A stretch of 64,000 nt of DNA from Verrucomicrobia bacterium Tous-C9LFEB. Lineage in GTDB: Bacteria; Acidobacteriota; Terriglobia; Terriglobales; Acidobacteriaceae. Below, piece by piece: positions 1 through 64,000 of the stretch. The stretch is from positions 1 through 64,000 of the forward strand of contig CAJCIP010000058.1 in the NCBI GenBank assembly GCA_903970445.1. Reading direction: 5' to 3'. Within the stretch, counting starts at the first letter, position 1. Every line of letters begins with the position of its first letter. The notes below the pieces were generated by a model. The model was not told where the DNA came from and searched no databases. It saw only the letters and a program-made list of their open reading frames with translations. Made by a program: the position numbers and the translations under genes.

Positions 1-2
1 TG

Positions 3-483
3 ATGGAGAAGCACGGCTGGGCGCCTGAGCGCGCCGATGCCGCGCAGATCGAGTACCGCCGCTCCTGACGCTGCTGTAGAAGAAGCCGGGCTTCATGCTC
101 GTGCCGTGGCCGACTCCCGAAGGCCGCGACGACCTCGACCAGTTCTGGCATCAGCACATTCTCGATACCCCAAAGTATGCCGCGGATTGCAATCGTCTTT
201 TCGGCCGCATGATCCACCACAATCCGCACGTGGTTCGCGGCTCCGATCAGGAATCGTACGCCGTGCTAAAGACGCAACGTCTTTACGCGCGCACATTGGC
301 TCGGCACCATACGGCCAGCGCGTCGATGGGGGTTCCTTGGCGGGTTGCGGCTCCTGCGCTGCCACCGATAGCGGCAGTACATGCGATAGCGGTCACTTGG
401 GCGGCGGGCGCTGCGATAGTGGTCACAGCTGCGGTGGTCACGGGTGCGGACATGGATGTGGAGGCAGCTGCGGCGGCCACTAG
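3..483 (+). pseudogene. Decayed glycine-rich domain (GRDP-like) protein, three frames
   Basis: Reading frame by frame reconstructs one broken gene. Frame 3 (3-65) gives a stretch ending in EYRR. Frame 2 (from 62) continues with LLTLL, an in-frame TAG at 77-79, then KKPGFMLVPWPTPE and the segment FWHQHILDTPKYAADC, which resembles the conserved core of bacterial glycine-rich-domain-containing (DUF1399-like) proteins. Around 300-320 the frame shifts again to frame 1, giving a Cys/Gly/His-rich tail (SCGGHGCGHGCGGSCGGH) that ends at TAG 481-483; such tails are typical of this family. Two frameshifts plus a nonsense codon argue for a real pseudogene. The 5' end lies outside the window. Function of the family is not established. 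Confidence 0.6.
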
Positions 484-614
484 CGTTGAGCTTCTGAACT
501 TTCGCCCCCCGGGTCAGACAGCTTAGCCACGAAAAGTTTGGGCCGTCGCTCTTTGAAGGAGCAAGCAGTAGTACCGACGGATGGCCTGCACTCCGGCGCA
601 CTGCGCGGGAATGA

Positions 615-655
615 GCCCACTCATGTCGCGGGTGAGCAAGCGCAATGAATGGGGC
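615..655. repeat. Imperfect inverted repeat, probable interspersed repeat copy
   Basis: Arms GCCCACTCATGTCGCG (615-630) and CGCAATGAATGGGGC (641-655) form an imperfect hairpin around a 10-base loop. I recall similar strings as intergenic repeats in Acidobacteriaceae, but cannot check this here. It lies in the gap between the pseudogene and the DUF262 gene, which otherwise shows nothing recognisable. Confidence 0.4.
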
Positions 656-803
656 ACCCGGCGACGTGGGGCACTCCGTCAAGGTAATAACGGATTACGT
701 CATTTGGGGAACCATGATGACATGGCTGACTAATAGGCAGATTTACCGACAGGATTCCAGAATTACGTGTCTACTGTTAAGTAAAGAACAGCAGAGGTTG
801 ATC

Positions 804-1916
804 ATGGCTCTACACGACGAAATTGAGAATGGTGCGCGAGAGATAGCCACTGACGGATATGCAATTTCCATAGGCGAAATAATAAACATTTATAAAGATG
901 GCGAACTAGATTTGCACCCAGAATTTCAGCGGTTTTTCAGATGGAAGCAAGCACAAAAATCAAAGCTCATCGAATCAATACTCCTCGGCATCCCTCTGCC
1001 GTCCATCTTTGTCTTCCAAAGAACTGACGGGGTTTGGGATGTAATCGATGGACTACAAAGGCTAAGCACGATTTTGGAGTTCGCAGGCGAGCTCAAGGAA
1101 GAAGACGGCGCAAAGAAGCCGCAACTTCCCCTTACAAAAACGCGGTACCTGCCATCTCTCGAAGGTAAGTACTGGAATTCTCCGGATGCCACAAATTCTT
1201 TTGGTGACGCAGAGCGCCGGATGATTAAGAGAGCCAAGATTGACGTAAAAATCATCAAAAGTGATAGCAGTGAAACGAGTAAGTTTGAACTTTTCCAACG
1301 CTTGAACACGGGTGGCTCTATCGCTTCAGATCAAGAAGTTCGCAATTGCCTACTCATTATGAACAACAGAGAAATGTTCAAGTGGATCGAAGAACTCGCC
1401 CAAAATGCGGACTTTCAACTGTGCACTGCTCTTACATCTAGGCAGCTTGAGGAGCGTTACGATCTTGAACTGATACTAAGATTCATGATTTTGAAAGGAT
1501 TGCGCGAGGATCAGCTCGCTTTCGAGGATGTTGGCGATTTTCTGACTGACCAAATGTTGAACATCGCGTCGCTGACTTCTCATTTCAGTCAGCGAAGCTC
1601 AAAGGAGGCCTTTGAGAATACTTTTCGGGCCTTGGTAGCGTCGGGCCTAGAAGATGATTCCTTCAGGAAATACGACGCAAACAAGGGTCGATTTCTCGGA
1701 TCGTTTAGTATTTCGGGTTTTGAGGCCGTGGCAGTTGGTCTAGGTAGCCGTTTTGAGCAGTCAAACTCGCCTGTTAATGGGGAGAGGCTAATCGAAGCAA
1801 TAAAACAGATATGGGGTACTCGAGAATTTACCGAGTATTCAGGGTCTGGGGTGCGAGCAAGCTCTCGCATTCCGCACATAGTGCCACTTGGGCGCAGAAT
1901 CATCGCTAACTTATGA
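804..1916 (+). CDS. DUF262 domain protein (GmrSD-N/ParB-like fold), candidate defence component
   Basis: A 370-residue protein with the DUF262 signature: EFQRFFRW at about residues 40-47 and IDGLQRLSTI at 81-90, the conserved Fxx(R/W) and DGxQRLxT elements. DUF262 proteins are ParB/Srx-fold proteins found in GmrS/GmrD type IV restriction and several phage-defence systems, where the domain is thought to bind or hydrolyse nucleotides. The ATG at 804 is chosen because AGAGG lies about 9 bases upstream and the DUF262 homology begins soon after; an in-frame upstream start at 645 would add 53 residues of unlike composition. Base composition is visibly AT-richer than neighbouring genes, suggesting acquisition. 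It overlaps the next gene by 4 bases, so the two are probably translationally coupled. Nuclease residues of the GmrD C-terminal domain were not recognised. Confidence 0.85.
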   Translation: MALHDEIENGAREIATDGYAISIGEIINIYKDGELDLHPEFQRFFRWKQAQKSKLIESILLGIPLPSIFVFQRTDGVWDVIDGLQRLSTILEFAGELKEEDGAKKPQLPLTKTRYLPSLEGKYWNSPDATNSFGDAERRMIKRAKIDVKIIKSDSSETSKFELFQRLNTGGSIASDQEVRNCLLIMNNREMFKWIEELAQNADFQLCTALTSRQLEERYDLELILRFMILKGLREDQLAFEDVGDFLTDQMLNIASLTSHFSQRSSKEAFENTFRALVASGLEDDSFRKYDANKGRFLGSFSISGFEAVAVGLGSRFEQSNSPVNGERLIEAIKQIWGTREFTEYSGSGVRASSRIPHIVPLGRRIIANL

Positions 1917-2548
1917 CTCCTGTCCGAACACTGGTCGAGCTGGAAGACGCTTTACAGCTAGACGCTAGTTGGCGCCGTAAAGAACTGGCGAGCCTCTATC
2001 TATCCGCAATTGGTGGAAAGGGTGAAGCGCAGAGTCGAGCAATACGTAGCGGTATCGCACTCACATATGCACATTTAGAGGGTTTTGTACGGCAATCAGT
2101 ACGAGTGTATCTCGCCTTTGTACGGGGGCGGAATCTGCGTTATGAGGAACTGGCACACTGTTTTCTATCTCTTAAAGTCTCTCGAATGGTAAGTCATGGC
2201 ACGACAAAGGCGTCGTACTACCATGGTGCGGTTCGAATGCTGATCGAAGATGCGAAGGAGATCGCAATCTTGCCTGAGCCGGAAGTCATCAGCGCACATT
2301 CCAATCTGAGCTTTTCTCGCTTTGTCGAGATTCTCTACTGTGTGAACCTTGACGCGTCGAGGTTTTCACTTCGGGAGCACTTTTTTGACGACGTGATCTT
2401 AGCAAGACGGAACGCGATTGTTCATGGTGAGTTTAGAAAGCCAGTCCTATCGGACTACATCGAAATTCACAATGGCGTGCTGGATATCACAGACCGATTG
2501 GAGCAGATGATAGTGGACGCAGCCTCAAATGCGAAGTACAAACGTTGA
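1913..2548 (+). CDS. HEPN-like protein (MAE_28990/MAE_18760 type), predicted RNase
   Basis: A 211-residue, mostly alpha-helical protein containing the HEPN catalytic motif RNxxxH: R166-N167 and H171 in the string ARRNAIVHGEF. The layout, an early helix with ALTYAHLEGFVRQ and a late RNxxxH, fits the MAE_28990/MAE_18760 HEPN family. HEPN proteins with this motif are usually metal-independent RNases in toxin-antitoxin, CRISPR and abortive-infection systems. The start overlaps the DUF262 stop (ATGA), so the pair looks like one functional unit. I infer a two-component defence module in which DUF262 senses or regulates and HEPN is the effector. No other effector or methyltransferase gene is adjacent. 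Confidence 0.75.
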   Translation: MTPVRTLVELEDALQLDASWRRKELASLYLSAIGGKGEAQSRAIRSGIALTYAHLEGFVRQSVRVYLAFVRGRNLRYEELAHCFLSLKVSRMVSHGTTKASYYHGAVRMLIEDAKEIAILPEPEVISAHSNLSFSRFVEILYCVNLDASRFSLREHFFDDVILARRNAIVHGEFRKPVLSDYIEIHNGVLDITDRLEQMIVDAASNAKYKR

Positions 2549-2643
2549 TGTTCCGCCCGCAGTACGCATGGCTCAATATTTGATTGCGCGCAGACATGGA
2601 TTCCGTCGCATCTTTACAGGCCAGATCACTATTATCATTGCTC

Positions 2644-3132
2644 TTAGGTTTCATAATCAGTGACGCTAACCATGCGTTGTCCAGCCGCGCGAAGCAGTAG
2701 GTTGCATGCGTTCTCGATTTCTTCGGCACGCAAGCGGCCGGAGCGAATGAAGAAATACTTGGAATAGAGGAAAGTCCAGTCTTCCTCGTAGAACACTGCG
2801 AGGCCGTGGGGAGCCTTGACCATTAGCTTCTCGCGCTGGATACCGACGCCAGAACCTAACGTTGCGTTACCTCCCGCACCGATAACGAAATCAAACGCTA
2901 CCGCCGGAATGCCCGAGACTTCGCCCTGCATGTAATGGTAAGTGCGTGCGCGGAAGAATATGCCTCGGATTTCGGGAGAGGGTGCGATCTGCTTACGAGG
3001 GTCTATCTGAAGGTCGTATTTAGCAGCGAGCGCTTTCCATCCAGCCCTGCGCTTTCGTTCGCGCAAGACTAGATAAGCTATAAGTCCGCCTACAAAGCAA
3101 GCGAGGAGGAAGATGGCCAACGTAGGGGGCAT
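2644..3132 (-). CDS. Single-pass membrane protein, paralogue A of a local family
   Basis: A 162-residue protein with one N-terminal transmembrane helix (about residues 4-24), a basic stop-transfer RERKRR, then a soluble domain. The soluble part shares the order IAPxPxIRGxxF, YxMQG, FDxxIGxG, GSGVGxQR and WTFLYS with the proteins at 4577-5116 and 3194-3560, so the three are paralogues. I do not recognise a named family or function. The GSGVGxQR region may be a turn-rich surface loop. The gene is on the opposite strand to the DUF262/HEPN pair and converges with it. Confidence 0.65.
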   Translation of the reverse strand: MPPTLAIFLLACFVGGLIAYLVLRERKRRAGWKALAAKYDLQIDPRKQIAPSPEIRGIFFRARTYHYMQGEVSGIPAVAFDFVIGAGGNATLGSGVGIQREKLMVKAPHGLAVFYEEDWTFLYSKYFFIRSGRLRAEEIENACNLLLRAAGQRMVSVTDYET

Positions 3133-3193
3133 GGGGAAGTCTAACTAAGTTATATCCAGCATCGGAACTTGCTAGCTAACGAATGCCGCGTTA

Positions 3194-3562
3194 CTACCGC
3201 AGCATCTTCACGGGCCGGATTACGATGCCGCCCGGCACGTCCACGCCGATGGAGCTTCGCTCCATGCCGTCTGCTGGAGCCACCATCAACTGATCCCACA
3301 GCCGCTCGATGTCGTCGGCGTCGAGGTGCAGCTTGTGTCGGAATAAGGGCCCGGTGTAAAGAAAGCTCCAATCACCTGCGCGCTTGAGGATGAGGCCTCG
3401 GGATGTAGCGGGTGCGCTGAGGACTGGCCGTTGCACGCCGACGCCTGATCCGCCGAAGTTTCCTCGCCCGAAACCGATGCGGTAGTCGAATGCCACCAAG
3501 GGCACGCCGTGGATGCGGCCCTGCATGTACCTGGTGTACGAGGCGGCAAAGAAGCGTGATGG
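3194..3562 (-). pseudogene. N-terminally truncated paralogue B of the local membrane-protein family
   Basis: From the first Met at 3526 this reads as 110 residues closely matching the C-terminal two thirds of the 4577-5116 protein (DDIERLWDQLMVAPADG, then VPGGIVIRPVKM). Homology extends upstream of that Met without a start codon (SRFFAASYTRYMQG), and an in-frame TAA lies close to the boundary with the HTH gene. The membrane helix and about 45 N-terminal residues of the paralogue are missing. The sequence therefore looks like a gene cut off by arrival of the HTH/DUF4258-like pair. Residual translation from 3526 cannot be excluded. Confidence 0.65.
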
Positions 3563-3590
3563 CTCGCTACTTAGGCGGGGTTCTGCTTAG

Positions 3591-4127
3591 TTATGCCGCC
3601 TTCGTCTGCACTGTCCATCCCTGAATGGCGTCCACTTTCGCGATGACGCGTTGATCCGGCCCAACATGCGATGTCCACATCTGCTTCGCGACACGCTCCA
3701 TCAATTCCGGCTGCTTGAAAGCCTCAATCACGCTCAAGCTCATCACCATCAGACGCACCAGCTTGTCGTTCGAAGGCGTGAGCCGCGCCCCGTTTTCGAG
3801 TCGACAGTACTGCTCACTAGTAATTCCAAGCAGTTCGGCAAAGTCTTTCGAAGACTTGCCCACACGCTTCCGCAGAAATCGTAGCTCTTGACCGGTAAGC
3901 GGCGCTTCCTTAGACAGCAGCGTGACCGCAATCCAAGTCAGCAAATCCGGGAGACGCGGAATAGCCGCCCTTTGCTCCTGCGTTTCTCGGTCCACTTCAT
4001 ACTCGACCCCAACCAGGTACACGTTCGTCAATCCCGACCCCACGAAGTGGTACGGTTTCCGCATTGTCGAGGTTTTTGCTTCGATCTTTCGGATGTTTCG
4101 CGCCTTCGCTTTCTCTGCGGTGCCCAT
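3591..4127 (-). CDS. HTH (XRE-type) antitoxin-like protein
   Basis: A 178-residue protein. The N-terminal part (YHFVGSGLTNVYLVGVEYE) followed by ELRFLRKRVGKSSKDFAELLGITSEQYCRLENG matches the pattern of MqsA/YgiT-like and related antitoxins, in which a substrate segment precedes a helix-turn-helix at roughly residues 80-115. It is directly downstream of the DUF4258-like gene, as in a type II toxin-antitoxin operon with toxin first. ATG 4127 is preferred, with AGGA six bases upstream; a TTG at 4139 would overlap the toxin stop by 4 bases. The protein is expected to bind its own promoter. No zinc-finger cysteines like those of E. coli MqsA are present. Confidence 0.65.
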   Translation of the reverse strand: MGTAEKAKARNIRKIEAKTSTMRKPYHFVGSGLTNVYLVGVEYEVDRETQEQRAAIPRLPDLLTWIAVTLLSKEAPLTGQELRFLRKRVGKSSKDFAELLGITSEQYCRLENGARLTPSNDKLVRLMVMSLSVIEAFKQPELMERVAKQMWTSHVGPDQRVIAKVDAIQGWTVQTKAA

Positions 4128-4135
4128 ACATTTCC

Positions 4136-4513
4136 TCAATACTTCGTAATCACCAGAATCTGAAGCTGCTCGTCTTTGACCGCGATGATCAGCGTCAGTT
4201 CGTCATCGTCGAGGTCTTCACCTTCCAGCTTGTACGTCCAGTTCCGGTGCTCGTCGCTCCACTTCGGCTTGCCCGCCAGCTTCCATTCACTACGCAGCAT
4301 GTGCTGGATGTCGTCCATGCTCACGTTCCGATAGCTGCGATCTTTCTTCGAGTGCCACGATTCCTGAACGGTGCCATAAAGAACGATCTGCTGCACCCGA
4401 ACGCGCAAATTGTCTTCGCTAAGCGCCTCAGGTCGCTGCGCCGAACTTGCGTTTATATCAATTTTAGACTTTGACCCAGGGAATTGGGCAACACCCTTTT
4501 TGGGGAAAGGCAT
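4136..4513 (-). CDS. DUF4258-like small protein, candidate toxin
   Basis: A 125-residue protein from ATG 4513. The segment ESWHSKKDRSYRNVSMDDI followed by a beta-rich stretch (LTLIIAVKDEQLQILVITKY) has the order seen in DUF4258 proteins: an N-terminal HxxxR-like region, a helix with a SxxDI pattern, and paired strands. DUF4258 proteins are often partnered with HTH antitoxins, and that partner follows immediately. An alternative TTG start at 4552 adds 13 residues; no strong ribosome site marks either. The toxin assignment rests mainly on the gene pairing and is an inference. Confidence 0.5.
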   Translation of the reverse strand: MPFPKKGVAQFPGSKSKIDINASSAQRPEALSEDNLRVRVQQIVLYGTVQESWHSKKDRSYRNVSMDDIQHMLRSEWKLAGKPKWSDEHRNWTYKLEGEDLDDDELTLIIAVKDEQLQILVITKY

Positions 4514-4576
4514 AATTCTGTCGGGTTTTTGACCCAAGACGCGCACCCTCAACAGCTACGGAATCGGCCAAGTCTA

Positions 4577-5116
4577 TCAACTAGTGCTATTCCTGTGCAT
4601 CCTTACAGGCCGGATGACGATGCCTCCTGGCACATCCTCTCCGAATGAGGCTCGTTCTATGCCGTCTGCTGGGGCGACCAGCAACTGGTCCCATAAGCGC
4701 TCGATGTCGTTGGCGTCGAGGCGGTGGGTTTTGACAAAGAAAGGCCACGAGTAGAGGAACGTCCAACCATCGACACGCGCGGGAGCCAGTTTGCGGGAGA
4801 TAGCGGCGGCATCGCGAACGTTGCGTTGCACGCCGACGCCGCTTCCAGATTGTCTGCCGCGCCCGAAGCCGATGTTGTAATCAAACGCGACCACCGCAAG
4901 GCCACGAATGCGGCCTTGCATGTAGCGCTTGTAGGTCGCCGAGAAGATCCAACCGCGGATGCCGGGGTCGGGCGCTATGGGTCTCGATGGATTGATCTCT
5001 AGGTTGTATTTTTCGGCGAGCGCGAGCAGGCCCTCGCGTCGCTTCTTCTCGATAAGAAGCCACCACAGCAATAGCGGCAGGCCGATCACAATCACGACGA
5101 GGAGGAATGGAGCCAC
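4577..5116 (-). CDS. Single-pass membrane protein, paralogue C of a local family
   Basis: A 179-residue protein with an N-terminal transmembrane segment (about residues 3-21), a basic cluster EKKRRE, and the shared soluble domain containing IAPDPGIRG, YKRYMQG, FDYNIGFGRG, GSGVGVQR, WTFLYS and VPGGIVIRPVRM. It is the intact reference copy for the truncated paralogue at 3194-3562. Function unknown. The soluble domain is most simply predicted as cytoplasmic, given positive charges after the helix. Confidence 0.65.
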   Translation of the reverse strand: MAPFLLVVIVIGLPLLLWWLLIEKKRREGLLALAEKYNLEINPSRPIAPDPGIRGWIFSATYKRYMQGRIRGLAVVAFDYNIGFGRGRQSGSGVGVQRNVRDAAAISRKLAPARVDGWTFLYSWPFFVKTHRLDANDIERLWDQLLVAPADGIERASFGEDVPGGIVIRPVRMHRNSTS

Positions 5117-5161
5117 GGATCACCATCTTGTCCGGCCAGTGCTAGATGACTCGCCTCGTGG

Positions 5162-6067
5162 CTAGCTCAGGTCTTCCGTAGTATCGCCCTTGGCTATGCC
5201 GATGATGGAGAGCTGGTTCGCCTGCGTGCGCTCTGCCACGCCGGTGAGCTCGATCCAGCGGATGGTGCCGTCGCCGCCGAGGATTTCGCCGGACCACTCC
5301 AGGTGGTCACCCTCCTCCTCGATGGAGGCCGTCGCTTCGGAGAAGCGATCGCGCTCCGCGGGTTGGACGATCTTCTCGGCGAGCATCTCTACCGAGAGCG
5401 GACCCTGCGTGCGGGGACGGCCAAACAGCTTGTACATCTGATCGTTCTCCCACGTGAAGCGGCCGGTGTCCAGCACCCACGTGAACGTGCCGAAGTTGCC
5501 TGCGTCGAGTGCGAGGTTGAGGCGAGAGGAGGCCTTGTTGAGGATGTCCGTTGTCGCCTCGTGTAGCGCGTTCAGCCGCCGCTGCTCCAGCAACGCCGTC
5601 GCCTGGCGGGCGAGCGCTTCGAGGGCCCTGAGTTGCGGCTCGGTGAGCTCCCGCGGTTTCTGGTCGATGACGCAGACCGTGCCCAGCACGTGGCCCTTCG
5701 GATCGATGATAGGGGCACCCGCGTAGAAGCGCACCTGATGTTCGCCCGTGACGAGCGGATTCTCGTAGAAGCGAGAATCTTTGGTGGCGTCCGGCACGAC
5801 CATCGTTTTCGCGTTCCCGAGTGTATGCGCGCAGAAGCTCATTTCGCGTGACGTTTCGACGATATCCAGATTGCGTGCCGCTTTGAAGAACTGGCGGTCC
5901 CGGCCGACGAGCGAGACGAGCGAGACGGGAGCGTCGCAGATGTAGGCGGCCAGCTCCGCGAGATCGTCGAATACCTGCTCGTGTTCCGTGTCCAGTACCT
6001 TGTACGCATCGAGCGCGGCGAGGCGTTGGTCCTCGGCATGCGGCGTGAGTGTCGTGCGCTCTGTCAT
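5162..6067 (-). CDS. GAF-PAS sensor protein without an output domain
   Basis: A 301-residue soluble protein. Residues about 12-165 form a GAF domain of the type following RLAALDAYKVLDT (VFDDLAELAAYICDAP, FYAGAPIIDPKGHVLGTVCVID). Residues about 175-295 form a PAS_3-like fold with a PAC-type end (WTGEI-like WSGEILGGDGTIRWIELTG). This architecture usually precedes a histidine kinase or GGDEF domain; here the gene stops after the PAS, so it is either a stand-alone sensor acting on another protein or a truncated form. No DNA-binding or catalytic motif is visible. It stands alone, divergent from the DUF3606 gene. Confidence 0.85.
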   Translation of the reverse strand: MTERTTLTPHAEDQRLAALDAYKVLDTEHEQVFDDLAELAAYICDAPVSLVSLVGRDRQFFKAARNLDIVETSREMSFCAHTLGNAKTMVVPDATKDSRFYENPLVTGEHQVRFYAGAPIIDPKGHVLGTVCVIDQKPRELTEPQLRALEALARQATALLEQRRLNALHEATTDILNKASSRLNLALDAGNFGTFTWVLDTGRFTWENDQMYKLFGRPRTQGPLSVEMLAEKIVQPAERDRFSEATASIEEEGDHLEWSGEILGGDGTIRWIELTGVAERTQANQLSIIGIAKGDTTEDLS

Positions 6068-6205
6068 AGGTTTGATGTTTCGTTCTTCCGGTTAGCAGAT
6101 TCTACCCGTGTTCCAGGATTTGCGTTTGATGAAGCGGCGCGAGCTTCCGCGGTACATCCCGAAGCGCCAAGAGCTTCTCTTACAAGAAACAGAAACGAGG
6201 AACGC

Positions 6206-6451
6206 ATGTCCAAGCACGAGACGGTAGAGCATGAGCAGAAGTCGAAGGAACACCAGCCGCACGCACCGCATGAGGAACCGACGAAAAGCCCGCACGATCC
6301 CAAAGAGATCAACCCGAAACTAGCTTCGGATATCGCGTACTGGTCGAAAGAGTTCGGCGTCACAGGCGAGAAGCTGCACGAAGCGATCCGCGCCCACGGC
6401 ACGCACGTTGACAAGGTGCGTGCGGCGTTGCACTCGCACAAGACTGCCTAG
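6206..6451 (+). CDS. DUF3606 small protein
   Basis: An 81-residue protein. The N-terminal half is low complexity (Glu/His/Lys/Pro-rich); the C-terminal half (IAYWSKEFGVTGEKLHEAIR and then VDKVRAAL) matches the DUF3606 pattern YWxxxFGVxxxxLxxAVxxxGxxxxxVxxxL. ATG 6206 is chosen because ACGAGG lies five bases upstream; longer in-frame reading back to 5981 overlaps the divergent GAF gene and lacks support. Family function is unknown. The stop overlaps the convergent thioesterase gene by 4 bases. Confidence 0.8.
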   Translation: MSKHETVEHEQKSKEHQPHAPHEEPTKSPHDPKEINPKLASDIAYWSKEFGVTGEKLHEAIRAHGTHVDKVRAALHSHKTA

Positions 6452-6861
6452 ATCACGATAAAGAGTCCGGTAGCTTTCGCCAGCAGGGTTCCTGCTCCAT
6501 CGTGGAGCTCTGCAGTGTGAAAAAGCTTGCGGCCTTCACGACGCAGATGCGTTCCTGTAAGTTGAAGCGGGACATTTAACGGCGCGGGCCGCAGGTAGTC
6601 CACTTCCATATGCCGCGTCATCGCGCGAACGCCGAGTGGATGGTTGAGCTTGCTCATTGCCTCGTCCATGAGCGTGGCAATGATGCCGCCATGCAGATAG
6701 CCGGGGTGGCCTTCGAAGTTGCGGCCCAGGTTGACGGTTGATGTGGCGCGCAAACCGTACGCATTGTCCGCGTGTCCGAGCGTGCTGTGTGTGGCAAACA
6801 CCAGGTGGAGACCCTGCGGGTTGGTCGTGCCGCATCCGAAGCAATGGTTAGGTGAAGCCAA
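6448..6861 (-). CDS. PaaI-type hotdog thioesterase
   Basis: A 137-residue hotdog-fold protein. The N-terminal CFGCG motif is characteristic of one acyl-CoA thioesterase branch, and the central HPGYLHGGIIATLMDEAM contains the HGG(I/A)xxxxxDE active-site helix of PaaI-type enzymes, which hydrolyse acyl- or aryl-CoA thioesters. It probably acts as a homotetramer in the cytoplasm; the substrate cannot be predicted. The only workable start is TTG at 6861, just before SPNHCFGCG. Confidence 0.85.
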   Translation of the reverse strand: MASPNHCFGCGTTNPQGLHLVFATHSTLGHADNAYGLRATSTVNLGRNFEGHPGYLHGGIIATLMDEAMSKLNHPLGVRAMTRHMEVDYLRPAPLNVPLQLTGTHLRREGRKLFHTAELHDGAGTLLAKATGLFIVI

Positions 6862-6952
6862 GTTTTGAACCTATTTCAAGCTGAAGATTTGTGGCGCTGT
6901 TGGAAGCAGGCAGATCCTCCGCCTTCGGCGAAGGATGACGATACGAGAGGTT

Positions 6953-7780
6953 CTAGCGCTTGTTTACGGCGTCGTCCAGGTCGTCGATCTTCTCGACTAC
7001 TGTGTTGAGCTTGCGGGCGAGCGCTTGAATTTCGGCTTCGGCGCGGCGGTTCACTTCGAAGTCCAACTCGCTGCGCACGCGATCCTTCAGATCCTGCCGG
7101 TTCTGGCTCATCATGATCACCGGCGCTTGAATCGCCGCGAGCATCGACAGGAACAGGTTTAGGAGGATGAACGGGTAAGGGTCCCAAGCGCGGCCCTTGA
7201 GGAAGATGTTGATCAACGTGTAGACAATCAGCGTTACAGCAAAGGTGATGATGAACGACCAGGAACCGCCAAACGATGCGACCTTGTCGGCGATGCGCTG
7301 GCCGAATGTTTCCTGGTCATCAATTACCTGATTCGGATTCTTGCTTGCACGCCCGCGCACCAGCGCCTGCGTGGAATGAATCTCCCGCGCCAGCACCGTG
7401 AGCATGTCCATGCCCGCCATCGGCTTGCGTGTTAGCAGCACCGAGATGTCATGTTGGTCGACCTCCAGGCAAACGGTCTTCTCTAACGCCACCGCCGTCG
7501 TTTGGTGGGTCGTCGTCTCCAGCATGGAAGCAAAGCCGAAGAAGTCTCCATGGCGCGGCTCGGAGAACACAACGTCCTGGCCGTCTTCATCGATGAGCGT
7601 AAGTCGCACGCTGCCGTCCATGACGACGAAGGCGCGCGTGCTCGGTTCCCCGGCCTTGTAGATACGCTGACGCGCCTGAAACTCACGCATTTCGACTTGT
7701 GAGGCAAGCACAGAGAGCTCGTCGTCATCAAGCAACGAGAAGAGCGGGACGTGGCGGAGTTCGAGTGGGTCGCAGGGCAT
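6953..7780 (-). CDS. Cyclic-nucleotide-binding domain / DUF1003 membrane protein
   Basis: A 275-residue protein with two parts. Residues about 10-130 form a cNMP-binding (CAP effector) domain (FQARQRIYKAGEPSTRAFVV, DFFGFASML); the classical phosphate-binding Arg of the cassette is not obvious, so ligand binding is uncertain. Residues about 165-275 form a DUF1003 domain with two transmembrane helices (FIITFAVTLIVYTLINIFL and PFILLNLFLSMLAAIQAPVI) and a coiled tail after NRQDLKDR, the conserved DUF1003 end. DUF1003 function is unknown; this domain pairing occurs in several phyla. Single gene. Confidence 0.85.
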   Translation of the reverse strand: MPCDPLELRHVPLFSLLDDDELSVLASQVEMREFQARQRIYKAGEPSTRAFVVMDGSVRLTLIDEDGQDVVFSEPRHGDFFGFASMLETTTHQTTAVALEKTVCLEVDQHDISVLLTRKPMAGMDMLTVLAREIHSTQALVRGRASKNPNQVIDDQETFGQRIADKVASFGGSWSFIITFAVTLIVYTLINIFLKGRAWDPYPFILLNLFLSMLAAIQAPVIMMSQNRQDLKDRVRSELDFEVNRRAEAEIQALARKLNTVVEKIDDLDDAVNKR

Positions 7781-7962
7781 AGGAAACCTAGTGGCGAGTG
7801 GCTAGTGATTCGTGACGGTATTGCTCGCACGACATTGTAGCCTTGCGCTGTCACGAATGTGTTGCAGCCGATTCTCGCTTGATTCGTAAATGTACGGAAG
7901 CCTTCTACAGTCAAGCAAGCTTGAGTTAGATCCTTAGCCTCGCCATCGCCACGAACCGCTCG
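7781..7962. other. Intergenic gap with low-complexity AGTGG string
   Basis: At about 7790-7815, directly upstream of the DUF1003 gene, is a string built from TAGTGG/CGAGTGG/TAGTGAT words like those at 11645-11692. Nothing else recognisable is present. Confidence 0.4.
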
Positions 7963-10392
7963 TCATTCGCTTCTCTGATTGCTGACAACTTCTTTCCCCC
8001 CGGAAGCAGCAATCACGTATACCGGGCCGGAGACGAGTGGCAGTGTACGTGGCTCGTCGGATGTCGATTGCCAGAGAAAGATGCGCTGTGGGCTGGCCCA
8101 CTTTTTGGCGAAGGACTGTGGGGTCTCGAAGATTTTTGGCGCGTCCGGAAAGAAGCTGCCGTACCAGAGGTTGGAGCTGCGACCATCGAGGATGTGGATG
8201 TCATCGCGCTGCAGATAGAAGCCGAGCGTGGAGCCTGCTTCGTATTCGCCATGAATGACGATGAGGTCGTCTGGGTGGACCTGCGGCTTGATCGCGTCGG
8301 CGAGTTGTGCGGAGCTGAGTACCGGAGCGAAGGTTCGCAGCGCGAGGAACGCAGCGAGAAGGAAGCAGAATGTTCCGGCGGCAAGAGCGAGGTTGGCGGC
8401 GTGCGGGTGGGCGCGTTTGCGCAGGAGGAGTGCGGCAAGCGGGCCTGCGAAGAGACCGAGCGCGGAGAGTGCTAGCGGCAACCGGAACAGGCCGAGGGCG
8501 CGTGCGTTGAGGTCGAGGAAATGGCCCATGCTGAGCGCGTAGTCCTGCGGGTTTTGGGTGAGAAGGCTCGCCAAATCGGTGTTCGGTGCGGGTGCTTGCG
8601 TGTGGAGTAGAAGCCAGAGGGCTGCTACGGCGTAAAGAGTGCCAAGAGCGACGAGGATTGTGGTTGAAACGGATGCGCTGTCGTGCAGCCACGAGCGGTG
8701 GGCAGGGCCTTCGACTGCGTCTCGCGGTGAGGCTGCGAGACTCCGCTCAGGATGACGGGCGGAAGAGGTGTGGGCGAGCCAACCGGCGATGAGTATTGCG
8801 AGCGCGGGGAGTGCGGGAAGGACGTAGTACTCCTGGCGTGTGGAGAGAGAGAAGAAGAGCAGGACAAAGGCGACACAGATAAAGAGGAGAAATCCTCCCA
8901 CCATCGGCCCGTGGACGTGAAGGTCCGTACGCATTCGGCTGGGACGGATACGTAGCCAGATCATCTGGAAGGTGTTTCGAAAAAGAGCCCATGTGATCTG
9001 AAACGCAAACGCAGACCATGGCATGATCCAGACGAGACATAGACCCCAGAAGAGCCAGAGTGGCGAGGTGTCGTAGTCATGGGGAACACGAAGGTTGAGG
9101 TAGCGCAGCAGGTGCTCGTTCATGAAGTAAAACCAGAACCAGCCGCGCACGTTGCCGTCGGTGGGTAGTGGAATCTGCCAATGGCCGTTCACGAAATGGA
9201 AGGCTGCGGGATGGCCCTGGGTGGGATTGTGCAGGCCCGCGAGGATGTGCCAAGGTGCGGCGATGATGAGGAAAAGGATTGTCGCGCTGAGTGGATGGAG
9301 AGTGCGGAGGCGCTGTCTTGTCTGGGTGAAGCCTTCGGTGAGCAGGAGGTAGATTGTGACGATGGCGAGTGGGAAGACAAGGCCGATGAGGCCTTTGGTG
9401 AGGACGTTGAGTGCGCAGGCTGTGGCGAAGAGGAAGGACCATCGGCGCGTGTAGATCCTGCGAAGCAATGCGGGGGTCTCTCCACTCCGCGCTTCGCGCT
9501 CCGGTCGAGATGACAAGTGTGGTGGTGGGGGCGAGAGCTCTTCGAGCTCGGGCATCCTGCAAAGAAATACAGGGGTCTCTCCACTCCGCGCTGCGCGCTC
9601 CGGTCGAGATGACAAGTGGGGTGGTGGGGGCGAGAGCTCTTCGAGTTCGTGCATCCTGCGAAGCAATGCGGGGGTTTCTCCTCTCCGCGCTTCGCGCTCC
9701 GGTCGAGATGACAAGTGTGATGGGGGCGAGAGCTCTTCGAGTTCGTGCATCCTGCGGAGAAATGCGGGGGTCTCTCCGCTGCGGTGAGCTTCGCTCACCC
9801 CCGGTCGAGATGACAGGTTCTGAGGGTGAGCGCTAGTGGTGGATGTGGAAGGTTCGCCGAGGGTTTCGTGACTGCGCCAGCTCGGGGTTTCGTTGCTGCG
9901 CCAGAAGGCGTAGAGCGCGAGCGTGAGCCAGAGGCAGACCATAGCGTCGGGGATGAGGATGCGCGTGAAGATGAAGATGCCAAAGCTCGAGAGGATGATG
10001 AGTGCGGCGTAGAGGCCGGCACGGGCTGACTGGAAGAGCCTGCGTGCAAATGTTTCGCAGAGCAGTGCGAGTGCAAGCACGGTGAAGGCGAGCGGGAGGC
10101 GTGCTGCGGCGGCGAGTGCGCGAGGCGTAGTGGCGCCGAAACGTTGCGAGGCACGCATGCAGGCGGCCATCGACCAGTAAAACAGCGGGGCTTTTTCGAG
10201 ATAACGGATGCCATTCGCGTGCAGCGTTACGTAGTCGTGGCGGAGAAGCATCTCTCGCGCGACCTCGGCGTGGACTGAGTCGGCGTCGTCGAAGAGCGCG
10301 GGGGTGAAGAGTGTGACGCTTGCGTAGAAACAGAACCATAGCAGCAGCACGGTGAGTAGCGTGGATCGTGGCCTGCTGGGGATGGGGCGCAT
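7963..10392 (-). CDS. Glycosyltransferase family 39 (ArnT/PMT-like) membrane protein with repeat insertions
   Basis: An 809-residue polytopic membrane protein. The N-terminal DDADSVHAEVAREML and the later RYLEKAPLFYW match the acidic motif and EKxPLxYW motif of PMT_2/ArnT enzymes, which move sugars from polyprenyl-phosphate carriers to lipids or proteins on the periplasmic side. About a dozen hydrophobic helices follow, then a soluble C-terminal part. The protein is well above the usual 500-600 residues because of two in-frame insertions derived from interspersed repeats: residues about 190-313 (four tandem units) and about 545-570. ATG 10392 is preferred over TTG 10401. Whether the insertions are tolerated in a loop cannot be decided from sequence. 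Confidence 0.85.
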   Translation of the reverse strand: MRPIPSRPRSTLLTVLLLWFCFYASVTLFTPALFDDADSVHAEVAREMLLRHDYVTLHANGIRYLEKAPLFYWSMAACMRASQRFGATTPRALAAAARLPLAFTVLALALLCETFARRLFQSARAGLYAALIILSSFGIFIFTRILIPDAMVCLWLTLALYAFWRSNETPSWRSHETLGEPSTSTTSAHPQNLSSRPGVSEAHRSGETPAFLRRMHELEELSPPSHLSSRPEREARRGETPALLRRMHELEELSPPPPHLSSRPERAARSGETPVFLCRMPELEELSPPPPHLSSRPEREARSGETPALLRRIYTRRWSFLFATACALNVLTKGLIGLVFPLAIVTIYLLLTEGFTQTRQRLRTLHPLSATILFLIIAAPWHILAGLHNPTQGHPAAFHFVNGHWQIPLPTDGNVRGWFWFYFMNEHLLRYLNLRVPHDYDTSPLWLFWGLCLVWIMPWSAFAFQITWALFRNTFQMIWLRIRPSRMRTDLHVHGPMVGGFLLFICVAFVLLFFSLSTRQEYYVLPALPALAILIAGWLAHTSSARHPERSLAASPRDAVEGPAHRSWLHDSASVSTTILVALGTLYAVAALWLLLHTQAPAPNTDLASLLTQNPQDYALSMGHFLDLNARALGLFRLPLALSALGLFAGPLAALLLRKRAHPHAANLALAAGTFCFLLAAFLALRTFAPVLSSAQLADAIKPQVHPDDLIVIHGEYEAGSTLGFYLQRDDIHILDGRSSNLWYGSFFPDAPKIFETPQSFAKKWASPQRIFLWQSTSDEPRTLPLVSGPVYVIAASGGKEVVSNQRSE
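8698..8760. repeat. Interspersed repeat copy inside the GT39 gene
   Basis: The plus strand carries GGGCCTTCGACTGCGTCTCG and ends CGCTCAGGATGACGGG; it resembles the CTCAGGATGAC element at 55868-55966. In the gene it is read in frame as HPERSLAASPRDAVEGPAHR, a sequence with no likeness to glycosyltransferases. Confidence 0.6.
9455..9827. repeat. Four tandem repeat units inside the GT39 gene
   Basis: Units start with ATCCTGC at 9455, 9554, 9653 and 9749, giving periods of 99, 99 and 96 bases and a last partial unit of about 79. Each holds CGGTCGAGATGACAAG and a GCGCTTCGCGC hairpin. All full periods are multiples of three, so the array is translated as repeated LSSRPEREARxGETPALLRR and HELEELSPP. 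A related single copy lies outside genes at 51986-52030. Confidence 0.9.
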
Positions 10393-10401
10393 CGCTCTCA
10401 A

Positions 10402-10479
10402 GTTTAGCTAGAGATAGACAGTAGACAGCGAGACAGGGAGACAGAAGCCAAAGCTGTCGTCACGATAGACTTGAGCGCG
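10402..10479. other. Short divergent intergenic region with GACAG string
   Basis: At 10408-10445 the sequence repeats the words AGACAG, TAGACAG and GACAGGGAGACAG, resembling the strings around 44620-44790. It sits between the divergent GT39 and Rieske genes. No promoter could be called confidently. Confidence 0.4.
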
Positions 10480-11640
10480 ATGGGCGTTACTCGCAAGATG
10501 AAGCCGATTGCCGCGGGGCGCGCGCCGGAGCTGGTGCAGATGGATGCTGCGGCAAAACCGGGGCCGCCGGCGGAGATGATCTTCGGTGACTGGTATCCGG
10601 CGTTGCGTGCGGACGGCTTGAAGCGCGGCGATACGGCGACGACAACGCTGCTTGGCTTTGCGATGCTGCTGGGGCGGAAGGCGGATGGCGCGTTGTTCGC
10701 GATGCGCGATCTTTGTCCGCATCGCGGCATTCCGCTGTCGGCTGGGTGGTTCGATGGCGAGACGGTAATGTGCAAATACCATGGCTGGCGATTCGAGCCG
10801 TGCAGCGGGCGATGCGAGGAGATTCCTTCGCTGACCTCGCATGATCATCTGGAGCCGACGAAAATTTACGCCAACTCGTTTCCCGTGCGAGAGGCAGACG
10901 GGTATGCGTGGGTGTATGTGCCGCCCGTGGGTGCGGGGCGTGTGATGAATGAGAGCGCGTTGCCGGTTGTGCCAGAGCTGCCGAAGTTTACGGAGCGCTA
11001 CCGCACGGCGCATCTGCAGGCCGAATTGCCGTGTAATGTCGACCACGGCATCATCGGATTGATGGACCCTGCGCATGGGCCGTTTGTGCATCAGGCGTGG
11101 TGGTGGCGCAGCGCGGGGAGCATCCATGAGAAGACGAAAAAGTTTGAGCCTATAGATGACAATGAGCACGGCGGGTTTGGCGCCGGATTCCGGATGTCGC
11201 CTCATGCGCCATCAAGCAACTCTGCGCCTTACAAGTTGCTGGGCAAGCCGGTGACGACGATTGACTTTGTGCTGCCGAACCGCCGCTACGAAACGATCGT
11301 CGCGGAGAAGAATGGGCGCAAGCTGTGGTTTGCTTCGCTGACGACGGTTACACCGGTGACAGCGTCGACCTGCCGTATCGATGTGCTGGGAGCCTGGAAC
11401 ATCGGGTACTGGGTGCCAGGTGTCCCGTCGCTGGTGCGCTACTTCGGCGCCAAGTTCGTCGGACAGGATCAGCAGACGATAGTGGAACAGGCGCGTGGGT
11501 TGCGGTCGAATCCTGGGCTGATGCTGATTGATGATGCCGACAAGCCCGCCAAGTGGTACTTCGCGCTGAAGCAGCGGCGATTGACGGGCAAGGGTGAACA
11601 TCCGCTCAGTGAGCCGGTGGAGCTGCATTGGCGGAGTTGA
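10480..11640 (+). CDS. Rieske [2Fe-2S] aromatic ring-hydroxylating oxygenase, alpha-subunit type
   Basis: A 386-residue protein. The Rieske domain occupies about residues 30-145 with C79-P-H81-RG and C98-KYH101-GW, the four cluster ligands. The C-terminal domain contains CNVDHGIIGLMDPAHGPFVH, matching the mononuclear iron site of Rieske oxygenases (DxxHxxxxH-like arrangement), so both metal centres appear intact. Such enzymes hydroxylate or demethylate aromatic, sterol or pigment substrates using a separate reductase. No reductase or ferredoxin is adjacent, so the electron donor must be encoded elsewhere. ATG 10480 is preferred over TTG 10471. Substrate unknown. Confidence 0.88.
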   Translation: MGVTRKMKPIAAGRAPELVQMDAAAKPGPPAEMIFGDWYPALRADGLKRGDTATTTLLGFAMLLGRKADGALFAMRDLCPHRGIPLSAGWFDGETVMCKYHGWRFEPCSGRCEEIPSLTSHDHLEPTKIYANSFPVREADGYAWVYVPPVGAGRVMNESALPVVPELPKFTERYRTAHLQAELPCNVDHGIIGLMDPAHGPFVHQAWWWRSAGSIHEKTKKFEPIDDNEHGGFGAGFRMSPHAPSSNSAPYKLLGKPVTTIDFVLPNRRYETIVAEKNGRKLWFASLTTVTPVTASTCRIDVLGAWNIGYWVPGVPSLVRYFGAKFVGQDQQTIVEQARGLRSNPGLMLIDDADKPAKWYFALKQRRLTGKGEHPLSEPVELHWRS

Positions 11641-11982
11641 ACAAGCGAGTGGTTAGCGACTAGTGGTGAGTGGTTAGTGGCGAGTGGTTGATGAGTACTG
11701 GCTGCACGCTCAAGCGAATGCGGGCCTTCCGCATGTTTCGTTCGATGAACGAAAGCAGATCCCTTCTCCTTCGAATTCGCTCAGGGTACGGAATGACAAG
11801 GAATAGGGTTTTGTTGAGCAGGAGCTTATAACGAGCGGCCTTGAGCTTGGCGCAGTCTCCTCGCGCTTCGAGCGGCGTAATGGTACGGGCGTGTTACGAA
11901 AAGAGCGCGATGAGTACCCCAAAGGTGGCAGATATCGTCGATAGAATCACGCTTGATAGCTATTTACATCAGGAGTGGTTTC
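11641..11982. other. Intergenic region with AGTGG-type string and repeat fragment
   Basis: About 340 bases. Positions 11645-11692 consist almost entirely of GAGTGG, TTAGTGG and CGAGTGG words beginning just after the Rieske stop codon. At about 11740-11805 lie fragments (TCGCTCAGGGTACGGAATGACAAG) resembling the CTCAGGATGAC interspersed repeat. The end holds AGGAGTG, the ribosome site of the next gene. Confidence 0.5.
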
Positions 11983-14556
11983 ATGCGTTTTGCCGGTCGT
12001 GTCTTGTCTTCGCGCGTAGTGCGCACTGCCTTGCTAGCCATGCTGGCTGCTGCTTCCGCGGCGGATGCACAGGCGCAGCAATTGGTGACCGACGCGCCGG
12101 CAGCGAAGCCTGGTGGCACGGCGTACGTCGGTAAGTACACTGCGGATTACGTCGTGAGTGACGGACCGGCGTTTCACTTCACGGCGCCGGTGACGATCAC
12201 GTCGATTGGGTATGATCCGGGGCCAGGTGGAGCAAGGGAGTTGGCGGTTCGCACCCTGTCTGGTTGCCCGTGTAACCAAGTGATCGCGGCAGGCACCATC
12301 TGCGCAATTCAAACGGAGATAGCGTCGCAATATCCAGGGATGCGCTATGGCACGCTGCGCATCACGACGACGGGCGGTGTGTTCACGGAGCCGGTCGCGT
12401 TTCTGTCCGTAGGCGCGCAGGTTGCGGTAACGCCGGGAAGGCTGTCGATTCCGCAGGGTGTTGCGGGACTCGCAGGCAATGCGTTGGCAGTGGATGCGCT
12501 GGGAAACATCTACCTGTCGAACAGCGATGCGGCGATTCGGAAGATCGACGCGGCGACGGGCGCAGTAACGATTGTCGCGGGTGTCGAGGGGATTTCCAAT
12601 CGCGATGGCGATGGAGGACCGGCAAACGCAGCCCACATTGGTTATCCCGTCGATGTGGCGGCGAGCCCGGCAGGTGATGTCTATCTGGTGTCGACGGCAC
12701 CACTGGCGAATGATGCGGTGCGCAAGGTGGATGGCGGGACAGGGATCATCTCAACGGTTGCCGGATTCGGGACGGGGCGTGTGCCGGCACCAGGGAACTC
12801 CGGCGAAAACGGCACCGACGGCGCGGTGGTGGTGGACGACCAGGGAAGCATTTACGCGTCCGTGACGCACAATAATGCGCTGATGGTGACCGCCGGCAAT
12901 GGAGGCGCGCCCGTGTATCTGATTGGCAGCGCGCAGGACGGCTCGAAGGGGTGCAATGTGGGAGCGGGTGGAAGCGCGCTCTTTGCGCCGACAACATTGG
13001 CGGTCAGCGGTGGCTATGTGTACTTCTTCAGCTCGGCGGCGATCTACAAAGTCAGCACGGATACGAGCGCTTGCCACGCGCCGGTGCTGGTAGCCGGTAC
13101 AGGTGTTTCCGGAAACAGCGGTGACAGCGGACTCGCGATAAAGGCTGCGTTCGGATTTGTGAGCGGCATTGCTGCAGATGCCGCGGGCGACGTCTATCTG
13201 GCCGACGCGACGAATCAAACGGTGCGCGTGGTGAGCGCCACGACAGGAATTATTTCAACAGTCGCAGGCGCTGGAAGTAGGCTGCCGGGCGTGACGGTGG
13301 GTGCGAGCTGGTCCTCGCTGGCGATCGATGTGCGTGGAAATCTGTATGTGCTGAGCGCCGCTGGAACGGTGCAGAAGATCGATGTCACGCAGGGCGCGCT
13401 GAGCTTTGCGGATACAGCAATCGGACAAATGAGCAGCGACAGTCCGAAAGGCGTGGTGTTTACGAACGTCGGCAATGACACGCTTCCGGCGGCAGCCTCA
13501 ACGCCTGCTGTGCCGGCCGGCGATTTCATTCTCGATGATGCAACGACGACGTGCGGACGAGGCGCATCGACGACGCTCGAGGCTGGCGGAAGCTGCGTCG
13601 CGGATGCGAACTTCGCACCGGCGGAGATGGAAGCGCTGTTGCAAGGAAGTCTTAGCCTGGGTGGAGCGAACGTGGTCTTGAGCGGCAGCTCGAGCGCTCC
13701 TCCGGATTCGCTGGCGGTAGACATCTCTCCCGGCAGCATCGACTTCGGCAACGTGGCGCAAGGACAGACCAGCGGCACGTGGACGGTAAGAATTGGGAAC
13801 CCGGGCGGCTCTCCCTTAAACCTCTCGAGCATGGTGCTGAGCGATACCGGGAATTTTGTTCTGGGCGGTAACTGCGGTACGAGCGTCGCGGCCTATAGCT
13901 TCTGCAAGTTAACGGTGATGTTCAAGCCGCAGATGGCAGGAAGCATCCATGCCGCCATCATGCTGACCGACAACGCGGTCCCAGCCACGCAGACCATCAC
14001 GCTGACCGGCTATGCAACACAGGCTGCTTACTCGGTGACTGTGAACCCGAATGAGCTGACGATGACACAAGGACAAACCGGCACAGCATCGTTTGTGTTT
14101 GCGCCGACAGGAGGCTTTACGGGTGCTGTGAGCTTTGGATGCGCGGGGCTGCCGGCCGAAGCAACGTGCAGCTTCGCTCCGGCGACGTTGACGGCGGACG
14201 GCTCTGATAAGCAGCAGAAGTCGATGCTGACGGTAACCACGCGCGGTGCCTCGAATCCTGTCGCGCAGAACATGGTAAGCGGACGAGGGTTTGCGCTTGC
14301 GTCGCTCGTTGGCTGCAACGGCATGCTGCTGATGTGGCTGAAGCTGCGGCGCAAGGGAGCGCTGTCCTTCAAGCTGATGGGACTGCTCCTGTTGCTGTCG
14401 ATGGGTATGGCCGGAGCAACGGGCTGTGGCTCGGGTGGCTCCCCTGTATCGCCTGCTCGTTTTACCCCTCTGGGCTCCACGATGGTTCGTGTGGTGGCGA
14501 CGAATATGGCTGACGCAAGTACGCAGACGGCGACGTTCATGCTGACAGTGAAGTGA
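11983..14556 (+). CDS. Secreted NHL-repeat / choice-of-anchor D protein
   Basis: An 857-residue exported protein. Residues 1-30 form a signal peptide ending AADAQAQ. Residues about 150-480 contain NHL-type beta-propeller repeats: blocks such as LAVDALGNIYLSNSDAAIRK and VRKVDGGTGIISTVAGFGTG recur. Residues about 560-690 contain a choice-of-anchor D (ASPM/SPD-2/Hydin) fold (SIDFGNVAQGQTSG), followed by an Ig-like segment with SFGCAGLPAEATCSFAP. A hydrophobic stretch with a GCGSGGSP sequence near the end may anchor it. Such proteins are common in Acidobacteria and presumably bind surfaces or partners; no enzyme motif is visible. The ATG at 11983 follows AGGAGTG. Confidence 0.85.
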   Translation: MRFAGRVLSSRVVRTALLAMLAAASAADAQAQQLVTDAPAAKPGGTAYVGKYTADYVVSDGPAFHFTAPVTITSIGYDPGPGGARELAVRTLSGCPCNQVIAAGTICAIQTEIASQYPGMRYGTLRITTTGGVFTEPVAFLSVGAQVAVTPGRLSIPQGVAGLAGNALAVDALGNIYLSNSDAAIRKIDAATGAVTIVAGVEGISNRDGDGGPANAAHIGYPVDVAASPAGDVYLVSTAPLANDAVRKVDGGTGIISTVAGFGTGRVPAPGNSGENGTDGAVVVDDQGSIYASVTHNNALMVTAGNGGAPVYLIGSAQDGSKGCNVGAGGSALFAPTTLAVSGGYVYFFSSAAIYKVSTDTSACHAPVLVAGTGVSGNSGDSGLAIKAAFGFVSGIAADAAGDVYLADATNQTVRVVSATTGIISTVAGAGSRLPGVTVGASWSSLAIDVRGNLYVLSAAGTVQKIDVTQGALSFADTAIGQMSSDSPKGVVFTNVGNDTLPAAASTPAVPAGDFILDDATTTCGRGASTTLEAGGSCVADANFAPAEMEALLQGSLSLGGANVVLSGSSSAPPDSLAVDISPGSIDFGNVAQGQTSGTWTVRIGNPGGSPLNLSSMVLSDTGNFVLGGNCGTSVAAYSFCKLTVMFKPQMAGSIHAAIMLTDNAVPATQTITLTGYATQAAYSVTVNPNELTMTQGQTGTASFVFAPTGGFTGAVSFGCAGLPAEATCSFAPATLTADGSDKQQKSMLTVTTRGASNPVAQNMVSGRGFALASLVGCNGMLLMWLKLRRKGALSFKLMGLLLLLSMGMAGATGCGSGGSPVSPARFTPLGSTMVRVVATNMADASTQTATFMLTVK

Positions 14557-14651
14557 AGTGAAGAGACAGTGACCAGTGACTCGCGACTCTTGATGAATAA
14601 CCAGCGATTCGTCTCTGAAAGGCAGTCGCGCGGCGTGAAAGAATTGCGACC

Positions 14652-15173
14652 ATGGCAAGTGCCGTAAGCAGCGGTTTTGTGTGCCACATCTGTGGCGAGC
14701 GTCATGTGCTTCCGCTCTCCTATAGCGTGAATGGTCCGGAAGCCGTGATGGCAATTCCGCCCGAGGAGTTCGAGTCACGATTGACGATCACGCGCGATCA
14801 GTGCGTGGTGGACGGCAAAGACTTCTATCTACGCGGCCGAATTCCGATCCCGATTCACGGCATGGATGAGCCCTTCATCTGGGGTGTGTGGGCGGAAGTG
14901 TCACCGAAGAACTTTCTTCACACCGCAGAGCTTTGGAACACTGAAGGACGTGAGCAGGGACCCCCGTTCACCGGCTATCTCAACAACCAGCTTCCAATCT
15001 ACGGGGATACGTTGAATCTTGAAGTCGGTATCCAGACGCAACCGGTGGGCCGACGTCCGTCGTTTTTCGTCAAGGATGCAGAGCACCTGATCGCCCGTGA
15101 GCAGCGCGATGGCATCTCGCTCGCACGCATCGAACAAATCGCCGAGTTTATGTACCATCCGGCTGCTTCTTGA
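14652..15173 (+). CDS. DUF2199 protein
   Basis: A 173-residue cytoplasmic protein starting with a CxxCGxxH element (CHICGERH, about residues 11-18) and containing FYLRGRIPIPIHG and FIWGVWAEVS, the conserved DUF2199 core. The CxxC/H motif suggests metal binding, but the family has no known function. It stands alone between a plus-strand secreted gene and the minus-strand kinase. Confidence 0.85.
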   Translation: MASAVSSGFVCHICGERHVLPLSYSVNGPEAVMAIPPEEFESRLTITRDQCVVDGKDFYLRGRIPIPIHGMDEPFIWGVWAEVSPKNFLHTAELWNTEGREQGPPFTGYLNNQLPIYGDTLNLEVGIQTQPVGRRPSFFVKDAEHLIAREQRDGISLARIEQIAEFMYHPAAS

Positions 15174-15206
15174 AGCAGAAGGCGGGCGGGCTCAGAGCTA
15201 ATGGCC

Positions 15207-17516
<2,310 letters not shown>

Positions 17517-17753
17517 AGGCTTCCTCTACGCTGATATGGAGGAGTGTTCATCGAGCCGAGTATAGAACTTGATCGACTGTTTTCTGCGACTTATTCAGGC
17601 TCCGCTGCCCTGCCGCCTGTTTGCTGACGCACACGGAAGTGTTGCGGGATGCCTCGGCTCAGCATGGAGTTCGTTCGCTCCAGCGGCAAGCTTGCCAGCT
17701 GCGCCGGCTTTGCTAATGGTCGAAGCATTTACCGCGAGCGTATGCTCTCGTGC

Positions 17754-19673
17754 ATGGATGTCAAGCTGCTATCTCATCGTTTCGAAAGGGCCGGCGCTGT
17801 GCCAACGAAGCGCCGCTTTGCTTCGCTCCTCCACCATTCGTTTGCCTTTACCTGTGTGCTCGGCATCGGTCTCGCGGGCGTTGCGGCACAGGCCGAGAAG
17901 CCGCGCGGCGTGCCGGTAAGCATGGCTGTTGCGTCGACACCAAGCGAACTGCACGAGACGGCAGAGCCGGGCTCAACGGACAAACTGATCAATGGCTACA
18001 AGCCCGCATGGTGGAAAGAAGCTGTGGTGTACCAGGTGTATCCGCGGTCGTTCAAGGATTCGAACGGCGACGGTATCGGCGACCTGAACGGCGTCACGCA
18101 GAAGCTCGACTACCTGCAGCAGCTTGGCGTAAACGTGATCTGGCTGGGACCGCACTATGACTCGCCGAACGCTGATAACGGCTACGACATTCGCGATTAC
18201 GAGAAAGTAATGGCGGAATTTGGCACGATGGCCGACTTCGATCGCTTGCTTGCGGGCATCAAGCAACGACATATGCGGATGATCATCGACCTGGTGGTAA
18301 ACCATACATCGGATGAGCACAAGTGGTTCGTTGCGTCGGAGAGTTCGACGACCAGCCCATACCGCGACTACTACATCTGGCGCGCAGGCAAGCCGAATCC
18401 GAGCGCGCCGAATGGCTTCGATCCTCCGAATAATTACAGAAGCTTCTTTTCCGGCTCTGCTTGGCAGTTCGATCAGAAAACACAGCAGTTCTACCTGCAC
18501 CTGTTTGCAGTGAAACAGCCGGACCTGAACTGGGACAATCAAAAGGTTCGCCACAGTGTGTATGAGTTGCAGAAGTTCTGGTTGGACAAGGGCGTTGACG
18601 GCTTTCGCATGGACGTCATTCCGCTGATTTCCAAGCAGCCGGGGCTGCCTGACACGAAGCCTGGTGAGGATTATGTGCACACCTGGGCGAATGGGCCGCA
18701 CCGCGACGAGTACCTGCAGGAAATGAATCGCACGGTGTTGTCGAAATACGACGACATGACGGTGGGCGAGGCGATTGGTATCTCATTGCAGGAGACGCCA
18801 AAGATTGTGAATGAAGACCGTCACGAACTGAATATGATTTTCAACTTCGACGCAATTCGCGTGAACCGCGGCGCGGGGTATCTCGAACAGAAGTACACGC
18901 TAATGGACCTGAAGAAGATTTACGACAGCCATGCTACGGCCCTCGGCAAAGGAGACTGGGACACTGTCTTTCTCTCGAACCACGACAATCCACGCGTGGT
19001 GTCGAACTTCGGTGATGACTCGCCGGAGTTTCGTGCATCTTCCGCGAAGCTGATCGAAACGATGCTGATGACGCTGCGCGGCACGCCGTATATCTACCAG
19101 GGTGATGAGCTTGGGATGACGAACTATCCATTCACCAAGTACTCGCAGTTCGACGACATCGAGGTGAAGAACGACTACAAGGCGCGTGTGGTCACGGGGC
19201 AAATCGACGAGAAGCTGTTCGTAGCTCAGGCGCACCGCTTTGGCAGGGACAACTCGCGTACGCCGATGCAGTGGGATACATCGGTGAACGGCGGCTTCAC
19301 TTCTGGGCAGAAGCCGTGGCTCGCGGTGAATCCGAACTATAAGGAGATCAATGCAGCGCAGGAGTTGAGCGATCCTGCTTCTGTGTATCACTACACGCAG
19401 AAAGCGATTGCGCTGCATCATGCGCACAAGGCATTTGTATACGGCGACTACCAAGACATCAATCCGAACGATCCGCAGGTGTTTGCGTATCTCCGGGTGC
19501 TTGGGCCGGAGCGATTCATGGTCGTGTTGAACTTCAGCGGGAAAGCAGCGGAGTTCATGCCGCCGAACGGCATTCGTGTGAGCGCGCTGGTGTTGAACAA
19601 CATGTCCGTGCCGAGTGGTGAAGGAAGCACGATGAAGCTGCGGCCGTGGGAGGCGCGGGTTTACAGGTACTAG
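17754..19673 (+). CDS. Secreted GH13 alpha-glucosidase (oligo-1,6-glucosidase-like)
   Basis: About 639 residues from ATG 17754. An N-terminal hydrophobic segment (HHSFAFTCVLGIGLAGVAAQA) indicates export. GH13 motifs are complete: DLVVNHTS (179-186), GFRMDV with nucleophile D287, VGEA with acid E339, and SNHDNPR with D411. The overall pattern (WWKEAVVYQVYPRSFKDSNG, NNYRSFF) is that of oligo-1,6-glucosidase, sucrase and trehalose-cleaving relatives acting on short alpha-glucans. Upstream starts at 17649 and 17742 are possible; none has a strong ribosome site. Probably periplasmic maltodextrin or isomaltose breakdown; exact linkage cannot be read from sequence. Confidence 0.9.
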   Translation: MDVKLLSHRFERAGAVPTKRRFASLLHHSFAFTCVLGIGLAGVAAQAEKPRGVPVSMAVASTPSELHETAEPGSTDKLINGYKPAWWKEAVVYQVYPRSFKDSNGDGIGDLNGVTQKLDYLQQLGVNVIWLGPHYDSPNADNGYDIRDYEKVMAEFGTMADFDRLLAGIKQRHMRMIIDLVVNHTSDEHKWFVASESSTTSPYRDYYIWRAGKPNPSAPNGFDPPNNYRSFFSGSAWQFDQKTQQFYLHLFAVKQPDLNWDNQKVRHSVYELQKFWLDKGVDGFRMDVIPLISKQPGLPDTKPGEDYVHTWANGPHRDEYLQEMNRTVLSKYDDMTVGEAIGISLQETPKIVNEDRHELNMIFNFDAIRVNRGAGYLEQKYTLMDLKKIYDSHATALGKGDWDTVFLSNHDNPRVVSNFGDDSPEFRASSAKLIETMLMTLRGTPYIYQGDELGMTNYPFTKYSQFDDIEVKNDYKARVVTGQIDEKLFVAQAHRFGRDNSRTPMQWDTSVNGGFTSGQKPWLAVNPNYKEINAAQELSDPASVYHYTQKAIALHHAHKAFVYGDYQDINPNDPQVFAYLRVLGPERFMVVLNFSGKAAEFMPPNGIRVSALVLNNMSVPSGEGSTMKLRPWEARVYRY

Positions 19674-19721
19674 CGGCACAGCAGGCTTACACTTGCATCA
19701 GCATTATTCAGGAGGCTTTCG

Positions 19722-19952
19722 ATGGAAGGCTTGGACAGAATCACCCAGAACCCAGCGGTCATGCAAGGCAAAGCCTGCATTCGTGGCATGCGAGTAACGG
19801 TGGCGATGATTGTCCGGCAGGTAGGATCGGGCACAACAGTGGAGGAGATGCTTGAGGCCTTTCCTTATTTGCAACGAGAAGATATTCTGCAGGCCATCCA
19901 ATACGCTGGCATGCTCGCGGAAGGACGCGAGGTGGAACTAGCAGAAGCATGA
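19722..19952 (+). CDS. DUF433 antitoxin-like protein
   Basis: A 76-residue protein with the DUF433 pattern: RITQNPAVMQGKACIRGMRV, then EMLEAFPYLQREDILQAIQYA. DUF433 is a helix-turn-helix-like fold commonly paired with PIN-like proteins in predicted toxin-antitoxin operons. CAGGAGG at 19709-19716 gives a good ribosome site. It overlaps the next gene by 4 bases (ATGA). Confidence 0.88.
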   Translation: MEGLDRITQNPAVMQGKACIRGMRVTVAMIVRQVGSGTTVEEMLEAFPYLQREDILQAIQYAGMLAEGREVELAEA

Positions 19953-20329
19953 AGTTGCTGCTGGACATGAACATGTCGCCGATGTGGGTAGCTGCATTAG
20001 AAGATGCTGGTTACGCGGTTACACATTGGGCGGCGCTCGGTCCCGCCGATGCTCCGGACCACGTGCTTATGTCCTACGCACATGATCACGGAATGATCAT
20101 CTTTACTCAAGATCTTGACTTCGGTATAGCCCTAGCAATATCTGGCGCAGACTCGCCGAGTGTGGTTCAGCTACGCGCAGCCGACGCGCTACCAAGCGCT
20201 GTTGGAAGACCGGTTGTAGATGGTTTACGTCAAACGCGTCGTGAATTATTGGAAGGTGCGCTTGTGACCATAGACGCGAGGCGCACACGGGTGCGAGTGC
20301 TTCCAATCCGACCGGCCTTCGAACGATAG
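19949..20329 (+). CDS. DUF5615 PIN-like protein, candidate toxin
   Basis: A 126-residue protein with the Mut7-C/DUF5615 PIN-like pattern: LLLDMNMSP near the N-terminus (acidic residue D6), then IFTQDLDFG with two aspartates around residues 53-56. These resemble the metal-binding acids of PIN nucleases. Coupling with the DUF433 gene by an ATGA overlap marks a TA-like module. Nuclease activity for this family is a prediction. Confidence 0.85.
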   Translation: MKLLLDMNMSPMWVAALEDAGYAVTHWAALGPADAPDHVLMSYAHDHGMIIFTQDLDFGIALAISGADSPSVVQLRAADALPSAVGRPVVDGLRQTRRELLEGALVTIDARRTRVRVLPIRPAFER

Positions 20330-20358
20330 TGCGTAGACATAATGAAAAGAATCTGTTC

Positions 20359-21090
20359 TCACTGCTGCGCTTCTGCAAGCGCCTGCTGTAGCAATTCAGC
20401 GCCGCCTTCGAGGACCTTGCCGTGGCCGGGAGCGATGCGGCGGATAGGTGTTTCTGCCGGAATCACGTTCAGCAGCCTCTCAATACTTTGGCGGGCGGTT
20501 GGACGATGCCACGTAGCGAAGTTGGGAAGCGGGAAGAACCATGGCGCCCATCCGCTGACGTGCGGTTTGCCGCCCATGGTGACGAGAGCGTCGCCAGCAT
20601 AGAGTGTGCCGTCGCGCTCGTCCAGATAAGCGAAGTGTCCGGGCGTATGTCCGGGCGTGGCGATGCAGCGGAGAGAGCCGAACAATTCGCCTTCGCTGAC
20701 CAGATGCGTTGCGGTCGTGGTCACACCGGGCAAGCCACCCTTGAGCGGGCATTGCGGTTCGCCGGGCTCGAGCGCCCGATCCTGCGCCGGCGGCCTGGGG
20801 AGCAGTGGAGATTCACGCCGGCTGATGGCAAGGTCGACCTCGCCAAGCAGCTGGGCAAGCTGATCGACGGAGCCGACGTGATCACTATGCGCGTGTGTCA
20901 GAAGAATGCGGCGAATTGGCGTAACCGCCTGGCGATTCAAGTCTTTCGCGGCGGCGACGATTGCTTCGCCGCCTTTCGGCAGGCCAGTGTCGATGAGGGT
21001 GAAGCTGTCGGTCTCGCGGACAAGATATGCGTTCACTAAGCCGAAGCGAGTGAGCTGCCAGGCGTGGGCGGAAATCTGAGTCGTGGTCAC
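20359..21090 (-). CDS. MBL-fold metallo-hydrolase
   Basis: A 243-residue metallo-beta-lactamase-fold enzyme. The metal site THAHSDHVGS (H66, H68, D70, H71) is intact, with later ATPGHTPGH and YAGDAL, as in glyoxalase-II/lactonase-like hydrolases. The GTG at 21090 is preferred; reading to 21216 would run into the divergent gene and adds a segment without family character. Substrate unknown; relatives cleave thioesters, lactones or phosphoesters. No signal peptide. Confidence 0.85.
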   Translation of the reverse strand: MTTTQISAHAWQLTRFGLVNAYLVRETDSFTLIDTGLPKGGEAIVAAAKDLNRQAVTPIRRILLTHAHSDHVGSVDQLAQLLGEVDLAISRRESPLLPRPPAQDRALEPGEPQCPLKGGLPGVTTTATHLVSEGELFGSLRCIATPGHTPGHFAYLDERDGTLYAGDALVTMGGKPHVSGWAPWFFPLPNFATWHRPTARQSIERLLNVIPAETPIRRIAPGHGKVLEGGAELLQQALAEAQQ

Positions 21091-21205
21091 ATCCGATTGG
21101 ATGCCGACCACTTTCGCGCGGTGACGCCGGCGTCCAAGCCTAATTTTGTTTGAGGATTCTCTGAAAAGTGTTGGACAAGCAAAGGTGCCGAGCCAATACT
21201 GGACT

Positions 21206-21541
21206 ATGACATCCACTCATCGCAATACGTTGGCGTCAATGTTTGCGTTAGTGTTTCTCGCTGCGGGCTGCTGCGCCCACACCTACGCGCAATCGTCCCT
21301 GCCGGAAACTGCGCCCGCAGCCACTCCAGCACAGGCTGCTGATTCCACGAAGAAAACAACACTTGCCGAGCCGCGCTACACCGACCCCTTGGAAGATCCC
21401 ATCAAGGTACGGCGTGATGCAGGCACGAGCAACGCTATAGCTCCTGAGAGACCGACCCCGGTCCCTCCGCCGCCGGCATGCGCTGGCAAACACTGCACCG
21501 ATCGTATGTCTGTGCCGCCGAAACCGAAACCACAAAGCTGA
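21206..21541 (+). CDS. Small exported protein, Pro-rich
   Basis: A 111-residue protein from ATG 21206 with an N-terminal signal peptide (MFALVFLAAGCCAHTYAQ). LAAGC could be a weak lipobox and TYAQ an alternative signal-peptidase I site. The mature part is short, rich in Ala, Pro and Thr, and contains ACAGKHCTD, which may form one disulphide. I do not recognise a family. It is divergent from the MBL hydrolase. Confidence 0.6.
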   Translation: MTSTHRNTLASMFALVFLAAGCCAHTYAQSSLPETAPAATPAQAADSTKKTTLAEPRYTDPLEDPIKVRRDAGTSNAIAPERPTPVPPPPACAGKHCTDRMSVPPKPKPQS

Positions 21542-21572
21542 GGCTAAACCGTATTCTCTCCGGAAGCAGTTC

Positions 21573-24107
21573 TCAGGATGCCGAGGCAGGTTCTTCGACG
21601 ATCAGATCGTCCACGGCAATTTCGAGCGCCTTCCCAAGTTTGCGAAATCCTTCGCGCCACTCACGTGTCCAGGCGCGGCTTTCCTTCTTGCGCAGCATGT
21701 CATTCCAGATGTTCTGAGCCTGCCACAGGTTAACCTCCATCGGAAGCGTCTGCAGGCTTTCAGCGATGGCGAGCGTTTCCTTCAGGACATGCGATGTTTG
21801 CGCCTCAGCAGCGGCTTCCAAACGCACCATCGCGCGTTTCATGCGGCGGTCGGCTGCGTAGGAAAGCACTGTGGCATCCAGCGTGACATTATCGACAGTT
21901 CCACGGCGCAGCAGTCGCGCGACTTCCGCCGCGTCGTAAGGCTCGGCCTCAAAGGCTCGGCGCAGGCCCGCGTTGATGGCAAAGCCGGCCGTAAGCGCCA
22001 GTGCCGGTGGCGCCGGCACGTTCGACTCAGAGAGGAAGTTCAGCAGAGTCGCATGCTCTTCATAGATCTGAATCAACGACGTTTCGACCTGAGAAATTGT
22101 CTGGTTCAGGATGCTTTGCAAAATGCGGTGCTGCTCGTCAGAGAACAGCGAAGTGAGTGAATAGAGAGTGCCGCCGAAGAAGGCATCGATGGAGCGGATG
22201 AGCTGCGGCAGGTCAGCCCGGCGTAATGCAGCGCGCGCGCCTTCGCCGAAAGAATCCCATGCTTCCTCATCCGCAGGCGTATAACGGCGCACTGCGGCGG
22301 AAAGATTTTGATCGCCAAGATGAAGTACGGCGAAGCATATCTCTTCTGTCTCTTCGGTTATCTGCGAACGCAGGGACGCGCGGCCAAGCGCGACACGTCC
22401 GCGGCCAGACGTCAGCAACTCGTACGAGTTTCGCTGGATGTCGAAGCAGAAGAGCTCGCCCGAATCCGGATAGCTGCGAAACATGGAGCTGATCGCGTAA
22501 TGCGCGCCGACGTGTTCGAGATCGACGAGCGCGCCGGTCACATAACGGCGGTAGACGGATCGGCCATCACCTATATCGGGTACGTTCGACTTGGCGCGTT
22601 CCAGAGTTTTCAAAAAGTCTTCTTCGAGCGTCTCTCCCGGAAGGCCGAACAACTTGGCCGCAAGCTGCAGCACGCGCCCGGCATAGGCGATGATCTGTAC
22701 GGTCTCGATGCCGGAGATTTCATCGAAGAACCAGCCGCAGCTCGTGTACATCAACTGTGAATGACGCTCGAGCTCAAGCAGCTCCAGCGCGGTCACACGT
22801 TCCTGTGGGCTGAACTCGTGCGTGGCATGTTCGGAGAAGAAACGTTCCGTCGATTCGGCACTGCGATCCAAGACGATATCGATGTAAGCGTCACGCGCCT
22901 TCCAAATGTCTTTGAAGAGACCGGCTCCAAGCTCCTCTGCGAGGGGTGCAGTGCGGTCGCGCAGCATGTCCAGCGCATCGCGCAGAGGCTTGCGCCACTC
23001 CTGGTTCCAGCCGGGTTTGCCGCCATTGCACCCGCAGTTTGAGCGCCATCGCTCCACGCCGTGAGAGCAGCTCCATGAGCTGTTGTCGACGACCTCGGCT
23101 TCCCATTTCGGCGGAAACTTCTCCAGGAACTCGCCGTAGTTGGTCACCGTAGCGAAGCCATTTGCTTCTATCCAATGCAGCGCATAACTCAGCGCCATTT
23201 CACCGTGCCGATGGTGGTGGCCATAGCTTTCGCCATCGGTAGCAACGTGCGAAAGCTGCGGCTCGTTGTTGTCTTCTTTGAAACGCGAAACAATGCGCTG
23301 GCCAAACATTTCGCCCGAGGTGAGCAGGCCTTCAAACGCGATCGCGCGCGAGGGCGGACCGTCATAGAAGAAGACGGCAATAGAACGGCCTTCCTCGAGC
23401 CGCACGAGGTAGGGATGGCTTGGATCGACCTGGGCGTCGGGAGTTTCCTTCCATGCCGCAGGCTCACGCGCGGCAACGTCCGTTGCGGCCTCCCCAGGCT
23501 TGCGAACGCGCGCGCACTGATGCGGAGCGAGGACCGTGAACTTGATGCCTTCCTGCGCCATGAGGTCGAGCACGGAGCGGGAGACAGCGGTTTCCGCCAG
23601 CCACATGCCTTCCGGCTTGCGATGAAAGCGGCACTCAAAATCCGCGATGCCCCAGCGAATCTGTGTGCGCGCATCACGCTCACTGGCGAGCGGCATGATG
23701 ATGTGGTTGTAAACCTGCGCGAGTGCGGAGCCATGGCCGCCAAAGCGGGCGCTGCTGGCCTTATCCGCATCGAGGATCATGCGGTACGTGCGTGGGGCGA
23801 ACTCTTCGAGCCACGACAGCAGGGTCGGCCCGAAGTTGAAGCTCATCCGCGCGTAGTTGTTCAGGATGCGCGTGATCAGGTTGTTCTTGTTCTTGATGCG
23901 CGAGGCCCCATTGGGCGCGTAACACTCTGACGTGATGCGCTCGTTCCAATCGTGATAAGGCGTTGCGGAGTCCTGAACCTCTACCGTCTCAAGCCACGGG
24001 TTTTCACGTGGCGGCTGGTAGAAGTGTCCATGCACGCAGACGTAACGGTTCGGAGCTGCGGGTTTGTAGGCGAGGCGCTTGCGAGATTGCGAACGGTAGT
24101 CAGACAT
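21573..24107 (-). CDS. GH57-like glycoside hydrolase with DUF3536
   Basis: An 844-residue protein. The N-terminal half has the GH57 hallmark VCVHGHFYQPPRENPWLE (about residues 22-40), later MWLAETAVS, the region of the GH57 catalytic Glu. The C-terminal half corresponds to DUF3536, the usual companion. GH57 enzymes include amylases, amylopullulanases and branching enzymes acting on alpha-glucans; the exact activity of GH57-DUF3536 proteins is not established. No signal peptide is evident, so it is probably cytoplasmic, for glycogen-type polymers. Divergent from the peptidase-gasdermin operon. Confidence 0.85.
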   Translation of the reverse strand: MSDYRSQSRKRLAYKPAAPNRYVCVHGHFYQPPRENPWLETVEVQDSATPYHDWNERITSECYAPNGASRIKNKNNLITRILNNYARMSFNFGPTLLSWLEEFAPRTYRMILDADKASSARFGGHGSALAQVYNHIIMPLASERDARTQIRWGIADFECRFHRKPEGMWLAETAVSRSVLDLMAQEGIKFTVLAPHQCARVRKPGEAATDVAAREPAAWKETPDAQVDPSHPYLVRLEEGRSIAVFFYDGPPSRAIAFEGLLTSGEMFGQRIVSRFKEDNNEPQLSHVATDGESYGHHHRHGEMALSYALHWIEANGFATVTNYGEFLEKFPPKWEAEVVDNSSWSCSHGVERWRSNCGCNGGKPGWNQEWRKPLRDALDMLRDRTAPLAEELGAGLFKDIWKARDAYIDIVLDRSAESTERFFSEHATHEFSPQERVTALELLELERHSQLMYTSCGWFFDEISGIETVQIIAYAGRVLQLAAKLFGLPGETLEEDFLKTLERAKSNVPDIGDGRSVYRRYVTGALVDLEHVGAHYAISSMFRSYPDSGELFCFDIQRNSYELLTSGRGRVALGRASLRSQITEETEEICFAVLHLGDQNLSAAVRRYTPADEEAWDSFGEGARAALRRADLPQLIRSIDAFFGGTLYSLTSLFSDEQHRILQSILNQTISQVETSLIQIYEEHATLLNFLSESNVPAPPALALTAGFAINAGLRRAFEAEPYDAAEVARLLRRGTVDNVTLDATVLSYAADRRMKRAMVRLEAAAEAQTSHVLKETLAIAESLQTLPMEVNLWQAQNIWNDMLRKKESRAWTREWREGFRKLGKALEIAVDDLIVEEPASAS

Positions 24108-24235
24108 CTCGTTTGTTATTGGACGTTAGTTTTTCCGTTGGAGCAACTGACGAAAGATGCAGTCAGCCATCAGCGATGCAAGGTCGAAGAAAGTCTCCTC
24201 GCCACCGGGGAAGGACATCGCGTAGGGTTATCGCC

Positions 24236-25402
24236 ATGAGAGCAGCTGAGGAATTAGCCAAGCGCCAGCGCGAGAGCCCGCTGGGTCAGAGTGGTGATCG
24301 TGTGCACAGTCTCTTTCAATCATTGCCGCCGATGTCGGACGCGCAGTTCGAGAAAGTGCGAAGCTCTGCCAACCTCGCGGTCGGCGAAATGAATTTACGC
24401 CAGCCAAATGCGAAGACATTTCACTTCCCTGACGGTTCGCACCTCATTACGATCTTCAGCGGCTTGATCGATTTCTATTCTTTCGCATGCCAGATCCTTA
24501 TGCAGGCTGGAACGTTTCACACGGAAAAGGGCGCTGAAGAAGGACGTTCCATCGAGGACCTGATCATCGATCTCAAGGAGCTTTTCCTCACCTGGACTCC
24601 GCAGGGAATACAGGAGAACCTGCCGTCCGGCGCAATCCTGTCTCCGCTCGATCCGGCCAGAATAGCGGACGCAAATATCCTGCTGAACGGAGCGTTGCGG
24701 TTCATTCTCTGCCATGAGCTCGGACACGTTCGGTTCTACGACCCAGCGCGGAACGAGGCAAACAGGCCAGCACTGACGGCAGAACAGGAGACGATCTCGG
24801 ACACTACCGGGATGCAAGCGGCGCTGTTGAGCGACCCTGGATTGGGCGCGATTCGCATGAACTTGGCGGGTTGCGTCATGTCGCTGCGAATCCTTGCTGT
24901 CTTTGGCACGTTGGGGCACACGTTTACGGGTGATCATCCGGATCCGCTCAGCCGCGTCAACAACATCTTTGCCGCGCTGCGGCCGTTTTGTGAGTCGCAG
25001 GCGCAGTATTGGTGGGTATCTCCCATCGCATATGCATTTGACGAGTTGTTGGAAACGGCAGGTCAGCGTGCGACCGGCGGCCCGGATGTGTTGCCGATCC
25101 TTGCGGACCGCGCGTTCTCGCGGCTGGCCTCCGCCCTCGAAGAAGTGATGAAGGGTCGGCAGGAGAAAACGATCATTGTTCCGCTGATGGCGCGTGAGTT
25201 CGAGGAGGCGACCCCGGAGCAACTGAAAGAGATAGCTGAGTACGCGGCGGAGATCTTTGCCGCTAATGCGTTTGCAAGGCTGTATGCCGGACAAAAATGG
25301 GCAGAGAAGGGAGCGATCTTTCGCTCGCTGTATCATGAGTGGCCTGCAAGAGCAGTTGCGGCGTTCGACGAAGCATTCAAGGCGCGGAAGCCGGGAGCGT
25401 AA
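24236..25402 (+). CDS. HExxH metallopeptidase (M48-like), partner of gasdermin-like protein
   Basis: A 388-residue protein from ATG 24236 (AGGG about 9 bases upstream). It carries the zinc site H160-E-L-G-H164 within FILCHELGHVRFYD, then E185-T-I-S-D189 about 20 residues later, matching the gluzincin ExxxD third-ligand helix, and DHPDPLSRVNNIF, resembling the THPxxxxRI element of M48 peptidases. Unlike HtpX/Ste24 no transmembrane helices are clear, so it is probably soluble. The stop codon is 4 bases before the next start, so the two form an operon. I infer it is the activating protease that cleaves the gasdermin-like protein. Alternatively it is a stand-alone stress peptidase. The N-terminal 150 residues show no family I recognise and might sense the trigger. 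Confidence 0.75.
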   Translation: MRAAEELAKRQRESPLGQSGDRVHSLFQSLPPMSDAQFEKVRSSANLAVGEMNLRQPNAKTFHFPDGSHLITIFSGLIDFYSFACQILMQAGTFHTEKGAEEGRSIEDLIIDLKELFLTWTPQGIQENLPSGAILSPLDPARIADANILLNGALRFILCHELGHVRFYDPARNEANRPALTAEQETISDTTGMQAALLSDPGLGAIRMNLAGCVMSLRILAVFGTLGHTFTGDHPDPLSRVNNIFAALRPFCESQAQYWWVSPIAYAFDELLETAGQRATGGPDVLPILADRAFSRLASALEEVMKGRQEKTIIVPLMAREFEEATPEQLKEIAEYAAEIFAANAFARLYAGQKWAEKGAIFRSLYHEWPARAVAAFDEAFKARKPGA

Positions 25403-25406
25403 ACAG

Positions 25407-26207
25407 ATGGCCATTACAGGATGTCGCAACGATGCATTAACGGTTCTACTGAATAGCCTCGGTTATCAGCCCCTTGTGTTGCCGAAGACAGGGCTGAAGG
25501 CGCCCTACGTGTACAGCTACAAGGACACCAAGCTGGAACCCGTCGGACCCCTCAGCGACTTTCTTGCTTCTGGAACTGCTCAGCCCGAGCTCGAAGAAGG
25601 CGAAGTTCCTGAGATAGCTCGAAAAGAGACTGACAAGAAGAGCGGATCGGCGGTTGCTTCGTTCCTTGGCGACGCGCTGCAGGTCATTGGGATTACGTCG
25701 GCGCCGAAGTTCACCGGTTCTCTGTCCCATGGAACGGACTTTGTCTTCAGTTTCGATGACATCACGTCTGAAGGTCTGTCTTACTCGAAGGCGTCTCGTC
25801 TTTTGCGCAGCATCGATCAGGATTCATTGTCTGACCTGCCTCCCGGCGATCTACAGGCCGGCTATATCCACATCGCTTACGAGTTTCTTTATGCGGGCAG
25901 CCTGGGCATGCGTGCGGCTTCGGGGACATCCGCGGCATTCGATGCCAAAGCGTTACAGGTGCAAGCGCTTCTGGATGTGGGAGCGAGTGGACAGATAGAA
26001 GCAACTTCGGGTACGTCTTTGTCCTTCAAGCCGAAAACACCGCAGCGAGCTGCGTTTGCCTGCAAGATCGGTTGGCTCGAAAAGCATGGCAAAGAGCTAA
26101 AGCTGCACATCCACGAGGATGAGGGCGAGGGTTTTCTCGCCGATGAGGGCGGACCGAAGCCCTATCTGCTGGAGCGCGGTGTTGTTATCCGGGCTGAGGG
26201 AACCTAA
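25407..26207 (+). CDS. Bacterial gasdermin-like pore-forming protein
   Basis: A 266-residue protein, the usual length of bacterial gasdermins. Features shared with known bGSDMs: an N-terminal Cys within the first few residues (C6 in MAITGC), a start of the form CxxxxLxxLxxLGYxxxxLPxxGL (residues 6-30), a GPLSDFL stretch near 47-53, a strand-helix FVFSFDDITSEGLSYSKASR (112-131), a mid strand IHIAYEFLYAGSLGM, and a short C-terminal tail (about 236-266) that could be the autoinhibitory peptide. In characterised systems a nearby protease removes that tail, and the palmitoylated N-terminal domain forms large membrane pores that kill the infected cell. The upstream HExxH peptidase gene is 4 bases away. 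Assignment is by pattern, not by alignment. Start ATG 25407; longer in-frame reading overlaps the upstream gene. Confidence 0.8.
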   Translation: MAITGCRNDALTVLLNSLGYQPLVLPKTGLKAPYVYSYKDTKLEPVGPLSDFLASGTAQPELEEGEVPEIARKETDKKSGSAVASFLGDALQVIGITSAPKFTGSLSHGTDFVFSFDDITSEGLSYSKASRLLRSIDQDSLSDLPPGDLQAGYIHIAYEFLYAGSLGMRAASGTSAAFDAKALQVQALLDVGASGQIEATSGTSLSFKPKTPQRAAFACKIGWLEKHGKELKLHIHEDEGEGFLADEGGPKPYLLERGVVIRAEGT

Positions 26208-26301
26208 AGAAGGTCGCAGCGGCAGCAGCGGTTTGCCGGGCGTGACGAAAAGGTGGTCTTATGCTCATGCGTCTTTAACCTATCTTTTCCGAGAGTGTCC
26301 G

Positions 26302-28920
26302 TTGACCTTCAAGTCCCGTCTTTCCTCCGCCTTTGTAAACGCGCGCGGTATCCCGTGTGTTCTTGCCGCTGTGATCTTGTCGCTGCAGCCTTCGTTGAGC
26401 GCGCAATCCGCGATGCCCGCGCCTGAGCTTACATCCGCGCAACAGCAGGAGATCGAATCGATCATCAAGGGCATGACGCTCGAGCAGAAGATCGATTACA
26501 TCGGTGGCACCGGATTTGCGGCGAGAGCGGTGCCCTCGGTGCATCTGCCCGCATTTGAGATGTCGGATGGTCCCGTCGGCGTGCGCTCGAACTCCGGCTT
26601 CCCATCGACGACTTATGCCGGCGGTATCGGACTGGCCGCAACGTGGGACCGTGAGTTGGCGCAACTGACCGGTGCAGGCATCGGGCGCGACGCGCGGGCA
26701 CGCGGCGTGCACTACATGCTCGGGCCGGGAACCAACATCTATAAGTCGCCGCGCAATGGCCGTAACTTCGAATATTTCGGCGAGGATCCTTTTCTTGCGA
26801 GCGAGATGGTGGTTGGCTATGTCACCGGCATGCAGCAGCAGGGTGTCAGCGCGACGGTAAAGCACTACATCGCTAACAATTCGGAATATCTGCGGCATGA
26901 CTCCGATTCCGTAGTCGACGAGCGTGCGTTGCGCGAAATCTACATGCCTGCGTTCGAATCGGCAGTTCGCCGCGCCCATGTTGGCGCTGTGATGGATAGC
27001 TACAACCTCATCAATGGAGAGCACGCGACACAGAACAGCTTTCTGAACATTCAAGTGCTGCGTAAGGACTGGGGATTCAAGGGCACGCTGATGTCGGACT
27101 GGGATGCGACCTACGACGCGGTTGGCGCGGCCAATGGTGGGCTCGATATCGAGATGCCTACCGGCAAGTTTATGAACGCGAAGAACCTGCTCCCTGCGAT
27201 CAAGGCGGGGAAGGTTTCGGAAGCGACCATCGACGAGAAGCTCAGGCACATCCTTTTCACGGCAGAGCAGTTCAACTGGCTCGGACACGAGCAGCGCGAC
27301 TCTGCAATTTCGACGTTCGACAGCGAGAGCAATGCGACTGCGTTGCGCGGCGCACGCGAGGCTCCGGTGCTGTTGAAGAACGCCGGCAATCTGCTGCCTC
27401 TGAATAAAGCAGAGATCAAGACAGTGCTGGTGGTTGGACCGGATGCGTTTCCAGGTGCCGCGGTGGGTGGCGGCAGCGCTGGCGTTGTTCCGTTCCACAA
27501 GGTTAGCCTGCTGGAAGGCGTAGCGATGGTGGCGCCGGGTGTGAAGGTGCTCTATGACGCCGGGTTGCCGACGCTTGGTCAGCTTGCGAACGACACGAAC
27601 TTCATGACTGCGGCGACCGGCGGCAAGCCCGGGCTCCTGCATGAGACGTTCGACAACAAGAACTTTGCCGGCCCAGCCAAGCAGAGCATTACACCTCATA
27701 TCAGTAACGCAGGTGTGGGCTGGGACGCGATTTCAGACGACCTTGAAACCATCATGGCGTTGTTCTCCGCGCCACCGAAGGTTACGTCGCAGCGTTATAC
27801 CGGCTACTACAACGCGGAAAGCGACGGCGATTACCTGATTGCGCTGGCCGGTGCCGGCGAAGGCAACGGTGATCGCGTCTACATTGACGGCAAATTGCTG
27901 ATCGATGACTGGACCATGGTGCGCGCGTTTGAGCCGCACATGACGATGCCGCTATCTGCGGGGATGCATAAGGTCGTTGTGGAGTCCTGGCAAGGCGGAC
28001 CGATCGGCGGTAAGCTGCGGTTCGGCATCATCGCGGAAGGCAAGGTGGTGAACGAGCGGGCAAAAACGCTCGCTGCGAAGGCGGATGTCGTGATCATCGG
28101 CGCGGGCTTCAGCGTGAGCAAGGATAATGACAGCGAATCCGAAGGCGGTGACCGCACCTTCGATCTTCCCTATGGGCAGGATGCACTGATTCGCGCGATG
28201 GCCACAGCGAATCCGAAGACGATTGTGACCGTCAACTCCGGCGGCAATGTTGACTCAACGACGTGGATGGATCAGGTGCCAGGCTTTATCGAGGGCTGGT
28301 ACGGAGGACAGGAAGGCGGCCGTGGCATAGCTGAGATTCTGTTCGGCGACGTCAATCCCTCCGGCCATTTGCCCGCAACGTTTGAGCGCAAGGCAGAAGA
28401 CAATCCCACGTTTGCGAACTACTACCCTGAAGGCGACAGCAAGCGTGTGCTCTATAAGGAAGGCATCTTCGTTGGCTACCGCGGATATGAGAAGAATGGT
28501 GTTACGCCGCTGTTTCCATTCGGCTACGGCCTGTCGTATACGACTTTCAGCTTTGCGAATCTGAAGGTGACACCGGGTGCGTCTGCCGCAGGCGCAACAG
28601 TGGAGTTCGATGTGACAAACACTGGCTCTCGCAAGGGTGCTGACGTAGCGCAGGTGTATGTATCGGAGCCACATGCGAAAGTGCCGCGGCCTGCGCATGA
28701 GCTGAAGGGCTTCGAGCGCGTAGAGCTTGCGCCGGGTGAAACGAAGCATGTTTCCGTCGCGCTGAATGCTCGTGCGTTTGCCTACTACGATGTTGCGAAG
28801 AAGGGCTGGACGATTGATCCGGGGCAGTTCACGATCGGCGTGGGTGATTCGGTTGCGTCATTACCCTTGCAGGGAACGGTGGGTCTCCCTGTTGACGCTG
28901 TGAAGAAGGCGTCGTTCTAA
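26302..28920 (+). CDS. Secreted GH3 beta-glucosidase with PA14 insert
   Basis: About 872 residues from TTG 26302, which precedes a signal peptide (VLAAVILSLQPSLSAQS). The GH3 N-terminal barrel contains SDGPVGVRS, GRNFEYFGEDP, KHYIANNSE and MSDWDATYD with nucleophile D266. The second GH3 domain starts near APVLLKNAGNLLPL and is interrupted at about 435-590 by a PA14-like carbohydrate-binding domain (YTGYYNAESDGDYLIALAGAG), followed by the rest of the domain and a C-terminal FnIII-like module (VTNTGSRKGADVAQVYVSEP). PA14-containing GH3 enzymes are typical plant-polymer degraders. Start choice is uncertain: there is no ATG at the expected place and only GAGAG upstream. Confidence 0.9.
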   Translation: MTFKSRLSSAFVNARGIPCVLAAVILSLQPSLSAQSAMPAPELTSAQQQEIESIIKGMTLEQKIDYIGGTGFAARAVPSVHLPAFEMSDGPVGVRSNSGFPSTTYAGGIGLAATWDRELAQLTGAGIGRDARARGVHYMLGPGTNIYKSPRNGRNFEYFGEDPFLASEMVVGYVTGMQQQGVSATVKHYIANNSEYLRHDSDSVVDERALREIYMPAFESAVRRAHVGAVMDSYNLINGEHATQNSFLNIQVLRKDWGFKGTLMSDWDATYDAVGAANGGLDIEMPTGKFMNAKNLLPAIKAGKVSEATIDEKLRHILFTAEQFNWLGHEQRDSAISTFDSESNATALRGAREAPVLLKNAGNLLPLNKAEIKTVLVVGPDAFPGAAVGGGSAGVVPFHKVSLLEGVAMVAPGVKVLYDAGLPTLGQLANDTNFMTAATGGKPGLLHETFDNKNFAGPAKQSITPHISNAGVGWDAISDDLETIMALFSAPPKVTSQRYTGYYNAESDGDYLIALAGAGEGNGDRVYIDGKLLIDDWTMVRAFEPHMTMPLSAGMHKVVVESWQGGPIGGKLRFGIIAEGKVVNERAKTLAAKADVVIIGAGFSVSKDNDSESEGGDRTFDLPYGQDALIRAMATANPKTIVTVNSGGNVDSTTWMDQVPGFIEGWYGGQEGGRGIAEILFGDVNPSGHLPATFERKAEDNPTFANYYPEGDSKRVLYKEGIFVGYRGYEKNGVTPLFPFGYGLSYTTFSFANLKVTPGASAAGATVEFDVTNTGSRKGADVAQVYVSEPHAKVPRPAHELKGFERVELAPGETKHVSVALNARAFAYYDVAKKGWTIDPGQFTIGVGDSVASLPLQGTVGLPVDAVKKASF

Positions 28921-29039
28921 GTTTGCCGATGCTCGATAAAGTGGACGTCAGAGGCGAACGCGAAGGTCGCAAAGATGCGCCACAGGATCGGTAGCGTTTA
29001 CGGCGTCCTACTGCCGGTTGATTGCTGAACCGGGCAACA
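28921..29039. other. Intergenic gap
   Basis: Between the convergent GH3 and DNA glycosylase genes. No terminator hairpin or repeat recognised. Confidence 0.3.
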
Positions 29040-29762
29040 CTACTCAGGCTGCACGATCTTGCCGGCGGCGAGGTCGCAGGCTCGCCACATGTACCAGCTT
29101 GCGACGGAGCGCCATGGAGCCCACTTCCTGGCGCGGCGCTCCATTTGTTCTTTGGTGGCGAGCAGGTCTGGTGTGACCTTCTGCTTTGGCTTGAGGCCGA
29201 GGTAGGTAAGGGCGAAACCCTTGCGCACGCCGTAGTCGCTGACCGGCAGAACGTCAGGGCGGCCGAGGCGGAACATCAGCATCATCTCCACGGTCCAGCG
29301 CCCGATGCCACGCACCTGCGTAAGGTGCTCGATGATGTCTTCGTCGGACATGCGCTTGATCTTGGCGAGCGTGGGCACGGTGCCGTCGAGCGTCTTTGCG
29401 GCCAGGTCGCGCACGGCGAGCGCCTTGTTGTGCGAAAGACCGGCGCCGCGGAGTTGGTCGTTGGGGCAATCGAGCAGGTGTTCGGGTGACGGATGCGACG
29501 GCGTGCCGTCAGGACCTATGCCGCAGATGTGTTCAAAGCTCTTCAGCAGCTTGGCGTGAATGGCGGCAGCGGCCTTGCCATGCAACTGCTGGTAAATAAT
29601 GGAGCGGGCAAGCGCCTCGAATGGGGACTGCTGTGAGGGCAGCCTCAGCGTGAATGGGCCAGCCTTCGCGATCAGTTTCGCGAGCTTCGGGTCGGCAGCG
29701 GAGAGTGCCGCGACAGCTTCTTCAGGATCGTAGGGAAGCTTGCGGGTGCGGGCAGGAGGCAT
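29040..29762 (-). CDS. DNA-3-methyladenine glycosylase II (AlkA-type HhH-GPD)
   Basis: A 240-residue base-excision repair enzyme. The helix-hairpin-helix LTQVRGIGRWTVEMMLMF and the GPD loop with catalytic Asp (DVLPVSDYGVRKG) are complete, and FEALARSIIYQQLHGKAA matches the N-terminal part of the domain. The length fits Mag1/AlkA-like enzymes lacking the E. coli AlkA N-terminal domain. It removes alkylated purines such as 3-methyladenine. No Fe-S cysteines, so not an EndoIII/MutY type. Confidence 0.9.
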   Translation of the reverse strand: MPPARTRKLPYDPEEAVAALSAADPKLAKLIAKAGPFTLRLPSQQSPFEALARSIIYQQLHGKAAAAIHAKLLKSFEHICGIGPDGTPSHPSPEHLLDCPNDQLRGAGLSHNKALAVRDLAAKTLDGTVPTLAKIKRMSDEDIIEHLTQVRGIGRWTVEMMLMFRLGRPDVLPVSDYGVRKGFALTYLGLKPKQKVTPDLLATKEQMERRARKWAPWRSVASWYMWRACDLAAGKIVQPE

Positions 29763-29826
29763 GTGGTTTCTTTGAGAGTCAAGCTAGTGGATTAGCGTGG
29801 TTATAACTTCGTTATGGAGAAAGCCC

Positions 29827-30062
29827 ATGGAACTCAAAGTTCGTAAAATCGGCAATGAGTACGATGTTCTTCTCCAAAGCAGATGCTTGACGACGCAGGT
29901 CTCGAACAAGGGTCGATGCTGAACGTAGAGCGTGTCAACGGCGCTTATCAGATGAGATCGGTAGACGAGCAGTGTACGCGCCAAGTCGAAGCCTTTCTTA
30001 GAATCCTAGAAACGAACCGAAACACCGTAATACCTATCGCGAGCTTGCCAGGTGAAATTTGA
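29827..30062 (+). pseudogene. Frameshifted AbrB/MazE-type antitoxin remnant
   Basis: ATG 29827, with GGAG just upstream, opens MELKVRKIGNEYDVLLQS, the start of a SpoVT/AbrB antitoxin (usually LKVRKIGNSxxVxxP). The frame then fails; another frame resumes with QMLDDAGLEQGSMLNVERV, the second half of the swapped-hairpin domain, plus a tail ending SLPGEI and TGA 30060-30062. One base change near 29872-29882 explains it. The stop overlaps the start of a Doc-like remnant, as in intact AbrB-Doc operons. Confidence 0.65.
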
Positions 30063-30201
30063 GTTGGTGCGAGCCGACGTGCTCCGCAACATCCACGACC
30101 GGCTGATTGATACGTACGGCGGCGTTTCGAAGTGCGTGATGCAAAACGAGCTCAATTCAACCATCGCGCGTCCGCGAGATGTGACGCGAGTCGACGGTTG
30201 A
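30052..30201 (+). pseudogene. Truncated Doc/Fic-type toxin remnant
   Basis: GTG 30052 opens 49 codons including VRADVLRNIHDRLIDTYGG and ELNSTIARPRDV, closely following Doc-type toxins (IHDRLIxxYGG...ExALARP). The catalytic HPFxxGN segment expected about 40 residues later is absent. Together with the frameshifted antitoxin this is a dead type II TA module. Confidence 0.6.
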
Positions 30202-30572
30202 CCGCGCTTGAAATCCTCCGCGAACTCGGACCGTTGTGGACGGATTTGCATTTCGAGTACCTCTTCATATTCGTAGGCTGATGGCTGCAAAGCAGCGTTA
30301 AATCTGGCGTTCGGCAGCGTGTTGATTCTGACGGCGAAACGGACCACCTGCAATATACCGAGATGGTTTCGAGTATCGGACGAAACGTCAGCGAGGTGTC
30401 GCAATCCATGCACTTCTCGCTGCTATACTCAATTTTTCATAGGCTTGATGTACCGCACGGCGAGTTGCAAGAAACATTGAGCGAGCGTAGTTTGCGAACG
30501 CTTATTGTTTACGCGAACGAGAGTTGTTTCAACCCGTTGTTTTTCTGACGCAGAGGAAGCAGGAACGCACTC
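30202..30572. other. Gene-free upstream region of the act-cox operon
   Basis: About 370 bases with no convincing coding frame; open frames on either strand have no family likeness and show shadow composition. The promoter of the respiratory operon is expected here, but no clear -35/-10 pair stands out. GAGGAAGCAGGA at 30552-30563 is the ribosome site for actA. Confidence 0.4.
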
Positions 30573-31541
30573 ATGGCGCAAGTTTTTGACCGCAGTTCGA
30601 ACGCCCTGGCTCGTTTTAGCCTGGTGCTGACGGGCTTGATTGTCATCGCGCTCGGTGTGGCGCTGAACGAGTTGCAGCGGTCGCCTTGGGTGACCAAGCA
30701 GGGTCAGCGGCCGGACCAGCCAGTCCCCTTTAGCCACAAGCATCACGTGCAAGGTCTCGGTTTGCAGTGCCAGTACTGCCACACGTCGGTGGAGAAAAGT
30801 TCGTATGCCGGGATACCGCCGACAAAGACCTGCATGAATTGCCATTCGCAAATCTGGACCAATGCACAGCTGCTTGAGCCCGTGCGTGATTCATGGGCGA
30901 CCGGGCGTTCGATCAACTGGATTCGCGTGCATGATCTTCCCGACTACGTTTACTTCAATCACGAAATCCACGTGAACAAGGGCATAGGTTGCGCGAGTTG
31001 CCATGGTCGAGTGGACCAGATGCCGCTGATGTATCAGGAGAATACGCTGCAGATGGAGTGGTGCCTGAACTGCCACCGCAACCCTGCGAAGAACCTGCGA
31101 CCGACCTCCGAGATCTACAACATGGCCTGGGCCGGTGCTTCGAGCGACAATCCGGTGTGGTGCACAACGACGCAGAACACCTACGGCACCGGCGTACCGA
31201 CGGCCCAGGGTGTTTCCTGTGTGACGAAGGACCCCTCCGGCAAGAACCCGGAAGTAGCGTTTCTGCAGAACCCGCCGCGTCCCGGAGCGCCTGCCGGCAC
31301 CAATGGCGAAGGGCCGATGCAGCCTGGTAGAGACAGCATGGGCGCCGGGAACTCCGGTTTTGCCTCTGAGCCGAAGTCGATCACTGCGCTCGGAACGACA
31401 AGCTCCGATGTGGGAGCCATTCCGATGCCGGCGAACTATACGAAGTTCACGAACCAGGTTGATCTGGGGCACTTCCTGATGGACAAGTACCACATCCGCA
31501 CGGCCAACGAATTATCGAGCTGCGAGGTGTGCCACCGATGA
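30573..31541 (+). CDS. actA: Alternative Complex III pentahaem cytochrome c, ActA
   Basis: A 322-residue protein with an N-terminal anchor helix (about 14-32) and five CxxCH haem sites: 66-70, 87-91, 140-144, 164-168 and 317-321, the last at the very C-terminus (CEVCHR). This matches ActA, the periplasmic multihaem subunit of Alternative Complex III, a menaquinol:electron-carrier oxidoreductase replacing the bc1 complex. It is the first gene of the operon. The region 190-280 is long, low in haem sites and rich in Gly/Pro/Ser. It overlaps actB (ATGA). Confidence 0.93.
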   Translation: MAQVFDRSSNALARFSLVLTGLIVIALGVALNELQRSPWVTKQGQRPDQPVPFSHKHHVQGLGLQCQYCHTSVEKSSYAGIPPTKTCMNCHSQIWTNAQLLEPVRDSWATGRSINWIRVHDLPDYVYFNHEIHVNKGIGCASCHGRVDQMPLMYQENTLQMEWCLNCHRNPAKNLRPTSEIYNMAWAGASSDNPVWCTTTQNTYGTGVPTAQGVSCVTKDPSGKNPEVAFLQNPPRPGAPAGTNGEGPMQPGRDSMGAGNSGFASEPKSITALGTTSSDVGAIPMPANYTKFTNQVDLGHFLMDKYHIRTANELSSCEVCHR

Positions 31542-34500
31542 GCAATGCAGCGAACAGCGAACAACGAGCAGTGAATAAGGTTGAAGTGGTGAGCGCTCAG
31601 GTAGTCAACACGATCAAGCCCGCCAAGATGACGCTGGCGGAAGTACGTGCCAAGCTGGACGGCAAAACCGGCAAGCGTTTCTGGCAGAATCTGGATGAGT
31701 TGGCGGAGACGCCTGCGTTTCAGGAGATGGTGCAGGACGAGTTTCCGCGTCAGTCTGGTGCGGGTGAGTGGGTCGACGCTGTCTCCCGCCGCGGTTTTCT
31801 GAAGGTGATGGGCGCAAGCTTCGCGCTCGCTGGGATGACCGGGTGCACCAAGCAGCCGGACGAGCCGATTTATCCGTACGTCAAGCAGCCGGAAGATCTC
31901 GTCTTTGGCCGACCGATGTATTTTGCGACCGCGCACCCGTTTCCGACAGGCGCTATCCCAGTATTGGTGAAGTCGGATGCGTTCCGCCCGATCAAGCTGG
32001 AGGGAAATCCTGAGCACCCGATGTCCAGGGGTCGCCTCGATGCGATCACGCAGGCATCTTTGCTTGACCTGTACGATCCGGATCGATCGCAGCATCCCCG
32101 CTTCCGTGGTGAGAACTCCGAGTGGGGCAAATTCCAGCAGGACTTTGCGAACTCCGTGGCTGAGACGAAGGACGGCACGGGCGTTTACTTCCTAAGCGAG
32201 ACGATTACCTCCCCGACGCTCGCAGCGCAGTGGAAGCAGGTGCAGGGCAAGTATCCGGCCGCAAAGATGGTGCAGTATGACGCCGTGACGGGGGATGCTT
32301 CACGCGCTGCGGCAAAGGCTGCCTTCGGCGACTATCTCGACACGCAGTACAAGCTGGAAAACGCCGACGTGATTCTCGCTCTCGACGCGGACTTCCTCGG
32401 CGGCATTGCTTTTCCGGGCTTCCTGCCAATGGCAGCGGCTTACGCCGAACGGCACCGGTACGAAGAAGGCAAGACGATGAACCGGATGTACGTCGTCGAA
32501 ACCATGCCGACACTGACCGGTTACAAGGCAGAGCACCGCCTGCGGTTGAAGCCAAGCGAAGTAGACGCGTTTGCGAATGCGCTTGCTGGTGGAAGCAGCA
32601 CGCTCACCAACCCCGAAGCGCATAAGTTCCTGACAGGTGTTCTGGCCGACTTGAAGAAGTCCAGCGGGAAGTGCGTGGTGATCGCTGGACCACAAAGCTC
32701 GCCTGCATGCCTGGCAGCAGCGCACGCCTTGAACGCAGGTATGGGCGCGGTCGGGAAGACGGTCATCTACACCGAGTCCATTGCTCCTATTCCGAGTGAG
32801 CAGGGTTCCGATCTTAAATCGCTGGTAGCCGACATGAACGCCGGCAAGGTGAAGTGGCTGGTCATGCTGGGCGTGAACCCGGTGTACAACGCGCCTGCCG
32901 ATCTCGCGTTTGCCGATGCCTTCCGCAACGTGCCGAATGCGGTCCATCTGGGCACGCATGTTGACGAAACCGGCGTCATTTCCTCATGGCACATTCCGAA
33001 GACGCATTATCTCGAAAGCTGGTCGGACGCGCGGGCGTATGACGGCTCAATTTCGATCATTCAGCCGATGATCGAGCCGCTCTACGGCGGTCACAGCGCG
33101 CATGACATTCTCGCTTCGCTCATCGATCCATCACAAAGCGGCTATGACCTTGTCTTCGCGAACGCGAAAACCTACATCAAGGGAGACTTCGGTCAGGGTT
33201 GGAAGAAGGCGTTGCACGACGGCTGGGTGGAAGGCACCGCGTTCGAAGCCAAGAGTGTAGGCGCTCCGAAGACTGCCGCCGCTTCCACGGCGCTGCCGGG
33301 TGGCGGCATGGAAATCAGCTTCCGTGCTGACCCTTCGCTGTATGACGGACGCTACGCGAACAACGGCTGGCTCGAAGAACTGCCCAAGCAAATCACGAAC
33401 CTGAGCTGGGATAACGCGGCGTTGGTGAGCCTCGACACGATGAGCAAGCTAGGCATCGAGGAGAACGAGGCGATTGAGCTCGACCTGGACGGACGCAAGG
33501 TCATAGCGCCGGTGCTGATGGTTCCAGGCCATCCAAACGACTGCGTTACTGTTCACCTCGGCTTTGGTCGTGGCGTCGAGACGGGCCGCGTCGGTGCCGG
33601 CATTGGCTTCAATTCCTATCTGCTGCGCACGGCCGACCAGCCACACGCTGCTGCCGGTCTTACGATCACTCGCAGCAAGGGCACATACGATCTTTGCGTC
33701 ACGAAGGTGCACAACATCGAGCACCGCGGCGCCTATGCGCAACGCGATCTAGAGCGGCCAGAGTCCGATGGCAGCTGGAAGCCGGCCAACGCCGTTGGCG
33801 CTTTGGGAACCCACCACGACGCAACAATCGGGACTTATTCGCTTGCCGGGCATGAAGCGATGGAGCGCTCCATCATTCGCTATGCGACGGTGGAAGAGGC
33901 TGAGAAGAACAAGGACTTTGCGCACACCGGCGCAAGCGGCACGCTCGTCAACAAAGTTGGTTACAACCCACAGGGTGAGGCGCCGGCAAAAGACGAGACC
34001 TTCTTCCCGGACGCATGGCACTACGACAAGAAGGATGAGTCGACGAAGGTCATCCAGAACAAGTGGGGCATGTCGATCGATCTGAACTCCTGCATCGGCT
34101 GCAACTCGTGCATCATGGCCTGCCAGGCGGAAAACAACATTGCTGTCGTGGGTCGCGGGCAGGTGAAGGTTGGCCGCAACATGCAGTGGATTCGCATCGA
34201 TACCTACTTCGAAGGGGACCTGCACGCGCCGATGGCGCACTTTCAGCCGATGCTTTGCCAACACTGCGAAAACGCAGGTTGCGAGCAGGTTTGCCCGGTC
34301 GGCGCGACGGTGCACACGCCCGAAGGCATCAACACGATGGTGTACAACCGCTGCGTCGGAACACGTTATTGCTCCAACAATTGCGTGTACAAGGTGCGCC
34401 GGTTCAACTTCCTGCTGTATTCGGATTACGACACGGAAAGCCTCAAGTTTGTGCGCAATCCTGACGTCACCGTGCGCTCGCGCGGTGTGATGGAAAAGTG

Positions 34501-34765
34501 CACCTACTGCATCCAGCGTATTGAGGCTGTGAAGATCGATGCGGACAAGAACAACACACCGATCAAGGATGGCGATATCAAGACGGCCTGCCAGCAGACT
34601 TGCCCGACGGACGCCATTGTCTTCGGCAACGTCAACGACCCGAACAGCCGCGTGGCAAAACGCAAGGCGGAAGAGCGCGATTATCAGGTGCTTGCCGATC
34701 TGAATTACCGTCCGCGCACGACCTACACGGCTGGCGTTATCAACCCGAACCCGGAGCTTGGCTAA
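31538..34765 (+). CDS. actB: Alternative Complex III molybdopterin-like / iron-sulphur subunit, ActB
   Basis: A 1075-residue fusion typical of ActB. A twin-arginine-like signal SRRGFLKVMGASFALAG lies about 80-100 residues in, indicating export of a folded cofactor protein. Residues about 110-720 resemble a molybdopterin oxidoreductase, a domain that in known ActB has lost its cofactor. The C-terminal part (from about 845) is a ferredoxin-like unit with clusters CIGCNSCIMAC, CQHCENAGCEQVCP, CVGTRYCSNNC, CTYCIQRI and CQQTCP. The ATG at 31538 overlaps the actA stop. It faces the periplasm and passes electrons between quinol and cytochrome subunits. Confidence 0.95.
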   Translation: MSNAANSEQRAVNKVEVVSAQVVNTIKPAKMTLAEVRAKLDGKTGKRFWQNLDELAETPAFQEMVQDEFPRQSGAGEWVDAVSRRGFLKVMGASFALAGMTGCTKQPDEPIYPYVKQPEDLVFGRPMYFATAHPFPTGAIPVLVKSDAFRPIKLEGNPEHPMSRGRLDAITQASLLDLYDPDRSQHPRFRGENSEWGKFQQDFANSVAETKDGTGVYFLSETITSPTLAAQWKQVQGKYPAAKMVQYDAVTGDASRAAAKAAFGDYLDTQYKLENADVILALDADFLGGIAFPGFLPMAAAYAERHRYEEGKTMNRMYVVETMPTLTGYKAEHRLRLKPSEVDAFANALAGGSSTLTNPEAHKFLTGVLADLKKSSGKCVVIAGPQSSPACLAAAHALNAGMGAVGKTVIYTESIAPIPSEQGSDLKSLVADMNAGKVKWLVMLGVNPVYNAPADLAFADAFRNVPNAVHLGTHVDETGVISSWHIPKTHYLESWSDARAYDGSISIIQPMIEPLYGGHSAHDILASLIDPSQSGYDLVFANAKTYIKGDFGQGWKKALHDGWVEGTAFEAKSVGAPKTAAASTALPGGGMEISFRADPSLYDGRYANNGWLEELPKQITNLSWDNAALVSLDTMSKLGIEENEAIELDLDGRKVIAPVLMVPGHPNDCVTVHLGFGRGVETGRVGAGIGFNSYLLRTADQPHAAAGLTITRSKGTYDLCVTKVHNIEHRGAYAQRDLERPESDGSWKPANAVGALGTHHDATIGTYSLAGHEAMERSIIRYATVEEAEKNKDFAHTGASGTLVNKVGYNPQGEAPAKDETFFPDAWHYDKKDESTKVIQNKWGMSIDLNSCIGCNSCIMACQAENNIAVVGRGQVKVGRNMQWIRIDTYFEGDLHAPMAHFQPMLCQHCENAGCEQVCPVGATVHTPEGINTMVYNRCVGTRYCSNNCVYKVRRFNFLLYSDYDTESLKFVRNPDVTVRSRGVMEKCTYCIQRIEAVKIDADKNNTPIKDGDIKTACQQTCPTDAIVFGNVNDPNSRVAKRKAEERDYQVLADLNYRPRTTYTAGVINPNPELG

Positions 34766-34775
34766 AGGATTAGTT

Positions 34776-36224
34776 ATGGCAACGCAAGGTCCCATTCACG
34801 ATCCGGAAACAATCGTCGACCCGATGATCGACCCGCGCACGGGTGAGTACGCGGTCGTTGCGCCGGGGCACAACTTCAAGAGCGTCACGCAGAAGATCGC
34901 GAGCATCGTCCTCACGGCGAACACGCCACTGGCGATGTGGGGCGGACTTTTCTTCGCGATGACCGTCGCGCTGGGCGTCGTCGTTGGTGTTACCTGGCTG
35001 GTGCTGAAGGGCGTCGGCATCTGGGGCGTGACGATTCCCGGCGCCTGGGGCTTCGCCATCATCAACTTTGTGTGGTGGATCGGTATCGGTCACGCCGGCA
35101 CGTTGATCTCGGCCATCCTGCTGCTGTTCAAGCAAACCTGGCGTAACTCCATCAATCGCTTCGCGGAAGCGATGACGATCTTCGCTGTCGTGTGCGCCGG
35201 TATTTACCCTTTGCTGCACATCGGCCGCCCGTGGCTTGGCTATTGGCTGCTGCCGTATCCGAACACGATGAATGTCTGGCCGCAGTTCCGCTCGCCGCTG
35301 GCGTGGGACGTGTTCGCGGTTTCGACGTATGCGACTATTTCGGTGGTGTTCTGGTACATCGGCATGGTTCCAGACTTTGGCACGTTGCGCGATCGCGCCA
35401 AGCTGCCGCTCGCAAAGTATCTTTACGGGATGCTCAGTCTCGGCTGGCGCGGCTCGACACGCCACTGGATCCGGTATGAGTCAGCTTCCCTGCTGCTTGC
35501 CGGGCTTTCAACGCCGCTGGTGCTTTCGGTACACACAACCATCAGCTTCGACTTCGCGGTTGCGGCGATGGCGGGCTGGCACACGACGATCTTCCCACCC
35601 TACTTCGTGGCCGGCGCTGTGTACTCGGGTTTCGCGATGGTGCTGACGCTGGCTATTCCGATTCGCAAGTTCTATCACCTCGAAGACCTGGTGACGTTGC
35701 GCCATTTAGACAACATGGCGAAGGTCATGCTGGCGACCGGCTCCATTGTGGCCTACGGCTACGGCATGGAAGTGTTCATGAGCTGGTACTCGGCCAGCCA
35801 TTGGGAATTCTTCATGATGTGGAATCGCATGTTCGGACCGATGGGCTGGGCGTACTGGATCCTCATCCTGACAAACATCGCCATCCCGTTGACGACGCTG
35901 TGGAGCCGCAAGTTGCGCGTGAATCCCGGCTACCTGTTCTTCCTGAGCTTCGTGGTGAACATCGGTATGTGGTTCGAGCGCTTCGTGATCGTTGTCACGT
36001 CGCTTTATCGTGACTATCTGCCGTCGAGCTGGGGAACGTACCGCGCGACCAAGTGGGACTACATGCTGTTCATCGGCACGTGGGGCATGTTTGCGACGCT
36101 GTTCCTGACCTTCGTCCGTCTGGCGCCAATGATCCCGATGTCCGAGATCAAGATGATTCTGCCGCAGACCAAGGTGCGCCGCGGCGGCGCAGACGCCGAA
36201 CAAGTTGTGCAGGAGGCCCTCTAA
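34776..36224 (+). CDS. actC: Alternative Complex III NrfD-like quinol-binding subunit, ActC
   Basis: A 482-residue polytopic membrane protein of the NrfD/PsrC family with about ten hydrophobic helices (e.g. WGGLFFAMTVALGVVVGVTW and GFAIINFVWWIGIGHAGTL). ActC is the quinol-binding, probably proton-translocating subunit. ATG 34776 is preferred, with AAAGGA upstream, just after actB ends at 34765. It overlaps the actD start by one base. Confidence 0.95.
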   Translation: MATQGPIHDPETIVDPMIDPRTGEYAVVAPGHNFKSVTQKIASIVLTANTPLAMWGGLFFAMTVALGVVVGVTWLVLKGVGIWGVTIPGAWGFAIINFVWWIGIGHAGTLISAILLLFKQTWRNSINRFAEAMTIFAVVCAGIYPLLHIGRPWLGYWLLPYPNTMNVWPQFRSPLAWDVFAVSTYATISVVFWYIGMVPDFGTLRDRAKLPLAKYLYGMLSLGWRGSTRHWIRYESASLLLAGLSTPLVLSVHTTISFDFAVAAMAGWHTTIFPPYFVAGAVYSGFAMVLTLAIPIRKFYHLEDLVTLRHLDNMAKVMLATGSIVAYGYGMEVFMSWYSASHWEFFMMWNRMFGPMGWAYWILILTNIAIPLTTLWSRKLRVNPGYLFFLSFVVNIGMWFERFVIVVTSLYRDYLPSSWGTYRATKWDYMLFIGTWGMFATLFLTFVRLAPMIPMSEIKMILPQTKVRRGGADAEQVVQEAL

Positions 36225-36766
36225 TGCCGCCGATTGAGGGAGTCTACGGTCTGCTGGCCGAGTTCAACACGCCAAGTGAGCTGGTCCATGCGACGGAAGA
36301 AGCGCGCCGCGCGGGATATCGCCGCATGGAGTGCTACACGCCGTATCCGGTGGAAGAAGCAGCGGAAGCGCTGCATTTTCACAAAACGGGCGTGCCGCTG
36401 ATGTGTCTGGTTGGCGGACTGATGGGGTTGGTCACCGGCTATGGCTTGGAAGTGTGGATCAATGTCTGGGGGTACCCGCTGAATATTGCCGGACGTCCGC
36501 TGTTTTCGTGGCCGGCTTTCGTGATTCCGGGCTATGAGTGGACGATTCTGTTCGCCGGACTTTCAGCGGCGTTTGGAATGCTTGCGCAGAATGGCTTGCC
36601 GCAGCTCTACCACCCGCTGTTCAACGCGCCGAATTTCCGCGATGGCGCTTTGCAGGACAAGTTCTTCCTCTGTCTGGAAGCGCATGATCCGAAGTTTTCG
36701 CGCAAGGAATCCAGGGACTTTCTGGAGCAATTCTCTCCGGTCTCCATTGTGGAGGTTGACCATTGA
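36224..36766 (+). CDS. actD: Alternative Complex III subunit ActD (DUF3341)
   Basis: A 180-residue membrane protein with the DUF3341 layout: an N-terminal ferredoxin-like segment (GVYGLLAEFNTPSELVHATE, YTPYPVEEA) followed by two transmembrane helices (PLMCLVGGLMGLVTGYGL and WTILFAGLSAAFGMLA). AGGAGG at 36211-36216 is a strong ribosome site for ATG 36224, which overlaps the actC stop. ActD is a structural subunit of the complex. Confidence 0.95.
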   Translation: MPPIEGVYGLLAEFNTPSELVHATEEARRAGYRRMECYTPYPVEEAAEALHFHKTGVPLMCLVGGLMGLVTGYGLEVWINVWGYPLNIAGRPLFSWPAFVIPGYEWTILFAGLSAAFGMLAQNGLPQLYHPLFNAPNFRDGALQDKFFLCLEAHDPKFSRKESRDFLEQFSPVSIVEVDH

Positions 36767-36817
36767 GACAGGGGACGGGAGCGGGGGATCAGGGAACAGC
36801 GATGAGCAGAGTGGCGA

Positions 36818-37639
36818 GTGGTCAGTGCAGCCTTCGCGGCTCTTCTGCTCTTGACCGGATGCCGGCAGGATATGCATAACCAGCCGAAGTTCTATCCGCA
36901 GCGCGGTACTACTTTGTTCGCTGACGGCCGTTCGGCCCGTCCGCAGGTGGAGAACACCATCGGCCGCGACCAGATGCATGCGGACGAATACTTCTTTACC
37001 GGCATGCAGGGGGGCAAGGAGGGCGACGGTCTGCCGGTTCCGCTGACCCCTGCTGTCATGGAGCGCGGGCAGGAGCGCTACAACATCTTTTGCACGCCTT
37101 GCCACTCGCGCGTGGGCAACGGTGACGGCATGATTGTGCAGCGTGGCTATCGTCCGGCGGGAAACTTCCATACGGACCGCCTTCGCAGCGCGCCGTTGGG
37201 ACACTTCTTCAACGTGATCACGAATGGCTATGGCGCGATGCCGGAGTATGCATCGCAAGTAACGCCGGAAGATCGCTGGGCGATCGCGGCCTACATCCGC
37301 GCACTGCAGCTGAGTCAAAACGGCAAGCAGGGTGACGTGGCATCGGGCGGGCATGTTGACGATCTGCACAAGATTGCAAATGAAAATGGCATGCCGCCGG
37401 GGTTTGCCGATCCGTGGGGATTCCCAAGCACGGCGGTGTACGGCACGCCCAACGGCGACGACAACGGGATTCCGGGACAGGGTACGGGCTCGGGAACGCC
37501 AATGGGTTCCGGTGCCTACAAGGCGCATTTAGGACAGGCGGCAACCAACAACGCGAGCAATCGCAATTCCGGTGGGGAAGCGGTGAAGCCCACGCCAAGT
37601 GCAAACGCACCCGGCAAACTCGCAGGCGAACATCCATAG
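36818..37639 (+). CDS. actE: Alternative Complex III monohaem lipoprotein cytochrome c, ActE
   Basis: About 273 residues. A hydrophobic N-terminus with lipobox LLTGC is followed by a cytochrome c domain with one CTPCH haem site and the axial-Met region YGAMPEYASQV. The C-terminal 90 residues are Gly/Asn/Pro-rich. This fits ActE, the membrane-anchored monohaem subunit. The start is odd: an in-frame TGA at 36803-36805 leaves only GTG 36818, which yields a signal peptide with no basic residue. An ATG at 36802 in another frame opens MSRVAS, which would complete a normal signal peptide if one base were shifted. The boundary carries a GTGGCGAGTGG string, so the start may have been disturbed. Confidence 0.85.
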   Translation: MVSAAFAALLLLTGCRQDMHNQPKFYPQRGTTLFADGRSARPQVENTIGRDQMHADEYFFTGMQGGKEGDGLPVPLTPAVMERGQERYNIFCTPCHSRVGNGDGMIVQRGYRPAGNFHTDRLRSAPLGHFFNVITNGYGAMPEYASQVTPEDRWAIAAYIRALQLSQNGKQGDVASGGHVDDLHKIANENGMPPGFADPWGFPSTAVYGTPNGDDNGIPGQGTGSGTPMGSGAYKAHLGQAATNNASNRNSGGEAVKPTPSANAPGKLAGEHP

Positions 37640-37691
37640 CAGTAGACGACTTGAATCAGCAGCACGAAACAACTTTGAAGGCGACGGAAGA

Positions 37692-39044
37692 ATGGCACAG
37701 GATATTGGACATTTAGGAGCAGGGCACGTGCACAGTGCGCACCACGACGACGTGCATCACGGCCCACGCACGCTTCCGGCGGTGCTTTCCGCGCCTGACG
37801 TCGTTCTCGCCTGGCGCATGCGCGCGGTCATCGTCTTCGCAGTGTTTGCTCTGCTCTCGGTCGGTTTGCTCTTCACGCCGCTCGGCCCGCAACACTTCAT
37901 CCGCTCCTGGCTGATGGGGTCGATGACGTGCTTCAACTTCATGGGCGGCGCGCTGGCGTTCCTGATGGTGCAGTACCTGTCGGGCGGAAAGTGGGGACTG
38001 GTGCTACGGCGTCCGCTGGAAGCCATGACGCGCACCTGGTGGCTGGTGCTGCTGATGTTCCTGCCTGTGTTGATTTCGATGAAGAGGCTTTATCTATGGG
38101 CAGCTTTCAGCACGCCGGAACAGACATTGAATGCCTACAAGCAGGGACTGATCTCGCAGGAGCAGCAGATCTGCATCAACCTGAAACACACCATGCTGAG
38201 CCCGACCAGCGCCGTGGTGCAGTTCATCATCGTGTTCACGTTCCTCGGTGTGTTGATCACATTGCTCAATCGCTGGTCGATTGCGCGTGACGCCGATCCT
38301 GCCGCAGGCACGATGCGCAGCTATGATCGCTGGCGTGTAGCGTTTGAGAACGTCGCCGGACCGTGCACGCTGTTCTACGTTGTGATCATGACGGACTTCG
38401 TCATCGTCTTTCTGAAATCGCTCGATGCGACATGGTACTCGTCGGTCTACGGTCTGCAGTTTCTGGTGGCCCAGGGTTACGCCGTGCTCGCGCTGGGTGT
38501 GCTCACGCTGATTTTGCTGTCGCGCTACGAGCCGATCAAGACGATCTTCCGCGTCACAGAACAGCACGACATGGGCAAATTGATGTTCGCCTTCACGATG
38601 CTGAACATTTACCTGACGTTTGCCGAGTTCCTGATCATCTGGTCCGGCAACCTGCCTGATGAAATTCCGTGGTACCTGAAACGCATCCACGGCGGGTGGT
38701 GGTACATCTGCACAGTGGATGTGGTTTGCCACTGGGTGATTCCGTTCTGCATCCTGCTCAGCCGCGACTTCAAGCGCTCCAAGGCGCGCATGGTCTGGCT
38801 GTGTTGCTTCATGTTGTTCGCGCGTCTGGTAGACATGTTCTGGCTGACAGAACCGAACTTCAAAGACGCCGCAGGGAACCTGCACATTGCGGGAAACATC
38901 AGCATTCTTTCCTATGTAACGGTGCCTGTAGCGCTAATCGCACTCTGGATGTGGTTTTACCTGACAGAATTAACCAAGCGGCCGCTGATCGTGTTGAACG
39001 ATCCGCATACCGCGGAAGCGCTGGAGCCAGAACATGCCCACTAA
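37692..39044 (+). CDS. actF: Alternative Complex III NrfD-like subunit, ActF
   Basis: A 450-residue polytopic membrane protein with a His-rich N-terminus (HVHSAHHDDVHHG) and about ten hydrophobic helices, homologous in plan to ActC. ActF is the second integral membrane subunit of Alternative Complex III. ATG 37692 is chosen after GGAAG; upstream reading overlaps actE. It is directly followed by a small membrane protein gene. Confidence 0.92.
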   Translation: MAQDIGHLGAGHVHSAHHDDVHHGPRTLPAVLSAPDVVLAWRMRAVIVFAVFALLSVGLLFTPLGPQHFIRSWLMGSMTCFNFMGGALAFLMVQYLSGGKWGLVLRRPLEAMTRTWWLVLLMFLPVLISMKRLYLWAAFSTPEQTLNAYKQGLISQEQQICINLKHTMLSPTSAVVQFIIVFTFLGVLITLLNRWSIARDADPAAGTMRSYDRWRVAFENVAGPCTLFYVVIMTDFVIVFLKSLDATWYSSVYGLQFLVAQGYAVLALGVLTLILLSRYEPIKTIFRVTEQHDMGKLMFAFTMLNIYLTFAEFLIIWSGNLPDEIPWYLKRIHGGWWYICTVDVVCHWVIPFCILLSRDFKRSKARMVWLCCFMLFARLVDMFWLTEPNFKDAAGNLHIAGNISILSYVTVPVALIALWMWFYLTELTKRPLIVLNDPHTAEALEPEHAH

Positions 39045-39063
39045 CCGACATGAAGGCGAGGAG

Positions 39064-39720
39064 ATGGTGAAGATCGACGGCGTGCAGGCGCACCCGTCGC
39101 CGAAACTCAGCTCGGAAAATCCCGGCTACGAGACGCAGGACGTCAACGTCGGCGGCATCGTCACATTTCTGGCGGGTCTCTCAGGATTCATCATCGTTTT
39201 CTTCTTCTTCTGCTGGGGAATGGGTAAGGTGATCAACACGACCATTCTCAGCCAGGACAGTAAGCCTAATAAGTGGCAGGCGAATCTATCGCAACCTGGC
39301 GCGGCGCTGCGCGGACAGAAGACTCAGGACCTTGAATCGAATGCGGCCATGGAGCAGAAGCAACTGCAGGCGGTGACGCAGAATTTTCCAACGCCCACGC
39401 TGCAGACGGACGACGGCAACCAGGAAATGGCAGACATGCACGCCCGCGAGGATTTGCTGTTGAACTATTACAGCACCTCGGCTGATCTCCAAGGCGGAGC
39501 CATCCGCATCCCGATCGACCGGGCGATGGGGTTGATTGTGCAGCGCGGCCTTGGCGGCAACAAAGCGGCAGAAGCTCCGAAGCAGCTGATGGCGGGCGAG
39601 TCCGCGCCGGTGGTTACGGCTCCGCTGACGAACGGCTTCGCGCGTACAGGATACGAACTTGAAACGATTGAAGCTCGCGAACAAAAGCTTGAATACACCA
39701 AAGCAGAGAGTAAACAGTAG
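39064..39720 (+). CDS. Small membrane protein between act and sco genes
   Basis: About 218 residues from ATG 39064; an alternative ATG 39034 overlaps actF. One transmembrane helix (GLSGFIIVFFFFCWGMGKVI, about residues 37-56) is followed by a soluble domain with no cofactor motif. The segment IPIDRAMGLIVQRGL resembles a conserved patch of unnamed proteins that accompany ACIII-cox clusters, so it is probably an assembly factor or minor subunit. The stop codon sits in an AACAGTAGAGCGTAGAGG string. Confidence 0.7.
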   Translation: MVKIDGVQAHPSPKLSSENPGYETQDVNVGGIVTFLAGLSGFIIVFFFFCWGMGKVINTTILSQDSKPNKWQANLSQPGAALRGQKTQDLESNAAMEQKQLQAVTQNFPTPTLQTDDGNQEMADMHAREDLLLNYYSTSADLQGGAIRIPIDRAMGLIVQRGLGGNKAAEAPKQLMAGESAPVVTAPLTNGFARTGYELETIEAREQKLEYTKAESKQ

Positions 39721-39741
39721 AGCGTAGAGGATAGACGGGCG

Positions 39742-40698
39742 ATGAGGAAGCTAGGCACAAATCGGGTAGCGAAAGGGCGAAACGACTTGCGTTTCCTCGC
39801 TGCGACCACGTTACTGTGCGGCTTGAGCCTCGTGGCGTCTGACACCAGACTGTACGCGCAAGTTGCCAGTTACGGCGAGAAGAGCGCCGGCGAGAACGCA
39901 GGCGATCAGCTGCCGCGGACATTGCAGCAGGTGCAGGTAGCGCAGCATCTCAACGCGCAGCTGCCATTGGACGCCCAATTTGTCGACGACCAGGGCAAGC
40001 AGGTGAAGCTGGGCGACTACTTCGACGGCAAACATCCCGCCGTGGTCTCGATGGTGTACTACAACTGCCCGATGCTGTGCTCGGAAGAAATGGACGGCCT
40101 GGTCAGCGCGCTGTTGATGGTGCGGCTGGTACCCGGCAAAGACTTCCAAATCGTGGTCATGAGTATCGACCCGAGCGAGACACCGGCAATGGCCGCGCAG
40201 TACAAGGCCCGTTACGTCAAGCGCTACGGCAAGCCCGAAACGGCGGACGGATGGCACTTCCTCACCGGGCAGAAGCCGGCAATCGACGCTGTGTCCAACG
40301 CAACCGGCTATGGCTATGTTCGCGTACCTGGCCCAGACGGGCAGCTGACGCAGTTTGCGCATGCAAGCTCGATTGAGATCGCGACACCACAGGGCAAGCT
40401 GGCGCAGTACTACCTCGGCGTTGAGTACTCTCCCAAGGACGTGCTGCTGGGGCTGATTGACGCTTCCGGTAACAAGATTGGCTCGCCCGTGGCGAACATC
40501 CTCACCTACTGCTATCACTACGATCCGCAAACGAATAAGCATTCGCTCATTGTGGCTCGTGTGGTGCAGCTTGGCGGCATGGTGACTGTCGCCGGTCTGG
40601 GCGGATTTATGTTTCTGATGTTCCGACGGGATCTGCGCCTGGGACGCAATTGGGACAAGACCGAAGCGAATGACGAAGACAAACGGCGGAATGGATAA
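39742..40698 (+). CDS. sco: Sco1/SenC copper chaperone for cytochrome oxidase
   Basis: A 318-residue protein with an N-terminal signal or anchor (RFLAATTLLCGLSLVAS), a thioredoxin-like Sco domain with CPMLC (C109, C113) and the distal His H207 in FAHASSIEI, and a C-terminal transmembrane helix (GGMVTVAGLGGFMFLMF). Sco proteins deliver copper to the CuA centre of oxidase subunit II, whose gene follows directly. The C-terminal helix is typical of the family in this cluster type. Confidence 0.93.
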   Translation: MRKLGTNRVAKGRNDLRFLAATTLLCGLSLVASDTRLYAQVASYGEKSAGENAGDQLPRTLQQVQVAQHLNAQLPLDAQFVDDQGKQVKLGDYFDGKHPAVVSMVYYNCPMLCSEEMDGLVSALLMVRLVPGKDFQIVVMSIDPSETPAMAAQYKARYVKRYGKPETADGWHFLTGQKPAIDAVSNATGYGYVRVPGPDGQLTQFAHASSIEIATPQGKLAQYYLGVEYSPKDVLLGLIDASGNKIGSPVANILTYCYHYDPQTNKHSLIVARVVQLGGMVTVAGLGGFMFLMFRRDLRLGRNWDKTEANDEDKRRNG

Positions 40699-40707
40699 AG
40701 GGTAACG

Positions 40708-41766
40708 ATGGGTATCAGTCCAGTATTGTGGCAATTCCTGGTGAAGTGGCTTCACAACTCAGCGCTGTTTCCGGCTGAGGCTTCGACCATTGCGCCATAC
40801 ACCGACGAGCTGTACTTCTTCCTCATTCTGGTGTCGATCTTCGGCACCCTGGTCGTCCTTGCGCTGGTGGTGGGCTTCTCGGTGAAATACCGCCGCGAAA
40901 AGAATCCCGTTGCCACGCAGGTGGAAGGCTCCACCCTGCTGGAAGCCACATGGACCATTATTCCTCTGGCCATTTTCCTGCTGGTATTCGTTTGGGGCGG
41001 CCTTCTGTACTTCCGGATATACAGCCCGCCGGCAAACTCAATGAACATCTACGTGGTTGGCAAGCAGTGGATGTGGAAGGCCGAACATCCCACCGGACAG
41101 CACGAAATCAACGCGCTCCATGTGCCCGTTGGTCGTCCCGTGCAGCTCACCATGATCTCGCAGGACGTGTTCCATAGCTTCTCGATTCCCGATTTTCGCG
41201 TGAAACGTGAAGTGATTCCGGGCCGCTATTCCACAGTCTGGTTCCAGGCGACAGATCCCGGCGTTTACCACATTTTCTGTACGCAGTACTGCGGGACACA
41301 ACACGCCGGGATGATCGGCGAAGTGACTGCGCTGACTCCGGACGATTACCAGAAGTGGTTGAAGGAATCGACCAGCGGCATGAGCCTTGCGCAGAACGGG
41401 GAGCGTCTTTTTGCCAGCATGGGGTGCAATTCCTGCCACAGCGGCAACGCAGCGGCGCGCGGGCCGAACCTCGCTGGCGTATACGGCTCGCGGCTGACGA
41501 TGAACGACGGCAGCCAGGTGCTGGTCAATGATGCCTATCTGCGCGACTCTATACTGAATCCGTCGCAGCATGTCACAGCGGGATTTGCGCCCATCATGCC
41601 CACCTACCAAGGGCAAATCAGTGAAGACGGCCTGATCGATCTGGTCGAATACATCAAGCAATTGCAATCGAACTATCGAGTGCAGCAGACGCAGTTGACT
41701 TCCGAGTCCAACCAGGCTGCTCCCACAACACCCCCACAGAGTTCAAATGAAATGGTGAAGCCATGA
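40708..41766 (+). CDS. coxB: Cytochrome c oxidase subunit II fused to cytochrome c (caa3)
   Basis: A 352-residue protein. Two N-terminal transmembrane helices are followed by the CuA domain with all ligands: H156 (DVFHSF), C191 and C195 in [13 protein letters not shown]199 and M202. A C-terminal cytochrome c domain has C240-NSC-H244 and a late Met (IMPTYQG), making this a caa3-type subunit. It overlaps coxA by an ATGA. Confidence 0.96.
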
Positions 41767-43436
41767 GCGCGACGACAAACACGATCGTAGTTTTGCCCGA
41801 TCAGGAAACGGCCAGGCTGCCGAAGCGGAACTACCTCAACAACGAACACGGCCTGCTGAGCTGGCTGCTGACCGCTGACCACAAGCGGATCGCCATGCTC
41901 TATCTGATTTCGATCACGTTCTTCTTTTTCATCGGTGGAGCGTTTGCAGGCCTGATTCGTCTGGAGCTATTGACCCCCCAGCCCGATCTCGTCGCTGCGG
42001 ACACATACAACAAGTTCTTTACCATGCACGGCATCATCATGATCTTCCTCTTCCTGGTGCCATCGGTGCCGGCGACTCTAGGAAACTTCCTCATCCCGAT
42101 CATGATCGGCGCAAAGGATCTCGCGTTTCCGAAGATCAATCTGTTGAGCTGGTACCTGTACATGATTGGCGGTACGCTCACGCTGGCCGCGCTCGTACTG
42201 GGCGGCGTTGATACAGGATGGACCTTTACCACGCCTCTTTCAACGCACTACCTGAACACACACGTCATCACGGCTGCTACTGCGATCTTCGTTGCGGGTT
42301 TCAGTTCCATTTTCACGGGCCTGAACTTTATCGTGACGATCCACCGCATGCGCGCGCCTGGCATGACGTGGTTCCGCATGCCGTTGTTCTGCTGGTCGAA
42401 CTATGCGGCTTCGGTTCTGATGGTTCTCGGTACGCCAGTACTCGCCATCGCGATCGTGCTGGTTGCTCTTGAGCGCCTCGTCGGCATCGGTGTCTTCGAT
42501 CCCGCAAAGGGTGGTGATCCGCTGCTCTTTCAGCATCTCTTCTGGTTCTATTCGCATCCGGCCGTGTACATCATGATTCTGCCGGGCTTTGGTGTGATCT
42601 CTGAGGTAATCTCGACCTTCAGCCGCAAGCGCGTGTTCGGATACACCGCCGTTGCCTTCAGCTCGGTGGCCATCGCGCTGTTCGGCTTCTTTGTGTGGGC
42701 ACATCACATGTTCATCATGGGTGTGTCGAACTACTCGGCACTGGTCTTCAGCTTGCTGACGATGCTCGTAGCCGTTCCTTCCGCGATCAAAACCTTCAAC
42801 TGGTCATTCACGCTGCAGAAGGGCTCCATCACCTTCGAAACTCCAATGCTGTATGCGTTCGGCTTCATCGGCCTGTTCACCATCGGTGGACTGACCGGCG
42901 TGTTCTTGGGTTCGCTCGGCATGGACATTCACCTTACCGAGACTTACTTCATCGTGGCGCACTTCCACTTTGTGATGGTCGGCGGCATGCTGATGGCGTT
43001 CCTCGCGGGCATCCACTTCTGGTGGCCAAAACTTACGGGTCGCATGTACCCCGAGTCGCTTTCGAAGCTCGCAGCAGTTACGACGTTCATTGGATTCAAT
43101 CTGACGTTCCTGCCGCAGTTTATCCTTGGCTACCTGGGCATGCCTCGCCGTTACCATGCGTATCCGCCCGAGTTCCAGGTCTTGAATGTGCTTTCCACTG
43201 CGGGCGCGACGGTACTCGGTGTCGGGTACATGCTGCCGTTGCTGTACCTCGGGTGGTCGCTGAAGTATGGTGCGATTGCGGGTAACAACCCGTGGCAGGC
43301 GACCGGACTCGAGTGGCAAATTCAGTCGCCACCGCTCACGGAAAACTTCGTAGAGACGCCGATCATCGACTACGAGGCGTACGACTACGAGTGGCTGGAA
43401 CGCAAGCAGCACGAAGGAGTGACCACCGTTGGATAA
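41763..43436 (+). CDS. coxA: Cytochrome c oxidase subunit I, A2 type
   Basis: A 557-residue haem-copper oxidase catalytic subunit with about 12 helices. Key motifs: [15 protein letters not shown] (CuB His with the YS motif), WAHHMFIMG, and HFHFVMVGG (haem ligands). The position of the Glu of A1-type enzymes (HPEVY) is Ala here (HPAVY), with Tyr-Ser just before; this is the A2-type pattern, as in Thermus caa3, and fits the fused coxB. It reduces oxygen to water and pumps protons. Confidence 0.96.
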
Positions 43437-44217
43437 CGCGGCCATTACACTCAATGAACCCTTGATGCCTCATGAGGAGGCGGTCAGCGGGCGTGATCCC
43501 CACGGCCATGTCATGCTGCCGCAGCACCGTCATCACTTCGAAACAGAAGAGCAGCAGCGCGAGGCAGGAAGCTTCGGCATGTGGCTCTTCCTGCTCACAG
43601 AAATCATGTTCTTCGGCGGAATGTTCTTCGCCTATCTCCTGTATCGGAACTGGTATAACCCAGCGTTCGTTGTTGCCTCGAATCAGTTGAATGTAGTCCT
43701 TGGCGCGATCAACACAGCGGTACTCATTACATCGGGCTTCTTTATGGCTCTGGGTGTGTACGCGGCGGAAGTTCGCAACCGCTCGATGCTCGTCTGGATG
43801 CTCATCCTCACCTCGGTATTTGGTTGCATCTTCCTTGGCGTCAAGTACTTCGAATACAAGGAGAAGTACGAGAAGCACCACATTCCGGGCGTCAACTTCA
43901 ACATCTCGGAGTTCGTGAACCCGCCGATCGATGCGAAGACTCACAAACCGGACCAACCGGCGATCGCGCCCGACATGGCGCAAAAGACACAGATCTTCTT
44001 CTTCCTGTACTTCGGCATGACCGGCATGCACGCGTTGCACATGATCATCGGCCTGGGTCTTTTGGTATGGCTCATCTGGCGCGCAAACCGAGGGGACTTC
44101 AGCTTCGGCTACGTGGCGCCGATCGAGAACTTTGGTTTGTATTGGCACTTCGTCGATATTGTGTGGCTGTTCCTGTTTCCACTGCTCTATCTGATCAACC
44201 GACATCCACTGAAATAA
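43429..44217 (+). CDS. coxC: Cytochrome c oxidase subunit III
   Basis: A 262-residue membrane protein from TTG 43429 with AAGGAG about 10 bases upstream, overlapping the coxA stop. The pattern [20 protein letters not shown] and the C-terminal [16 protein letters not shown] are those of subunit III. It contributes no redox centre but stabilises the proton pathway. Confidence 0.93.
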
Positions 44218-44242
44218 GTTTTTTGCACGCGTAGAGGAGCCG

Positions 44243-44611
44243 ATGGCAAACGAGTTGGCGCAGCATCACAACCCGCACACCGACGAACACGATCCGACAA
44301 ACGTCACGAATCCGGAGCATGCTCAGCACCACATCGTGACGCCGGTTCAGTACTGCATGGTCTTTGGTGCTCTGCTGGTTGGCACGGCCATCACCGTGCT
44401 CGCCGCTGAGTTCGACCTGGGTGTCTTCAACCCAATCGTTGCGCTGGCAATCGCCTGCACCAAGGCGGTTATCGTCATCCTGTTCTTCATGCACGTCAAA
44501 TATCAGTCACGACTGATCAAGATGACGGTCGGTGCCGGATTCTTTACGTTCCTCATCCTAATCACGATGACGCTTAGCGATTACATCTCACGAGCCTGGG
44601 GACAGTGGTAG
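44243..44611 (+). CDS. coxD: Cytochrome c oxidase subunit IV
   Basis: A 122-residue protein with a His-rich N-terminus and three transmembrane helices (YCMVFGALLVGTAITVLA, VALAIACTKAVIVILFFMH, FFTFLILITMTLS), the layout of bacterial oxidase subunit IV (prokaryotic COX4 type). GAGGAGCC upstream. Last gene of the operon; the terminator follows. Confidence 0.88.
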   Translation: MANELAQHHNPHTDEHDPTNVTNPEHAQHHIVTPVQYCMVFGALLVGTAITVLAAEFDLGVFNPIVALAIACTKAVIVILFFMHVKYQSRLIKMTVGAGFFTFLILITMTLSDYISRAWGQW

Positions 44612-44790
44612 GAGCAGAGTGTAGAGGGTAGACAGTAGTGTGTAGACAGCCCGCGCTCGATGCGCGGGTTTTTCTTTGTGAGGAGACACTACCAGTCCGG
44701 AGCAGAAGGTGATCTTCGGTCATCCATACTGTCTACCTGTCAAAGCTCTACTGTCTACCCTCTGCCGTCTACGCTCTACTGTCTACCCTC
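44612..44790. repeat. TAGACAG/CTGTCTAC low-complexity strings
   Basis: On the plus strand TGTAGAGGGTAGACAG (about 44620-44637) and then, after the terminator, the reverse-complement words CTCTACTGTCTACCCTCTGC repeated at about 44750-44790. The stop codon TAG of the TrmJ gene lies within the second block. Similar words occur at 10408-10445 and 39715-39741. Confidence 0.7.
44650..44677 (+). terminator. Rho-independent terminator of the act-cox operon
   Basis: CCCGCGC (44650-44656), loop TCGAT, GCGCGGG (44662-44668), then TTTTTCTTT. A 7-base GC stem with a T tract, 39 bases after coxD. Confidence 0.9.
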
Positions 44791-45567
44791 TGCCTTAACG
44801 GCACGCAGTACCTGGCGGAAGAAGCCCATCCAGGTTGTCGCTTCGTTGCGGTCGCGACCAAGTTGCTGGGCGAGCTGACGCACGACGTGCTCGCGGGCAT
44901 TGGCAGGAAAGCGTCGCGCATAGCCTGTCGCCTCCATCGCTTGCAGCAGCATTTGCGTCTGGCGCTCACGGTCCTCTGCGGTGACTACAGCAGGGTATTT
45001 CGAGGGCGGCAGCTCTCGCGAGCCTTCGAAGCCCTCGCGTACAAGCTCATACAGGCATACCGCGACCGATTGACCGAGGTTCATGGAAAGATGGCGGCCT
45101 TCGGGAGCAAACATGGGGATCGTCGTCAGGGCGGAGCAATGGCTGAGCTGATCGTTCGTGAGGCCGGTCTTCTCTGAACCAAAAAGCAGGGCCACGCGTT
45201 CGCCGTTCGTAAGGCCGGCTCGGACAGGAGCAGCTACTTTTTGCAGCGGAAGGATGTCTCGTTCAACCTCGCGGCCTCCAATGGCGGTTGTACCAACCAC
45301 CATCGCGCAGTCAGCAATGGCGTCACTGAGGTTGTCGAAGCGACGAGCATCCTCCATCACGTGAGTGGCGCCTACGGCAGACTTTGGCAGTGCCATAGCG
45401 GCAGGCTCCAGCTGAGCCGCCTCGAACGGCGCCGCGAACTCGTTCACGACGCGGAGATCGCTGAAGCCAAAGTCCTGCATAGCCCGGGCCGCGGCACCGA
45501 TGTTCTGGGGGTTGCGCGCTCCTACCAGCACCACGGAGAGGTGTGCACGCGCACTACGAGAAAGCAT
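44776..45567 (-). CDS. TrmJ-like tRNA 2'-O-methyltransferase (SpoU family)
   Basis: A 263-residue SPOUT methyltransferase. Motif 1 NPQNIGAAARAM (about 19-30), motif 2 LLFGSEKTGLTNDQL (about 130-144) and motif 3 MNLGQSVAVC (about 162-171) build the knotted SAM site. The extended C-terminal helical region fits TrmJ, which methylates position 32 of tRNA. Other SpoU relatives are possible, so the symbol is left blank. Confidence 0.88.
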   Translation of the reverse strand: MLSRSARAHLSVVLVGARNPQNIGAAARAMQDFGFSDLRVVNEFAAPFEAAQLEPAAMALPKSAVGATHVMEDARRFDNLSDAIADCAMVVGTTAIGGREVERDILPLQKVAAPVRAGLTNGERVALLFGSEKTGLTNDQLSHCSALTTIPMFAPEGRHLSMNLGQSVAVCLYELVREGFEGSRELPPSKYPAVVTAEDRERQTQMLLQAMEATGYARRFPANAREHVVRQLAQQLGRDRNEATTWMGFFRQVLRAVKAEGRQ

Positions 45568-45611
45568 TCATAAGATTGTATGGGTGAGACGTTGTCTAGA
45601 CGCGGAGCGCT

Positions 45612-47501
45612 CTATGCAGTCATTAGCATCGCTGCGGCTTCTTTCACCGAAATCTGATTTCTGCCGTTCTTCTTGCTGGCATAGAGTGCCTCGTCCGCGT
45701 CGCGAATCAGCGCGCCTAGATCAACAGGCGATTCGCCGCTGCACGTCACACCTATACTTACCGTGATGATCCCGAACGAGCTGTCGGGGTGTGGAATCGC
45801 CTCAGCCCTGATCGCTTCCAGGATGTCACCCGCTACCTTCCGTGCTCCCTTCACGTCGGTGCCAGGCAACACAATGGCGAACTCTTCGCCACCCATGCGA
45901 GCCACCAGGTCACCGTGACGCGTGATGCGTGCCTTGAAGATTTCCGCGAGCTTCTCCAGGCATTCATCTCCGGCCTGGTGGCCGAGAGCGTCGTTATATT
46001 TCTTGAAGCAATCGACGTCCAACATAAGAAAGGCCAGGGACTTCCTGCTTTGGCGGCGTTGCGGCGCACGCAGCTCGTCGCCGAGTCCACGTCGATTCAG
46101 CAGACCGGTAAGAGGATCAGTACGCGCCAGGTCGGCCATCCTCCTATGTTCAGCGGCCATCCTTGTCCGTTCTCGCTCCCAGGTCTCTTCCTTTTCTTTT
46201 AGAACCGAAATATCGCGCACGGTTCCCACGTAGCCGACGACATTGGACTCCGCCGAGTGTCCATATGCCCGGATCGCCGCTTGCACCCAGCGTGCGTCGC
46301 CATTCTTCTGCATGAGGCGATAGCGAATGGTCTGCTCCGTCTGTCCCTGCGTCAGGCCGGCAATCATCTTGGTGGCAATCTCCATGTCTTCCTGGTGCAC
46401 CGTCGACAGTCTGTCCAGCGCGAGGTACTCATCTGGTGTCCAGCCTGTCAGCTTCTGCACTGCGGGCGAAACATATCGCTCCGTGCCGTCAAGCGACGAC
46501 AAAACGATCATGTCGTCCGCATTCTGCAACAGCTTCTGATAGATGGAACGCGCTTCGTCAGCTTTCTTCTCTGCTCTGCGGCGCTCGTCCAGCATGGCGC
46601 CGATGGGCAGCGCCGTCGCCGCAAACACCCAGATGAAAATTTGCAGCACTACCAGTCTCTGCTCGGCTGAAGCGGAGCGTGTCAGCCAGACAGGACCATG
46701 TCCGTGGATTGTGGCCATCCATCCAACGATCGTCACCCAACACGACGCAAACATGGCGCCCTCCAGGCCAGTCAGCAGCACCAAGAAAATCAGAGGTGGG
46801 AAGACCATGAATAGAAATGGCCCGAAATTCTGCGTAAACGTGAAGACAACTGCGGCCAGAAAGATTCCGGTTGCCGCGGCTGCCGACCTGCGTACGCTCT
46901 TCTGCTTGAGATTGGCTGCGACGTTTCGGTATTCCGCATCATGGAAGAAGAGAACGAGCGGCAGGAGCAGTGTCATCCCCACCGAGTTTCCCAACATGCT
47001 CATCAACAGCGTGCGAAGGACGGGCTCGTGTAGAAATCCAGAGACGGGCACAGCGCCGAGTGCCGCAGTCAGTGCAGGAGCCAATACACAGGCGATGCCG
47101 AACCGTGCCAGATTCGGCGTGCGCTTCAGATCGTCAAAGCAGTGGATGGTGGAACCCATCACAAGGCAGCTGATTGCGACATCCATGCCGGTCAAACCGG
47201 CAAGTATCGCTGCAAACCATAGGGGCATGGCCACTGCCAGTCCACCTGTAAGAACTCCAACGATAGATGCCGCGGCGAATTTGAAGCGACTGCGCCATTC
47301 AAGCGGCCAACGCGGAAGCAGGAGTGCAGTGCATACAGCCGAGACAGGCCACACAACAGCAAAACGATCTACCTGGCCAAAGATGCGGAGAGCAAAAACA
47401 ACGGAGAGAGCGCCAGCGACGAACTGAATGAGCAGACCTAAGCGGCGCCGTCTCACGCCGGATGCTGCTTCTCCTGGTACCGATAAAGCCCGCTGCGACA
47501 T
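45612..47501 (-). CDS. MASE1-like membrane domain, PAS and GGDEF diguanylate cyclase
   Basis: About 629 residues from ATG 47501 (GGAAGAGG upstream). Residues about 20-310 contain roughly eight hydrophobic helices of MASE1 type. Residues about 330-450 are a PAS/PAC domain (QNADDMIVLSSLDGTERYVS). The C-terminal domain from about 480 is GGDEF, with active-site MGGEEFAIVLPG, so c-di-GMP synthesis is expected. No EAL domain is present. The membrane part probably senses an unknown signal. Confidence 0.92.
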   Translation of the reverse strand: MSQRALSVPGEAASGVRRRRLGLLIQFVAGALSVVFALRIFGQVDRFAVVWPVSAVCTALLLPRWPLEWRSRFKFAAASIVGVLTGGLAVAMPLWFAAILAGLTGMDVAISCLVMGSTIHCFDDLKRTPNLARFGIACVLAPALTAALGAVPVSGFLHEPVLRTLLMSMLGNSVGMTLLLPLVLFFHDAEYRNVAANLKQKSVRRSAAAATGIFLAAVVFTFTQNFGPFLFMVFPPLIFLVLLTGLEGAMFASCWVTIVGWMATIHGHGPVWLTRSASAEQRLVVLQIFIWVFAATALPIGAMLDERRRAEKKADEARSIYQKLLQNADDMIVLSSLDGTERYVSPAVQKLTGWTPDEYLALDRLSTVHQEDMEIATKMIAGLTQGQTEQTIRYRLMQKNGDARWVQAAIRAYGHSAESNVVGYVGTVRDISVLKEKEETWERERTRMAAEHRRMADLARTDPLTGLLNRRGLGDELRAPQRRQSRKSLAFLMLDVDCFKKYNDALGHQAGDECLEKLAEIFKARITRHGDLVARMGGEEFAIVLPGTDVKGARKVAGDILEAIRAEAIPHPDSSFGIITVSIGVTCSGESPVDLGALIRDADEALYASKKNGRNQISVKEAAAMLMTA

Positions 47502-47678
47502 GCCTCTTCCTTGCCCCGTCTTCACATCTCAGCGTGACGTTTCTCTGTGACGAGCATTTCATCGGCAGGCGTCTGCGGCAACGGAACGAAGGTGTAACGT
47601 TACGCGCAAACGGGGCAGGGCTTAGAAGGTTAACTCAGGGATCCAGACGCTCACCTCTTGTTACTGTCCGCTTGGAAT
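47502..47678. other. Intergenic gap upstream of the cyclase gene
   Basis: Between the cyclase start and the terminator of the next minus-strand gene. The cyclase promoter must lie here; no clear elements or repeats recognised. Confidence 0.3.
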
Positions 47679-47713
47679 AAAAAAGCCCACGACACAGATT
47701 TGTGCCGTGGGCT
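47679..47713 (-). terminator. Rho-independent terminator of the exported repeat protein
   Basis: Read on the minus strand: AGCCCACGGCACA (47713-47701), loop AATC, TGTGTCGTGGGCT (47696-47684), then a T tract. A 13-base stem with one mismatch, about 26 bases after the stop codon at 47740. Confidence 0.92.
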
Positions 47714-47739
47714 GAATGGATGATGAGATTTCTGCCTGG

Positions 47740-49164
47740 TTAGTGTTTGTGCTCGCCGCCGCCCTCATGCGGGTGCTCTGCCGCAGGACGAGCTGCTGGT
47801 TGTGGGTGCGCTGCAGGTGCTGGGCGCACTGCACCCGATCCCGCAGCTTCGTGCGGTAACCCTCCCGCCGGAGGAGCCGGCCGATTCACATTGTTGTGGT
47901 TCTGGTTGTAGATCTGACGGCTATCAGCGTTTTGCTGACGGTTGATCTGCTGGCGCTGCTGGCCGTTCATTGCGCCGCCGTCGGCGACACGATTGTTGTG
48001 CACCTGCTGATCGACGCCAGACTGATTTGCGTTCGTCCGTCCGGCCTCGCCGGAGGTCATCTGACCCGAGCGAAGGCCGTTGGCCGTGCGCTGCTGCTGA
48101 TTCGCCTCGCGGTTGTCCACTGCGTTCGGTGCAACGGTGTTGCCGTTGTGGTTGTCGTTGTAGATGTTGCGGCTCGCGTTGTTCTGCTCGCGGTTGATCT
48201 GTTGCCGTTCCTGCCCTGTCAGCGCGCCGCCGTTGGCAGCGCGGTCGTTGTGGACCTGCTGGTCGATGCGGGATTGCTGCGCGGTTGCACGGGCAGCTTC
48301 ACCCGATGTCATCTGACCGGTCTTCAGACCGTTGGCGATGCGCTGATCCTGATTGGCTTCGCGGCCATTCGGCTGGAAGGCACGTCCTTGCGCACGATCC
48401 TGAGCGGTCAGCGGCTGCGTCTGCATGTGCTGCTGCGCTACCTGGTGGTAAGCTGCCGGATTGGCAGCGGCAGGCGTGCCCGGCCGTCCATGATTGAACG
48501 CTGCGTACTGCGTGCGGTCCTGGGAGGCAAACTGCTGGTGCTGCAACTGGTTGGAGGTGGGCTGTATGTGGTTCTCATGCGACCATTGCTGCTCCTGCGG
48601 GCTGGGCGCGTGGTTGATGCCGCCTGGGCCACCGCTGTAAGCGACATGGTTGTTGTTGACGATGGTGTTGTTGATCACCGTAGTGCGGTCCACGTAGACG
48701 TTGGTGACGTGCACGCTTCCGAAATTAGCAACCGCGCTGTTATAAGCGAATTCGCGTCCACGCCACTGCCCACCAGCAAAGCCGATGCCACCATAACCGA
48801 AACCGTAGTTCACACCGCCGTAGTAGCCGACGTGCGGTCCCCAGTAGCCGGCGTGGAAGAGGTAAGAACCACCTTCAAAGCCCCAATAGCCTGGTGTCCA
48901 AAGCACACCAACGGTTGGGGGCTGAATCCAAGTGCCGGGAACCCAGTAGTAACCAGCATCGCCGTAGGCCCAGTAGCCGGGCGTCCAGATGTAGCCGGGC
49001 GCGGGTAGAGGCGGTTGAACATAGACGGGCAGAGCAGGCGGTGCAAAGCCTACGGAAATGCCGATGAAAACGCCTGCGTGGGCCTGCTGCGTCGACAGCA
49101 TGGCGGCGGGCACGGCTACAGCAGCAGCCAATGCCAGCGTACGGAATATCTTGCGTGCTTTCAT
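47740..49164 (-). CDS. Exported YXWGXW-repeat protein with two long internal repeats
   Basis: A 474-residue protein with a signal peptide (about 1-30, cleaved after QQAHA). Residues about 40-130 contain aromatic GYW/WTPGYW/WVPGTW units, the YXWGXW repeat type. Residues about 265-340 and 350-425 are two copies of a roughly 75-residue repeat, each including ANGLxxGQMTSGEA, IDQQVHN/VDQQVHN, and QQINR(E/Q)QN. The tail is rich in Pro, Ala, His and Gly. Function unknown; probably an envelope structural protein. GAGGAGAAAGT gives a strong ribosome site. Confidence 0.82.
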   Translation of the reverse strand: MKARKIFRTLALAAAVAVPAAMLSTQQAHAGVFIGISVGFAPPALPVYVQPPLPAPGYIWTPGYWAYGDAGYYWVPGTWIQPPTVGVLWTPGYWGFEGGSYLFHAGYWGPHVGYYGGVNYGFGYGGIGFAGGQWRGREFAYNSAVANFGSVHVTNVYVDRTTVINNTIVNNNHVAYSGGPGGINHAPSPQEQQWSHENHIQPTSNQLQHQQFASQDRTQYAAFNHGRPGTPAAANPAAYHQVAQQHMQTQPLTAQDRAQGRAFQPNGREANQDQRIANGLKTGQMTSGEAARATAQQSRIDQQVHNDRAANGGALTGQERQQINREQNNASRNIYNDNHNGNTVAPNAVDNREANQQQRTANGLRSGQMTSGEAGRTNANQSGVDQQVHNNRVADGGAMNGQQRQQINRQQNADSRQIYNQNHNNVNRPAPPAGGLPHEAAGSGAVRPAPAAHPQPAARPAAEHPHEGGGEHKH

Positions 49165-49399
49165 ACTTTCTCCTCGTACCTGCGCGAACCCTGAGGCGTT
49201 CGAGACAGGTTCATGGCGCGATGACCATGTCCACCTTTCTCAACACAGGAGTGAGACGCGAGTTTCCATTTTCGAGCAGGATTCGAGAAGAAATAAAGTT
49301 GCGGTTCCGCACGAAAATCACTTCGTTGAGACAAGGTTTCCGGTCGTGGGGAGTGTCATCGCGGTTCATTCGGCACGCCGCTACACTTAAGGCAGCGCC
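49165..49399. other. Divergent intergenic region before dnaG
   Basis: About 235 bases between the exported repeat protein and dnaG. Promoters for both directions are expected; nothing else recognised. Confidence 0.3.
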
Positions 49400-51178
49400 G
49401 TGGCCGACAACTTTGCACAAACCGTGAAAGCCCAGACCGACATTGTGCGGGTTGTGGGCGAGTACATCAAGCTGCGCAAGTCGGGAGCGAACTGGTCGGC
49501 GTTGTGCCCATTCCATAAGGAAAAATCGGGCTCGTTCTATCTGTATCCAAGCACGGCGAGCTACTACTGTTTCGGCTGCCATGAGCACGGCGATGTGTTC
49601 ACGTTTGTGATGAAGCTGGAGAACGTAAGTTTTCCCGAAGCCGTGCGGACGGTCGCGACGAAGATGAACATCCCGCTGCCCGCGCGAGAGTTCAACTCGC
49701 CGCAGGAAGCGCGCGAGGCCGGGCTGCGCAAGCAGTTGCTCGATGTGCATGAAGCGGCGACGCAGTACTTTCAACAGAATCTGCGCTCGCCGGAAGCGGC
49801 GCGTGCGCGTGAGTACATGACGGGCCGCGGTATCTCGGACGAAACGGTGAAGACGTTCCGCATCGGCTATGCGCCGGAAAGCTTTAACGACATGCGTGAG
49901 AGGCTGGGCAAGTTCTTTCCCGAGGACGTGCTGCGCGCCAGCGGTCTCTTCAGCTCAAAAGATGGCGAGAGCAGCGCTCCTTTGTATGCGAAATTCCGAC
50001 GGCGCGTGATGTTCCCGATCTGCAACGAGGCAGGCAAGCCGATTGCCTTCACAGGCCGTGCTTTGGAAACGACCGCTGCGGACGGGAAGACGGTGGCAAA
50101 GTACATGAACTCTCCGGAGACGCCGCTCTACACGAAGGGTCACGTGCTGTTCAATCTCGACAAAGCAAAGGGTGCAATTAAGGCCAACAATGGCGCGCTG
50201 CTGGTGGAAGGCCAGATGGATTGCATCTCGGTCTTCATGGGCGGGCTGCAAAGCGTGGTCGCTACCAGCGGCACAGCGTTTACCGAGCACCAGGTGCGGC
50301 TGCTGAGCCGCTTCACAAAGACCGTGGTGCTCAATTTCGATCCGGACAGCGCGGGACAAAACGCAGCGGAGAAGACGATCGCTTCGCTGGTGGAAGAAGG
50401 CTTCGATGTGCGTGTACTCACGCTGGCTGGCGGGCTCGACCCCGATCAGTACGTCCGCGAGCACGGCATGGAAGATTATGTCGGCCTGGTACACAAAGCG
50501 CCGCGCTACGCAGACTTCCTTATCGAACGCGCGCAGAAAATCGCGGGCCCGCGCACGCCGCAGTCGAAGGTGGACGCACTGAACTTCCTGCTGCCGCACA
50601 TTCGCCGCATCCCGAACGCGATTGCTCGCGACGACTTCGCCGCCAATGCAGCGCAGAAGCTGGGCATCGATGGCTCGCTGGTGCGGCAGGAGTTGAAGCA
50701 GGCTGCGCAGCAAAGATTGGAAAGCGTGCGCGCGCCGCAGCCGAAGGCCGTTTCGGAGATTGAACGCATTTTGCTTTGCGCGTTGGTGCTGCCGGAAGCG
50801 GACTCTGCTCGGCAGTTGGCGGCGGAGGAACTGTCTGAGCATCCGGACTGGTATGGGGAACTGCCGTCGGCCACACTCATTGAAATTCTCGCAAATGGAC
50901 CTGTGCCCGATAGCCCGCTGGAAGCGGCTCCGGATTCAGACTCGCGCTCTTTGCTGGCGAGCGCATTGCATCAGGCTGCAACGGCAGGGGCAGGATGTGA
51001 AGTGCAGCGCGAAGAGGTGGAGAACGCGTTGCGCACACTGCACGGACAGCGCCTGGAGCGCAGGCTGCGGGAGCTACGCAGCATGATTGCCGAAGCGCAG
51101 CGTCGGAGTGACGAGACGATGCTGATGAAGCTGGCGCACGAGAAGTTACAAATTGAGCGCGAGCTGCGGGCGCTGTGA
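49400..51178 (+). CDS. dnaG: DNA primase
   Basis: A 592-residue DnaG. The N-terminal zinc-binding domain has C36, H39 (CPFHKEKSGSF) and C57, C60 (CFGCHEHGD). The RNA-polymerase core with TOPRIM carries VEGQMD (E270) and NFDPDSAG (D314, D316). A C-terminal helical domain for DnaB binding follows from about 430. It starts at GTG 49400. It lays RNA primers at the replication fork. The usual rpoD neighbour is not present. Confidence 0.96.
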   Translation: MADNFAQTVKAQTDIVRVVGEYIKLRKSGANWSALCPFHKEKSGSFYLYPSTASYYCFGCHEHGDVFTFVMKLENVSFPEAVRTVATKMNIPLPAREFNSPQEAREAGLRKQLLDVHEAATQYFQQNLRSPEAARAREYMTGRGISDETVKTFRIGYAPESFNDMRERLGKFFPEDVLRASGLFSSKDGESSAPLYAKFRRRVMFPICNEAGKPIAFTGRALETTAADGKTVAKYMNSPETPLYTKGHVLFNLDKAKGAIKANNGALLVEGQMDCISVFMGGLQSVVATSGTAFTEHQVRLLSRFTKTVVLNFDPDSAGQNAAEKTIASLVEEGFDVRVLTLAGGLDPDQYVREHGMEDYVGLVHKAPRYADFLIERAQKIAGPRTPQSKVDALNFLLPHIRRIPNAIARDDFAANAAQKLGIDGSLVRQELKQAAQQRLESVRAPQPKAVSEIERILLCALVLPEADSARQLAAEELSEHPDWYGELPSATLIEILANGPVPDSPLEAAPDSDSRSLLASALHQAATAGAGCEVQREEVENALRTLHGQRLERRLRELRSMIAEAQRRSDETMLMKLAHEKLQIERELRAL

Positions 51179-51256
51179 GACGTTCTTCATGACAGCGCGA
51201 TCAAGATTGGACGCGCGGGTTTAGCCGCCGAGATAGATGGGACAGCCGGACGGACA

Positions 51257-51270
51257 GAGGCTTTAGCCTC
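51257..51270. repeat. REP-like palindrome upstream of RAYT
   Basis: GAGGCTTTAGCCTC, a perfect palindrome with 6-base arms and TT centre, followed by CGAGATGAT. A related but poorer copy lies at about 51210-51235. Confidence 0.7.
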
Positions 51271-51307
51271 CGAGATGATCCGGTGCTCACATCGGTAAAA
51301 TCCCGTT

Positions 51308-51738
51308 GTGCGCCGTACCCCGCAAACGTATGCCGTGACGATCATCTGTGCGCAAAGAGAGCGCGTGTTCCTGCACGCCAACTTCGCGGACCAGATGGTC
51401 CATCTGCTGGCGCGATACCGCGCCGAGGGACGGTTCCTTTTGCATGGGTTTGTCGTGATGCCAGACCACATGCACGTCCTGTTTTCTCCAGAGAAGTCTC
51501 TGGAAGCAACGGTGGGCTTATTGAAGGGTGGGTTCTCCTTCGCGGTTCGCAAGCAATGGAGAGGTCTTATTTGGCAGGACGGATACTATCCGCATCGCGT
51601 GATGAACAGCCGTGACTACGATGCGCAGATGCTGTACATCGCGGCCACCCGGAACGGTGGTGTTACCAGAACTATCCGCATCGACATGTTGCCCATCCCG
51701 AATTGCTTGACCCGCGACCGGATCATCTCGGCGGCTGA
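51308..51738 (+). pseudogene. Frameshifted REP-associated tyrosine transposase (RAYT)
   Basis: GTG 51308 opens a Y1-transposase (HUH) domain: AEGRFLLHGFVVMPDHMHVL contains the HUH-like HMH, then SLEATVGLLKGGFSFAVRKQ and WQDGYYPHRV, as in RAYT proteins. At about 51645 the reading fails: one extra base would turn YIAATRN into YIAANPER and continue VHRGHPERWCYQNYP-like sequence to TGA 51736-51738, inside a REP hairpin. The open frame instead runs to 51820 through REP repeats. The catalytic Tyr region is at the break. RAYTs move or maintain REP hairpins, which flank the gene on both sides. Confidence 0.75.
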
Positions 51739-51915
51739 AGCCGCGGAACAAGTGCACGGTGATCTATCTCGGCGGCTGAAGCCGCCCGGTGCGTGCACGG
51801 TGACCTATCTCGGAGGCTAAAGCCTTCGTTGGGTCGTGAAAAAACAGACTTATGCCGGCGGCTAGAGCCTCCGTCGTAGCGGCAACCCATCTAACTCGGC
51901 GGCTGCAGCGCCTCA
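51722..51915. repeat. Array of five REP hairpins after RAYT
   Basis: Hairpins centred near 51738 (GCGGCTGAAGCCGC, 51731-51744), 51779 (GGCGGCTGAAGCCGCC, 51771-51786), 51820 (GAGGCTAAAGCCTTC), 51864 and 51905, spaced 41-44 bases. Units share GTGCACGGTGAYCTATCTCGG before the hairpin. This is a REP array next to its transposase. Confidence 0.85.
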
Positions 51916-51985
51916 AGTGACGCACACGATGACCTATCGAAGAGGCTATGGACTTCTTGCAATCTCTGATGGCCGGAAGCGAGTT

Positions 51986-52030
51986 GCGGTCTCTCCGCTG
52001 CGGCGCTTTGCGCCTTCGGTCCAGATGACA
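51986..52030. repeat. Single intergenic copy of the GT39 repeat family
   Basis: GTCTCTCCGCTGCGGCGCTT, then GCGCCTTCGGTCCAGATGAC. It follows the same order as the fourth unit inside the GT39 gene (TCTCTCCGCTGCGG...GGTCGAGATGACAGG at 9770-9815). It shows the coding-sequence array belongs to a repeat family spread outside genes. Confidence 0.75.
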
Positions 52031-52269
52031 GGGCCACAAGTGTAGGTGCTACTGCCTTATCAAGTAGCGTGTTGTGCGATGGCCATTCTTGCGGAAGATT
52101 ACGATGCCATCGAAGACGTCGGACCAGTCGGCGGTGTCCGGTTTGTGTTCGAGCGCTTAAGGCGGAATCGAGCCGAGTTGTTTCAATTTGTGCGTGGTCG
52201 AGGTAGATCGCATCGGAACTGCTATGTCCGACGCATCAAATGCGATTTGGCTCTTCGGGGAGAAGTTCA
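52031..52269. other. Gene-free region before the NAD(P)-binding gene
   Basis: About 240 bases. An open frame is present but has no family likeness. GGGGAGAAG at 52257-52265 is the ribosome site of the next gene. Confidence 0.35.
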
Positions 52270-52890
52270 ATGAAAGTTCTGGTATTTGGTGCGGGTGGTA
52301 AGACGGGAAGTCTGGTGGTGCAAAAGGCGCTGGCTGCGGGACACGAAGTAAGTGTGTTCGTGCGCGACGGCTTTCATGGAGCGAATGCTGACATTCACGT
52401 CATCACCGGTGACGCGACGGATGCGGCGGAGGTTCGCGGTGCGCTGGAAGGCCAGGATGCGGTAATCGACACGATCGGCGGTGATGCGCCATATAAGAGC
52501 ACTGACCTGGAGAGGACCGCGGCGCACAATATCGTGGACGCCATGCAGAGCGGGGGAGCGAAGCGCCTGGTTGTTGTTTCGATGATGGGTATCGGCGATA
52601 GCAAGGAGCAGGCGCCGTTCTGGTACGAGCACATCCTTCTACCTACCTTCCTCCGCGGTGCCGATAAGGATAAGACCGCCATGGAGGAGGAAGTGAAGAA
52701 CAGCGGTTTAGAGTTTGTGATCGCGCGCCCGCCGCTCCTGCTGGACGAGCCGGCTACCCAGCAGGTGAAGGTACTGAAAGTTGCAGAGAAGGGCCACAAG
52801 ATCACACGCGAAGATCTCGCGCAATTTCTGGTAGACCAGCTTGGAAAAACCGAGTGGCTGGGGCAGGCCGTGACGGTAGTGAACAGTTAG
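52270..52890 (+). CDS. NAD(P)-binding atypical SDR (NmrA/BVR-B-like)
   Basis: A 206-residue protein with the Rossmann start MKVLVFGAGGKTGSLVVQKA (glycine motif GAGGKTG, residues 7-13), the second strand VSVFVRD, and a late VVVSMMGIGDS, as in atypical short-chain dehydrogenases (SDR_a5, NmrA or biliverdin-reductase-B types). It lacks the classical YxxxK active site, so it may be a redox sensor or a flavin/quinone reductase. Start ATG 52270 follows GGGGAG. Confidence 0.85.
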   Translation: MKVLVFGAGGKTGSLVVQKALAAGHEVSVFVRDGFHGANADIHVITGDATDAAEVRGALEGQDAVIDTIGGDAPYKSTDLERTAAHNIVDAMQSGGAKRLVVVSMMGIGDSKEQAPFWYEHILLPTFLRGADKDKTAMEEEVKNSGLEFVIARPPLLLDEPATQQVKVLKVAEKGHKITREDLAQFLVDQLGKTEWLGQAVTVVNS

Positions 52891-53050
52891 TCAGCGCTTA
52901 CCTTTACAGGCTTTGCCTCCGCAGAGGTTCATGTCGTATTGCCATCGCAGGTGATATCACCGGAAAGTGCAATTCTTTCGTAGTGCGACAGAGGGTAGGC
53001 TCCAAAGAACAGTATCGCGAGATGCGCGTCTGTACATTCCAGGAGTTCTC

Positions 53051-53233
53051 ATGCACAGACTGTTCGACGTGCTGCCACACCTCACCGCCGACGAATCGGG
53101 CCAGGATTTGATCGAATATGCGTTGGTTGCCGCGCTTCTCGGCTTGGGCGCAGTTTCTGCAATGCGTAATCTCTCCACAACGATCGCAAACAGCTTCAAC
53201 CGGATCGGCACAACGATTTCCAGCAACATCTAG
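53051..53233 (+). CDS. Flp/Fap-type pilin, orphan
   Basis: A 60-residue protein with AGGAG directly upstream of ATG 53051. The pattern ESGQDLIEYALVAALLGLGA is the Flp prepilin: a short leader before the IEYALVAAL hydrophobic helix with the conserved Glu-Tyr pair. Flp pilins form Tad pili after cleavage by a TadV prepilin peptidase. No tad genes are in the window, so the assembly machinery must be elsewhere. Confidence 0.88.
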   Translation: MHRLFDVLPHLTADESGQDLIEYALVAALLGLGAVSAMRNLSTTIANSFNRIGTTISSNI

Positions 53234-53267
53234 GAAAAGCTCTGATGAGTCTCGGCAGCATGCCTCA

Positions 53268-53319
53268 GTGGCTGAAGCCACGTTAACCCAAGTGGCGCAT
53301 TGTCACGACTGAAGCCGTG
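53268..53319. repeat. Two REP-like hairpins
   Basis: GTGGCTGAAGCCAC (53268-53281), a perfect palindrome with a GA centre, and CACGACTGAAGCCGTG (53304-53319), imperfect. Same core (GGCT-GA-AGCC) as the REPs around the RAYT. They lie after the Flp gene and could also shape the end of its transcript. Confidence 0.7.
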
Positions 53320-53400
53320 AACTACCGTTGGTGAAGTTAGTCTCAGCTTCTAAACCGCCTCCCAACTACTTTAGCTTTCCGCCCATTGTTAGAATGCGGC

Positions 53401-55842
53401 ATGTCTCCGCACCGAGTTTCATTTGCTTTCGCCGCCCTGCTTTGTGCAGTGGCTTCCGGGTCCTCAGCCGCACAGAAGACCTACACCGTCCAGGACTACA
53501 GCAACGCCGAGCAGCGGCTTGGATGGAACGTCAATCAGTTGATGGATGGCTTCGTGGCATCTCCAGCTTATCTTCCTGACGGGCGTGTGTTCTACAGCGA
53601 AGGCAGCAACCACAAGAACGCATACTTCATTGCTGATCCGGCACATGGGACGAAGGCTCCGGCATTTGATTCGGAGAAGTTGGCCAACGCTTTGTCTGCC
53701 GCTGGCAAAGATAAAGTTCAAGCGACACAACTGCGCGTTTCGAGCTACATGCCGGAGGCGAATGGCTTTTCGGTGGAGACCGCTCAGGGTAAATTCCACT
53801 GCAATACCGCGGCAACAAAGTGCATGCGGGAGCCTGATCCGCCACCGGCCATGCCCATTCCGCAAAAGCCCGGACTGCCTGCATCGGCAGCCGCAGCGAG
53901 GCCTGCCGCGTCGCCTGCAAGAGGTCGCCGCCGCAGTTCGCCGGAGAATGCCTCGCCGGACAAAAAACTTGTTGCTTTCATCCGCGACAACAACCTATGG
54001 GTACGCACGGTCGCGACCGGCCAGGAGCGCCAGCTTACGACTGACGGTGTAGAGGACTTCGGTTACGCGACCGACAACGCAGGTTGGGAACACTCCGACA
54101 TGCCAATACTTACGTGGTCAGACGACAGCAAGAAGATTGCAACGTTCCAGCTTGATCAGCGTAAGACGGGCATGATGTATCTGGTGTCGACGACGAACCG
54201 CCATCCGGAGCTGGAAGCGTGGCACTATCCTTTGGTCGGCGATAAAGATGTGACGATGATCGAGCCTGTGATCATCGACGTACAGGGCGCATTCACGACA
54301 CGGTTGAAGATCGCTCCGCTACAGCACCGCAGCATGGAATGCGACGACGTGAGCTGCAACGGTGATGGCAAGTGGACCGATGTGGAGTTTTCGGCGGACA
54401 ATAAGCACCTCGCCTTCGTGTCCACTTCACGTGACCATAAGGATGAGTGGGTGAAGGTTGCTGACACAACAAGCGGCGATGTTCGCGACGTGTATCACGA
54501 GCACGTGGACACCTACTACGGCTGGCAGGCGAAAACGGACTGGAAGTTTTTGCCGGCGACGAACGAGTTCCTGTGGGTGTCGGAACGCAGCAACTGGGCG
54601 CAGCTTTACCTGTATGACCTGAACACCGGCAAGCTGAAGAATCAGATCACACACGGCGACGGACCGGTGTGGGACCTTGCGAATGTGGATGAAAAGAATC
54701 GAGTGATTTACTTCACAGCCACAGGGAAAGAGCCAGGTACCGATCCCTATTTCCGCAAACTGTATCGCGTGAACTTCGATGGCAGCGGGCAAACGCTGCT
54801 GACGCCCGAGAATATGGACCACGAGATCACCATGGCTGCGGATGCATCCAGCTTTGTCGATGACTACTCAACAGCCCAGAACGCACCGACGATTGTGATC
54901 CGTGACCATGACGGCAAGGTGCTGATGCCGCTCGGCAAAGGCGACGTGACGCGGCTCATCGCCGCTGGATGGAAGCCGCCTGTTCGCATTACGGTGAAAG
55001 CGCGCGACGGCAAGACAGACCTTTGGGGCTACATGTGGAAGCCCGTAAACCTTGATCCGGCGAAGAAGTATCCGGTGGTCGACTACATCTATCCGGGGCC
55101 ACAGGATGCAGCGTGCACGCTGATGGGCCACAACTTCAAGCCCGCGCACGGCGACATGGAAGCGCTGACGCAGCTTGGCTTTGTTGCGGTCTGCATCGAC
55201 GGCATGGGCAATCCGCATCGCTCGAAGAGCTTTCATGATGCGCATGCGTCGACGCCTGAAGAGATGGGTGACGACACGATCCCGGATCAGGTGTCGGGCA
55301 TCAAGGATCTGGCGACGCAATTTTCATTCATCGATGTAAATCGTGTCGGTATATGGGGACACTCCGGCGGTGGCAACGCGACGGTGTCCGCGATGTTCCA
55401 CTTCCCTAACTTCTTCAAGGTGGGCTGGGCAGAGAGCGGCAACCACGACAACCGCGACTACGAAGATGATTGGGATGAGCGCTGGGCCGGGCTGGAAGTA
55501 ATCGGGCCCGATGGCAAGAGCAACTACGATGCCCACGCGAATCAGAACTACGCGAAGAACTTGAAGGGCAAGCTTATGCTCGTTCACGGAACGATGGATG
55601 ACAACGTGCCACCGAGCAACACGCTGTTGGTGGTCGATGCTTTGATGAAGGCCAACAAGGATTTCGACTTGCTGATGGTGCCGAACGCCCACCATGGCTA
55701 TCCAGGCGATCAGAGTTTTTACGTGATGCGCCGCCGTTGGGATTACTTTGTGCAAAATCTCGCCGGTGGAGTGCCGCCAGCGGAATTTCACATGACGCCC
55801 TATGCGGAAGTGATGAAGAAGCTGCAGGGACCGTCGGAGTAG
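53401..55842 (+). CDS. Secreted S9 family peptidase (dipeptidyl peptidase IV-like)
   Basis: An 813-residue protein with a signal peptide (about 1-24, AVASGSSAAQ). Residues about 30-560 form the DPP-IV beta-propeller, including an Ala/Pro/Arg-rich insert near 150-185 and DDSKKIATFQLDQRKTGMMY. The alpha/beta-hydrolase domain carries the triad: Ser655 in GHSGGG, Asp734 in GTMDDNVPP and His765 in NAHHGYPG. It should release N-terminal dipeptides (Xaa-Pro) from peptides in the periplasm. Confidence 0.93.
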   Translation: MSPHRVSFAFAALLCAVASGSSAAQKTYTVQDYSNAEQRLGWNVNQLMDGFVASPAYLPDGRVFYSEGSNHKNAYFIADPAHGTKAPAFDSEKLANALSAAGKDKVQATQLRVSSYMPEANGFSVETAQGKFHCNTAATKCMREPDPPPAMPIPQKPGLPASAAAARPAASPARGRRRSSPENASPDKKLVAFIRDNNLWVRTVATGQERQLTTDGVEDFGYATDNAGWEHSDMPILTWSDDSKKIATFQLDQRKTGMMYLVSTTNRHPELEAWHYPLVGDKDVTMIEPVIIDVQGAFTTRLKIAPLQHRSMECDDVSCNGDGKWTDVEFSADNKHLAFVSTSRDHKDEWVKVADTTSGDVRDVYHEHVDTYYGWQAKTDWKFLPATNEFLWVSERSNWAQLYLYDLNTGKLKNQITHGDGPVWDLANVDEKNRVIYFTATGKEPGTDPYFRKLYRVNFDGSGQTLLTPENMDHEITMAADASSFVDDYSTAQNAPTIVIRDHDGKVLMPLGKGDVTRLIAAGWKPPVRITVKARDGKTDLWGYMWKPVNLDPAKKYPVVDYIYPGPQDAACTLMGHNFKPAHGDMEALTQLGFVAVCIDGMGNPHRSKSFHDAHASTPEEMGDDTIPDQVSGIKDLATQFSFIDVNRVGIWGHSGGGNATVSAMFHFPNFFKVGWAESGNHDNRDYEDDWDERWAGLEVIGPDGKSNYDAHANQNYAKNLKGKLMLVHGTMDDNVPPSNTLLVVDALMKANKDFDLLMVPNAHHGYPGDQSFYVMRRRWDYFVQNLAGGVPPAEFHMTPYAEVMKKLQGPSE

Positions 55843-55867
55843 TGCAGGTAATCGCCAAAGTTCGGCT

Positions 55868-55966
55868 GTCATCCTGAGAGCGGCGACCAGGGATTTCCGT
55901 ATTATGCCGAGCGGTATGCTGCTTGAAGCAAAATACGGATGTCCTTCGCCTGCGGCTCAGGATGAC
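55868..55966. repeat. Nested inverted-repeat element (CTCAGGATGAC family)
   Basis: Perfect outer arms GTCATCCTGAG (55868-55878) and CTCAGGATGAC (55956-55966), inner arms TCCGTATT (55896-55903) and AATACGGA (55932-55939). About 99 bases, lying between two convergent genes, where it could also act as a bidirectional terminator, though T tracts are absent. Confidence 0.8.
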
Positions 55967-55998
55967 GGTCATGGGAGGAAATGGCTGACTGAGGAGGA

Positions 55999-56634
55999 TT
56001 ACTCCACTACGCTGCCATCAGCAGGTGTTGTGGCGTTGCCGGTAGTTGGCTGCACTTGCCAGCCGTTGCTGGTGTCTACCAGGGTCTTGCTGGACGTGCC
56101 ATTCCCGGCGAGGTTGGCGCGAACGTCAGCGTAGACGTTTTGCACTTCGGCGGCCTTCGCCCAATCGGGTGCTCCGTCGAAGGTCCAGCGGTAGTTCACG
56201 GTTGTTGTTGCACCGGGTTGGCCGTTATTCGGTGTGGAGCTATCAATAGACGAAACGCTGCGATGTCCGTAGCAGAAGTTGCCAAAGCCGGGCTGTGTTG
56301 TGTCCGCCGTCCATGCGCCGCGACCCTTGTCGCTCAGGTCATAGTTGTTCACCTGCTTGTCGACGAGACCGAGCAGCTTCTTCTTGTCGCCAGCGGTGCG
56401 TGTCAGCAGGCCCTGATCGAATAGAGCGTCAAACTTCTGCGTCTTGTCGGTGTCGCTGGTTTCTGTTTGCACTGGAAACTGCTTTGGCTGCGACCACAGG
56501 CAGGCGGGATGCGCTGCATAGTAGGTGTTGATCGCGCTCTTGTAGTTGAGCGTGTTGTCTGCCGTTTTCTTGCATCCACTCATAAGCAGCAAACCGGCCG
56601 CGCATAGTACTGCTGTATTCCAAATCTTTTTCAT
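55999..56634 (-). CDS. Lipoprotein of unknown function
   Basis: A 211-residue protein from ATG 56634. N-terminal MKKIWNTAVLCAAGLLLMSG then C with lipobox LMSGC, so probably lipid-anchored. The mature part contains INTYYAAHPACLW and QPGFGNFCYGH; there is no enzyme motif. Similar lipoproteins occur in Acidobacteria and Proteobacteria without known function. Upstream reading to 56700 is not supported. Confidence 0.75.
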   Translation of the reverse strand: MKKIWNTAVLCAAGLLLMSGCKKTADNTLNYKSAINTYYAAHPACLWSQPKQFPVQTETSDTDKTQKFDALFDQGLLTRTAGDKKKLLGLVDKQVNNYDLSDKGRGAWTADTTQPGFGNFCYGHRSVSSIDSSTPNNGQPGATTTVNYRWTFDGAPDWAKAAEVQNVYADVRANLAGNGTSSKTLVDTSNGWQVQPTTGNATTPADGSVVE

Positions 56635-56771
56635 GACCAACCTCGTATCCTTTGGGATGCGCGGTTTGCGGCTTGCGTTCTGCTTAGGCTCGCTTCTCAT
56701 CCGGCGGCCTCTTTACTCGGCCTTCCATTGTTCCGAGCCATGCCGCACCCATTTGCGGCAGAATGTTTCCT

Positions 56772-57188
56772 ATGGCCAATACACCTTTGTTCACGCCGCG
56801 CGAAGCCGCACGCATGCTCGGCATCAGCTATCCGACGATTAAGCAGTGGATACTCGCAGGCAAGCTGAAGACCGCTACGACGCCGGGTGGGCACCATCGG
56901 TTGAGTGAAGCCGCGCTGCGCCCGCTATTGACGAAAGACAAGGAGAAGCCCGCAAAGGAATCTCGCGAACGCTATCGTCGTGTTTCCGGACGCAATCAAC
57001 TCATCGGCCGCGTGTTGAGCGTACGCATCGAAGGCTTGCTTGCGCAGGTGGTGATGGACGTGGAAGGCCAGCAGATCACCAGCATCATTACCGCAGAAGC
57101 AGCACGTGAACTGCGGCTGAAAAAGGGTGATGTCGCGGCGGCGTTGATCAAGTCTACCGATGTGATGATCGAGCGAATCGAGCCGTAA
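56772..57188 (+). CDS. HTH (MerR/excisionase-type) plus TOBE/molbindin protein
   Basis: A 138-residue protein. Residues about 5-50 are a MerR/excisionase-like helix-turn-helix (LFTPREAARMLGISYPTIKQ, then GGHHRLSE). Residues about 70-138 form a TOBE/Mop domain (SGRNQLIGRVLSVRIEGLLA, and IIT-AEAARELRLKKGDVAAA), which binds molybdate or tungstate in Mop proteins. A molybdate-responsive regulator is likely; no mod or moa genes are nearby. An ATG at 56763 would add three residues. Confidence 0.87.
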   Translation: MANTPLFTPREAARMLGISYPTIKQWILAGKLKTATTPGGHHRLSEAALRPLLTKDKEKPAKESRERYRRVSGRNQLIGRVLSVRIEGLLAQVVMDVEGQQITSIITAEAARELRLKKGDVAAALIKSTDVMIERIEP

Positions 57189-57495
57189 ATCGTAGCGACT
57201 TGGATTGGACGTAAATTTGTTTACGCCGCGCTTGTCGGCATCGAGGGCTAAAGCCTCCGCTTCTAGCGAACACGTCGATCTATCTCGGAGGCCGAAGCCT
57301 TCCATCAACCTCAGTCGAAAAGACGGCCCCAGGAGCACCTCTGAATGCGGCTTGAGTCGCCGGGATAGATCGTCGATACGTTACCCGTTGCAGCGTTAGC
57401 CACCGAGATGCGACGGCTGCGATACGTCACGATCAAGCGTCGCAGCCATACAGCCAGGACCAAGGCTATCGATTTCAACCATGTAAAATCGTAGT
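57189..57495. other. Gap with REP copies before the TonB transporter
   Basis: About 300 bases. REP-like copies GGGCTAAAGCCTCC (about 57245-57258) and GGAGGCCGAAGCCTTCC (about 57287-57303), the latter preceded by CGATCTATCTCGG as in the 51.8 kb array. The rest contains no recognised feature except the short region before the TonB start. Confidence 0.6.
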
Positions 57496-60400
57496 ATGCC
57501 TTTAAAGAAGTACCTGTCCCTGCGGGTTTGTTCCGCGTACGCAGCCATGTGTTTCTCGCTCTTCGCAGTTTCCCCAATACATGCACAAATTCTCGGAGAA
57601 CTAAGAGGCCGCATTACGGACGCATCGGGTGCCTCGCTCGCTGGAGCCGAGGTCACGCTCACGCAGACTTCCACTGGGGTGAAACAAAAGTTTGTCTCAA
57701 CGGGTTCCGGTGAGTTCGACTTCACTCAGCTCAACTCGGGTACCTATAGCGTGCATGTTGTGCTTTCCGGCTTCGCCACTCTCGATCGCAGCAACGTGAC
57801 TGTAACTACCGGCCAAACGGTGAGTGTTGATTTGCCGCTGAAGGCTGGGGAGGTTGGCCAGACCGTCAACGTAACGTCCGACGTGCCTTTGCTGCAGAGC
57901 GCAACCAGCGACATCGCGACGACCATCGTTGGCAGCACCGTACGCGCGTTACCACTGAACTCGCGCAACTTCATCCAACTCGCGCAGCTTGCGCCGGGCG
58001 TCGAACTGCCGCCCGGAACGCTGCTGCCGCGCATCAATGGCGGCCGTCCGCGCACGAATGAATACCTTTATGACGGCATCTCGGCTTTGCAGCCTGAGCC
58101 CGGCCAGGTGGCGTTCTTTCCCATCATTGATGACATCGCCGAGTTCACGATTGAGGCCAATAACGTGCCTGCGGAGTTCGGACGCTTCAATGGCGGCGTG
58201 GTGAACGTGGCAACGCGGAGCGGCGGCAATCAGTTCCACGGCAGCTTGTACGAGTTCTTCCGCAACGAGGATCTGAACGCACGCAACTACTTCGCTTCCG
58301 CGGCAGCACGCAAGCCGGAGTATCGCCGCAATCTTTACGGCGGCACGATTGGTGGTCCGGCGCTGCACGACAGGCTGTTCTTCTTCGGCGACTACCAGGG
58401 CATCAAGCAGCGGATTGGCGTGACGCGCATCTCCACCGTGCCGACGCTTGCGGAGCGCGGTGGGAACTTCTCCGGTGTATCGAAAATCTATAACCCGGCG
58501 ACCACTTTGCAGACGGGCACAACCATTACTCGGACGGAGTTCACGGGCGACACAATCAATCCCGCAGTCACACCATTTGATCCGGCGGCCGTTGCACTGC
58601 TCACGCGCATACCGACGCCAACAAGCGCGAGCGCAGCGAACAACTACACACGCACGGCGAACGATGACGACCATCAGAATCAGCTCGACTTTCGCGTTGA
58701 CGGCGCGCGCGGAACACGCGATCGCATCTTCGCGCGCTACACGTATTACAGCGAAGTAGAACAGCCCTCGACGCCGTTTCCGGACGGCTCCGGTGCAATC
58801 ACGGGCTCAGTGATTGGGACCAGCAGCGTCACTGGACTGTCTAACATTCTCGGCCAGCAGATTGCGATCAACGAGACACACACGTTCTCGCCTACGCTCG
58901 TGAACAATTTTCGCATCGGCTACACGCGACGCGGCAACACGCAGGCCGGCGCGCTGCTGGGCAGCACGGCTTCCAATGCGCTCGGCATTCCGGGCATCCC
59001 CACCAATGCTGCATTAAGCAATGCTCTGCCGCTGTTTACCTTTACCGGCTTCCAGCAGATAGGATCCAGCGCGAGCACGTCGCAGCAGTACCAGACCGCC
59101 GTCGGCGAACTGGTGGAGCAGGTCATCTTCACACGTGGAGCGCACTCGCTGAAAGCTGGCGCTGATCTCCGTCGCTATGAGTTGAATGCGATTTCACCGC
59201 CAAATCCGACGGGCTCGTTCGCCTTCACAACGACGGGCACGGATGAAACAGGCACACTCAGCACCGGTGCCAAAGGCGCGGTTGGCGGGAACGCTTTCGC
59301 AAGCTTTTTACTTGGCCAGGTAGATACTTTTTCGATCGACCTGCAGCAGCGAACGATTCGTCCGCGCGACTACATTCACGAGTTCTTCCTGCAAGACGAC
59401 TGGCGTGTTTCACGAAGGCTGACGCTGAACATTGGCGCGCGCTGGACGCTGCATCTGCCCTCTACTGAAACGCACAATCAGGGTGCGGTATTCAACCTCG
59501 GTACGCAGCAACTCGATTACCTTGGCGTGAACGGATATCCGCGTTCCGCACGTGAGCTGCACTATGGCAACGTGGCACCGCGTGTCGGCTTCGCGTTTTC
59601 CGTGGATGAGAAGACGGTAATTCGCTCGGGCTTCGGCATCGTGTTTATCGATCAGAGCGGCATCACGACGCCGTTCACCACTCCGCAGTATCCGTTCATC
59701 CAGAACGTGCAGCAGAAGACTCAGGACAGCTACACGGCTCCGTTCAAGCTTTCGAATGGGCCCACTGTCGTGCCAGTCGGGCTAACGCCGAACGCAGGTC
59801 TTGGACAGAGTGTGTACACAGCGAACCGGCAGGCGGGTTCCGGCTATGTCGAGCAGTACAACCTCGCCGTGCAGCGTTCGGTTACGACCAACTTCTCCTT
59901 CGAAGTCGCCTATGCCGGCTCGCACGTTGTGCATGTCGGCATTCCTGATCAGAACTTGAACCAACTCACGGCGACGCAGCTCGCCATGGGGACGGCGCTG
60001 ACCGCGAAGGTGACCAACCCGTACTACGGCCAGCTGCCATCGTCGTCGACGCTGGACACGCCGACCATTGCCGAGGCACAGCTGCTCAAGCCGTATCCGC
60101 GTTTTCAAAATGTCGCTATCTACCGCAACAATACGGGTACGACGAATTACAACGCGATCGAGGCAAAGGTGCAGCAGCGGATGAACCACGGGTTATCTAT
60201 GCTTTTTGCCTATACACATTCCAAGCTGATCGATGATGCGTCGTCGGTGTTCTCTTCGACAGTGCTTTCCTCGCCAAACACTTCCTCGCTCGTTGCGGCC
60301 GACACCTATCGCCCTTACCTCGAACGTGACTCGTCTTCAGGGGACATGCCGAATGTGTTGACGGCGAGCGGGACGTGGGAGATCGCGAAGTTTGCGGGAC

Positions 60401-60906
60401 ATGGGTTCCTCACGCCGGTGCTTGGTGGCTGGACGCTCGATGGTATCTACACAATGCAAAGCGGCATGCCTGTCACGGTGACGCAGGCAACGAATAACAA
60501 CAGCTTCGCAGGGATTGTGTTGCAGCGGCCCAACATTGTTGCGAACCCGAAGATCGCGAGCAATCAGCGCACCGTCAACCACTGGTTCAATAACGACAGT
60601 CCCACCGTCGCTACCAGCTACCAGGGCACGCCGGCCTTTACCAACGCGCCGCAGTTTACCTTCGGGAGCGCTTCTCGTAATCCAGTGCGTGGGCCTGCAT
60701 TCCGCGACCTGGACATGGCGTTGGTCAAGCACACGCGCTTCGGTGAGCACTTCGACGCAGAGTTTCGCGCGGAAGTGTTCGACGTGACGAACACACCGGC
60801 ATTCGCGCAGCCGAGCGGGTCCTACGGAAGCGCCGCGTTCGGAACGATTACGGCTACTGTGACTGATCCGCGTGTTGTGCAGTTCGCGTTGAAGCTGACG
60901 CGGTAG
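57496..60906 (+). CDS. Oar-like TonB-dependent outer-membrane transporter
   Basis: A 1136-residue outer-membrane protein. Signal peptide about 1-32 (SLFAVSPIHAQ). Residues about 33-120 are a carboxypeptidase regulatory-like (CNA-B-type) domain (GRITDASGASLAGAEVTLTQ). Residues about 125-235 are a TonB plug, and the remainder is a beta-barrel of the Oar type (FHGSLYEFFRNEDLNARNYF). Acidobacteria encode many such receptors, probably for carbohydrates or peptides. No substrate gene is adjacent and no TonB box was fixed. Confidence 0.93.
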   Translation: MPLKKYLSLRVCSAYAAMCFSLFAVSPIHAQILGELRGRITDASGASLAGAEVTLTQTSTGVKQKFVSTGSGEFDFTQLNSGTYSVHVVLSGFATLDRSNVTVTTGQTVSVDLPLKAGEVGQTVNVTSDVPLLQSATSDIATTIVGSTVRALPLNSRNFIQLAQLAPGVELPPGTLLPRINGGRPRTNEYLYDGISALQPEPGQVAFFPIIDDIAEFTIEANNVPAEFGRFNGGVVNVATRSGGNQFHGSLYEFFRNEDLNARNYFASAAARKPEYRRNLYGGTIGGPALHDRLFFFGDYQGIKQRIGVTRISTVPTLAERGGNFSGVSKIYNPATTLQTGTTITRTEFTGDTINPAVTPFDPAAVALLTRIPTPTSASAANNYTRTANDDDHQNQLDFRVDGARGTRDRIFARYTYYSEVEQPSTPFPDGSGAITGSVIGTSSVTGLSNILGQQIAINETHTFSPTLVNNFRIGYTRRGNTQAGALLGSTASNALGIPGIPTNAALSNALPLFTFTGFQQIGSSASTSQQYQTAVGELVEQVIFTRGAHSLKAGADLRRYELNAISPPNPTGSFAFTTTGTDETGTLSTGAKGAVGGNAFASFLLGQVDTFSIDLQQRTIRPRDYIHEFFLQDDWRVSRRLTLNIGARWTLHLPSTETHNQGAVFNLGTQQLDYLGVNGYPRSARELHYGNVAPRVGFAFSVDEKTVIRSGFGIVFIDQSGITTPFTTPQYPFIQNVQQKTQDSYTAPFKLSNGPTVVPVGLTPNAGLGQSVYTANRQAGSGYVEQYNLAVQRSVTTNFSFEVAYAGSHVVHVGIPDQNLNQLTATQLAMGTALTAKVTNPYYGQLPSSSTLDTPTIAEAQLLKPYPRFQNVAIYRNNTGTTNYNAIEAKVQQRMNHGLSMLFAYTHSKLIDDASSVFSSTVLSSPNTSSLVAADTYRPYLERDSSSGDMPNVLTASGTWEIAKFAGHGFLTPVLGGWTLDGIYTMQSGMPVTVTQATNNNSFAGIVLQRPNIVANPKIASNQRTVNHWFNNDSPTVATSYQGTPAFTNAPQFTFGSASRNPVRGPAFRDLDMALVKHTRFGEHFDAEFRAEVFDVTNTPAFAQPSGSYGSAAFGTITATVTDPRVVQFALKLTR

Positions 60907-60933
60907 TGTTCACAACTCAGAAACAACGAGCGC

Positions 60934-62037
60934 TCAGGATCTTTGGGGCACGGGTTGTTTCACGAAGCGGTCGCGCACGAAAGCGAAGCTCAGCCAGACA
61001 AAGTCGACCACCAGCGCGATGCCACCGCCGATAGCTGTGTTCAGCATGCGAAAGTGCGCCGCCGCCGGTTGCGAAAAGCCGCCGAAGCGGAAGGAGTACA
61101 CGATGTACAGCGTGAGAAAGAGCGAAAAGAGCGCATAATTCACGGCCTGCACGGCGTACGAAGCCCACGCACAGATCATCACCAGCGCGAAGACGATTGG
61201 CGTCGTGGTGTGCAGATACAGAGCTGAGAGCACCGCGATCGTCGCTCCGGCAACAGTGCCCAGCAGCCTTGCGGTTCCACGGCTGAGTGTATTCGTCCAC
61301 TCAGGCTTCAACACGAGCACGGCGGTCATCGGCGCCCAATAGCCGTTGGGCAAGTGACGATGCCGGTAAAACAAAGTGGCGCTGCACAACGTTACCGCGA
61401 GGCGAACAATGTAGCTAACAGTCGCGGACGCGCTGCTACTGCGCAGGGACTTGATGACCGCGTTCCAGAGGTCCCTCACGCGGTTGCGCAGCCGGTAATG
61501 CAGCGGCGGGGCTGACTGCGATGCGAAGGTGACACGCCGAAACCGATGCGCGATGGCGTACACCGTGATCTGCAGCAGGCCGCCAAGAATAATCATCGAA
61601 GCGCGCCCGATGGCATAATGCGGGCCAAGCGGAAAACCGCCGGCGATGATGGCAAAGACGGCACACTGTTGCCCGATCCATCCCGCGGTGGCGCTCAGAT
61701 CCGCCAACAATCCGTAGTTGATCGACGCAATCACGGCGACGAGGATCACTCCAGGTGTCCACTGCGCAGCGAGACTGCCGATGAGGGTCGCCGAAGCAAT
61801 CCCCAAGGTCAGGATCGACATGCTTAGCAGCGTGGAAGCAAGCGCTTCGTGGAAAACGGCAAAACCCACAGTAAACGCCGCACCCGCTGCGATCGCGCCA
61901 GCGCTGGCGTGTCCCGTGGCATGACCAACAATCAACGCGATGGCAATCGCGATTGTGGACTGCACGGCACGCCGAGGCGCGCGGTTCGCCCAAGGAAAGG
62001 CAACTGTGTCGACCGAGATGTCTTGCAGGAGGGGCAT
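60934..62037 (-). CDS. FUSC-family inner-membrane transporter-like protein
   Basis: A 367-residue protein with two hydrophobic blocks of about five helices each, separated by a basic soluble linker (HYRLRNRVRDLWNAVIKSLR). The second block includes HLPNGYWAPMTAVLVLKPEW, TNTLSRGTARLLGTVAGATI, the conserved FUSC sequence also seen in AaeB/YccS efflux proteins. It probably exports aromatic acids or similar compounds. It lacks the large C-terminal cytoplasmic domain of AaeB. Confidence 0.87.
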   Translation of the reverse strand: MPLLQDISVDTVAFPWANRAPRRAVQSTIAIAIALIVGHATGHASAGAIAAGAAFTVGFAVFHEALASTLLSMSILTLGIASATLIGSLAAQWTPGVILVAVIASINYGLLADLSATAGWIGQQCAVFAIIAGGFPLGPHYAIGRASMIILGGLLQITVYAIAHRFRRVTFASQSAPPLHYRLRNRVRDLWNAVIKSLRSSSASATVSYIVRLAVTLCSATLFYRHRHLPNGYWAPMTAVLVLKPEWTNTLSRGTARLLGTVAGATIAVLSALYLHTTTPIVFALVMICAWASYAVQAVNYALFSLFLTLYIVYSFRFGGFSQPAAAHFRMLNTAIGGGIALVVDFVWLSFAFVRDRFVKQPVPQRS

Positions 62038-62091
62038 CGAAGTAGTTGGTGTAATTAGACTGTCGGCCTAGAGCATTCAACTCGGAGAAGA

Positions 62092-62475
62092 TTAGCGCAC
62101 GATATGTATTGGGCAGCCGACATCAATCCTGGCCCATGCACGATCCGTCGTGATCGCCTCTGCGTTTGACTGGAGAGCCAGAGCAAGACACGCGCGGTCC
62201 CCAAGAGAAAGACCGGCATGTTTCGTTGAGGCCTGAAGAAGTCCCGTCATTCTCGCCTGCTCTGGGGTAAAGATCTCAATCGCGTGTAATAGCCCAAAAA
62301 CTGCTTCAATGCGGTGAGTCTCAAGCATGTTGATTTGGTGCAACTTCGTCCAGACTTCGGCGAAATTGACCGAACTCATGGTTGAACCCTTAAGATAGCC
62401 GAGAGCATTTATGTTCAGCTGCTCCCTAAACAAAACGGCGAGGAGGAAGGAAGAATCGAGCACATACTTACTCAC
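62092..62475 (-). CDS. PIN-domain toxin (VapC-like)
   Basis: A 127-residue PIN ribonuclease from GTG 62475. The acidic residues are present: D7 in YVLDSSFLL, Glu in SSVNFAEVW, Asp in GLSLGDRACLALA and Asp in EAITTDRAW. VapC toxins cleave tRNA or rRNA. The start overlaps the antitoxin stop by 8 bases. An upstream in-frame start at 62502 is less likely. Confidence 0.9.
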   Translation of the reverse strand: MSKYVLDSSFLLAVLFREQLNINALGYLKGSTMSSVNFAEVWTKLHQINMLETHRIEAVFGLLHAIEIFTPEQARMTGLLQASTKHAGLSLGDRACLALALQSNAEAITTDRAWARIDVGCPIHIVR

Positions 62476-62758
62476 GTGCCGCTTCAGCCCGCCTTTCGGC
62501 AATCAATTCTTTTGATAAATCGCGCTTGGATGGATTGTGCTTGCGGACCTCTTCACGAGCCGCTTCCACAATCGCGCGGACTTCTTCCAAGGATTTGCGT
62601 GGCTTCGAAGCTTGGGCGGACGCAGCCTCAAGAGCGGCGCTCAGAACAAAACTGCTGACGGAGCGATTAGCACGCGCGGCTGCCTGAGTCAGCACCTTAT
62701 GCTGCCCGGGCGTTGCACGAACTCCAAGCGGCTTACGGGTAACGGATAATACGGCCAT
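62468..62758 (-). CDS. DUF1778 ribbon-helix-helix antitoxin
   Basis: A 96-residue protein with an N-terminal RHH of the DUF1778/TacA type (LGVRATPGQHKVLTQAAARA then SSFVLSAALEAA). DUF1778 proteins usually pair with GNAT acetyltransferase toxins; here the partner is a PIN protein. It probably represses its own operon. ATG at 62758. Confidence 0.82.
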   Translation of the reverse strand: MAVLSVTRKPLGVRATPGQHKVLTQAAARANRSVSSFVLSAALEAASAQASKPRKSLEEVRAIVEAAREEVRKHNPSKRDLSKELIAERRAEAARE

Positions 62759-62768
62759 GTAGACAGTA

Positions 62769-62776
62769 TGTATACA
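62769..62776. promoter_or_regulatory. Candidate TA operator palindrome
   Basis: TGTATACA, a perfect 8-base palindrome 10 bases upstream of the antitoxin ATG, the usual place for autorepression by RHH antitoxins. A second site was not found. Inference only. Confidence 0.4.
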
Positions 62777-62835
62777 GATAAGAGGGCGGTCAACCTTTGG
62801 ATGGTCAAGTTCTCACTCACTGCGGCGGCCTAGAT

Positions 62836-64000
62836 TTATCCCGGAATCATCCGCAGCACCTTCAGCAAGGCCTCGCGTGGAATTCTCTCCTGCGTTCCCG
62901 TTGCAAAAGTTTTCACCGTTACGGTATGACTCGCTACTTCGTCTTCGCCCAGCAGCATAATGTGGCGCGCTAGTTTGTCGGCGGTGTCGAAGCTCTTGCG
63001 CAGCTTGAAGCTGCCGTCGCCGACTTCGATGGTCAGCCCTTCTTTACGCAGATCGCGTGCGAGCTTCAGGGCTGCGGCGTTCTGCCCGGCACTCAAAGGG
63101 GCGATGTAGGCGTCAAGCTTCCTGGCTTTTTCAACCTGCGATTCTATGTCCGAGCCTGCTTGCTTCGCGTCGCGCTCGGCTTCTTCGATCTGCGCCTGCA
63201 GCGTGAGGATGAGGCGGTCTTCACCGATGGCGAAGCCAATGCCGGGGGCTTTCGGGCCGCCGAGCATCTCGCTTAGGCCGTCGTAGCGTCCGCCCCCGAG
63301 CAGCGCGTTCTGCGTGCCCAGTCCAGTGGTTACCGTGAATTCGAAGGTGGTGCGTGTGTAGTAGTCGAGTCCGCGCACGAGGCGCGGATTCACGTGGTAC
63401 GGCACGCCACAGGCATCGAGCGCGGCGAGCACCTGTGCGAAGTGTTCGCGCGATGCGTCGCTCAGGAAGTCCGCAATCTTTGGCAGCGCATTGATGATGT
63501 CCTGGTCCTGTTCCTCTTTTGAATCAAGTACGCGCAGAGGATTGGTTTCCGCCCGGCGCTGATTGTCAGGGCACATGCGTTCTCGAACTGGAGCAAGTGC
63601 TTCGCGAAGAGCGACGTTAAAACGCGTGCGATCCTCTGCATTGCCGACTGAGTTCAGTTCCAGCCGCCAGCCTTTTACGCCCAGTTCATCAAGGTAGCTC
63701 GCGAGCATTTCCAGCAGCTCGGCGTCACGCAACGGTGACTCCGAGCCGGATGTCTGCGGGCCGATGACCTCCGCGCCAATCTGCCAGAACTGGCGATAGC
63801 GGCCACGCTGCGGGCGCTCGCGCCGAAACTGCGGACCGATGTAATACAGCTTTTGCAGCGAGCCTGTCTCGCCGAGTTTGTGCTCGATGTACGCGCGAAC
63901 GACACCGGCGGTGGATTCAGGGCGAAGCGTGAGCGACTGCGCTTTTTCGCTGGCCGCGCGCGCGCGGTCTTCCCAGGTGAACATCTCTTTCGACACGATG
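62836..64000 (-). CDS. hisS: Histidyl-tRNA synthetase, C-terminal part (5' end off window)
   Basis: The last 388 or so codons of HisRS. The first visible residues read IVSKEMFTW, the well-conserved segment near residue 70 of full-length enzymes, so the gene continues past the window edge. Class II motif 2 (LYYIGPQFRRERPQRGRYRQ), the HisA signature LVRGLDYYTRTTFEF and motif 3 (GFAIGEDRLIL) are intact, followed by a C-terminal anticodon-binding domain. It attaches histidine to tRNA-His. Confidence 0.95.
   Translation of the reverse strand, partial: IVSKEMFTWEDRARAASEKAQSLTLRPESTAGVVRAYIEHKLGETGSLQKLYYIGPQFRRERPQRGRYRQFWQIGAEVIGPQTSGSESPLRDAELLEMLASYLDELGVKGWRLELNSVGNAEDRTRFNVALREALAPVRERMCPDNQRRAETNPLRVLDSKEEQDQDIINALPKIADFLSDASREHFAQVLAALDACGVPYHVNPRLVRGLDYYTRTTFEFTVTTGLGTQNALLGGGRYDGLSEMLGGPKAPGIGFAIGEDRLILTLQAQIEEAERDAKQAGSDIESQVEKARKLDAYIAPLSAGQNAAALKLARDLRKEGLTIEVGDGSFKLRKSFDTADKLARHIMLLGEDEVASHTVTVKTFATGTQERIPREALLKVLRMIPG

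Follow-up and report, generated by a model that had tools for sequence, protein, structure and literature searches.

What triggers bacterial gasdermins (bGSDMs) is called a major open question by Johnson & Kranzusch 2022 (PMC9612521), and the gasdermin systems in the literature that we searched rely on caspase-, trypsin- or subtilisin-like proteases. The locus described here, from an Acidobacteriota (soil-type) genome, poses that question in another form, with a gasdermin gene lying directly adjacent to a gene for a zinc peptidase. Could a peptidase of this kind be the activator? The window, that is, the whole stretch of DNA analysed, is 64,000 nt long, and the features that concern the pair are the following:

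24236 to 25402, + strand: Lit/U49-like zinc metallopeptidase by its motifs, 388 aa (ATG at 24236, TAA at 25400-25402; HELGH, E185xxxD189 and H234P235; matched by PADLOC PDLC03011 and the NCBIfam Lit model)
24713 to 24727, + strand: codons of the HELGH zinc site, residues 160-164 (position computed from the residue number)
25407 to 26207, + strand: divergent bacterial gasdermin by profile matches, 266 aa (ATG at 25407, stop codon ending at 26207; PADLOC bGSDM, NCBIfam and hhalign)
26142 to 26162, + strand: DEGGPKP, residues 246-252 of the gasdermin, the predicted loop for cleavage, placed by alignment with other bGSDMs and by analogy with characterised bGSDMs, which are cut about 20 aa from the C-terminus
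24108 to 29039, no strand: accessory 4.9-kb stretch that holds the genes for peptidase, gasdermin and GH3 beta-glucosidase and is flanked by a conserved GH57 gene and a conserved AlkA/HhH-GPD gene

The 266-aa gasdermin

Both open reading frames were found where an earlier note on this DNA had placed them, on the + strand with an intergenic gap of 4 nt between the peptidase gene and the 266-aa gene, and translation of the gasdermin is probably coupled to that of the upstream peptidase. The note had also called the 266-aa protein a bacterial gasdermin, and profile searches bear this out. Comparison with the PADLOC bGSDM model gave an E-value of 3e-36 (residues 6-257), and the NCBIfam prok_gasdermin model matched at E 7e-21 with 75 bits, under its curated 100-bit cut-off, which fits a divergent member. 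Alignment of the protein alone by hhalign to a profile of 11 other bGSDMs, built without it, resulted in a probability of 97.8% (E 1.2e-12), and the same profile also finds the solved bGSDM structures 7n51, 8sl0, 7n52, 9v2s and 7n50. Identity to ten other acidobacterial bGSDMs is 16-20%, and the single-sequence AlphaFold2 model (pLDDT 33) was too poor for a fold search. Judged by the profile matches, which lie far beyond chance, the 266-aa protein is a real but divergent bacterial gasdermin.

In known bacterial gasdermins, a short C-terminal tail locks a buried, acylated N-terminal Cys. The present protein carries Cys6 and the LGYxxxxLPxxGL opening, both of which had been recognised in the note, and Cys6, shifted in the alignment by one position from the column in which several canonical bGSDMs have their Cys, is a candidate acylation site. 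At the other end of the protein, the predicted cleavage loop DEGGPKP lies C-terminal to the A245 strand and is followed by a short tail.

The adjoining metallopeptidase

From HELGH plus ExxxD, the peptidase had been read as a zinc enzyme of M48-like class. The zinc motif was recovered, with HELGH at residues 160-164 and ExxxD formed by E185 and D189. The M48 class was abandoned, since Pfam PF01435 scored 12.3 bits (E 0.15), short of its cut-off of 20.3, and the relationship found instead is to Lit/U49. The peptidase matches the PADLOC model PDLC03011 ("peptidase_U41") at E 9.5e-23 (residues 45-347 against positions 50-344 of 378 in the model), and E. coli K-12 Lit also matches it at E 1.5e-10. 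Seven residues of the peptidase, H160, E161, H164, E185, D189, H234 and P235, align with E. coli Lit, and the first five are invariant both in that alignment and in the one with two distant relatives. The common PDLC03011 match and the HExxH...ExxxD...HP arrangement thus indicate that the 388-aa protein and Lit (MEROPS U49) are distantly related and that the former is, by its motifs, a zinc-site metallopeptidase.

The NCBIfam Lit model matches the peptidase weakly (E 0.0012), and a profile comparison of Lit with the peptidase group (52.6%, E 1.4e-4) is suggestive but weak. Pfam PF10463 (Peptidase_U49), for which E. coli Lit scores 374 bits, gave no match to the 388-aa peptidase at E up to 10, so we describe the protein as Lit-like and do not file it as U49 proper. 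Its predicted structure was too poor for a fold search, and no obvious sensor domain is present in the peptidase/gasdermin pair. As regards the model itself, "peptidase_U41" is perhaps a misnaming of U49, since E. coli Lit, the U49 peptidase, matches it. The PADLOC models for bGSDM (PDLC02986) and caspase (PDLC02987) are near PDLC03011 in number, and our guess, judged by the numbering alone, is that PDLC03011 was perhaps built from gasdermin neighbours.

Genomic setting and search for further pairs

The GH57/DUF3536 gene adjoining the pair (21573-24107) is kept in 27 of the 28 genomes of the genus, and in six sister genomes it lies about 0.1-0.7 kb from an AlkA-like gene (29040-29762 in the window). 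Here 4.9 kb separates the two, and the genes for peptidase, gasdermin and GH3 beta-glucosidase lie in the interval. Sister species lack this stretch with the pair at the corresponding site, which is what an accessory defence module would be expected to show. The peptidase was found in one of 28 genomes of the genus, and the gasdermin in none of the eight congeners sampled. The GH3 beta-glucosidase gene (26119-28920, + strand) belongs to the same missing stretch. The window around the pair holds mostly housekeeping genes and no dense defence island. Farther off, at 645-2545 (+ strand), Pfam identifies a GmrSD_N (DUF262) gene and, directly behind it, a HEPN gene of MAE_28990/RiboL-PSP type, a possible second conflict/defence pair, and 19949-20326 (+ strand) encodes a DUF5615/PIN-like protein, possibly a toxin-type nuclease.

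Bacterial gasdermins are rare in Acidobacteriota, with matches in 4 of 396 genomes of a phylum sample and 10 of 399 of a class sample. No relative of the peptidase is encoded within about 1.5 kb at any of the 11 other acidobacterial bGSDM loci. The neighbours there include proteins that are caspase-like at L030 and L037 (PADLOC), CHAT-type at L032 (via SAVED_CHAT) and, judged by eye only, CHAT/caspase-like at L027, L028 and L033-L035, while the neighbours at L029, L031 and L036 could not be assigned. Since the position is taken by a caspase/CHAT-like protease at the loci that could be assigned, the metallopeptidase appears to occupy the activator slot.

Elsewhere in Acidobacteriota, PDLC03011 gave weak matches, none better than E 2.8e-6, and those examined resemble unrelated HExxH proteins. 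Gammaproteobacteria samples contained the peptidase model in 1 of 369 genomes at 1e-6 and bGSDM in 1 of 345. Searching plasmids and phages by tblastn with the gasdermin and/or the peptidase returned no relatives, and viral contigs scanned with the peptidase, the gasdermin, the peptidase plus Lit, a motif-shaped alignment and canonical bGSDMs yielded no confirmed relative. A genome-collection scan, whose query alignment included two artificial rows loosening the HExxH pattern and whose matches held up in tblastn with the actual peptidase sequence, revealed at least two distant relatives, one from a Chamaesiphon MAG (L039) and one from Stenotrophomonas maltophilia (L040). In both, a Pepco-domain gene (PF24393) lies immediately upstream of the Lit-like metallopeptidase gene (5949-7568 in L039, about 7541-9113 in L040). 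A third relative, on the Ensifer adhaerens plasmid pCasidaAB (L041), was found by tblastn with these two peptidases; at 5659-8905 a Lit-like HExxH peptidase adjoins a caspase-like gene, matched by the PADLOC caspase model at E 1.7e-13, a possible conflict system in a stretch for which the PLSDB table lists no genes. Distant relatives beside Pepco-domain or caspase-like genes point to conflict-system-like contexts, and no bGSDM match was found in the L039 and L040 genomes or the Ensifer plasmid record.

As to the co-occurrence of the two families, for which the note had proposed a neighbourhood search, a second copy of the exact pair was not found in the genome samples searched here, and Peptidase U49 does appear in the legend of a published bGSDM operon figure (PMC9612521). 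A pair seen once among our samples might be a chance neighbourhood, in which peptidase and gasdermin were each acquired and do not work together, but the 4-nt spacing on one strand, the common accessory stretch and the listing of both families in that legend speak against it, and we give this explanation very little credence.

The same legend bears on novelty. A metallopeptidase trigger would, according to the note, be a new variant of bacterial pyroptosis, a claim now weakened, as Fig 2 of Johnson & Kranzusch 2022 shows four bGSDM operons whose genes, by its legend, include a "peptidase (Peptidase U49)" (PMC9612521), and PADLOC-DB has a matching Lit-related model. The concept of such a pairing is thus not new. 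PMC9612521 is the sole text in the searched literature with both "gasdermin" and "U49", and no experimental test of a gasdermin/Lit-like peptidase pair was found in that literature. What stands of the original reading is a gasdermin with an adjoining HExxH peptidase; the M48 class and the unreported pairing do not. We regard the pair as a divergent instance of an already noticed, apparently untried gasdermin operon type.

Proposed mechanism and relation to known systems

We think it likely that the pair is a two-gene abortive-infection module with a phage-activated Lit-like peptidase and the gasdermin as pore-forming executioner; cleavage of the gasdermin by the peptidase, triggering by phage and pore formation are what we infer beyond the gene pair and its motifs. 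Lit is a latent zinc protease that becomes active when T4 Gol binds EF-Tu, cuts EF-Tu at Gly59-Ile60 and through this cleavage causes suicide of T4-infected cells (PMC3014915), and neighbouring proteases free bacterial gasdermins with a cut some 20 residues short of the C-terminal end (PMC9612521). The Lit/U49-like peptidase would likewise be latent until a phage-derived cue arrives, perhaps, by analogy with Lit, a phage protein complexed so that the substrate becomes cleavable. Once active, it would cut the gasdermin near its C-terminus in the predicted loop (residues about 240-252). Loss of the short tail would then allow the gasdermin N-terminal domain to insert in the inner membrane, and the resulting pores may kill the cell before phage release. 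A stricter version, a minimal two-component pyroptosis in which the Lit-type peptidase both senses the phage protein and cuts the gasdermin, with the pore replacing translation arrest, is offered tentatively and seems to us rather doubtful.

The genes may be linked without the peptidase being the direct cutter, if its target is a host factor, for example EF-Tu, or if it serves to regulate or degrade the gasdermin, while another protease activates in trans. EF-Tu is the known substrate of Lit (PMC3014915), the Lysobacter bGSDM system has more than one protease (PMC9079055), and members of the peptidase family are also found where there is no gasdermin. However, no other protease gene was seen within the inserted stretch, and gasdermin genes beside their activating proteases are the rule, with direct cleavage reconstituted for neighbouring proteases (PMC9612521); together with the tight operon and its 4-nt gap, this supports an activator role for the peptidase and makes an indirect one unlikely.

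The proposed cleavage and pore formation might also serve ends outside phage defence, for instance competitor-induced or developmental lysis. Such roles are raised for bGSDMs by Johnson & Kranzusch (PMC9612521) and would suit a pair whose immediate neighbours include neither phage nor other defence genes, but both Lit (PMC3014915) and the tested bGSDM operon (PMC9079055) act against phage, and we consider a non-phage role distinctly improbable. If the Lit-like peptidase does cleave the gasdermin, metalloproteases would become a pyroptosis-triggering class, and a link would exist between Lit and gasdermin, two phage-suicide systems. With just two genes and no parts of NLR or CARD type, the unit would also be a simple system for asking what activates a bacterial gasdermin.

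Among known systems, the bGSDM operons for which the Fig 2 legend of Johnson & Kranzusch lists Peptidase U49 (PMC9612521) resemble the pair in combining a gasdermin gene with one for a U49/Lit-type peptidase; the pair differs in being acidobacterial, with a divergent gasdermin and a peptidase that misses the Pfam U49 model. With Lit of the E. coli e14 prophage, whose role is suicide-type phage exclusion, the peptidase has in common HExxH, ExxxD and HP as well as the PDLC03011 match, whereas the two are 21% identical in global alignment and 388 versus 297 aa long, the substrate of Lit is EF-Tu, and the e14 stretch examined has no gasdermin gene next to Lit. The Lit-like peptidases paired with Pepco proteins (L039, L040) are distantly related HExxH peptidases at 22% identity; unlike the present pair, their upstream partner is a small Pepco-domain protein and their genomes have no bGSDM match. 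Finally, as in bGSDM systems with caspase/CHAT-like proteases (Runella type), the gasdermin has an adjoining dedicated protease, a short C-terminal tail and an N-terminal Cys, but where those systems use a cysteine protease, the protease here is, by its motifs, a zinc metallopeptidase.
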